Below are positions 1 to 31,222 of a stretch of DNA of 31,222 bases, piece after piece. A program made the translations under genes and the position numbers. The stretch's first letter is position 1. Each line of letters opens with the position of its first letter. The notes beneath the pieces were generated by a model that did not search any database, was not told the origin of the DNA, and saw nothing but the letters and a program-made list of their open reading frames with translations. The stretch covers positions 1 through 31,222 of the IMG/VR virus record IMGVR_UViG_3300042883_000588. One strand, 5' to 3'. The stretch is from a virus.

Positions 1-78
1 TGGGTTGCAATGATAGCAGTAGCGTGTGGCGTGATAGGGAAGTTTCTAACGAACTTTACTACGGAAGATGACAAGTAA
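1..78 (+). CDS. holin, 3' fragment (left copy of the overlap)
   Basis: These bases encode the last 25 residues and the stop codon of the small membrane protein given in full at 30865-31068. They are the same gene seen again because the contig overlaps itself, not a second gene. The end of this reading frame overlaps the start of the spanin-like gene by 11 bases, as in many lysis cassettes. Confidence 0.85.
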   Translation, partial: WVAMIAVACGVIGKFLTNFTTEDDK

Positions 79-232
79 TAAGGCTTTAATATTATCGTTC
101 GTTACATCGCTTCTAATTGCGTCATGTTCGACTACACGAATTAAGGAAACAATCACAGTAAAAGATACTGTTATAATTCCAGCGAAGATTCAACTTGATA
201 CTTTATTTCAATTCAAGGATTCAATCGTCACG
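1..232. repeat. terminal direct repeat, left copy
   Basis: This segment is repeated at 30991-31222 with one difference: T at 128 against G at 31118. It covers the end of the holin gene and the start of the candidate u-spanin gene. It most likely marks circular closure of an assembly (unit 30,990 bp). A real short terminal redundancy of a linear genome is the alternative. Confidence 0.95.
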
Positions 233-454
233 ATTCACGATACAACTGGGCAAATGACTATCACTATTCAAAAGTTCAGAGACAAGTATATAAGAGTGCA
301 AGGTATTTGTAAGCCTAAAGAGATAATCATTCCAATAACTAAAACGATAACAAAGACAAAGCAAGTAATTGTTAAAAACTCGTTCTATAAATATTCATTC
401 TATTTATTACTTTTGATTGTCGGTACTTACTTAGTGTTTTCACGATTTAAGTAA
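68..454 (+). CDS. candidate unimolecular spanin (lipoprotein with C-terminal TM helix)
   Basis: 128 aa. The N-terminus is a lipoprotein signal peptide: Lys5, a hydrophobic stretch, then LIASC with the lipidated Cys at 20. A Thr/Ile/Val/Lys-rich, probably extended ectodomain follows, then a C-terminal transmembrane helix at about 107-124 ending in RFK. An outer-membrane lipid anchor plus an inner-membrane C-terminal helix in one chain is the layout of u-spanins (phage T1 gp11 is the type case, of similar length), which disrupt the outer membrane at lysis. It overlaps the holin gene by 11 bases and sits second after the endolysin-like gene across the circular junction, which supports a lysis role. 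The function is inferred from topology and position, not from a sequence family. The right-hand repeat copy carries Ala instead of Ser at residue 21. Confidence 0.65.
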   Translation: MTSNKALILSFVTSLLIASCSTTRIKETITVKDTVIIPAKIQLDTLFQFKDSIVTIHDTTGQMTITIQKFRDKYIRVQGICKPKEIIIPITKTITKTKQVIVKNSFYKYSFYLLLLIVGTYLVFSRFK

Positions 455-483
455 ATTTTTTCATTTTTGTTTGTGTGTTAATT

Positions 484-515
484 ACAGGTGGTCATTGATT
501 TGGTCACCTGTTTTT
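484..515 (+). terminator. rho-independent terminator after the lysis genes
   Basis: A 7-bp stem, ACAGGTG (484-490) with CACCTGT (505-511), is followed by a T run at 511-515. It lies 30 bases after the spanin-like stop codon and separates the late and lysis genes from the early genes that start at 631. Confidence 0.75.
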
Positions 516-601
516 ATGTGCATTGAAAAATAATCTGATTGATAATCAAGCAGTTATAAAATAAATTAAAAATAAATTATAATCGTATTGTATTCAAATA
601 C

Positions 602-609
602 TATATTTG
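602..609 (+). promoter_or_regulatory. Bacteroidetes-type -7 element, early genes
   Basis: TATATTTG matches the Bacteroidetes consensus TAnnTTTG, 21 bases before the ATG at 631 and downstream of the terminator at 484-515. The nearest upstream TTG (588-590) is closer than the usual -33 spacing, so only the -7 element is convincing. Confidence 0.45.
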
Positions 610-630
610 ATTAACAAACAAATAAAGAAA

Positions 631-789
631 ATGAAAAATTATAAGCATTATCAAGTTATTTTCACTTCTAATACAACAGGTGAAACTTCAGAAATTGTAA
701 TTGCATCCTGTAAGTCCGAGGCAAAAAGCAAAGTATTAACAAGGAAGCCTTATATAATAATAACAGACTGTATTGATATATCATGTTAG
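631..789 (+). CDS. small early protein of unknown function
   Basis: 52 aa, read from the ATG at 631. A TTG eight codons upstream is possible, but it overlaps the -7 promoter element and is less likely. The protein alternates hydrophobic and polar residues (KHYQVIF, SEIVIASC, KPYIIITDC), suggesting a small beta-rich fold, and has three Cys near the C-terminal half. It is the first gene after the late terminator and a candidate promoter, so probably expressed early. Its end overlaps the next gene by 7 bases. No family recognised. Confidence 0.55.
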   Translation: MKNYKHYQVIFTSNTTGETSEIVIASCKSEAKSKVLTRKPYIIITDCIDISC

Positions 790-917
790 AACTAACAGAC
801 CAAGAGAAAGCAAAGCTGAATTATATTAGGCTTTACGAAGAACAAGTATTGTTCAATTACAACAAACAGAAATCTTTAACATTTATAGACAGATTAATAA
901 TATGGTTACAAAGGTAA
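783..917 (+). CDS. 44-aa small protein of unknown function
   Basis: ATG at 783 overlaps the stop of the preceding gene, and the stop at 915-917 overlaps the next start, giving tight translational coupling. The peptide is charged and helical in the first half (LTDQEKAKLNYIR) and ends hydrophobic and basic (IDRLIIWLQR), which could form an amphipathic helix. No family recognised. Support is limited to the end-to-end packing with both neighbours. Confidence 0.45.
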   Translation: MLELTDQEKAKLNYIRLYEEQVLFNYNKQKSLTFIDRLIIWLQR

Positions 918-1075
918 AACTATTAGCTAATCCACAAGGGATCGAAGCAGAGACAAAAGGCAAATCGGGATATATTTTAAAACGATATTTTAAATTTGCA
1001 TTGATTGAATTTATAAATGAATTTGATCAGCCAGAAGAATGGTATTTTGAAAACAATGAATTTGTAATTTTATAA
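902..1075 (+). CDS. 57-aa small protein of unknown function
   Basis: ATG at 902, overlapping the previous gene by 16 bases. It begins with a basic segment (MVTKVKLL), has a central KGKSGYILKRYF stretch and ends with an acidic, aromatic tail (QPEEWYFENNE). Eight bases separate it from the ERF gene. It belongs to the same early cluster. No known domain recognised. Confidence 0.45.
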   Translation: MVTKVKLLANPQGIEAETKGKSGYILKRYFKFALIEFINEFDQPEEWYFENNEFVIL

Positions 1076-1083
1076 AAAAAGAC

Positions 1084-1653
1084 ATGAAAAACCTAATCGA
1101 CAAGCTTGTAATAATACAAGGCACTTTAAAAGCACCAAAAAATCAAACCAATAATTTTGGTAAGTACAAATACAGATCATGCGAAGATATTCTTGAAGCA
1201 CTCAAGCCACATTTAACAACGCATAACCTTTACTTATCAATCTCGGATGAACTTGTCAATCTTGGCAATCGATACTATGTAAAAGCAACCGTTACAATTA
1301 CGGATGCAAAAGATAGCTTAACAGTATCGGCTTTTGCTCGTGAAGAAGAAAGCAAGAAAGGTATGGATGGTTCACAGGTCACAGGCACAAGTTCTTCATA
1401 TGCACGTAAATACGCTTTAAATGGAATGTTTGCAATCGACGATACAAAGGATTCAGACGCTACAAATACAGGCGAAAAAATAGAACCTATTGCAGATACT
1501 AAACTTAGTCAACTATTAAATGTAGCTTTGGCAGAAATTAAAGTAGTCGATAATGTAGACAAGCTTAAAAATATTTGGGTAGCTTATCCGATGTTGCAAC
1601 AAAATGAAAGTTTTAAAAGTTCAATAAATAATCGTAAATTAGATTTTAAATAA
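1084..1653 (+). CDS. ERF-family single-strand annealing protein
   Basis: 189 aa. Residues 92-123 carry the ERF hallmark: KGMDGSQVTG, then SSYARKYALNG and FAIDDTKDSD. The N-terminal part (Leu/Ile-rich start, FGKYKYRSCEDILEALKP at about 25-42) matches the usual start of this family. ERF proteins anneal complementary single strands during phage recombination and replication-coupled repair, working on SSB-coated DNA in the cytoplasm. The C-terminal third (about 130-189) is variable, as usual for the family. It is followed by two very small genes, one with an SSB-like C-terminal tip, and then a terminator, so these probably form one recombination transcript. Confidence 0.9.
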   Translation: MKNLIDKLVIIQGTLKAPKNQTNNFGKYKYRSCEDILEALKPHLTTHNLYLSISDELVNLGNRYYVKATVTITDAKDSLTVSAFAREEESKKGMDGSQVTGTSSSYARKYALNGMFAIDDTKDSDATNTGEKIEPIADTKLSQLLNVALAEIKVVDNVDKLKNIWVAYPMLQQNESFKSSINNRKLDFK

Positions 1654-1659
1654 AAACCA

Positions 1660-1878
1660 ATGGCAGAAGAAGTAAAAAAAGAAAGCTGGGGTGCATGGAA
1701 ACGCACAACGGCAAAAGGTGAAGTAATTAATTTCACTTTAAACGATGTTAAATATTCGATGTGGGTTAATAGCTACAAGACCGAAGAAAAGCATCCAGAC
1801 TTTAAGATTTACGTGAATGATTACGTAGCACCAGTAACAACCGAATTAACCGAAGTAAAAACAGACTTACCATTTTAA
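1660..1878 (+). CDS. small protein with SSB-like C-terminal tip
   Basis: 72 aa. The core has a WGAWKRTT start, a likely beta strand (VINFTLNDVKYSMWV) and a PDFKIYVNDY segment, the last resembling DUF736-type small proteins. The end, EVKTDLPF, resembles the acidic D-x-P-F tip that bacterial SSB proteins use to recruit partners. It starts six bases after the ERF stop. A role as a small ssDNA-binding protein or ERF partner is an inference from the tail and the location. It is shorter than a full OB-fold SSB (about 100 aa for the fold), so it might only mimic the SSB tip. Confidence 0.6.
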   Translation: MAEEVKKESWGAWKRTTAKGEVINFTLNDVKYSMWVNSYKTEEKHPDFKIYVNDYVAPVTTELTEVKTDLPF

Positions 1879-1880
1879 TC

Positions 1881-2078
1881 ATGACAGAAAACGAAGCATT
1901 GAACATCTTAGTTCAGGTAGCATTAAAGGCTCAATCAGTAGGTGCATTGAAGTTAGAAGAAAGCGTCTTAGTAAAAGAAGCTATTGACACATTCACACCG
2001 AAAGAAGAAGCTACACAAGAAGCAGACAAAGGCAAAACAAAGAAGTTGAAGCCAGTCACTACCGAAGACGCATTTTAA
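1881..2078 (+). CDS. 65-aa hypothetical protein of the ERF cluster
   Basis: Begins two bases after the preceding stop. The first 35 residues form a probable helical hairpin (NEALNILVQVALKAQ, then LEESVLVKEAID). The rest is charged and low in complexity (KEEATQEADKGKTKKLK) and the protein ends in TTEDAF. An acidic residue plus terminal Phe recalls its neighbour's ending, though without the Pro of an SSB tip. A terminator follows at 2103-2130. No family recognised. Confidence 0.55.
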   Translation: MTENEALNILVQVALKAQSVGALKLEESVLVKEAIDTFTPKEEATQEADKGKTKKLKPVTTEDAF

Positions 2079-2102
2079 AGATAGTAACACCAACCAATTC
2101 AC

Positions 2103-2130
2103 AGGGAAGCTTCAAAACTTCCCTTTTTTT
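2103..2130 (+). terminator. rho-independent terminator after the ERF cluster
   Basis: A short GC-rich stem, AGGGAAG (2103-2109) with CTTCCCT (2118-2124), an 8-base loop and a T run through 2130. It closes the early/recombination transcript. The next start codon is only nine bases on, so genes from 2139 depend on read-through or on an internal promoter that I did not locate. Confidence 0.85.
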
Positions 2131-2138
2131 ATACAAAG

Positions 2139-2693
2139 ATGAACGAGACGACAAAAAAACTAATAATCTACGCAGCTGAACTTTTTGAAACTAAACAAAT
2201 ATCAGCCGATAAAATTTACGATCTATTATTAAATTCCGTAACCAGGAAAAAGGAAGTAACTAAAACAAGACAATTAGTTTGTTATTTTCTTTACAATCAT
2301 TACGAGATGACTTATGTTGATATTTGCAAGGAATTTAGATTTGCAAACCATACTTCTGTATTATATGCCGTGAATGAGATACATTTTAGCCTTCGTACCG
2401 ATAAAAGAATGCAATATAGATGTAATTATGTACTTGATAAAATAAATGGCTTAGAACGCTTTATAATACGTAACAAGCCAATACTAAAAACAGAATTATT
2501 GGATGCGGATAAACAATTTATAATTGATAATCTAAATAAAGGCTATTCAATTAGTTATTATTCAGATGTATTGAATAAAAATAAAGGTGTTATTAAATCT
2601 TTTTTAAATTTATTAAAGTCAGATTCAAAAAAAATTAATAAATTGCAAACTTTAATTATACCGAAGCAAACAAATTTTAAAATCGATTATTAA
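2139..2693 (+). CDS. stand-alone DnaA domain IV-like DNA-binding protein
   Basis: 184 aa. Residues about 25-85 resemble the C-terminal DNA-binding domain of DnaA: KTRQLVCYFLYNH (helix), MTYVDICKEF, then NHTSVLYAVNEI at 70-81, matching the DHTTVLHA signature that contacts the DnaA box. No DnaA AAA+ ATPase domain is present. The second half (about 115-165) looks like another helix-turn-helix. The last codon overlaps the next gene (TAATG). In this place, before a DUF4373-type protein and a replicative helicase, it is a candidate origin-binding initiator. A transcription regulator is the alternative. Confidence 0.65.
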   Translation: MNETTKKLIIYAAELFETKQISADKIYDLLLNSVTRKKEVTKTRQLVCYFLYNHYEMTYVDICKEFRFANHTSVLYAVNEIHFSLRTDKRMQYRCNYVLDKINGLERFIIRNKPILKTELLDADKQFIIDNLNKGYSISYYSDVLNKNKGVIKSFLNLLKSDSKKINKLQTLIIPKQTNFKIDY

Positions 2694-3316
2694 TGAAATA
2701 CTTCCTACACGATACCGCATCATTTGAAGATGAAAAGATTTCTGAACTATTCATAAATTATGGTTATGAAGGTCTTGGATTGTTTTATACCTTGATTGAA
2801 AAGATGGCAAGACAAGAAAAGCCTATCAAAACTTCAGTCTTAAAACACCAATGTAAAGTTGGTAAACGACTTGAAAAGTGCTGGTCATTTCTTGAAGAAA
2901 TAGACTTGATATCTTCAAACAATGGTGAAACTTTCAACAAACAATTGCTAAACTTTAGTGAAAAGTACCAGATAAAAAAAGAAAAAAACGCAAAAAGAAT
3001 TTCACAATGGCGTGATAAACAAGCACTTGCAGAAAATGTAACGCATTCAGAACGCTCGTGTAACACTCCTAAAGTAAAGAAAAGTAAAGTAAATGTATAT
3101 ATGCCCGAAGTTGAAGAAGTGATTAAATACTTTTTGGATAACGGATATAAGGCTGAAGCTGCACGTAACGCTTGGAAGTATTATGACGAATCAAGCTGGA
3201 TCGATAGCAACGGAAAGAAGGTTTTGAATTGGAAGCAAAAGATGCGTGGCGTTTGGTTTAGAGATGAAAATAAAATAAGCACAGGAAGTTTAAATTTTAA
3301 TATACCAGTTAATTAA
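2693..3316 (+). CDS. DUF4373 (Lin1244/Lin1753-like) replication-module protein
   Basis: 207 aa. The N-terminus has the typical start of phage replication-module proteins: YFLHDTASFEDEKI, then GYEGLGLFYTLIEKM at about 24-38, a winged-helix-like domain. The middle (90-130) is basic and polar (KKEKNAKRISQWR, KVKKSKV). The C-terminal region ends with WIDSNGKKVLNWKQKM and VWF, a motif common at the end of phage primosomal/DnaD-like proteins. It probably binds the origin or loads the helicase encoded at 4582; this is inference from family context. Part of this gene has a decayed nucleotide copy at about 21319-21490. Confidence 0.75.
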   Translation: MKYFLHDTASFEDEKISELFINYGYEGLGLFYTLIEKMARQEKPIKTSVLKHQCKVGKRLEKCWSFLEEIDLISSNNGETFNKQLLNFSEKYQIKKEKNAKRISQWRDKQALAENVTHSERSCNTPKVKKSKVNVYMPEVEEVIKYFLDNGYKAEAARNAWKYYDESSWIDSNGKKVLNWKQKMRGVWFRDENKISTGSLNFNIPVN

Positions 3317-3339
3317 CTATATTTAAAAAAACAAACAAC

Positions 3340-3735
3340 ATGAAACAACACAATTTATTTGGAACAGAATTTAAAGACGATACCGAAAAAAAGTATTCTT
3401 CTAAAATTGAATCACCTATTTATGAGCCTAAAAATGCAAAGCCACATATTTTGGAACTTTGTAACAAAGAAAAAACTCATAGATTGATTCGTGAAATTGA
3501 TTCTTCAAGTTTACCGATCGAAGAAAAAACATTTTTGATTGATGCAGCACGAAGGCATAATGTATTTAACTATGAAAAGATTGCAGAGTATTACGCACAT
3601 TCAAATAAAGAAATGCAAGAATTAATGGAAAAATCTTCTTTGGTAATCATTGATTTTGAAAAGGCTATTCAATTAGGCTATGTTAAACTTTGTGATGAAA
3701 TAAGAACTCAATATCTTGAAGAATATGGAGAATAA
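3340..3735 (+). CDS. conserved-looking phage protein upstream of the glycosyltransferase
   Basis: 131 aa. The N-terminus (NLFGTEF, acidic and polar) looks disordered. From about residue 38 a compact helical domain follows (KPHILELC, LIREIDSSSLP, FLIDAARRHNVFNYEKIAEYYAH, LMEKSSLVIIDFEKAIQLGYV). I do not recognise a named family. The AT-rich coding sequence and the 11-base overlap with the TAGT-like gene suggest the two genes work together or moved together. A near-consensus -7 element (TATATTTA, 3318-3325) lies 14 bases upstream of the ATG. Confidence 0.7.
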   Translation: MKQHNLFGTEFKDDTEKKYSSKIESPIYEPKNAKPHILELCNKEKTHRLIREIDSSSLPIEEKTFLIDAARRHNVFNYEKIAEYYAHSNKEMQELMEKSSLVIIDFEKAIQLGYVKLCDEIRTQYLEEYGE

Positions 3736-4555
3736 AGATTTTGCGGTGTTTATATTAACACATGGCAGACCTAACAATGTAAAAACATTAAGCACTTTAA
3801 AAAAGTGTGGATATACTGGTAAAATTTATTTTATTGTAGATAATGAAGATAAAACTATTGAGCAATATCAAAATAATTACGGAATTGAAAACGTGAAAAT
3901 ATTTGATAAAAAAGCAATGGCTGATAGTATTGACGAAGGAAACAATTTTAATAATAGGAAAGTAATTATTCACGCAAGAAATGCTTGTTTTAATATAGCT
4001 AAAGAATTAGGAATAACATATTTTGTTCAATTTGATGACGATTATTATTATTTTGGATATAGATATGATACTGGTGCTAAAATCATAAAGAATTTAGATA
4101 GTGTATTTAATTCAATGCTAAAATTTTATAAATCAACAAATATAAAATCAATATGTTTTTCACAAGGTGGCGATCACATAGGAGGTTTTAGTGGAATAAA
4201 ACTTAAAAGAAAAGCAATGAACTCTTTTTTTTGTTCAACAGATAGACCTTTTGAATTTGTTGGAAGTATAAATGAAGATGTAAATACATATACATCTTTA
4301 GGGTGTAAAGGAAATTTATTTTTTACTTTTACAAATATACAGCTTGACCAAAAAGACACGCAAAGCAATAATGGTGGAATGACTGACGAATATGCTTTGA
4401 CTGGAACTTACATAAAATCTTTTCATAGTGTTTTAATGCACCCTTCAGGTGTAAGGGTTTCAATGATGAATAGTAATAACCCAAGATTACATCATTCAAT
4501 TAAATGGATTAATACAACTCCTATGATACTTGACGAAAAGTTTAAAAAATATTAA
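3725..4555 (+). CDS. TAGT-like (TET-associated/GREB1-related) glycosyltransferase
   Basis: 276 aa from the ATG at 3725; a TTG three codons upstream is less likely. GT-A-like features are in order: FILTHGR at 9-15 (nucleotide-sugar loop), IYFIVDNED at 34-42, HARN at 83-86, and FDDDYYYF at 103-110 (DxD-type metal/sugar site). This is the pattern I associate with TET-associated glycosyltransferases, proposed to add sugars to modified bases in phage DNA. It overlaps the preceding gene. No TET/JBP dioxygenase or hydroxymethylase is visible in the window, so the acceptor is unknown. The gene is strikingly AT-rich: the 60 bases at 4081-4140 hold 10 G/C, against 27 at 5221-5280 in the helicase gene. 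That suggests recent acquisition. Confidence 0.65.
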   Translation: MENKDFAVFILTHGRPNNVKTLSTLKKCGYTGKIYFIVDNEDKTIEQYQNNYGIENVKIFDKKAMADSIDEGNNFNNRKVIIHARNACFNIAKELGITYFVQFDDDYYYFGYRYDTGAKIIKNLDSVFNSMLKFYKSTNIKSICFSQGGDHIGGFSGIKLKRKAMNSFFCSTDRPFEFVGSINEDVNTYTSLGCKGNLFFTFTNIQLDQKDTQSNNGGMTDEYALTGTYIKSFHSVLMHPSGVRVSMMNSNNPRLHHSIKWINTTPMILDEKFKKY

Positions 4556-4581
4556 GTACATTTACACAAACGACAAATAAA

Positions 4582-5580
4582 ATGATAAAAAACTTATTAC
4601 AAATGGAAACCGAAATACTTGCTTTCCACAAGTCAGGAATACAAAGAGGTGAATACGTAGGCTTTGAAAGTCTCGATTCATTATACACAAAGAAAAAAGG
4701 TTCAATGACCTTTATACTTGCTTCACCACATTCGGGAAAGACCGAGTTTAATCTTGAATTACTTTTAAATCTATCCATAAAGCACAACGAAAAGCACGTT
4801 ATATTTAGTCCCGAAACTGGCGATTATAAAGACCTTGCAAAAGAATTGATTTCAAAATACGTTAGAAAGCCATTCTTTCAAAGCGATGTAAACGGATGCA
4901 CGGAAGCAGAGATTTATAATGCTATCGGATTTCTTAATGACAAATTCTTTATTGTCGACAACGATGAAAATTCATTTAGTTTTGACGATATAGTAAGCCA
5001 GACAAAGATTTTAGAAGCTGAAAACAGAATCAAGATTGATAATATCTTATTCGATCCGTACAATGAAGTCAAGCACAATATGAGCGAGTTTGGTAGTCGT
5101 CAAGACTTATATATCGAAGATGCAATTGGGAAGCTTAGACGATACGCAAAGAAAGAAAACAAGCACATATTTATATGTATGCACCCACAAGACCAGCAAC
5201 CGATTAACGAAAACGGAATTACATATTATCCGCCACCACATCCGAGACAATCAGCTGGAGGTCAATCGTTCTTTCGTAAAGCTATGGCATTCATTATACT
5301 TTGGCGACCACCATTCGGCTTTAGTGATAAAGATGGTAAGCCGTACCGAGAAAACGAAACGCACGTAATAATTGCAAAGGCAAAGCCAAAAGGTTCGGCT
5401 AAACTTGGAACTTGTAAATTATTTTGGGATTGGAAGAAGAACAGATTTTATGAAGTTATTGACGGATCGATTTACTTTGGTCTTGAATACGAGGCAAAAA
5501 AGAAGTTAAACATTGAACCTGGAAATTTAAATAATCATTCAGTAATAATTAATACATTTGGTAAAGACTTTGATTTTTAA
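4582..5580 (+). CDS. DnaB-like replicative helicase core (RecA fold)
   Basis: 332 aa. Walker A is ASPHSGKT at about 47-54, a catalytic-Glu-like FSPETGD follows at 75-81, and Walker B is NILFDP at 154-159. Later motifs include HIFICMHP (195-202) and the PRQSAGGQSFFRKA stretch typical of the DnaB C-terminal domain. The usual DnaB N-terminal primase-interaction domain is missing: only about 40 residues precede the fold. It would unwind DNA at the phage fork, probably loaded by the proteins at 2139 or 2693 and served by host primase. Its GC content is visibly higher than that of the glycosyltransferase gene just before it. Confidence 0.85.
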   Translation: MIKNLLQMETEILAFHKSGIQRGEYVGFESLDSLYTKKKGSMTFILASPHSGKTEFNLELLLNLSIKHNEKHVIFSPETGDYKDLAKELISKYVRKPFFQSDVNGCTEAEIYNAIGFLNDKFFIVDNDENSFSFDDIVSQTKILEAENRIKIDNILFDPYNEVKHNMSEFGSRQDLYIEDAIGKLRRYAKKENKHIFICMHPQDQQPINENGITYYPPPHPRQSAGGQSFFRKAMAFIILWRPPFGFSDKDGKPYRENETHVIIAKAKPKGSAKLGTCKLFWDWKKNRFYEVIDGSIYFGLEYEAKKKLNIEPGNLNNHSVIINTFGKDFDF

Positions 5581-5583
5581 ACT

Positions 5584-5907
5584 ATGGATTATAAAAAATT
5601 AATTACCGAACTTCAACAAAAAAACGATGCTTATCGATTCTTTGACGAAGAAAGACTTAACTTATTAAAGATTAGTTTAGACTTGCAAATTGCACACAGA
5701 AACCTTGATGACCTTAAAGGATTCGATTCAAATATTGCAGACGCTCAATTGATAGTGTTCTTAGCTAAAGATAATTTTACAAAGATGTTTGCTAAATATG
5801 AACTTGCAGCGATTGAAATGGAAACGATGCGAATGCACGTAGGAACTTTACTTTTATACGTACAAGATTTAGAAAAGGAAATCGTTAAATTAAATTCAAG
5901 CATTTGA
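5584..5907 (+). CDS. coiled-coil hypothetical protein
   Basis: 107 aa, nearly all helical with heptad-like patterning (DYKKLITELQQKNDAYRF, LKISLDLQIAHRNLDDL, YVQDLEKEIVKLNS). It starts three bases after the helicase stop, and its stop overlaps the TTG start of the VRR-NUC gene. Being between the helicase and a nuclease suggests a replication or recombination accessory role, but nothing in the sequence identifies it. Confidence 0.6.
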   Translation: MDYKKLITELQQKNDAYRFFDEERLNLLKISLDLQIAHRNLDDLKGFDSNIADAQLIVFLAKDNFTKMFAKYELAAIEMETMRMHVGTLLLYVQDLEKEIVKLNSSI

Positions 5908-6296
5908 AGAACTCTGAAGATATTGTTCAACTTGCAATAGTTACTTATTTAAAATTGCAATACCCACAAGTCAAGTTTATGGCTAATTATTTAAGCGGTG
6001 CAAGACTGCCGATTTACTTAGCACGTAAAGCCAAGAAGCTTGGTCAAGCTGGGCAAGGCACACCAGACTTATTTATCTTCCATAAAAACGATAAATATTC
6101 GATGCTTGTCTTGGAATTAAAAGCTGATAATTCAAATCCTTTTAAGCTAAATGGAATGTTAAAAACTAATGAGCATTTAGAAAAACAAAGCAAGTATCTT
6201 ACCTATCTAAATAAGCAAGGTGCTTATGCTTCATTCGCAACAGGTGTAAGCGAGGCAATTAACTTGATTGATAAGTATATGAGTAATGAATTATAA
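5904..6296 (+). CDS. VRR-NUC domain nuclease
   Basis: 130 aa. This is a compact PD-(D/E)xK nuclease of the VRR-NUC type: an N-terminal helix with Glu5, GQGTPDLFIF (Asp55) at 50-59, LVLELKA (Glu71, Lys73) at 68-74, then a helix with QSKYLTYL (Gln95) and a final GVSEA motif. Such phage proteins act as structure-selective endonucleases, probably resolving branched DNA before packaging. The TTG start (TTGA, overlapping the previous stop) is chosen because no ATG precedes the conserved start and the pattern recurs in this genome. Confidence 0.85.
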   Translation: MKNSEDIVQLAIVTYLKLQYPQVKFMANYLSGARLPIYLARKAKKLGQAGQGTPDLFIFHKNDKYSMLVLELKADNSNPFKLNGMLKTNEHLEKQSKYLTYLNKQGAYASFATGVSEAINLIDKYMSNEL

Positions 6297-6837
6297 CACG
6301 ATTATAAGCGATTATTACACGCAGAAAGACATAATCAACTTTTTTAAGAATATCGCTGGTGAATGGTGGGAAGAATTACGACAAGATGTATTTTTAACTA
6401 TTTGTGAATACGACCATGCAAAGATTACGGACATGGCAGAGCGTAAATGCTTAAAGTTCTTTATAGTTCGTATAGGCTTAAATCAATTTAGGTCTAAAAA
6501 TTCAAAGTTTTATTACCAGAACTTTAAAAATCAAAGGCTATCTGATAACATTATAGACGACGAACTTATTGAAAATAGCGACCACATACTATTTGCTAAT
6601 CATTTGTTTGAATTACAAGACGAAAACGCTTATGATAAGATTGAAGCAAAGATTCAAGCAGTCGAAAAGACTATTGATGACTTGCGATTCTTTGAATGTG
6701 AGGTGCTTAAATTATATTTATTACTTGGAACGTATAAAAATGTTAGCATAAAGACTGGCATTCCTATTCGTACCATAGCCAACGGAGTTAAAAATGCTAT
6801 TAAAAATGTTAAACTAAACTTAAAATACGATGAATGA
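6286..6837 (+). CDS. sigma-70/ECF-like transcription factor
   Basis: 183 aa. Residues about 27-75 resemble sigma region 2: WWEELRQDVFLTICEYD, then FFIVRIGLNQFRSKNSKFY, like the DLxQExFL and RNQ segments of ECF factors. Residues 135-176 look like region 4: a helix FECEVLKLYLLLG, then YKNVSIKTGIPIRTIANGVKNA, a helix-turn-helix that would read a -35/-33 element. It probably redirects host RNA polymerase to phage late genes. It overlaps its neighbours by 11 and 8 bases. The match is by pattern and diverged, so a general DNA-binding role is not excluded. Confidence 0.7.
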   Translation: MNYNTIISDYYTQKDIINFFKNIAGEWWEELRQDVFLTICEYDHAKITDMAERKCLKFFIVRIGLNQFRSKNSKFYYQNFKNQRLSDNIIDDELIENSDHILFANHLFELQDENAYDKIEAKIQAVEKTIDDLRFFECEVLKLYLLLGTYKNVSIKTGIPIRTIANGVKNAIKNVKLNLKYDE

Positions 6838-7129
6838 GATTTTATTAATTGTCGGCTCTGCCTGTGTAGGCTTTAGCTTTGCAGAAGTATCAAACATACC
6901 ACAAATATTTGCACGTTGGCTTGTTGACGAATTTGATTTAGGAACTAAAATGCCTGGATATAGTTACATTACACAACCATTTCGATTGAAACCTTTCGAT
7001 TGCGGTTATTGTTTATCCTTTTGGGTAGCTTTTTTGTCAGCTTTATATTTTAACTATAATATAGTTACGGCTTTGATAATTGGATTCACTTCAAGCGTCA
7101 TTGCTATACTTTTAAAAAAATTTATATGA
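6830..7129 (+). CDS. small membrane protein, DUF1360-like
   Basis: 99 aa with three probable membrane segments (about 3-20, 58-74, 77-95). The central FDCGYCLSFWVAFL motif (Cys-x-x-Cys followed by SFW) recalls DUF1360-type phage and prophage membrane proteins. Location: host inner membrane. The role is unknown; modification of the infected cell envelope is a guess. It overlaps the sigma-like gene by 8 bases and the next gene by 4 (ATGA). Confidence 0.6.
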   Translation: MNEILLIVGSACVGFSFAEVSNIPQIFARWLVDEFDLGTKMPGYSYITQPFRLKPFDCGYCLSFWVAFLSALYFNYNIVTALIIGFTSSVIAILLKKFI

Positions 7130-7491
7130 ACTATTTAAACAAAAAAATATTAGATAATCATAACCAGCATTGGCATACTTTGCGTGATGCTGGTTTTATT
7201 AAAAATCTTAACAAGTCGGTAGTTGAAGAACTCGAAAAGGTTTATAACGAAGAAGTAGACGCTAACTTTAAAGTAAATAAGTGGTGCATGTCTTGTGTCT
7301 CGGAAATGATTCAAAGATTATATTTATTAACCGAATACGATTCTTTGTCTAATGAAACACAAGAATTTTCAGATGTGATTGAAGCACCTATAATAACCAA
7401 TTCAACACAAGCGGTGTTAGTAAATAACTTTGATCCTGAGAATGTAAAGAAAGAACTGCCTAAAAAGCATGGTCGTAAATCAAGAAAGTAA
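7126..7491 (+). CDS. hypothetical protein
   Basis: 121 aa. The N-terminal half is helical with aromatic residues (NHNQHWHTLRDAGFI, VVEELEKVYNEEV) and a WCMSC segment near residue 52 that could bind a metal. The C-terminus is basic (KKELPKKHGRKSRK) and may contact nucleic acid. It is coupled by an ATGA overlap upstream and a TAATG junction downstream. No family recognised. Confidence 0.6.
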   Translation: MNYLNKKILDNHNQHWHTLRDAGFIKNLNKSVVEELEKVYNEEVDANFKVNKWCMSCVSEMIQRLYLLTEYDSLSNETQEFSDVIEAPIITNSTQAVLVNNFDPENVKKELPKKHGRKSRK

Positions 7492-7913
7492 TGCCAGTAT
7501 TTGAATGTTTAAACGGAAAGTATCGAATCGGGCAGGGTGCTTGTATGTACAATAGTAAAGAAGATGCCGAAAAGGTATTGAAGTATTTAGTTTATGCCGA
7601 AGAAAGCTATACCGATTATCCTGAAGCTGCAAGTAATAACGCAAAACGTGCTTTAGCTTATGCTGATAAAAACGGTTGGGGCGATTGTGGCACATCCGTC
7701 GGCAAAATTCGTGCAAATCAACTGGCAAACAAAGAACCTATTAGTAGAGACACGATAGCACGTATGTCTGCCTTTAGAAGGCAACAACAAAATAAAAACA
7801 CACCTTATGGTGAAGGTTGCGGAAAGCTTATGTGGGATGCGTGGGGTGGTGACGCTGGTATTGATTGGGCAGAACGTAAATTGAAAGAAATAGATGGCAG
7901 AGAAAACAAGTGA
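7491..7913 (+). CDS. stand-alone domain usually seen fused to phage head proteins
   Basis: 140 aa. Begins MPVFECLNGKYRIG and continues with YPEAASNNAKRALAYADKNGWGDCGT, VGKIRANQLANKEPIS, FRRQQQNK and GCGKLMWDAWGG. From memory, this DKNGWG/RANQLA/LMWDAWGG module occurs at the C-terminus of head-related phage proteins such as portals, proteases and minor head proteins. Here it is a separate gene far from the head cluster. Conserved Gly, Trp and Cys suggest a structured domain; its biochemical activity is unknown. TAATG coupling to the previous gene and a 20-base overlap with the next place it in the same transcript. Confidence 0.65.
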   Translation: MPVFECLNGKYRIGQGACMYNSKEDAEKVLKYLVYAEESYTDYPEAASNNAKRALAYADKNGWGDCGTSVGKIRANQLANKEPISRDTIARMSAFRRQQQNKNTPYGEGCGKLMWDAWGGDAGIDWAERKLKEIDGRENK

Positions 7914-8061
7914 ATTAAAAGATAAGATTCAAAACCTTGACACAATCATGGTTATGCTTGAAATACTTCAGCTTCTTGACGATGTTGACTTATTAGGCAA
8001 TTCAATACCAATGAAAATAAAGGTGATTAATAAGATTGATTTGTTAATTGACAAAGTATGA
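7894..8061 (+). CDS. 55-aa helical protein of unknown function
   Basis: ATG at 7894, inside the end of the previous gene; the stop overlaps the ParB-like start (ATGA). It is a mostly helical, leucine-rich peptide (LKDKIQNLDTIMVMLEILQLLDDVDLLG, then KVINKIDLLIDKV) that could be a short coiled coil. No family recognised. The overlap at both ends is the main support. Confidence 0.5.
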   Translation: MAEKTSELKDKIQNLDTIMVMLEILQLLDDVDLLGNSIPMKIKVINKIDLLIDKV

Positions 8062-8561
8062 TCGAGAAAGTAAAGATTGAATCGGTTAAAGCTAATCCTA
8101 ATAATCCGAGACTAATTAAAGACGATAAGTTTAGAAAGCTTGTCAAGTCAATTAATGAGTTTCCAGAGATGTTACAACTTAGACCGATTATCGTTAATAG
8201 TGATATGATTGCACTTGGTGGTAATATGCGTTTAAAGGCTTGTAAAGAAGCTGGACTTAAAGAGGTGTATATTATCAAGGCTTCTAATTTAAACGAAGCA
8301 CAACAAGCTGAATTCGTTATTAAAGACAATGTAGGCTTTGGCGAATGGGATTGGGATTTAATAGCTAATGAATACGATGAACACGATTTGCGAAGCTGGG
8401 GGTTAGATTTACCTGTATTTGATACCGAAGCAGTAAACGAATTAGAAGACGAAAACTATATTAAGATTTCAATCGAAGCGACAAACAACGCTTTTATCGA
8501 AATGAATGAAAAGCTTCAAAATATCTGTGACGAATATAGTGCTATTATGAAAGTAAAGTGA
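8058..8561 (+). CDS. ParB-like nuclease/NTPase-domain protein
   Basis: 167 aa. Residues 13-70 follow the ParB N-terminal pattern: NPNNPR (14-18), KLVKSINEF, RPIIVNSD and GGNMRLKACKEAGL (54-67), the nucleotide-binding GxxR box. ILKASN/AEFVIKDN-like text and GEWDWD then match phage ParB-like proteins often found beside DNA methyltransferase or terminase genes. It has no helix-turn-helix partition domain, so it is not a partition ParB. The C-terminal 45 residues are acidic and family-free. It may act in DNA modification or packaging; the exact role is unknown. Confidence 0.8.
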   Translation: MIEKVKIESVKANPNNPRLIKDDKFRKLVKSINEFPEMLQLRPIIVNSDMIALGGNMRLKACKEAGLKEVYIIKASNLNEAQQAEFVIKDNVGFGEWDWDLIANEYDEHDLRSWGLDLPVFDTEAVNELEDENYIKISIEATNNAFIEMNEKLQNICDEYSAIMKVK

Positions 8562-8821
8562 AGAAGCATACAAAGCTTTATATGTCATTCTTTGGTTACG
8601 ATCAATCTGACTTTATACCTTGTGAAATTTGTGGTACTCAAGCGATAGACATACATCATATTGAATGTCGTGGAATGGGTGGTACTAAACAACCCGAAAC
8701 GATTAGTAACCTTATGGCAGTTTGTCGACCATGTCATGAAAAGTACGGCGATAAGAAAGAACATAAAGAATATTTACAAGACTTGCATAATTATTTTATT
8801 GAGGTCATAAAAAAGAAATAG
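8558..8821 (+). CDS. HNH endonuclease
   Basis: 87 aa. Zinc and active-site pattern: CEIC (22-25), DIHHIECRGMGG (31-42, HH at 33-34), N51 in the NLM segment and CRPCH (56-60). Small HNH nucleases beside terminase genes commonly support cos-type packaging or terminase activity in tailed phages, so this position just before the terminase pair fits. It starts at GTG within GTGA, overlapping the preceding stop. Confidence 0.85.
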   Translation: MKKHTKLYMSFFGYDQSDFIPCEICGTQAIDIHHIECRGMGGTKQPETISNLMAVCRPCHEKYGDKKEHKEYLQDLHNYFIEVIKKK

Positions 8822-8822
8822 A

Positions 8823-9008
8823 ATGGCAGATATTACAATGTGTTCGGGAGTTGGATGCGATATGAAACATGAGTGTTATAGACATACCGCAGAAATGTCG
8901 TACTGGCAATCTTGGTTTAGTGTAGTACCTATCAAAGATGGTAAGTGTGAAATGTTTTGGGACAATAATTTAAAAAGAGATAAAGAAGACAATGGCAAAC
9001 AATCATAA
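8823..9008 (+). CDS. small Cys-rich (zinc-finger-like) protein
   Basis: 61 aa with four Cys: CSGVGC (7-12), CYR (18) and CEMFW (42). The spacing suggests a small zinc-binding knuckle. Aromatic residues (YWQSWF) sit between them. It is one base after the HNH gene and overlaps the small terminase by 17 bases. It resembles the short Cys-rich proteins often seen between phage early genes and packaging genes; the function is unknown. Confidence 0.6.
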   Translation: MADITMCSGVGCDMKHECYRHTAEMSYWQSWFSVVPIKDGKCEMFWDNNLKRDKEDNGKQS

Positions 9009-9360
9009 TTTAATACCGATTAAAAAAGGTGAAGTTAGAAACCCTAATGGCAGACCGAGAAAGTACGTTTCAGAATTACGTGAACAAGGTTATAAAGTAA
9101 GCGAAGTAAACGATGCTATTCAAGTACTAATGTCGATGACGCTTGAAGAACTTAAAGATGTGTACACAAATTCAAAAGCTACTGTTTTAGAAAAGACTAT
9201 TGCTGGTGCGATTAGAAAGTCAATCGAAAAGGGAAGCTTGTATTCAATTGAAACTTTACTAACCAGATGCTTTGGTAAGCCTAAAGAACAAATGGATTTA
9301 AACGCTTCGGGTGGCTTTAAAATCGAAGTGACATATAAAGATGCAAACGATACGGATTGA
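8992..9360 (+). CDS. terminase small subunit
   Basis: 122 aa. The N-terminal KKGEVRNPNGRPRKYVSEL segment is the usual start of small terminases and related phage DNA-binding proteins in this position. A helical middle follows (NDAIQVLMSMTLEELKDV, TIAGAIRKSIEKG), then LLTRCFGKPKEQMDL. It recognises phage DNA and delivers it to the large subunit. It overlaps the large-terminase start by 20 bases. Identification depends on the NPNGRPRK motif and on adjacency to the large subunit. Confidence 0.8.
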   Translation: MANNHNLIPIKKGEVRNPNGRPRKYVSELREQGYKVSEVNDAIQVLMSMTLEELKDVYTNSKATVLEKTIAGAIRKSIEKGSLYSIETLLTRCFGKPKEQMDLNASGGFKIEVTYKDANDTD

Positions 9361-10510
9361 TCTGCCGAGACCACATACAGGTCAGCGAAAAGTCTTAGGT
9401 AGTAAGGCACGATTCAGAGTTTTGATGTGTGGTCGACGCTGGGGAAAATCTTTGATTAGTAAACAGTACACAATCACGGAAGCATTAGCTGGAAACATTA
9501 ACGCTTATATAACACCGACATATTCACTTGCAAAAGTATTCTTCGACGAAATAGCAAAGATAATTCCTAATGAGGTTGCAACGGCAAATAAGTCTGACCT
9601 TGTTTTTAAATTTGTAACTGGTGGTGAAATACGATTCTTTACAGGTGAACGCTTAGACAACTTGCGTGGTCTTAAATTTCACAACGTAATTATAGATGAA
9701 GCTTGTTACATTCCACACTTAGAAGATGCTTGGAATAACGCAATAAGACCAACGCTTACCGACTATCAAGGTCGTGCCTTGTTTATATCTACGCCACGTG
9801 GTAAAGACTTCTTCTATCGCTTGTATTTGCGTAATGGTGAAAAGGACTTTGAATGTTTTAAATATACAACCTATGACAACCCTTTTATTTTTAATCAAGA
9901 AATTGACGACGCAAAGGCTTCGTTACCTTCGTCGGTGTTTGAACAAGAATATCTTGCAAATCCGATGGAGAACGCAGCTAATCCCTTTGGCATGGACTTT
10001 ATTCGTCAAAACATTCAAGAGATATCCACAAACGACGCTATTTGTTACGGGATTGACCTTGCTAAATCTTACGATTATTCTGTTATTGTTGGTCTTGATG
10101 TTAATGGTTCGGTTTGTCATTACGATCGTTTTCAGCTTGACTGGTCAGCTACCAAAGAAAAGATAAGGCAATTAGACAAAGTTCCTAAAGTAATTGATGC
10201 GACTGGCGTAGGTGATCCGATAGTCGAAGACTTGCAACGTGATGACTACATGATTGAAGGCTTTAAATTCACAAGTCAATCGAAACAACAATTAATCGAA
10301 GGCTTAGTTATAGCTATTCAGCAAGGTTTGATTAAATACCCAGAAGGCTCAATAGTTGACGAACTTAGCTTGTTTGAATATGTTTATAGCAAAACAGGAG
10401 TTAAATATTCAGCACCTTTAGGTATGCACGATGATGCTGTTTGTTCGTTGGCACTTGCTTGGCGTGGTTTTATTCAAGGTCGAACACTTGGTCAATATGC
10501 TTTGATATAA
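9341..10510 (+). CDS. terL: terminase large subunit
   Basis: 389 aa. ATPase domain: Walker A GRRWGKS at 31-37, Walker B VIIDEA at 116-121 with catalytic Glu, coupling motif FISTPRG at 148-154. Nuclease domain (RNase H fold): YGIDLAKSYDYSV with Asp239, VIDATGVGD with Asp286, and MHDDAVCSLALA at 362-373. Complete and of ordinary length, it drives packaging at the portal vertex. Unusually, the portal gene is not next to it but about 15 kb further on. It ends the long run of coupled genes that begins at 5584. Confidence 0.95.
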   Translation: MQTIRIDLPRPHTGQRKVLGSKARFRVLMCGRRWGKSLISKQYTITEALAGNINAYITPTYSLAKVFFDEIAKIIPNEVATANKSDLVFKFVTGGEIRFFTGERLDNLRGLKFHNVIIDEACYIPHLEDAWNNAIRPTLTDYQGRALFISTPRGKDFFYRLYLRNGEKDFECFKYTTYDNPFIFNQEIDDAKASLPSSVFEQEYLANPMENAANPFGMDFIRQNIQEISTNDAICYGIDLAKSYDYSVIVGLDVNGSVCHYDRFQLDWSATKEKIRQLDKVPKVIDATGVGDPIVEDLQRDDYMIEGFKFTSQSKQQLIEGLVIAIQQGLIKYPEGSIVDELSLFEYVYSKTGVKYSAPLGMHDDAVCSLALAWRGFIQGRTLGQYALI

Positions 10511-10539
10511 AAATGTTACAAAGTTTTTTTAAAATAAAT

Positions 10540-10571
10540 TTGTTTTGTATTATAGTAATAACTTATATTTG
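10540..10571 (+). promoter_or_regulatory. Bacteroidetes-type promoter
   Basis: TATATTTG at 10564-10571 is a full match to the TAnnTTTG -7 element. TTG at 10540-10542 (21-base spacer) or 10545-10547 (16-base spacer) provides the -33 element. It lies just after the terminase gene and 42 bases before the next ATG, so it probably drives 10614-11452. It is the best-formed promoter in the window. Confidence 0.6.
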
Positions 10572-10613
10572 TTTCAAGCAATTCAATAAAGGGTTGTTAA
10601 AAACTTGCAAATC

Positions 10614-10841
10614 ATGAAAAATTCAATCTTAATTACATCAGAAGTTAAAAAGGTAGCATCAATCAAAGCAGATAGAATGCCATTAGGTACTATATCAAGA
10701 TTAAAAATAAATAACGAAATTTCTGACATTTGTATATGTCCTTCATCTTCTGGTGTTTGGTTTTATAATGTACCAGGAACAATTTTAGCTAATGTATCAG
10801 AAAAAATAATAGGCTTTGTACCATACAATGATTTAAACTAA
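10614..10841 (+). CDS. small hypothetical protein
   Basis: 75 aa from the ATG at 10614; a TTG three codons upstream is less likely. Probably a small beta-rich fold (KNSILITSEVKKVASI, TISRLKINNEISDICIC, VWFYNVPGT, KIIGFVPYND). It stands alone behind a good promoter, so it may be expressed at a high level or at a different time from the genes before it. No family recognised. Confidence 0.55.
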   Translation: MKNSILITSEVKKVASIKADRMPLGTISRLKINNEISDICICPSSSGVWFYNVPGTILANVSEKIIGFVPYNDLN

Positions 10842-10842
10842 C

Positions 10843-10907
10843 ATTCCTGTTCCTGCAAGTCAGGAATATACCAACCCTACAGCTTCCGAGATGTGGGGTT
10901 TTGGTAT
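10843..10907 (+). promoter_or_regulatory. tandem hairpins in an intergenic leader
   Basis: Two adjoining stems. ATTCCTG (10843-10849) pairs with CAGGAAT (10861-10867). ATACCAA plus CCC (10868-10877) pairs with GGG and TTGGTAT (10895-10907), with a two-base bulge. No T run follows, so this is not a classical terminator. It lies between a stop codon and the start at 10923. Confidence 0.5.
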
Positions 10908-10922
10908 TATAAACCAAACAAT

Positions 10923-11135
10923 ATGAACACGACAATTATAAATGGAAAAGAAGTCGATTTAAAGTCTTTAGTATTTGACGGAATAGATTATGAAGATGCA
11001 CCAGACTTTTGTGATGCTTATATTTCAAACGCTCAATTCAAAGACGGAACTGATTTAACTATTGAAGAATTAGAAATATTACAGATTGACTTAGCTTTAG
11101 AATTAGATAACTTAATTTTTAATTATCTATTTTGA
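10923..11135 (+). CDS. small conserved-looking phage protein
   Basis: 70 aa from the ATG at 10923; a GTG ten codons earlier lies inside the hairpin and is not preferred. Acidic, with the sequence IDYEDAPDFCDAYISNAQFKDG followed by LTIEELEILQ. I have seen similar short acidic proteins in many phages of Gram-negative and Gram-positive hosts, without a known function. Its stop (TGA) overlaps a TTG start. Confidence 0.6.
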   Translation: MNTTIINGKEVDLKSLVFDGIDYEDAPDFCDAYISNAQFKDGTDLTIEELEILQIDLALELDNLIFNYLF

Positions 11136-11332
11136 AAGACAAAGCATTCGAGTTTTTCGATAGCTTAAAAGCAGGTGACATTATAAGTATTAAAGAAATA
11201 GCGAAGAACGATCCACAAGCATTTAAACAATACCTAAAGGATTATATCGACGCTGGTGGTTTGATTACAGTATCACCAGACTGGCGAAAGTTTAGAAAGG
11301 ATAATAACCCGAATGATTTTAAAACATATTGA
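11132..11332 (+). CDS. small hypothetical protein ending in the tRNA
   Basis: 66 aa read from a TTG at 11132 that overlaps the previous stop (TTGA). Helical N-terminus (KDKAFEFFDSLKAGDII) and a basic C-terminus (PDWRKFRKDNNP). The TGA stop at 11330-11332 supplies the first three bases of the tRNA that follows. No family recognised. Confidence 0.5.
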   Translation: MKDKAFEFFDSLKAGDIISIKEIAKNDPQAFKQYLKDYIDAGGLITVSPDWRKFRKDNNPNDFKTY

Positions 11333-11417
11333 CAGGTGGTGGAACTGGCAGACACGCTATCTTGTCTCGATAGTGATAATGAATATTATCTTGCAGGTTC
11401 GAATCCTGCCTTGTCAG
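11330..11417 (+). tRNA. class II tRNA, leucine-type body with GUC (Asp-type) anticodon
   Basis: Every arm folds. Acceptor TGACAGG (11330-11336) pairs with CTTGTCA (11410-11416) with one G-U. The D arm GTG/CAC has an 11-base loop holding GG and is very similar to bacterial tRNA-Leu. The anticodon stem is CTATC/GATAG (11357-11373), the variable arm has a perfect 6-bp stem GATAAT/ATTATC, and the T arm is GCAGG TTCGAAT CCTGC. The loop TTGTCTC puts GUC at the anticodon (11364-11366), an Asp anticodon that does not fit a Leu body, and U at position 37 where a purine is expected. The discriminator is G and no CCA is encoded. Charging identity is therefore uncertain. Confidence 0.8.
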
Positions 11418-11418
11418 C

Positions 11419-11452
11419 AAATGACTTATCTTAATTGGTAAGTCATTTTTTT
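11419..11452 (+). terminator. rho-independent terminator after the tRNA
   Basis: A 10-bp perfect stem, AAATGACTTA (11419-11428) with TAAGTCATTT (11439-11448), then a T run through 11452. It begins two bases after the tRNA and isolates the tail operon from upstream transcription. Confidence 0.85.
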
Positions 11453-11467
11453 ATTTAATTATATTTA
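11435..11467 (+). promoter_or_regulatory. candidate promoter of the tail operon
   Basis: TTG (11435-11437), a 22-base spacer and TATATTTA (11460-11467), one base off the TAnnTTTG consensus. Only seven bases separate it from the ATG at 11475, so the transcript could be leaderless or nearly so. The TTG lies inside the terminator hairpin loop. In AT-rich DNA a chance match is possible. Confidence 0.4.
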
Positions 11468-11474
11468 ACTAATA

Positions 11475-12137
11475 ATGAAGAACTGGAATACAATAACGAT
11501 TGAAGATTATCAGCTTATCTACGGAATTATAAAAGATAGCGTTTTAAATGATTTCGAAAAAGAAGTAAAGCTGATTTCAATAGTAAATGAACTAACGGAA
11601 GCACAAGTTGACGCTATGCCTATTGATGAATTCAAGAAGCTAAAGCCAACGCTTGATTTCTTGCATAATGGCAAGATTGAAGGAACTTTAAAGCAATACT
11701 TGACAGTTAATAAGGTAAAGTATAAAATGTCCTTAGACGCCTTTAAATTAAGCTACGGACAATATGTAGATATTACAACCTTTATGGCTGGTGATAATGC
11801 AATGATAGAAAACTTGCACCTTATAATGGCTTCACTTTCAATGCCTGTAAAAACTAACTGGTACGGTAAAGAAACTGTTTTAAATTACGGAAGTAAGCCA
11901 CACAATGAGATTTCAAAAGATATGCTTAGTTGTAACTTTGCAGATTGCTACCATACCAGCGTTTTTTTTTTGAAACTTATAAACGACTTAATAAAAGCTA
12001 TCGGGGTTTATTCGGTGAAGCAAGTTTTGAAGGACAAGAAAGTGACGAAGCAGAAGTTAAGGGAAATACTAAAACCTTTGCAGAACGCTGGGGGTGGGTT
12101 TACAACGCCGAACTTATTGCAAGATTTGAGCGTGTAA
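11475..12137 (+). CDS. tail assembly chaperone, zero-frame product (G-like)
   Basis: 220 aa. A helical protein (TIEDYQLIYGIIKDSVL, LTEAQVDAMPIDEFKKL, KMSLDAFKLSYGQYVDITTFM) upstream of the tail structural genes, in the position and with the layout of tail assembly chaperones. These bind the tape measure protein and tube subunits during tail assembly and are not in the finished virion. A run of ten T at 11962-11971 near codon 165 precedes an overlapping -1 frame that extends to 12247. The zero-frame end (KQVLKDKKVTKQKLREILK, then NAGGGFTT) also looks protein-like, so both products may be made. Confidence 0.8.
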   Translation: MKNWNTITIEDYQLIYGIIKDSVLNDFEKEVKLISIVNELTEAQVDAMPIDEFKKLKPTLDFLHNGKIEGTLKQYLTVNKVKYKMSLDAFKLSYGQYVDITTFMAGDNAMIENLHLIMASLSMPVKTNWYGKETVLNYGSKPHNEISKDMLSCNFADCYHTSVFFLKLINDLIKAIGVYSVKQVLKDKKVTKQKLREILKPLQNAGGGFTTPNLLQDLSV

Positions 12138-12247
12138 AGTTAGACGATGTTTGGAATATAAATATAATACAGGCTTTAAATTCTTTGGCATATTTAAAAG
12201 ATAAGAAAGCAAACGAAAACGAACAGATTGAAAAAATGAGAAAGTAA
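11475..12247 (+). CDS. tail assembly chaperone, -1 frameshift product (GT-like)
   Basis: Predicted 257-aa product made by slipping back one base at T TTT TTT (11963-11969), or at the next slippery position. Zero-frame residues 1-165 then join the -1 frame at FETYKRLNKSYRG. The added domain (92 aa) has FAERWGWVYNAELIARF followed by KLDDVWNINIIQALNSLAYL, a fold-like pattern I associate with the T domain of Bacteroidetes phage chaperones. The -1 frame has no good start of its own: an ATG at 11945 lies only 17 bases before the slippery run. It ends four bases before the ATG at 12247 overlaps it. The frameshift is a prediction. Confidence 0.7.
11962..11971 (+). promoter_or_regulatory. programmed -1 ribosomal frameshift site
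   Basis: Ten consecutive T, preceded by G and read in the zero frame as GTT TTT TTT TTG. T TTT TTT is a classical slippery heptamer for -1 frameshifting. The two long overlapping frames on either side give it a purpose. I did not identify a firm downstream pseudoknot or stem. Confidence 0.7.
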
Positions 12248-12822
12248 TGGCAGAACCGTTTAGCAGTTTATCAACGTCTATAAAGTTTAATGAGGTTGAA
12301 GACATTCTTGTCAAGTATGCAACCCGAATCGCTTTAGATGCTGAAAAGAATCTACGATCAAATAAAAATGGTAGAGATTCAAACGCTTCTGGTAGTCTTA
12401 GCGAAAGCATAACAGTTTCACCTGTAGAATTCTTTGGTAATAATTATTCTATTGAAATTTCAATGAATGATTACTGGAATTGGGTAAACGATGGTAGAGG
12501 TGCAGGTAAGCGACCACCAATATCAAAGATAATTCAATGGATAAAAGATAAGCAGTTAAGGCTTGACGACAAAGGCGTGACTAAACGTGGCTATAAGCGT
12601 TCAGGAACTTTAATAAGTTCAAGCAATAAGAAGGTGAAGATGGGAAACAGGCAAGTTTCTATTATTGAGGCAACGGCTTATAAGATAGCAGCAAAAATAG
12701 GCAAGTTTGGAACTAAAGGTACTGACTTTTTAACCGATGCGATTGATGACAACACGGAAGGATTAATAAAAGAATTAAAACAAGCAAGTAAAAAAGACAT
12801 AGTAATTCAAATAAAACGATAA
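12247..12822 (+). CDS. tail-completion-like structural protein
   Basis: 191 aa. The central part (about 60-105) has NDYWNWVNDGRGAGKRPPISKIIQWIKDKQLRL, a motif seen in HK97 gp10-like neck or tail-completion proteins of Bacteroidetes phages. The C-terminus carries SIIEATAYKIAAKIGKFGTKGTDFL, also typical. It probably sits at the head-tail or tail-terminator interface. It starts on the frameshift product's stop and ends on the next gene's start (both overlaps one base). Confidence 0.65.
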   Translation: MAEPFSSLSTSIKFNEVEDILVKYATRIALDAEKNLRSNKNGRDSNASGSLSESITVSPVEFFGNNYSIEISMNDYWNWVNDGRGAGKRPPISKIIQWIKDKQLRLDDKGVTKRGYKRSGTLISSSNKKVKMGNRQVSIIEATAYKIAAKIGKFGTKGTDFLTDAIDDNTEGLIKELKQASKKDIVIQIKR

Positions 12823-14063
12823 TGGCAATAACCTATATTCAAACACCACAACTCTGGACACCGATAAATAATGATATGATTTATTATGTTCAGACAAATA
12901 GTGCAATTTCTTTCCTTTACTTAGAAGTTCACGTTCAATCTACAATGATCGGGCGTGTTAAGTTAGCAGTAAACGACGAAGGATTTGCGTATTGTGATAT
13001 AAAACAATTTCTTTATTCTTTTATCAAGAATGAACAAATGTTTTTTGAGTTTGACGTATTTTGGGAAGCTCTAATCGATTTAGATTATTATGTGAACTAT
13101 CAGATTAAATGTTTTGAAACTGTTGGTGGAACGCCTTACAATGATTCTGTGAAGTACGCATTCAATGGGCAAGTATCTTTTGTTAATTTTGTAGAGTTTA
13201 ATCAGCCAGAATTCACGACTACCGATTCAGACACTAAATTCTTAACTAATTCGCCACGTTTATTATCGACCAACTTTGACCGAACAAACTTTTTAAGTTA
13301 TATCAATGGCACAGAACCAGCTACTAAAGTGCTTGTAAAACTTTATGAATCAAATGCAAGTATTCCGACTGCCGTTTATGAGTTTGCTATTCCTGACTTA
13401 ACTGCTTTAGCTGGAATTATTGCAATAAGTCGTGAAGCATTTGGTGCTGCATTTGTTTATTGGGAAGATGTATCGGAAGCATGGGAAACTGTCGCTTCAA
13501 CGTGGGAAGGAATCGGTGGCTATTTAATCAATCCGTACGTTACTGCTTTAGAAGTTACTTTGATTGATGACTTAGATGTTGAAGTTTCGGAAACTTTCAA
13601 ATTTAAATATGATGACTATTGTTCAAAGTACGAAAAGACAAATGTTTATTGGCAGAATTCTTTGGGTGGTTTTGATTCATATACTTTTAATTTAGTTAAG
13701 CGTAATAGATACGATATCGATCGAAAGAATATTCAATCTTATCCTTACAATTTCGGTGTTACAGGATATAGTCAGCACACGAATAATGTTTTCAACTTAT
13801 CAAATCAAAACTATTTTAGCAACTACACGGAAGGCGTAATTCTTAATTCAAGATTATTAACCGACGAAGAACACGAATGGTTTTTTGAATTAATCAAGGC
13901 ACATTCTATTTACGTAGAACAAAAGATAAATAACGTAATTTATTACGTACCTGCAACTATAAAAGCTACGACATACGAGCCTAAACAACACAAGGTTGAC
14001 GGATTGCAAAACGTAGAGATTGAACTTCAATACAGTTACGATAATATAAAGATTACTAAATAA
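12822..14063 (+). CDS. tail structural protein (probable distal tail component)
   Basis: 413 aa. Beta-rich throughout, with no signal peptide or membrane segment. The start (YIQTPQLWTPINNDMIYYVQT, then FLYLEVHVQ and AYCDIKQFLYSFI) matches a group of proteins that precede the tail-tip gene in Bacteroidetes phages. A repeated WEDVSEAWETV/TWEGIGGY section lies near 215-235. One-base overlaps bind it to its neighbours, so stoichiometry may be set by coupling. Exact placement in the tail is inferred from gene order. Confidence 0.65.
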   Translation: MAITYIQTPQLWTPINNDMIYYVQTNSAISFLYLEVHVQSTMIGRVKLAVNDEGFAYCDIKQFLYSFIKNEQMFFEFDVFWEALIDLDYYVNYQIKCFETVGGTPYNDSVKYAFNGQVSFVNFVEFNQPEFTTTDSDTKFLTNSPRLLSTNFDRTNFLSYINGTEPATKVLVKLYESNASIPTAVYEFAIPDLTALAGIIAISREAFGAAFVYWEDVSEAWETVASTWEGIGGYLINPYVTALEVTLIDDLDVEVSETFKFKYDDYCSKYEKTNVYWQNSLGGFDSYTFNLVKRNRYDIDRKNIQSYPYNFGVTGYSQHTNNVFNLSNQNYFSNYTEGVILNSRLLTDEEHEWFFELIKAHSIYVEQKINNVIYYVPATIKATTYEPKQHKVDGLQNVEIELQYSYDNIKITK

Positions 14064-16147
14064 TGGCTACTCAAAGAACGCAGATATATTTTGAAGGTGT
14101 TAGTTTAGACTTGGATAAAAACGTGGATATTGACTTCACGTATTCAATCACGGATATTGCAGATTTTGAAAGGCGTACGACTACATTTTCAAAGACAATC
14201 TATATTCCTGGAACTGGTCATAATAACTTTCTTTTAGGAACTTACTTTGATTTAAACATCTCTAATCCGTTCGATCCTTTAGAAAACAATATCGGTGTTA
14301 ATTTTAATCCATTAAAGAAAGCGTTTGCAAAAGTAACGCTTGATAATATCGAAATATTTGTAGGCGTTTTAAGGCTCTTAGAGATAAAGTTTATTGATGG
14401 GGCGTTAATATACGAGTGCGCATTATTCGGTTCGCTCACAGGCTTGTTTAGTGCATTAGGTGAGCAATTACTTACCGACTTAGACCTTGAAGATTTAACA
14501 CACGATTATAATATTACAAATATCAAAGCAACGTGGTCTGATCCGACTGCAAAATACGTTTATCCTTTAGCGATGTACGGATTAGGCACAACGGCAACCG
14601 ATGATAGTTATTCTGTTTTTAACTTTAGACCAGCAATAAAAGTAAAAGAAGTATTTGATAGGATATTAACACAGAACGGATATACGTATAATGATACTTT
14701 ATTTGATACTAATAACTTAGAAAAGTTAATCTTATTAAACAACGAAGAAAGCTTAACTTCTTATGGTGGCTTAATTGCCGATGTTACGTTTGACGAATTA
14801 ACATTCGATGAATTTGCACCATTGACTTCAAAGTTTACTTTCTTAACTGCTTTAGCTTCGGGTGTTTTAGCAATTGACGAAACTACTGGAGGCTTTTCAC
14901 GTATTAAAAACATATCGGCAAGTAATGCAACAATTACTTTCAACTTAACTTTTGATTATAATACAACGCTTGACGCTGGTGAAAGCATTACGATCGGTGC
15001 AAGTCAAAGAAACGATGCAACCATAGGAACAGAAATTGCTTTGTTTGAAAATCCTATCTTTAGCTTCTTTCCTGGAACTGGTTCGTTTAATACTTCATTC
15101 ACAGTAACACTTGCACCAAACGACGGAATAAACTTTATAGTAAAAGCAAACGCATTCACACCAGCAAGTTGGTCGATTACTTTTTATGATACTTCACGCT
15201 TGTCGGTAGGTGGTATTGATGACACAAAGAAAACAAATGTTATTTATGATACTGAAATCACAGGTCGGTCAATCGTTCCTGAAGGTGTTCGTCAATCGGA
15301 CTTTATAAAGTCAATAATTAATATGCTTAACTTGTATATTGAGACCGATCCACAAAACGAATTTGATTTAAGATTTACACCTTATCCACAATTTTACACA
15401 GATACGCAAATTGATTGGACTTCAAAAATGAGTTTAGCCGATGGTGTTTTAATCAAACCACCTTCCGAGTTTTTACCTTTGAAGTATTCGTTTAATTACA
15501 AAAATGATGTTGACTATTATTCAAAGTTTTACTTGGCTAAATATGTAACTAACTACGGAAATTATTCGTATCCGACAGGAACAGAATTTAGTAGGGAAGA
15601 CAACGCTACCGAATTAATATTCAGCATTTGCCCACTTGTAAAGAATGATTTTAATAATCGTGTTTATTCGGCTATGTTTGACCTAAATCAAAACGGAACT
15701 TATAAGCAAATAAAGACTAATCCAAAAATAGCTTTTTATGGTGGCGTAAAAGACACTTCAAGCTATACGATAAAGAATGGTGCGACTACATTAACAACCG
15801 AGATTGAATATCCGTATGCTGGTCATATATTAGACTTAGATAGCCCTTCGGATGGTTCGCTTTGGGACTTAGCTTTTGCTGCACCGAATGAAATATATTT
15901 TAATCAGCCAGTATACCCATCTGAAAACTTATTCCAGCAATACTATCTTGACTTCATGTCAACCAAAACTAATAAAGACGCTAAACTTGTGACTTTATAT
16001 TTATTATTAAACACGGTAGATATAATGAACTTAGATTTCAAAAATTTAATCAGAGTTCAAAACGGAATATATTACTTGAATAAGATTGACGGATATAATC
16101 CACTTGCTGATTCATTGACAAAAGTTGAATTAATTAAAATACCATAA
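14063..16147 (+). CDS. large tail-tip/baseplate-type protein
   Basis: 694 aa. The N-terminus (TQIYFEGVSLDLDKNVDIDFTY, FERRTTTFSKTIYIPGTGHNN) is characteristic of a large Bacteroidetes phage tail protein group. The rest is beta-rich with Asn/Thr/Phe-rich segments and no obvious enzymatic motif. It lies directly upstream of the tape measure gene, so the pair of genes 12822-16147 likely forms the tail tip that caps the tube. It contains a perfect DnaA-box-like 9-mer at 15382-15390 that I regard as coincidental. Confidence 0.65.
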   Translation: MATQRTQIYFEGVSLDLDKNVDIDFTYSITDIADFERRTTTFSKTIYIPGTGHNNFLLGTYFDLNISNPFDPLENNIGVNFNPLKKAFAKVTLDNIEIFVGVLRLLEIKFIDGALIYECALFGSLTGLFSALGEQLLTDLDLEDLTHDYNITNIKATWSDPTAKYVYPLAMYGLGTTATDDSYSVFNFRPAIKVKEVFDRILTQNGYTYNDTLFDTNNLEKLILLNNEESLTSYGGLIADVTFDELTFDEFAPLTSKFTFLTALASGVLAIDETTGGFSRIKNISASNATITFNLTFDYNTTLDAGESITIGASQRNDATIGTEIALFENPIFSFFPGTGSFNTSFTVTLAPNDGINFIVKANAFTPASWSITFYDTSRLSVGGIDDTKKTNVIYDTEITGRSIVPEGVRQSDFIKSIINMLNLYIETDPQNEFDLRFTPYPQFYTDTQIDWTSKMSLADGVLIKPPSEFLPLKYSFNYKNDVDYYSKFYLAKYVTNYGNYSYPTGTEFSREDNATELIFSICPLVKNDFNNRVYSAMFDLNQNGTYKQIKTNPKIAFYGGVKDTSSYTIKNGATTLTTEIEYPYAGHILDLDSPSDGSLWDLAFAAPNEIYFNQPVYPSENLFQQYYLDFMSTKTNKDAKLVTLYLLLNTVDIMNLDFKNLIRVQNGIYYLNKIDGYNPLADSLTKVELIKIP

Positions 16148-17869
16148 ATGGCAACAGAAGAAATAGCGTTTAAGATAACGACCGACACCAGTCAGACCGA
16201 TAAATCTGTTAAGTCCATAAAGACAGAACTTCGTGAAGCTACACAAGAAGCGTTAAATTTATCACGAAAGTTTGGTGATACTTCACAAGAAGCAATTCAA
16301 GCACAACAAAGGGTTGCAAACTTAAAAGACGAAGTAGGTGATTTTAGGCAAAGAGTTGAAGCTTTAAATCCTGACGCTAAATTCAAAGCATTTTCACAAA
16401 CTTTGCAAGGCGTAGCTGGTGGCTTTGCTGGTTTGCAAGGTGCGGTCGGATTATTCGGAACTGAAAGTGCTGAACTTGAAAAGCAATTATTAAAAGTTCA
16501 AAGTGCGTTGGCTTTATCCGAAGGATTGAATAGTGTGCTTGAAAGTAAAGACGCATTCACGAACTTAGCCGTAGTAATAAAGGGAAACGTAGTAAAAGCA
16601 TTCACAACGCTTAGAGGTGCGTTAATAGCTACAGGAATAGGTGCTGCAGTCGTTGCAGTCGGTTTATTAGTCGCAAACTTTGATGCCGTTAAAAAGGTTG
16701 TTTTAAACTTTATTCCTGGACTTGCAAAGGTTGGTGAATTTATAGGCAAGTTAGTTGACCAAATCACTGACTTTGTTGGTGTAACAAGTGAAGCTGAACG
16801 TGCATCCGATAGGCTTACCAAATCGACTAAAGGTCGGAACGAAGAAATAGATCGTCAGATTAAATTGCTATCGGCTCAAGGTGGTAAAGAAGCAGAGATT
16901 GCTAAATTACAAAAAGATAAGGCGTTTAATGATTTAAGAGATTTAGAAGCACAAAAGAAAGCTAATAAAATAGCAGGTGATGAATTCATAAAAAATAAAA
17001 AGGATTTAATTAACGAAATCAAGATTGTCGATGCCGAAGAAGCAAAGCGAATAAAAGACGAACAAGACAAAAAAGCTGAAGAACAAAAAGCAGCAAACGC
17101 CAAAGCAATACAAGATAAAAAAGAAGCCGAAGAAAAGAAGAAGAAAGATGACGAAGCAATAATAAAAGCAATTCAAGACGAAGCAAAAGCTAAAAAAGAG
17201 AAAGCTGATTTAGAAGCAGAATTTGAAGCACAAGCGGTTGAATCACTAACACAAATTGAACAAGAAAAATCAGATTTAAAGGATGCTGAATTACAAAAAG
17301 AAGTTGAACGTGCTTCATCCTCTGCTCAAATAGTTGAACAAGGATATAAGAACAGTAAAGAATTAGCAGCTGCCGATTTAAAGATAAAACAAGAAAAGGC
17401 AAAAGGTGAAATAGACTTGTTATTTGCCGTTTCAAATACTGCTGGTCAAATTGCAGATATTTTAGGAAAAGAAAGTCAAGCAGGTAAAGTCTTAGCCGTT
17501 GCACAAGCATTGATAAATACTTACTTAGGTATTTCGGCTGGTGTGAAGTTAGGGTTCCCAGCTGCTATTCCTGCCGTTCTTGCTGCTTCGGTCACAGGTT
17601 TTAAGGCGGTCAAAAGTATAATGGCAGTAAACATTCCTGGTGGTGGTGGTGGCGGTTCGATGCCTTCGGGTGCTTCAAGTCCAGCTTCATTTGCGACTGC
17701 CATGTCTGCACCAATTCAATCGGGCGTGAACGTTCAACAAACTTCAGCCGTAGGCACAACGAATGTAAACTTACAAAATCAAACAGTTATAAAAGCTTAT
17801 GTCGTAGAAAGCGATATTACAGATTCACAAGATAGAATAAATAAAATCAAGGCAGCAGCCACAATCTAA
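16148..17869 (+). CDS. tail tape measure protein
   Basis: 573 aa. Long helical N-terminus (SIKTELREATQEALNLSRKF, QQRVANLKDEVGDFRQRVEAL), a hydrophobic membrane-like segment at about 155-190 (ALIATGIGAAVVAVGLLVANF), then a long charged coiled coil rich in Lys, Glu and Ala (about 255-440), a second hydrophobic Ala/Gly-rich region (about 465-510) and a Gly-rich linker. This is the usual build of a tape measure: it sets tail length and helps DNA enter the cell. At roughly 1.5 angstroms per residue the tail would be near 85 nm. Chaperone, tail tip and tape measure in one run support the assignment. Confidence 0.85.
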   Translation: MATEEIAFKITTDTSQTDKSVKSIKTELREATQEALNLSRKFGDTSQEAIQAQQRVANLKDEVGDFRQRVEALNPDAKFKAFSQTLQGVAGGFAGLQGAVGLFGTESAELEKQLLKVQSALALSEGLNSVLESKDAFTNLAVVIKGNVVKAFTTLRGALIATGIGAAVVAVGLLVANFDAVKKVVLNFIPGLAKVGEFIGKLVDQITDFVGVTSEAERASDRLTKSTKGRNEEIDRQIKLLSAQGGKEAEIAKLQKDKAFNDLRDLEAQKKANKIAGDEFIKNKKDLINEIKIVDAEEAKRIKDEQDKKAEEQKAANAKAIQDKKEAEEKKKKDDEAIIKAIQDEAKAKKEKADLEAEFEAQAVESLTQIEQEKSDLKDAELQKEVERASSSAQIVEQGYKNSKELAAADLKIKQEKAKGEIDLLFAVSNTAGQIADILGKESQAGKVLAVAQALINTYLGISAGVKLGFPAAIPAVLAASVTGFKAVKSIMAVNIPGGGGGGSMPSGASSPASFATAMSAPIQSGVNVQQTSAVGTTNVNLQNQTVIKAYVVESDITDSQDRINKIKAAATI

Positions 17870-17875
17870 AAAAAT

Positions 17876-18466
17876 ATGGATTTACCTATTTACAAATTAG
17901 TTATCAGTTCGGATATGTCCGACGATTCAGAAGTTGATTATATAGCACTTGTTGACAGACCAGCTATTCAAAAAAACTTCTTAGCGTTTAATGAGCGTTT
18001 AAAATTCGAAGTAATAAGCGAAGACAAGCAAATATTGTCGGGTGCTTTGATGTTGGCAGATGTGCCGATATATCGTAATAACGAAGAATTTGGTGAACAC
18101 TACGTAGTATTTGACGCAGAAACTATTCAGCAAATTGCAGAAAAGTTCTTTAAGCGTGGTTATCAGTCAAACGTGAACGAGATGCACAATTCAAATAAAG
18201 CCGTTCAAGGCGTTACAATGTTTGAATCATGGTTAGTTAATCACGAGATGGGCAAGATGCCTATAAAAGGCTTTGAAGACGCAAAGGATGGAAGTTGGTT
18301 CGGTAGCTATAAAGTAGATAACGCCGAAGTATGGGCAAAGGTAAAGTCAGGCGAATTTCAAGGCTTTAGTGTTGAAGGTATCTTTGGCTATTCAGACATG
18401 GTTAAAAAAGAAGACGATGTTATGATTGAAAAGATAAAAGAAATATTAAGGTCGGCTGGAATTTAA
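17876..18466 (+). CDS. XkdF-like prohead protease
   Basis: 196 aa. Matches the XkdF-like phage serine protease family: VDYIALVDRPAIQKNFLAF near the start, the ADVPIYRNNEEFGEHYVVF segment, His104 in NEMHNSN, FESWLV (116-121) and Ser165 in QGFSVEGIF. His104 and Ser165 are the likely catalytic pair. It would cleave scaffold and capsid N-termini during maturation. It sits directly before the scaffold-like and capsid genes, as expected. Seven bases separate it from the tape measure. Confidence 0.85.
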   Translation: MDLPIYKLVISSDMSDDSEVDYIALVDRPAIQKNFLAFNERLKFEVISEDKQILSGALMLADVPIYRNNEEFGEHYVVFDAETIQQIAEKFFKRGYQSNVNEMHNSNKAVQGVTMFESWLVNHEMGKMPIKGFEDAKDGSWFGSYKVDNAEVWAKVKSGEFQGFSVEGIFGYSDMVKKEDDVMIEKIKEILRSAGI

Positions 18467-18515
18467 GTAGCAATTTTTTAAATCAAATATATATATTAAT
18501 TATTAATCAAAAATT

Positions 18516-19079
18516 ATGAAGGCAAAAGAAGCATTAGAACAAATTAAAAGTTTGTTGTTTGCAGACGAAGCGGTTGTAGTTGAAGAAGTGGTTACTGAAT
18601 TTGCTGAAGGCGTTTTAGCTGATGGCACGATTGTAAAGTTTGACAAGTTAGAAGTCGGCGGAATCGTTTCGGTAGTAACTCCTGACGGCGAAGTACCTGC
18701 ACCAGTTGGCGAACACGAACTTGAAGACGGAACTGTAATTGTAATTGCAGAAGCTGGTGTTATTTCAGAAGTTAAACTTGTTGAAATGGAAGACGAAGTT
18801 GTTGTTGAAGAAGAAATGGCTATCGAGCCAGTTAATTACGATTCAAAGTTTGAAGAAATTAGCCAACTTTACAACACTAAATTTTCTGAAGTTGAAGCAA
18901 AGATTGAGTTCTTGAATGACATCACAAAAAAAATTGTTGAATTTATGGATGCGTTCGCACAAGTAGAATCAGCGGTTGAAACTCAAACGCCGAAGAATAC
19001 TTTCTTGGCTCAAAACAAGGTATCTAAAGTAGATGCTTTTAAAAATTTACAAAATATTTTTCAAACAATTAAAAACTAA
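18516..19079 (+). CDS. capsid scaffolding protein
   Basis: 187 aa, very acidic. Residues 28-88 form two short repeats with DGTIVKFDKLEVGGIV and EDGTVIVIAEAGVIS, a beta-rich module with EHELEDGT. Residues about 106-145 are a coiled coil (YDSKFEEISQLYNTKFSEVE). It has the position (between protease and capsid), charge and size of a scaffolding protein removed by the protease. It is preceded by 49 bases of AT-rich spacer and followed by a 5-base gap to the capsid gene. Confidence 0.75.
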   Translation: MKAKEALEQIKSLLFADEAVVVEEVVTEFAEGVLADGTIVKFDKLEVGGIVSVVTPDGEVPAPVGEHELEDGTVIVIAEAGVISEVKLVEMEDEVVVEEEMAIEPVNYDSKFEEISQLYNTKFSEVEAKIEFLNDITKKIVEFMDAFAQVESAVETQTPKNTFLAQNKVSKVDAFKNLQNIFQTIKN

Positions 19080-19084
19080 AAAAA

Positions 19085-20038
19085 ATGGCTTTAGATTTAA
19101 CTGGTTTAACCAACTATGTAAAAGAAAACGAACAACAACTTGCAACTGCTCTTGTGTTCGCCCCAAAGACTGCTAAAATAATTGAATCAGCTGGGAATGT
19201 TCAGGTAGGTATCAAATCTTCTGAAAAAATTAACTTGATGGATACTGACGCAGTATTTCAGGCAGGTGGAACTTGTGGATTTTCTTCAAGTGGCACAACT
19301 GCTTTCACTCAGCGTTCACTTGCTCCAGGAAAGATTAAAATAAACGAATCAATTTGCCCTAAAGCATTCGAGGCTAAATATACTCAGAAAGCTTTACGTG
19401 CTGGTTCAATGTATGACTATATGCCGTTTGCTGACGAATATTCTGCAAAGAAAATTGAAGTTATCGGTGCTGCACTTGAAACTGCTCTATGGCAAGGTGA
19501 TACTGGTTCTGGAAACGCACAACTAAACAAGTTCGACGGATTGTTGAAATTGATTGCTCCTGCTGGTGTACCTGTTGCTGGTGTTATTGACGGTAACGTT
19601 GCTAACGTTGCTGCTTTGACTCAAGCTACTGTTATCGCTGCAGTTGATGCGGTTTATGTTGCATTACCTTCTTCTATCATAGCTAACGGAGATGTTGCTA
19701 TCTTTATCGGAATGGATGCTTTCAGACTTTACACTATCGCTTTGAAAGAAGCTAATCTTTACCATTACGCAGCTGACGCAGTTGACTTTGAAATATTCAT
19801 TCCAGGAACTAACGTTAAACTAATTGGAGTTAACGGATTGAACGGAACTGATAAGCTTATCGGAACTCGTATTTCTAACCTTTACTTAGGTGTTGACTTA
19901 CTTAACGAAGAAGAAAGATTCGAATTATTCTACGCTAAAGAAGCTGACGAAATGAGATTTGTTTCTGAATTCAAAATGGGTGTTCAATACGCTTTCCCTA
20001 CCGAGATTGTTTACTGGCAAGAAGGTGGTGTTGCTTAA
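19085..20038 (+). CDS. major capsid protein
   Basis: 317 aa. N-terminal helix (DLTGLTNYVKENEQQLATALVF), a Gly/Ser-rich stretch (QAGGTCGFSSSG), then the RSLAPGKIKINESICPKAFEAKYTQ segment and a central Ala/Val-rich domain. Its place after protease and scaffold, single full-length copy and composition fit an HK97-fold capsid protein of Bacteroidetes phages. Codon use is cleaner (more CT, GC-rich third positions) than in the neighbours, as expected of a highly expressed gene. A terminator follows. Confidence 0.9.
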   Translation: MALDLTGLTNYVKENEQQLATALVFAPKTAKIIESAGNVQVGIKSSEKINLMDTDAVFQAGGTCGFSSSGTTAFTQRSLAPGKIKINESICPKAFEAKYTQKALRAGSMYDYMPFADEYSAKKIEVIGAALETALWQGDTGSGNAQLNKFDGLLKLIAPAGVPVAGVIDGNVANVAALTQATVIAAVDAVYVALPSSIIANGDVAIFIGMDAFRLYTIALKEANLYHYAADAVDFEIFIPGTNVKLIGVNGLNGTDKLIGTRISNLYLGVDLLNEEERFELFYAKEADEMRFVSEFKMGVQYAFPTEIVYWQEGGVA

Positions 20039-20062
20039 TTAATTCTAATATTTAAACCAAAG

Positions 20063-20094
20063 AGGGTGGGTAATTAAACTGCCTACCCTTTTTT
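20063..20094 (+). terminator. rho-independent terminator after the capsid gene
   Basis: An 8-bp stem, AGGGTGGG (20063-20070) with CCTACCCT (20082-20089), one G-U pair, then a T run to 20094. It probably reduces the 20108 transcript relative to the capsid, or marks the end of a capsid-only message. Confidence 0.85.
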
Positions 20095-20107
20095 AATACT
20101 CAAAAAT

Positions 20108-20620
20108 ATGGCGTGTGCATTAACACAAGGTTACGTATTAGACTGTAAAGATTCATTAGGTGGATTGAAAGCGGTATTATTTATCGAAGCAGGTAACGTA
20201 ACGGCAGTAACAGAAACCGCTGGGGTTGTTACTGCAATTACTTTAGCAGCATCAAAATACTTTCACAAATACGAATTAGTGAAAGAAACTTCTTCATTTA
20301 CTGAAACTGTAACGGCTTCAGTTCAAAATGGAACTATTTTTTACGCTCAAGAATTAAGCGTAATTTTAAACAAGCTTCAAACAAATACGAGAAACGAAAT
20401 TCTTCTTTTGGCTCAAAATAGCTTAATCGCTATCGCTGAAGATAAGAACGGAATTTATTGGATGCTTGGAAAAGATGGTGGCTTAGACATCACAGGCGGA
20501 ACTGCTGCTTCTGGTGTTGCAACAGGTGATCGTAGTGGTTACGAGTTAACATTTAGTGGTCAAGAGGCTGCTCTTGCACCTGAAGTATCTTCAGGAATCA
20601 TTGCTGCTTTGTTAGACTAA
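20108..20620 (+). CDS. probable major tail tube protein
   Basis: 170 aa. Beta-rich with MACALTQGYVLDCKDSLGG at the start, KYFHKYELVKETSSFTETV in the middle, WMLGKDGGLDITGG and GDRSGYELTFSGQEAALAP at the end. The last part resembles the C-terminal strands of tail tube proteins (DxxGYxLTxxGxE). It lies between two terminators, suggesting independent, high expression. Head decoration protein is the alternative. Confidence 0.65.
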   Translation: MACALTQGYVLDCKDSLGGLKAVLFIEAGNVTAVTETAGVVTAITLAASKYFHKYELVKETSSFTETVTASVQNGTIFYAQELSVILNKLQTNTRNEILLLAQNSLIAIAEDKNGIYWMLGKDGGLDITGGTAASGVATGDRSGYELTFSGQEAALAPEVSSGIIAALLD

Positions 20621-20623
20621 ATT

Positions 20624-20657
20624 AGAAGGTGGGGTTTAAAAGCCCCATCCTCTTTTT
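20624..20657 (+). terminator. strong terminator between convergent genes
   Basis: An 11-position stem, AGAAGGTGGGG (20624-20634) with CCCCATCCTCT (20643-20653), with one mismatch and one G-U, then T to 20657. The stop codon of the leftward gene at 20636 lies in its loop, so the leftward transcript ends in the same hairpin. Confidence 0.85.
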
Positions 20658-20905
20658 ATGTTTATTCCAGCTTCGCCAAACGAAGTGTTATTATCATTGT
20701 ATTCAAGATGAACATCGTGCATCATGTCAAGAATGTTTTCACCTTCTTTCAACAAAGTTTCTTCTAAAAAATTAGCATACTTGGTAAGTAATTGACCAAA
20801 GTGCTTGGTTGTAATTAATGCGTGATAAACTTCTGCTTTGGTGTCTGAAGCAGGTAAGTCATTAAACTTTTTAACGTAGTCTTTATGTAGCTTAGTCCAA
20901 ATCAT
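20636..20905 (-). CDS. leftward operon gene 3, unknown function
   Basis: 89 aa from the ATG at 20905; 12 more upstream codons are open, but they overlap the preceding gene. Helical (WTKLHKDYVKKFNDL, KAEVYHALITTKHFGQLLTKYANFLEETLLKEG) with a short variable C-terminus. The stop is inside the convergent terminator. It is the last of three leftward genes, the only ones on this strand in the window. No family recognised. Confidence 0.65.
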   Translation of the reverse strand: MIWTKLHKDYVKKFNDLPASDTKAEVYHALITTKHFGQLLTKYANFLEETLLKEGENILDMMHDVHLEYNDNNTSFGEAGINIKRGWGF

Positions 20906-21119
20906 ATTCAAATAATTTATCAATTTCAAAGTAACCAACATTTACGTTATTGTAATAATGGCTTCCAATACTTAAAATGGTATCATAAAGCAAATCAGAA
21001 ATAAATTTCTTTTCTTGCAAATCAGTAAAAAGTTTTTCCATTGTATTTGGAAATAGTTCTTGTTGAATAATTAATTTTTCAAGAACTTCAGGATTTAGGC
21101 GATCAAATAATGTTTTCAT
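20892..21119 (-). CDS. leftward operon gene 2, unknown function
   Basis: 75 aa. Begins MKTLFDRLNPEVLEKLIIQQELFP, then a mostly helical, acidic sequence ending EIDKLFEYDLD. It overlaps gene 1 by 17 bases and gene 3 by 14, so the three are translated together. No recognised domain. The acidic surface would suit a protein-protein role (for example inhibition of a host protein), but this is a guess. Confidence 0.65.
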   Translation of the reverse strand: MKTLFDRLNPEVLEKLIIQQELFPNTMEKLFTDLQEKKFISDLLYDTILSIGSHYYNNVNVGYFEIDKLFEYDLD

Positions 21120-21225
21120 TGTGTTCGATTCTTTTAATATTGTTCATAATCCAGTTAATTAAAATAGCGAATAATAGACCAGCTACTATCGGCAATGAGC
21201 AAAAAATAAAGGTGATTAAATTCAT
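21103..21225 (-). CDS. leftward operon gene 1, small membrane protein
   Basis: 40 aa from the ATG at 21225, which sits behind an A-rich leader (the frame stays open for 47 codons upstream, through decayed DNA). One membrane helix (NLITFIFCSLPIVAGLLFAILINWI), then a charged tail (NNIKRIEHNENII). Topology is probably N-out/C-in. First gene of the leftward operon. A single-helix phage membrane protein can serve in exclusion or signalling; nothing in the sequence decides. Confidence 0.55.
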   Translation of the reverse strand: MNLITFIFCSLPIVAGLLFAILINWIMNNIKRIEHNENII

Positions 21226-21245
21226 ATCTTTTTGTTTAGTGTTTT

Positions 21246-21253
21246 CAAAAGTA
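21246..21253 (-). promoter_or_regulatory. -7 element of the leftward promoter
   Basis: Read on the minus strand, TACTTTTG matches TAnnTTTG, 20 bases before the leftward ATG at 21225. I see no TTG at the usual -33 spacing. It is the only plausible start signal for the leftward genes. Confidence 0.5.
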
Positions 21254-21318
21254 AATTTAATAATTGATATAAAAAAATTTATTTTAAAATATATTTTTCG
21301 ACATACTTTCGTGATAGT

Positions 21319-21490
21319 TTCTTGATACTTTCGGTAAAGTTTAGTGAAACGTTGGAGGTTTTTCAAAATAAAACGCAGAAAATAATTTTGTAATCTATTG
21401 ATTGTTAAGATATTACAAAAAATGTAACGTGTTCGGAATTCGTTCGTAACGCTTGTAAAGTAAAGTAAAGTAAATAGATATATATATATA
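21319..21490 (+). pseudogene. decayed copy of part of the DUF4373-type gene (2693-3316)
   Basis: Nucleotide similarity in the same order as the functional gene. TAAAGTTTAGTGAAAC (21335-21350) matches 2949-2964. AAAACGCAGAAAATAATTTT aligns with about 2986-3001. AATGTAACG (21421-21429) matches 3035-3043. GTAAAGTAAAGTAAAGTAAAT aligns with about 3070-3093. Spacing between blocks agrees to within a few bases. All frames are broken by stops. It fills the intergenic gap between the leftward operon and 21526, which otherwise shows only AT-rich DNA and promoter-like sites. Confidence 0.5.
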
Positions 21491-21519
21491 TTGTTTTTTA
21501 TGACTAAAATTTATATTTA
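21491..21519 (+). promoter_or_regulatory. candidate promoter of the tail-fibre operon
   Basis: TTG (21491-21493), an 18-base spacer and TATATTTA (21512-21519), then six bases to the ATG at 21526. Same variant -7 and same very short leader as at 11460. A transcript would start at or near the ATG. A chance match in this AT-rich stretch is possible. Confidence 0.4.
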
Positions 21520-21525
21520 TAATCA

Positions 21526-21882
21526 ATGATACTATTGGAAAAAGGCACAGTCAAAGAAATGATTTTATCGCTTGGAGTTCTTGCGATTGAAAACCCTATA
21601 TACTTGTTTGAATTCGTCAATGATATACGAAATGACCTTGTAACTTTTCAAGCAATTAATACAAGTTTATACATCGATCGATATTCAGAATTTGAAATCA
21701 CAGTAAACGATTATTTTTTAAACGAAACCGAAGGCTTCTGGACTTATAAGGTTTATGAGTATCAAGCTGATCCGTTAATAAAGAATTTATTGGAAATTGG
21801 TAAAATGAAATTAATCGATCAAGCTTTTGTCTTTACGGCTTATGATGGTCAACCTGAAAACTTTATAACCTACAATAATTAA
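21526..21882 (+). CDS. tail-fibre-associated structural protein
   Basis: 118 aa. Starts MILLEKGTVKEMILSL, then IYLFEFVNDIRNDLVTFQAINTS and RYSEFEITVNDY, a beta-rich pattern typical of small structural proteins encoded next to tail fibres in Bacteroidetes phages. It shares the KGTVxE start with the protein at 25086 on the other side of the fibre gene. One-base overlap with the fibre gene. Probably an adaptor or baseplate piece. Confidence 0.6.
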   Translation: MILLEKGTVKEMILSLGVLAIENPIYLFEFVNDIRNDLVTFQAINTSLYIDRYSEFEITVNDYFLNETEGFWTYKVYEYQADPLIKNLLEIGKMKLIDQAFVFTAYDGQPENFITYNN

Positions 21883-24800
21883 TGGCAACACTTACAGGCG
21901 AATTAATATCGGAAACCTACGATTCACTTTTAAAGGTAGGTGATAATCAAACAATAACAGGAGTTAAGAAAAGAATAACCGATGGATTTGGTAATTCAAT
22001 TCCTTTGTTACTTTCTTCAACCGATTTAGAAGTTGACGGAAACTTTCTTTTGTCGGCACTTGCAAACGCTACAACCGACACCGATAAATTCTTAGTTTTA
22101 GACACTACAACTGTTAAATACAGAACTGGTAGTCAAATGCGAACCGATATAGGTGCAGGAACAGTAAATAGCGTCGGTCTAAGCATGCCTTCTGCCTTTA
22201 GTGTAGCTAATTCACCTATAACAGATTCGGGTGTCTTAGAAGTCACCGCAATAGGTTTGGCATCTCAATACATTCGAGGTAATGGAACACTTGCAGATTT
22301 CCCAACAAGTGGAGGCGGTGGCGGTTCTTCGGTTTCTTATTACCTTAATGGCTCGGTTAATCAAGGAACGTTTGTCGGTAATGTTTACAAAGAAATGAAT
22401 AAGACACCTATTTTAGGTGCAGGTACTGATTTTACTATAAATGCAAACGGATATATTGCTCAATTCATAACGGATGCAACTGATCCTGGAGCGTTATTAA
22501 TTCCAGCAGGAAATTGGGACTTTGAAACTTATTTTTCAGCTTCTTCAGGTGGCGGTTCACCTTCATTTTATATTGAACTTTATAAATACAACGGAAGTGC
22601 ATTTACTTTAATTGCAAGTAATTCAACAGTGCCAGAATTAATATCATTCGGCACTTCAATACAACCATATTTTTCAAGCATAGCCGTTCCCGAAACTGTT
22701 TTGACAGTTACTGATAGACTTGCAATTCGTGTTTATGTTACGCATTCAGGCAGAACGATTACGCTACACACGGAAGATAATCATTTGTGTGAAGTTCAAA
22801 CAACATTCACAACTGGTTTACAATCGCTTAACGGATTAACAAAACAGGCTCAGTATTTTGCAGTTGGAAGTACAGGGACTGATTTCAATATTTCAAGTTC
22901 AGTTGATACCCATACGTTTAATATTCCGAGTGCGAGTGCAACTGCTAGAGGTGTTGTTACCACAGGAACGCAAACCTTTGCAGGAGAAAAAACTTTTACA
23001 GCATCAAGAACGATATTTCAAAATTCAGATTTTGCTCAAATAACATTTAAAAACACTTCTGATTTAACTAAAACACTTAATATAGGTTATGGTTCTAATG
23101 GTAACATATTTTCTTCAAATGGGCTAGATTTTAGAGTAGGTGGTTTAACATCAAGTGCTTTACTGATTACGGCTAATGAAAATGCTACTTTTAAAGAAAA
23201 CTTAACTGCAAAATCATTTATAAAATCAGGTGGTACATCAAGCCAATTTTTAAAAGCTGATGGTTCGGTCGATACAACTACTTATCAAGGTGCAATTTCT
23301 TTAGGTGCAATAGGCATAACGCCAAACGCAAATGCAGCGAGTCTTGTTGGAAGTATTTTAAATCTACAACCTGCTGATGCAAGTTTTGGAGGTGTAGTTA
23401 CTACAGGAACACAAACCTTTGCAGGTGATAAAACGCTTACAGGTTCTCTTTATGGCATTGGATTATCAATGACAGGCACAAGTGGTGATATTATTGGTAG
23501 TGTAGCAACAACAGGTAAGGCTTTAAGAGGTACTGCAACAACAGGTTTTGGAGTGTATGCAAGTTCTACAACAGGTCAAGCAATTTATGCTGAATCTACT
23601 GGTACTGGTGGAAGTGCAGTAAATGGAACTGCTGCTAATGGTATAGGTGGATATTTTTTTAATAATTCAACAACATTTGCAACTTTATATGTAAGTAATT
23701 TTGGCTCTGGAAATTTAGCAAATTTTAGTAATTCAGCAGGAACAAAATTCACGATAAACAATGCAGGTAATTTAGGTAACGGAACATACACCTATACGCT
23801 ACCATCAGCTACAGGTACTTTAGCTTTGACATCTGATTTAAGTGCTTACTTACCATTGACAGGCGGTACTTTAAGTAACAATTTAACAATAAGTGCAAGT
23901 ACGGGCAATAGTCCTTTAAGATTTACAAGTACAACTGCTTCAAGTAAAACAGGTTATTTATATGCTGATGCGACTACTATTGGTATTTGTGATGTTTTAA
24001 ATGGTGGCGCGGGAGTAGGTGGCATATTTTTTAATTCTACAACAAAAGAAGCATTAATCTTAAATAATGGTAGTGTTTCTTTATCAATAGCATCCACAGG
24101 AGCAGCTACGTTTAGTAGTACAGGAACGGCAAACTCCATTTTTATAGGTGGTATTTCTGCAAGCGGAGGTTATGGAGTAGTTTCATTAAATGGTACAAAT
24201 GCAGAAGGTCAATATATTGGAATAGCTGGTGGTGGAACTGGTGGAACAGACAAGGCTTTATATTATCAATCAGGGAATGGCGGTAGTCATATATTTAGAA
24301 CTGGTGACGGAACTAGTTATACCGAACGTATGCGTATCACATCAGGTGGTAACGTAGGTATAGGAACAACAAGTCCAACACAAAAATTACATCTTTATGG
24401 AAGTGGAGCAAATACACAATCAATACTTTTAGAAAGTAGTATTGCTAATGCTAATGCTTATGTTATTATGAAAAACACAGGTAAATCATATATTACAGGT
24501 TTATCATATGATATAGGTCCTAATAATTATTTAATTTACGATGAAACTGCAGCAGCTACAAGATTAGCTATCACATCAGGTGGTAACGTATTAATAGGAA
24601 CAACTACAGATAATGGTGCTAAGTTGCAGGTACAAGGTAGTGGATTAGTAGCAACATTTAATGATACAACATCTGGTGACGAAACCATAAGATTTTTAGC
24701 TAACGGAACATTTAGAGGAGGATTAGGTGCAGATTCAGTAAGTGCTTTGAAAATTACAGGTACAGGAGGAATAGTTGCACTTGTCAATACAGTAACAGGT

Positions 24801-25085
24801 ATTTACACTCCTACATCGGATGTAAATAAAAAGAAAGATTTTGAAGATTCTAAATTAGGATTAAATGCAATTTTAGGATTAAAGCCTACCTTGTATAGAA
24901 TGAAAAGTGAGCAAAATACACCAAAAAATTTAGGTTTTATTGCTCAAGAAGTAAGAGAATTTATACCACAAGCTTACGTTGAAAGTGGAAGCTTTATAGG
25001 CTTAACAGAAATGCCTATAATTGCTACATTAGTTAAAGCAATTCAGGAGTTAAAAGCAGAAATAGACATTTTAAAAAATAACTAA
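21882..25085 (+). CDS. tail fibre with C-terminal S74 intramolecular chaperone
   Basis: 1067 aa. Conserved N-terminal attachment part (GELISETYDSLLKVGDNQTI), a long Gly/Ser/Thr-rich beta-helical shaft with imperfect repeats, and a C-terminal Peptidase_S74 domain starting at about Ser979 (PTSDVNKKKDF), with LGLNAILGLKPTLYRM, NLGFIAQEV and a terminal coiled coil (LVKAIQELKAEIDILKNN). S74 domains trimerise the fibre and then cut themselves off before the Ser, so the mature chain would be about 978 residues. Two copies of GVVTTGTQTFAG (from nt 22951 and 23391) and of TSGGNVxIGTT mark shaft repeats. It determines receptor binding. Confidence 0.85.
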   Translation: MATLTGELISETYDSLLKVGDNQTITGVKKRITDGFGNSIPLLLSSTDLEVDGNFLLSALANATTDTDKFLVLDTTTVKYRTGSQMRTDIGAGTVNSVGLSMPSAFSVANSPITDSGVLEVTAIGLASQYIRGNGTLADFPTSGGGGGSSVSYYLNGSVNQGTFVGNVYKEMNKTPILGAGTDFTINANGYIAQFITDATDPGALLIPAGNWDFETYFSASSGGGSPSFYIELYKYNGSAFTLIASNSTVPELISFGTSIQPYFSSIAVPETVLTVTDRLAIRVYVTHSGRTITLHTEDNHLCEVQTTFTTGLQSLNGLTKQAQYFAVGSTGTDFNISSSVDTHTFNIPSASATARGVVTTGTQTFAGEKTFTASRTIFQNSDFAQITFKNTSDLTKTLNIGYGSNGNIFSSNGLDFRVGGLTSSALLITANENATFKENLTAKSFIKSGGTSSQFLKADGSVDTTTYQGAISLGAIGITPNANAASLVGSILNLQPADASFGGVVTTGTQTFAGDKTLTGSLYGIGLSMTGTSGDIIGSVATTGKALRGTATTGFGVYASSTTGQAIYAESTGTGGSAVNGTAANGIGGYFFNNSTTFATLYVSNFGSGNLANFSNSAGTKFTINNAGNLGNGTYTYTLPSATGTLALTSDLSAYLPLTGGTLSNNLTISASTGNSPLRFTSTTASSKTGYLYADATTIGICDVLNGGAGVGGIFFNSTTKEALILNNGSVSLSIASTGAATFSSTGTANSIFIGGISASGGYGVVSLNGTNAEGQYIGIAGGGTGGTDKALYYQSGNGGSHIFRTGDGTSYTERMRITSGGNVGIGTTSPTQKLHLYGSGANTQSILLESSIANANAYVIMKNTGKSYITGLSYDIGPNNYLIYDETAAATRLAITSGGNVLIGTTTDNGAKLQVQGSGLVATFNDTTSGDETIRFLANGTFRGGLGADSVSALKITGTGGIVALVNTVTGIYTPTSDVNKKKDFEDSKLGLNAILGLKPTLYRMKSEQNTPKNLGFIAQEVREFIPQAYVESGSFIGLTEMPIIATLVKAIQELKAEIDILKNN

Positions 25086-25409
25086 ATGAAACAAATCACA
25101 CCAATCTCTATATGGGATAAAGGCACAGTTCAAGAAGCAATAATTTTAAATGCGTATTGTATCAATGATAATCTAAGTACATCAGCAACATTTTACTATT
25201 CTTTATTAAGCGATAGTTTGCAACAACTCGCTCAAGGTAATTTAAGTATGTCAGGCGAAGATTATATTGGTTGGCAGACAAATGATTATGCTTATGATTG
25301 GGTAGCTACTCAACTTAATTTAATCATTACAGGTGATTACGTTCCTCCTGTTGTTGAGCCGATAGCAGAAGTTACGCCTGAGCCGATAATACCGACTGAT
25401 GAAGATTAG
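25086..25409 (+). CDS. small tail-fibre-associated protein
   Basis: 107 aa. Starts KQITPISIWDKGTVQEAIILNAYCIN, has YYSLLSDSLQQLAQGNLSM and GEDYIGWQTNDYAYDWVATQLNL, and ends in a Pro/Glu/Val-rich tail (VVEPIAEVTPEPIIP). Immediately after the fibre stop. Shares the KGTVxE segment with the protein at 21526. The role as fibre accessory or baseplate protein is inferred from position. Confidence 0.6.
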   Translation: MKQITPISIWDKGTVQEAIILNAYCINDNLSTSATFYYSLLSDSLQQLAQGNLSMSGEDYIGWQTNDYAYDWVATQLNLIITGDYVPPVVEPIAEVTPEPIIPTDED

Positions 25410-25692
25410 GGTTTTAGATACCGAATTAAAAGTCGGTAATATTCGCAGAAAAATAAACTCGGTCAACATACTTAGTTTTAAATATTCTTTTTTTTGCGAA
25501 GGTGCTGATATCACTTGTCAGATATACGATGAAAATAATTGTATTTGTTTTGAAGAAATTATATTTATAAAAAAAGAGATATTAAAAAACTTAGGAAATA
25601 ACGATCAAGCGATAATAAATGAACTTTTAATTCGATTAGGATTGAAAGAATATAACACCAATGAACAAGGTGATAAAAAGATAAAGAAATGA
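25399..25692 (+). CDS. hypothetical protein between fibre and portal
   Basis: 97 aa. Begins KIRVLDTELKVGNIRRKINSVN, has FFCEGADITCQIYDENNCICF in the middle and a basic C-terminus (NEQGDKKIKK). Two clusters of Cys (FFCEGADITC, NNCICF) may bind metal. Overlaps its neighbours by 11 and 4 bases. No family recognised. Confidence 0.55.
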   Translation: MKIRVLDTELKVGNIRRKINSVNILSFKYSFFCEGADITCQIYDENNCICFEEIIFIKKEILKNLGNNDQAIINELLIRLGLKEYNTNEQGDKKIKK

Positions 25693-27512
25693 ATAGTAAT
25701 TTAATAGCGATTAACTTTTCGGAATATTCCCAGCCAAAATTCGAAGAAAAAAAGAATCAAGACTGGGTTTCGTATGGTGCTGATAATAGGTATCCGTTGC
25801 ACTTATTATCTTTGCTAAACACTTCGGCAAAGCATAACGCAATAGTTAACGGAAAAGCTAACTATATCGCTGGTGGTGGTATTGTATTTGATGACGATGC
25901 TAAACAATATTTAGCTGACCAGCCTATTAATCGTTCAAAGGAAACAATTAACGATATCTTAGATAAAATTACTTTAGACATTGAAACCTTTGGCGGTTGC
26001 TATCTTGAAATAATTTATAACCAATTTGGTGATGCCGTTTCTCTTTATCATATAGACTATGCAAAGGTTCGTTCAAACGTAGATAATACTTTCTTTTATA
26101 TCAGCGAAGAATGGGCAACTAAATCAAAGCCGACCGATATTATAGGCATCGCAGCTTTTAATCCTGACAATCCAACTGGTAAGCAAATAATTTATTTAAA
26201 AGAGTATAGACCAGGAGTTAATACGTATACTTTGCCTACCTATCAAGGGGCGATGAATTATATCGAACTTGATGTCGCCGTTTCCGAATTTCATTTGAAC
26301 GCTATTCATAACGGAATGATGCCTTCAAAGATGCTATCTTTTAATAATGGTATTCCAACTGAAGAAGAACAAAGAAAAATTGAGCGTCAAGTAAAAGATA
26401 AATTTAGTGGTGAAAAGAATGCTGGTAAATTTATTATTAATTTTAATAACGATCCAGCAAAAGCACCGACAGTAATTGACTTATCAGCTTCAGACTTAGA
26501 CAAGCAGTTTGATATGTTGAACAAGACTATACAACAAGAGATATTTAGTGGTCATCGTATTACTTCAGCTTCTTTGTTTGGTATCTCACAAGAGGGTGCA
26601 TTAGGTGCGAGAACTGAAATGCGTGATGCTTATGAGATATTCCAAAACACTTATGTAAACGGAAAGCAACAATTCATTGAACGCTGGTTATCTTATATAC
26701 TACCTTTATTTGGTATCAATGATGAATTTCATATTAAACATACAGAACCTTTAGGTTTTGAGTTTAGCGAAGGAATTATCGCTGCTAATATGACACGTGC
26801 AGAGATACGTGAAAAATTAGGTTTAATACCTGAAGTAGAAATATTACCAGCTTCAACTTCACAAGCGTTTAGCGATCAAGACGATGACTTTGCAATAAGT
26901 GTTTTCGCAGACTTTGGTGATGACAAAAGCAATTATAATGTTATCAAATCAAGAAAGGTTCAATTCGATGAAAACTTTGAGCCTATACCACATCAAGATT
27001 TTGCAGAAATAGATATAATAATCACAAATGTTCAAAGTGGAATTCTTGATTTATTACAGAAAAATCCGTTGACGACAGTTGATGACATGATTACTGCTTT
27101 AAAAGTAGACAGACAAGTGATTTTAGGCTCTTTGGCGACACTTGAAGGAAATAAGCTTATAAGTGTTAAACCGTTCAATGATAATGGCTCTGAAGTCATA
27201 TCTCGTGAAATAACAGACGAAGGTAAAAGACAAAAGTCGGCACGTAGACCGATAGCAAATATTCAAATCCGTTATTCATACGAAGTAACTCCTGGACTTG
27301 GTGCAGCGATTATTCCGACTACACGCAAATTCTGCGAGAACTTAATAAATTTAGATAAGATTTATTCAAGAAAAGAAATACAAAATATTAGTCAAAGGTT
27401 AGGTTATTCGGTTTGGCAAAGGCGTGGTGGTTTTTATCATAATCCGAGAACAGGCGTGACAACACCATATTGCCGTCATCGTTGGGTTGAACAAGTAGTA
27501 ATTAAAAGATAA
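25689..27512 (+). CDS. portal protein fused to winged helix and CRHxW domain
   Basis: 607 aa, much longer than an ordinary portal. Residues 1 to about 410 follow the HK97/XkdE-type portal pattern (YGADNRYPLHLL, VNGKANYIAGGG, ITLDIETFGGCYLEI, SAKHNAI). Residues about 436-500 look like a winged helix (VQSGILDLLQKNPLTTVDDMI, LGSLATLEGNKLISV). Residues 524-607 form a separate domain (IRYSYEVTPGLGAAIIPTTRKFC, GYSVWQRRGGF, TPYCRHRWVEQVV), which I know from the ends of Bacteroidetes phage head proteins. Forms the packaging and ejection channel. The gene is unusually far from the terminase. Confidence 0.85.
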   Translation: MNSNLIAINFSEYSQPKFEEKKNQDWVSYGADNRYPLHLLSLLNTSAKHNAIVNGKANYIAGGGIVFDDDAKQYLADQPINRSKETINDILDKITLDIETFGGCYLEIIYNQFGDAVSLYHIDYAKVRSNVDNTFFYISEEWATKSKPTDIIGIAAFNPDNPTGKQIIYLKEYRPGVNTYTLPTYQGAMNYIELDVAVSEFHLNAIHNGMMPSKMLSFNNGIPTEEEQRKIERQVKDKFSGEKNAGKFIINFNNDPAKAPTVIDLSASDLDKQFDMLNKTIQQEIFSGHRITSASLFGISQEGALGARTEMRDAYEIFQNTYVNGKQQFIERWLSYILPLFGINDEFHIKHTEPLGFEFSEGIIAANMTRAEIREKLGLIPEVEILPASTSQAFSDQDDDFAISVFADFGDDKSNYNVIKSRKVQFDENFEPIPHQDFAEIDIIITNVQSGILDLLQKNPLTTVDDMITALKVDRQVILGSLATLEGNKLISVKPFNDNGSEVISREITDEGKRQKSARRPIANIQIRYSYEVTPGLGAAIIPTTRKFCENLINLDKIYSRKEIQNISQRLGYSVWQRRGGFYHNPRTGVTTPYCRHRWVEQVVIKR

Positions 27513-28102
27513 TGAGTGCAAATATTTTATTTATCAGCGAAACTACGCTAAAGGATAGGTCACTATTACAAGATAATGTCGATCCAAAATTGATTAAGCC
27601 GACTATCAAACAGGCTCAAGATATGTATATAGAACCTATCTTAGGAACTGGTTTATATCAAGAACTTCAGCAACAAATTGAAGATGACGACTTAACTCAG
27701 TTAAATATTACACTACTTAATTTATATATCACGGATTGTATGTGCTGGTATGTTGCAAGTGAAATGGTTATGTCTTTAGGCTTCAAGCTAACTAATAAAA
27801 ACGTATTAAGAAAAACAAGCGAAAATTCAAATGACGCTTCACTTTCTGAATTGTTCGACTTAATGGAGTATTATAAAAATAAAGCTGAATGGTATGCACA
27901 ACGTATCACTAACTATCTTTGTGAAAACATAGTTGACTATCCTTTGTATAATAATCCAGGTGTTGGTGTTGATACTATACATCCAAACAATACAAGCTAT
28001 TCGACAGGAATGTTTCTTGGGAACGCAGATATACGTTTTAGAAGTTTTGAAGATATGTATCAATCACAATTCGGTGCAATAGGTAGGGATTACAGAGATT
28101 AA
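27512..28102 (+). CDS. head-tail connector (adaptor) protein
   Basis: 196 aa. Starts ILFISETTLKDRSLLQDNVDP and has KQAQDMYIEPILGTGLYQEL, typical of Bacteroidetes phage adaptor proteins that follow portals. Helical overall, with an aromatic C-terminus (NADIRFRSFEDMYQ). Overlaps the portal by one base. Bridges portal and tail. Confidence 0.75.
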   Translation: MSANILFISETTLKDRSLLQDNVDPKLIKPTIKQAQDMYIEPILGTGLYQELQQQIEDDDLTQLNITLLNLYITDCMCWYVASEMVMSLGFKLTNKNVLRKTSENSNDASLSELFDLMEYYKNKAEWYAQRITNYLCENIVDYPLYNNPGVGVDTIHPNNTSYSTGMFLGNADIRFRSFEDMYQSQFGAIGRDYRD

Positions 28103-28201
28103 ATGGCAAAGAATTATTCAATCAAAAATGTTTTCAAATTGAAAACTTATTTAACCACAGTTAAGAATGACACTAAAGGAAGTAAGAAGTCTACTAAATA
28201 A
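28103..28201 (+). CDS. 32-aa basic peptide (possible small gene)
   Basis: ATG immediately after the connector stop, overlapping the next gene by 35 bases. Sequence starts MAKNYSIKNVFKLKTYL and is rich in Lys (KNDTKGSKKSTK). Could be a real coupled mini-protein, or a start region used only to pass ribosomes to 28167. Low confidence. Confidence 0.3.
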   Translation: MAKNYSIKNVFKLKTYLTTVKNDTKGSKKSTK

Positions 28202-28616
28202 TTTAGCAGACGATCATAAGCAAATAAATGACTTCGGCTGGGGCGATATTTGGGAACTCGGTGAAAGTCAATCAATCACTTATCCTTTAATGTACTGCAC
28301 TATTCAAAATTCAAACGTAACTGGTAAGGTTTTTAATTTGTCTTTGTCTATTTTATTTTGCGATTTGGTATTTGGTGACAATAAAAACGAAGACGATGTG
28401 ATTAGCGACCAGATGCTAATATGTCAAGATATAATTGCACAACTTAGAAGCGATACTTTCGAATTCACACTTGGCAACTCTGTCAATGTTAACTTCTTTA
28501 ATGAACGATTATCAGACTTAGTCGCTGGTGTTCAGGCTAACATCACATTAGCTTTGCCATACGTAGCCGATAGGTGTGCCGTACCAAGTGATTTCCCTTT
28601 AATTGATGGATTGTGA
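28167..28616 (+). CDS. head-tail joining/tail completion protein
   Basis: 149 aa. TLKEVRSLLNNLADDHKQINDFGWGDIWEL at the start, then ITYPLMYCTIQNS and FNLSLSILFCDLV, resembling small tail-completion proteins of Bacteroidetes phages. Its place after the adaptor fits. Its stop overlaps a GTG start. Confidence 0.65.
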   Translation: MTLKEVRSLLNNLADDHKQINDFGWGDIWELGESQSITYPLMYCTIQNSNVTGKVFNLSLSILFCDLVFGDNKNEDDVISDQMLICQDIIAQLRSDTFEFTLGNSVNVNFFNERLSDLVAGVQANITLALPYVADRCAVPSDFPLIDGL

Positions 28617-28879
28617 CACAGAAAGAAAACGCAACCTTAGAAAAGGTATTTGATGAATTAAGAAACTTAACACATAAGGTTCAAACGATTGAAGATGCTA
28701 TTCTTGGAAGTGATTATTTCGGTGAAGGTATTAAAAAACAAACGGCTCAGAATACGGATAACATAAATGCAATTCAAAATAAATTTAAATACGTATACTA
28801 CACTTTAATTGGTGTTGGTATCACAGGCGGTTGGCAACTTTCGGAATTAATAAAGAAGATTTTTCCTGCCATTTTTTAA
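28613..28879 (+). CDS. membrane protein with coiled coil (XhlA/holin-like)
   Basis: 88 aa from a GTG overlapping the preceding stop (GTGA). A coiled coil (EKVFDELRNLTHKVQTIEDAI) precedes one membrane helix (VYYTLIGVGITGGW) and a Lys-ended tail (LIKKIFPAIF). This build matches XhlA-type accessory lysis proteins and small holins. It is 2.3 kb from the other holin candidate, so it could be an antiholin, a second holin or a morphogenesis protein. Confidence 0.6.
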   Translation: MTQKENATLEKVFDELRNLTHKVQTIEDAILGSDYFGEGIKKQTAQNTDNINAIQNKFKYVYYTLIGVGITGGWQLSELIKKIFPAIF

Positions 28880-28906
28880 CATTCCTTTTATTTTAAGATT
28901 AATAAC

Positions 28907-28914
28907 TAACTTTG
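28907..28914 (+). promoter_or_regulatory. -7 element before the metallophosphoesterase
   Basis: TAACTTTG matches TAnnTTTG, 22 bases before the ATG at 28937 in a 57-base intergenic gap. No -33 TTG at the standard distance. Confidence 0.45.
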
Positions 28915-28936
28915 TTTTGAACAAATCAAACAAAAT

Positions 28937-29680
28937 ATGTATAGACCACGACTAAATTCTAATGAATACGACTTAATCAAGTCATTCAGAAATTCAAATG
29001 TTGTCGGAATCATTGGCGACAGACACGCACCATTTACACATCCAGATTACTTTGCTTTTGTTTACGAAGTATTCAATAAGTTTCAAGTTTCAACGATTGT
29101 CGATATTGGTGATGACACCGACTTTCATGCAATTAGTTACCACGAATCTGATCCTGACGGCGAATCGGCTGGTAATGAATTAGAACTTGCAAGGCGTGAC
29201 CACGTTCAATGGCACGAAGCATTTCCTGAAGTGTACGGATGTATAGGAAATCATTCAAGCTTACCAACTCGAAAGCTTCAAACTGCTGGTTTGCCAAAAT
29301 CAATGTTTAAAACCTATAACGAAATGCTTGGTTATCCAGATGGCTGGAAGTGGGCATATAGTCACGAAATAGATAACACTTTATACATTCACGGAACTGG
29401 ATCGAGTGGCGCACAAGGTGCAATTAATCGAGCAAGGGACAATAGACAGTCAACTGTGATTGGTCATATTCATTCTTTTGCTGGTGTTAATTATTCAGCT
29501 TCAGATCGTGACATAATATTCGGTATGAACGTAGGGTGTGGCATTGATGTACGTAGTTACGCTATGGCATACGGCAAAGTATACGCAAAGAAGCCAACTT
29601 TAGGGTGCGGTATTGTAATTGATGGAAAAACTGCTATCTTTATTCCAATGAATCTCGGTTCTAAAATCTCGTGGTTATGA
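28937..29680 (+). CDS. calcineurin-like metallophosphoesterase
   Basis: 247 aa. All metal-binding motifs are present in order: GDRH (27-30), GDDTD (58-62), GNH (104-106), H152 in YIHG and GHIH (176-179). The enzyme would hydrolyse phosphoesters such as DNA ends, nucleotides or protein phosphates. The substrate is not shown by the sequence. Between structural and lysis genes, behind its own candidate promoter. Phage homologues are common and mostly uncharacterised. Confidence 0.85.
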   Translation: MYRPRLNSNEYDLIKSFRNSNVVGIIGDRHAPFTHPDYFAFVYEVFNKFQVSTIVDIGDDTDFHAISYHESDPDGESAGNELELARRDHVQWHEAFPEVYGCIGNHSSLPTRKLQTAGLPKSMFKTYNEMLGYPDGWKWAYSHEIDNTLYIHGTGSSGAQGAINRARDNRQSTVIGHIHSFAGVNYSASDRDIIFGMNVGCGIDVRSYAMAYGKVYAKKPTLGCGIVIDGKTAIFIPMNLGSKISWL

Positions 29681-29811
29681 TAAATATGAAGATACTTGAA
29701 GAAAAAGCAATTGAAAACAAAAAGATTAAAGGATTAATGAAGCTAAAGATTATAAAAGAAGCAGAACTTCAAGTGATAGTTATGGAATTACGTAAATTAA
29801 TACAGAAATGA
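29677..29811 (+). CDS. 44-aa coiled-coil peptide
   Basis: ATG at 29677 overlaps the previous stop (ATGA) and the stop overlaps the next start (ATGA). A second ATG at 29686 is possible. Lys/Glu/Leu-rich (ILEEKAIENKKIKGLMKLK, VMELRKLIQK), a likely single helix or short coiled coil. No family recognised; the double overlap is the support. Confidence 0.5.
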   Translation: MINMKILEEKAIENKKIKGLMKLKIIKEAELQVIVMELRKLIQK

Positions 29812-30203
29812 AAAGAATACCAGGAATACATTACGAATTCATTGAAGAAAAAACAGATAATCCGATTGCCGATTACGTTAAATCAAGCAAAAGAATATTT
29901 GAAAGTGGAAGTCAACGTGATGACGACACTAATAAACCTTTAGTAAATCATTTAGACGCTTATGTAAGGCTTCGATTTGGCTATCTTTTGCGAATGGGTG
30001 CTAATAAATATGAAAAAAGTAACTGGCAAAAAGGTCAACCGACCGAAGCAGCTATTGAAAGCCTACACAGACATCTTGCAAAGTACGAATTAGGTGACGA
30101 TAGCGAAGACCATTTAGCTTGTATTATATTTAACATCCAGCTAATCATGAAGAATGAACAAAAAGAAGGTGTTAGTGTTGATAAATATTATAAATCTTTG
30201 TAA
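29808..30203 (+). CDS. DUF5664/MazZ-like dATP/dGTP pyrophosphohydrolase-type protein
   Basis: 131 aa, all-helical MazG-like pattern. GANKYEKSNWQKG (64-76), ESLHRHLAKYELGDDSEDHLACIIFNI (84-110) with the His, Glu and Asp residues that bind Mg and nucleotide, as in DUF5664/MazZ-like phage enzymes that hydrolyse dATP or dGTP. It may adjust nucleotide pools or DNA composition. No PurZ is present, so a 2-aminoadenine genome is not supported. Confidence 0.75.
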   Translation: MKRIPGIHYEFIEEKTDNPIADYVKSSKRIFESGSQRDDDTNKPLVNHLDAYVRLRFGYLLRMGANKYEKSNWQKGQPTEAAIESLHRHLAKYELGDDSEDHLACIIFNIQLIMKNEQKEGVSVDKYYKSL

Positions 30204-30226
30204 TTTTTTATAAACGTATAACTTTA
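30198..30226 (+). promoter_or_regulatory. candidate promoter for the lysis cassette
   Basis: TTG (30198-30200), an 18-base spacer and TAACTTTA (30219-30226), one base off the -7 consensus, in the gap before 30262. A separate lysis promoter would make biological sense; the match is imperfect. Confidence 0.4.
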
Positions 30227-30261
30227 AAAATTTATTAAAAAAGTAAACTTATAAATTTAAT

Positions 30262-30390
30262 ATGAAATCAAAATTCAAAATGACTTGTAAAGCTGGAGTT
30301 TATGAAGCAGATACTTTTTTAAGTTTAATTATAGAAGTTTTAAAACATAGGTTTTGGCATTTGCGTACACATGGTAAATGGATTGATTAA
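30262..30390 (+). CDS. 42-aa small protein
   Basis: ATG at 30262, six bases short of the endolysin-like gene. Starts MKSKFKMTCKAGVYEAD, has a hydrophobic helix (FLSLIIEVLK) and ends with HRFWHLRTHGKWID. Possibly membrane-associated. First gene after a candidate promoter of the lysis region. No family recognised. Confidence 0.45.
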   Translation: MKSKFKMTCKAGVYEADTFLSLIIEVLKHRFWHLRTHGKWID

Positions 30391-30395
30391 AAAGT

Positions 30396-30851
30396 ATGAA
30401 AATAAAAGTAGTTAGAGAATTCTTTAGCAATAGCGAAACGCTTGGAACAATGTACATAAATGACAAGTTCTTTTGCTACACGCTTGAAGATTACGATAGG
30501 AAATTTAAACAATCTCAAGACGAAGCGTTTATAAAAAAAAATAAGATAGCAAAAAAGACCGCTTTACCTTCTGGTGAATATCGTTTAATATTATCAATCA
30601 GCAATCGGTTTCAAAGATTAATGCCTGAAGTATTAAATGTCAAAGGTTTTGCAGGAATCAGAATACACGGAGGAAATACCCACGAAAATACCGAAGGTTG
30701 CATCTTGATAGCTAAAAATAGATTTATAGACAAGCAATCCACGTTTGGTAAAATACGGAATTGGATTCAAGGCACTATGGAAGTTCAATTGATTAAAGAG
30801 ATTCAAAAAGCATTAAATAATAATGAGATTATTGAATTGTCAATTAGTTAG
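30396..30851 (+). CDS. DUF5675 endolysin-like protein
   Basis: 151 aa. DUF5675 pattern: GTMYINDKFFCYTLED (17-32), KKTALPSGEYRLIL (53-66), MPEVLNVKGFAGIRIH and GGNTHENTEGCILIA (76-106). The His91 region and Cys102 recall an L,D-transpeptidase-like active site (HxxN...GC). Likely cell-wall-active, placed directly before a holin. A mureinolytic role is inferred from the family and context; no signal peptide is present, in line with holin-dependent release. Confidence 0.75.
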   Translation: MKIKVVREFFSNSETLGTMYINDKFFCYTLEDYDRKFKQSQDEAFIKKNKIAKKTALPSGEYRLILSISNRFQRLMPEVLNVKGFAGIRIHGGNTHENTEGCILIAKNRFIDKQSTFGKIRNWIQGTMEVQLIKEIQKALNNNEIIELSIS

Positions 30852-30864
30852 TGATTTTATATTT

Positions 30865-31068
30865 ATGAGTATGAGCCGACTCAAAAAAAGATATAGTTCA
30901 CCAACACCAAAGGTATTTAGAAAAATAGGTGATTCGTTACTTGCATCGTCTACTTTGGTAGCTGGTTACTCAATGTATGCAGGATTCGAATGGGTTGCAA
31001 TGATAGCAGTAGCGTGTGGCGTGATAGGGAAGTTTCTAACGAACTTTACTACGGAAGATGACAAGTAA
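30865..31068 (+). CDS. small holin-like membrane protein
   Basis: 67 aa from the ATG at 30865, chosen because an upstream ATG (30823) lies within the preceding gene. Basic N-terminus (SRLKKRYSSPTPKVFRK), then two hydrophobic stretches (IGDSLLASSTLVAGYSM and WVAMIAVACGVIGKFL) and an acidic end (TTEDDK). Small, one or two TM helices, between a wall enzyme and a spanin-like lipoprotein: a holin in all likelihood, though its family is not recognised. The gene's end is repeated at 1-78. Confidence 0.7.
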   Translation: MSMSRLKKRYSSPTPKVFRKIGDSLLASSTLVAGYSMYAGFEWVAMIAVACGVIGKFLTNFTTEDDK

Positions 31069-31222
31069 TAAGGCTTTAATATTATCGTTCGTTACATCGC
31101 TTCTAATTGCGTCATGTGCGACTACACGAATTAAGGAAACAATCACAGTAAAAGATACTGTTATAATTCCAGCGAAGATTCAACTTGATACTTTATTTCA
31201 ATTCAAGGATTCAATCGTCACG
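30991..31222. repeat. terminal direct repeat, right copy
   Basis: Second copy of bases 1-232, identical except G at 31118 where the left copy has T at 128. See the left copy for interpretation. Confidence 0.95.
31058..31222 (+). CDS. candidate u-spanin, 5' fragment (right copy of the overlap)
   Basis: First 55 codons of the lipoprotein given in full at 68-454, cut off by the window end. The one differing base makes residue 21, right after the lipidated Cys20, Ala instead of Ser. It shows population variation or an assembly error, not a second gene. Confidence 0.8.
   Translation, partial: MTSNKALILSFVTSLLIASCATTRIKETITVKDTVIIPAKIQLDTLFQFKDSIVT

Follow-up and report, generated by a model that had tools for sequence, protein, structure and literature searches.

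A TAGT-family glycosyltransferase and its constant partner gene as a candidate DNA-glycosylation cassette of phages

Introduction

On what does a TAGT-family glycosyltransferase act when no enzyme that would prepare a base for glycosylation is visible beside it, and by what means would it be brought to its target? This question is raised by two overlapping genes in an IMG/VR virus record of 31,222 bp (hereafter the window), whose completeness is uncertified and which contains replication, packaging, head, tail and lysis-like genes. The TAGT name reportedly originates with Iyer et al. 2013. An initial annotation of the window had placed the pair on an AT-rich island and considered it the window’s best candidate for an undescribed DNA-modification or anti-restriction system. 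The TAGT of phage T6 has a GT-A fold and adds glucose onto alpha-glucosyl-hmC in DNA (PMC13216743). The same NAR 2026 study reported ‘solitary TAGT’ phages, 288 of 753 genomes, which carry neither an alpha- nor a beta-GT and were left unexplained (PMC13216743).

Results

Two overlapping genes under purifying selection

The features considered here are collected in Table 1. The THGR, VDNED and DDDY motifs by which the initial annotation had recognised a TAGT-like gene are all present in the downstream ORF, and this ORF matches Pfam PF20691 (TAGT) far above the curated cut-off (E 1.8e-35, 123 bits against 27.5) and phrog_842 at 8.6e-68. In both TAGT alignments (52 and 45 sequences) R18, D108, D109, Q150, G152, D153, R165, K166, N169, D188, H259 and H260 were invariant, with G17, D42 and D45 nearly so (45–52 homologues). 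A structure model (pLDDT 85, pTM 0.86) led Foldseek to GT-A enzymes at E ~1e-5 and a TM of only ~0.45, and a PDB sequence search gave nothing useful for this protein or its partner. By profile and fold the enzyme is a TAGT, yet it is not TET-associated.

Table 1. Features of the window, with positions counted from its first letter
Feature	Position	Strand	Remarks
Partner protein, 131 aa	3340..3735	+	phrog_620 C-terminal domain, ParB_N absent; proposed tether between TAGT and sliding clamp
Q3-H4-N5-L6-F7, candidate beta-sliding-clamp-binding motif	3346..3360	+	Disordered partner N-terminus
Conserved all-helical partner domain (residues 26-131)	3415..3732	+	Alignments; AlphaFold model with 5 helices
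TAGT-family glycosyltransferase, GT-A-like fold	3716..4555	+	279 aa from TTG 3716; alternative ATG 3725
Separate ParB_N-domain protein	8058..8561	+	Upstream of HNH and terminase genes; PF02195 3.5e-6

Both ORFs are real genes. Purifying selection was detected on the TAGT gene (dN 0.05–0.07 against dS 0.84–1.01) and on the partner gene (dN 0.08–0.15 against dS 0.67–1.76, dN/dS ~0.1). They overlap by 20 nt if TAGT starts at the TTG and by 11 nt if it starts at the in-frame ATG, which is the start in the majority of relatives; the genes of the pair overlap in most of the 229 loci described below, with an identical 19-nt overlap in 120.

The low G+C content of the pair region was confirmed by measurement (27.4% against 33.8% for the whole window, 0.7th percentile), but the region is not unique, as the stretch at 20.6–21.9 kb is equally AT-rich. 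Because of this second stretch, and because composition alone is weak evidence, we rejected the view that the AT-rich island proves a recent import. Within the second stretch, positions 20636–21400 (~27.5% G+C) contain minus-strand ORFs in an otherwise plus-strand genome, with no convincing family match. Elsewhere in the window, a protein encoded at 29808–30203 matches PF18909, the N-terminal domain found in dATP/dGTP diphosphohydrolases (2e-13), and is possibly a nucleotide-pool enzyme.

The partner gene accompanies TAGT in 229 of 231 surveyed loci

The upstream gene at 3340 had been described as belonging to no known family. It in fact belongs to phrog_620 (‘ParB-like partition protein’), of which its product represents the C-terminal domain; the match covers positions 120–215 of 217 only (E 2.4e-8), and the ParB_N domain is absent. 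Linkage was surveyed by profile searches across 231 loci, which came from viral contigs, isolated phages and bacterial genomes. Both genes were present in 229, where TAGT thus accompanied every 3340 homologue; the partner domain was never found without TAGT, and the two loci with TAGT but no partner both lie on contigs cut at their ends. This strongly supports the earlier proposal of a partner or specificity role for 3340, and as judged from these comparisons TAGT is inseparable from the 3340 protein.

The pair was detected in Bacteroidota, Bacillota, Pseudomonadota, Cloacimonadota, Kiritimatiellota and others, and also in an archaeal virus. The initial annotation was right in the direction in which it looked. 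The pair is no oddity of the window, since it occurs across many phyla. No account of the pair was found in the literature searched; the 2013 DNA-modification paper may mention ParB neighbours.

A longer ParB-like homologue, with ParB_N ahead of the shared domain, lies against TAGT in Salmonella SPF_0923, Lactobacillus jlb1 and phiLdb, Nocardia NTR1, halovirus HHTV-2 and Porphyromonas phage005b, while a Vibrio phage has the partner domain standing alone. The partner starts with ParB_N in the majority of distant relatives, and in the window’s clade ParB_N is missing. The part common to all forms is the helical domain, in which R72, H73, A82, Y85 and D105 are highly conserved and which is likely to be the TAGT-binding part. 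The AlphaFold model of the partner gave no confident PDB fold match. Nothing pointed to 3340 as the absent base-modifying enzyme; a hidden base-hydroxylating enzyme was rejected on the all-helical structure, together with the lack of a catalytic-family match and of a PDB fold match.

Some TAGT genes depart from the usual form. The proteins encoded at L041:5026-6153 and L060:6007-7143 have ~100 additional C-terminal residues of no known family. In Lactobacillus phage phiLdb (L240:848-1713) two ORFs make up a split TAGT, and LL-Ku and Ld17 gave partial matches only (query residues 126–271 and 126–230); the TAGT gene may therefore be decaying in L. delbrueckii phages.

The partner N-terminus carries either a clamp-type motif or ParB_N

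Residues 1–25 of the window’s partner are predicted to be disordered (pLDDT < 50), with the five helices following thereafter. This segment contains QHNLF, and a Qxx[LM]F motif was found in the first 14 residues of 118 of the 130 short forms, against a background rate of 5 N-terminal occurrences in 2,238 ORFs (0.2%). Among the long forms it occurred in 1 of 46, and this exception, L207, counts as long only because an open frame extends what is a short form. No protein was found with both the motif and ParB_N; the short forms L156 and L161 are without the motif. On the TAGT tree, many inner branches of which are weakly supported, nine changes between motif and ParB_N were needed.

Around an unchanging Q, L/M and F, position 2 can be I, V, T, F or A and position 3 can be N, S, T or D, and G and acidic residues come after the motif, as is characteristic of short linear motifs. 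The clamp-binding consensus is Q-phi-x-[LM]-[FL], with QLNLF in Pol V, and Hda likewise has its clamp motif in a disordered N-terminus (PMC11139829). As a sequence pattern, Q-x-x-[LM]-F fits the bacterial sliding-clamp-binding motif; the window’s own version agrees at Q, L and F but has His at position 2, where an aliphatic residue is usual and where its relatives mostly have Ile or Val. Bacteroides DnaE, used as a motif control, had no strict Qxx[LM]F, but NSLFG or MSLFG at the equivalent place followed by acidic residues, so that the host clamp may prefer another pattern. This result, the His at position 2 and the short forms without the motif count against clamp binding.

The window also encodes a separate ParB_N protein (8058 ORF), which resembles the N-terminal half of the long forms (phrog_620 N-half, 2e-22) and matches phrog_498 (ParB-methyltransferase) better (2.5e-27). 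A compulsory ParB_N acting in trans was rejected: PF02195 was found in just 13 of 47 records, few short-form phages among them. Given this distribution and the better phrog_498 match, any link of the 8058 protein to the pair is uncertain.

Replication and packaging genes adjoin the pair

The two N-terminal types differ in their surroundings. Of ten sampled ParB forms, seven have the terminase large subunit just downstream; in ten sampled clamp-motif forms, helicase, primase or clamp genes were seen in five and terminase in two. Sliding clamp genes themselves lie 13 nt after TAGT in L162, 8 nt after the partner in L067, overlapping the partner upstream in L069, 1.2 kb away in L164 and 4.7 kb off in L145, a member of the window’s clade whose clamp scores above cut-off for each of the three clamp Pfam domains. 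Three of the other four match Pfam only weakly or below threshold, and that of L069 was recognised only via a profile of those three. Clamp neighbours are thus confined to five lineages, and the pair genes are often in replication regions anyway, which counts against reading the neighbourhood as a sign of clamp binding. Taken together, the exchange of motif and ParB_N and the clamp and terminase neighbours fit, and suggest, delivery of TAGT to DNA by two interchangeable devices.

The same neighbours would also suit a protein as target, with the partner bringing TAGT to the clamp, replisome or terminase and the sugared protein redirecting replication or packaging during host takeover. With a clamp motif, the clamp could just as well be the substrate to which TAGT is brought, and gene positions beside clamps or terminase agree with this. 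The NCBI name of the E. coli TAGT is ‘GREB1-related’, and the reported substrate of GREB1 is a protein. The ParB_N forms, however, carry a DNA-associated domain and are better explained by a DNA target, and the TAGT of T6, the only biochemically defined relative, acts on DNA (PMC13216743). We regard a protein target as distinctly unlikely.

Sugar-nucleotide genes were found next to some copies, with UDP-galactopyranose mutase directly after TAGT in L168 and in L164, a locus that has three TAGT copies; in L078 the gene after TAGT encodes an NAD-dependent epimerase. It is therefore likely that some members use UDP-galactofuranose or another epimerised sugar as donor; no sugar-nucleotide gene was recognised in the window. 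Three TAGT paralogues occur with a sliding-clamp homologue at L069:2136-6849 and L164:4221-9629, the mutase being part of the L164 cluster, and these clusters may build branched or mixed sugars.

Such neighbours, and a GT-A fold like that of sugar-polymer enzymes, are what might be expected of a cell-surface glycosyltransferase involved in lysogenic conversion or superinfection exclusion. This explanation is highly improbable in view of the obligate partner with its ParB_N or clamp motif, the position in replication or packaging operons and the occurrence in an archaeal virus, and no membrane or flippase partner was seen in the annotated neighbourhoods.

No base-modifying enzyme and no third gene accompany the pair

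The initial annotation had seen no TET/JBP, hydroxymethylase or thymidylate synthase homologue, and profile searches of the window agreed. TET_JBP (PF12851) was absent from the window and from all 47 records, in a search for which no positive control matched. Thymidylat_synt (PF00303) was absent from the window and from 46 of the 47 records, the single exception being a Vibrio phage with an annotated thymidylate synthase and dihydrofolate reductase. C5-type DNA_methylase and N6_N4_Mtase were likewise missing from the window and present in one and four of the 47 records, respectively, and the window has no match to AGT (PF11440, T4 alpha-glucosyltransferase), for which the T6 positive control scored 1.1e-260. 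There is thus no recognisable hmC or hmU route in the window, the isolates or most relatives.

A hidden third gene was sought by all-against-all comparison of the window with six isolates whose hosts differ widely (complete genomes for four of them, 50 kb each for HHTV-2 and NTR1). The only families common to all seven genomes were the partner and TAGT; other matches were antisense frames of the pair genes or an anti-repressor common to three, and the idea of a third gene was rejected.

These results bear on a two-step hypermodification, in which a base hydroxylated by a host enzyme or an unrecognised phage enzyme would be glycosylated by TAGT, as in T-even or TET phages. To our knowledge, known DNA glycosyltransferases require a hydroxymethyl or sugar hydroxyl acceptor, and a thymidylate-synthase-family gene adjoins the T6 TAGT, both of which speak for such a pathway. 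The near absence of candidate first-step enzymes from the 47 records and the lack of a third shared family nevertheless make it unlikely in our estimation.

Discussion

We have examined a TAGT gene and the partner gene that accompanies it across a broad range of phages. The interpretation that we favour, and hold to be moderately probable, is that they form a mobile two-gene phage DNA-glycosylation cassette in which the partner tethers TAGT to phage DNA, using either a ParB domain or the sliding clamp. That the partner binds TAGT and the clamp, and that DNA is the target, is what we infer from the comparisons. The helical domain of the 3340 protein would bind TAGT and its N-terminus would deliver the enzyme to DNA. 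In the window’s clade, the N-terminal MKQHNLFG would act as a sliding-clamp-binding peptide, so that TAGT may travel with the host clamp behind the fork, modifying phage DNA as it is newly made; in the majority of the remaining phages, delivery would fall to a ParB_N domain encoded beside terminase. TAGT would move the sugar from an NDP-sugar to DNA, with the window drawing on a host NDP-sugar, and the DNA sugar would probably protect against restriction or other nucleases. As acceptor, either an unmodified base may be sugared directly or a group may be supplied by a host enzyme or an unrecognised phage enzyme. That no acceptor-making enzyme was found by profile searches of the window and its relatives counts against the cassette. 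A bolder version, in which the pair is self-sufficient and processively sugars an unmodified base in polymer DNA via the sliding clamp or a ParB-type domain, is put forward tentatively as a possibility that we consider plausible but not probable. For DNA modification as the role, as the initial annotation had proposed, the support is indirect: it comes from the ParB_N and clamp motif, the replication and packaging neighbours and the precedents in T6 and T4.

The T6/T2 beta-glucosyl-HMC-alpha-glucosyltransferase shares PF20691 with the window’s enzyme (T6 1.4e-10). Unlike the window, T6 has a thymidylate-synthase-family gene adjacent to TAGT, an alpha-GT in the same genome and no detected partner domain, and its TAGT is missed by the window-clade profile. 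Since the T6 enzyme is so distant, its DNA target is not automatically transferable to the window’s TAGT. A closer functional parallel is offered by the T4 alpha-GT, which binds the sliding clamp gp45 (PMC13216743) and is thus a DNA glucosyltransferase recruited to the clamp, as proposed here. It differs in having a GT-B fold, an unrelated sequence, hmC as acceptor and direct contact between enzyme and clamp. ParBc proteins occur on many CmoX contigs, in a role that is unclear (PMC12783734), and phage ParB_N domains fused or linked to DNA methyltransferases, like those of CmoX, are further cases of ParB_N near DNA-modifying enzymes. What sets the window’s family apart is that ParB_N is attached to a TAGT-partner domain and can give way to a candidate clamp-binding peptide.

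The ‘solitary TAGT’ phages are probably the same group as the pair, viewed from the TAGT side. That description included neither ParB nor a partner gene (PMC13216743), and the partner, the clamp motif and the ParB_N exchange come from the present comparison, which offers for these phages a constant partner and a specific mechanism to consider. More generally, our results suggest that the tether delivering a DNA-modifying enzyme may be exchangeable, with ParB_N serving in some cases and a sliding-clamp-binding peptide in others. Should a canonical base be the acceptor, this would be a new DNA modification chemistry with no prior hydroxymethylation and, if true, one that spans bacterial and archaeal phages and many E. 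coli prophages.

The question is testable because at least 80% of the query region is present in 889 of 5,426 complete E. coli genomes (~16%), where the pair sits between trkG and terminase. In E. coli AML003_par a K-12-like Rac-type prophage retains only a truncated ynaK (the ParB_N part) followed by ydaY (L233:5043-5646), unlike many other E. coli, which have full copies of the pair.
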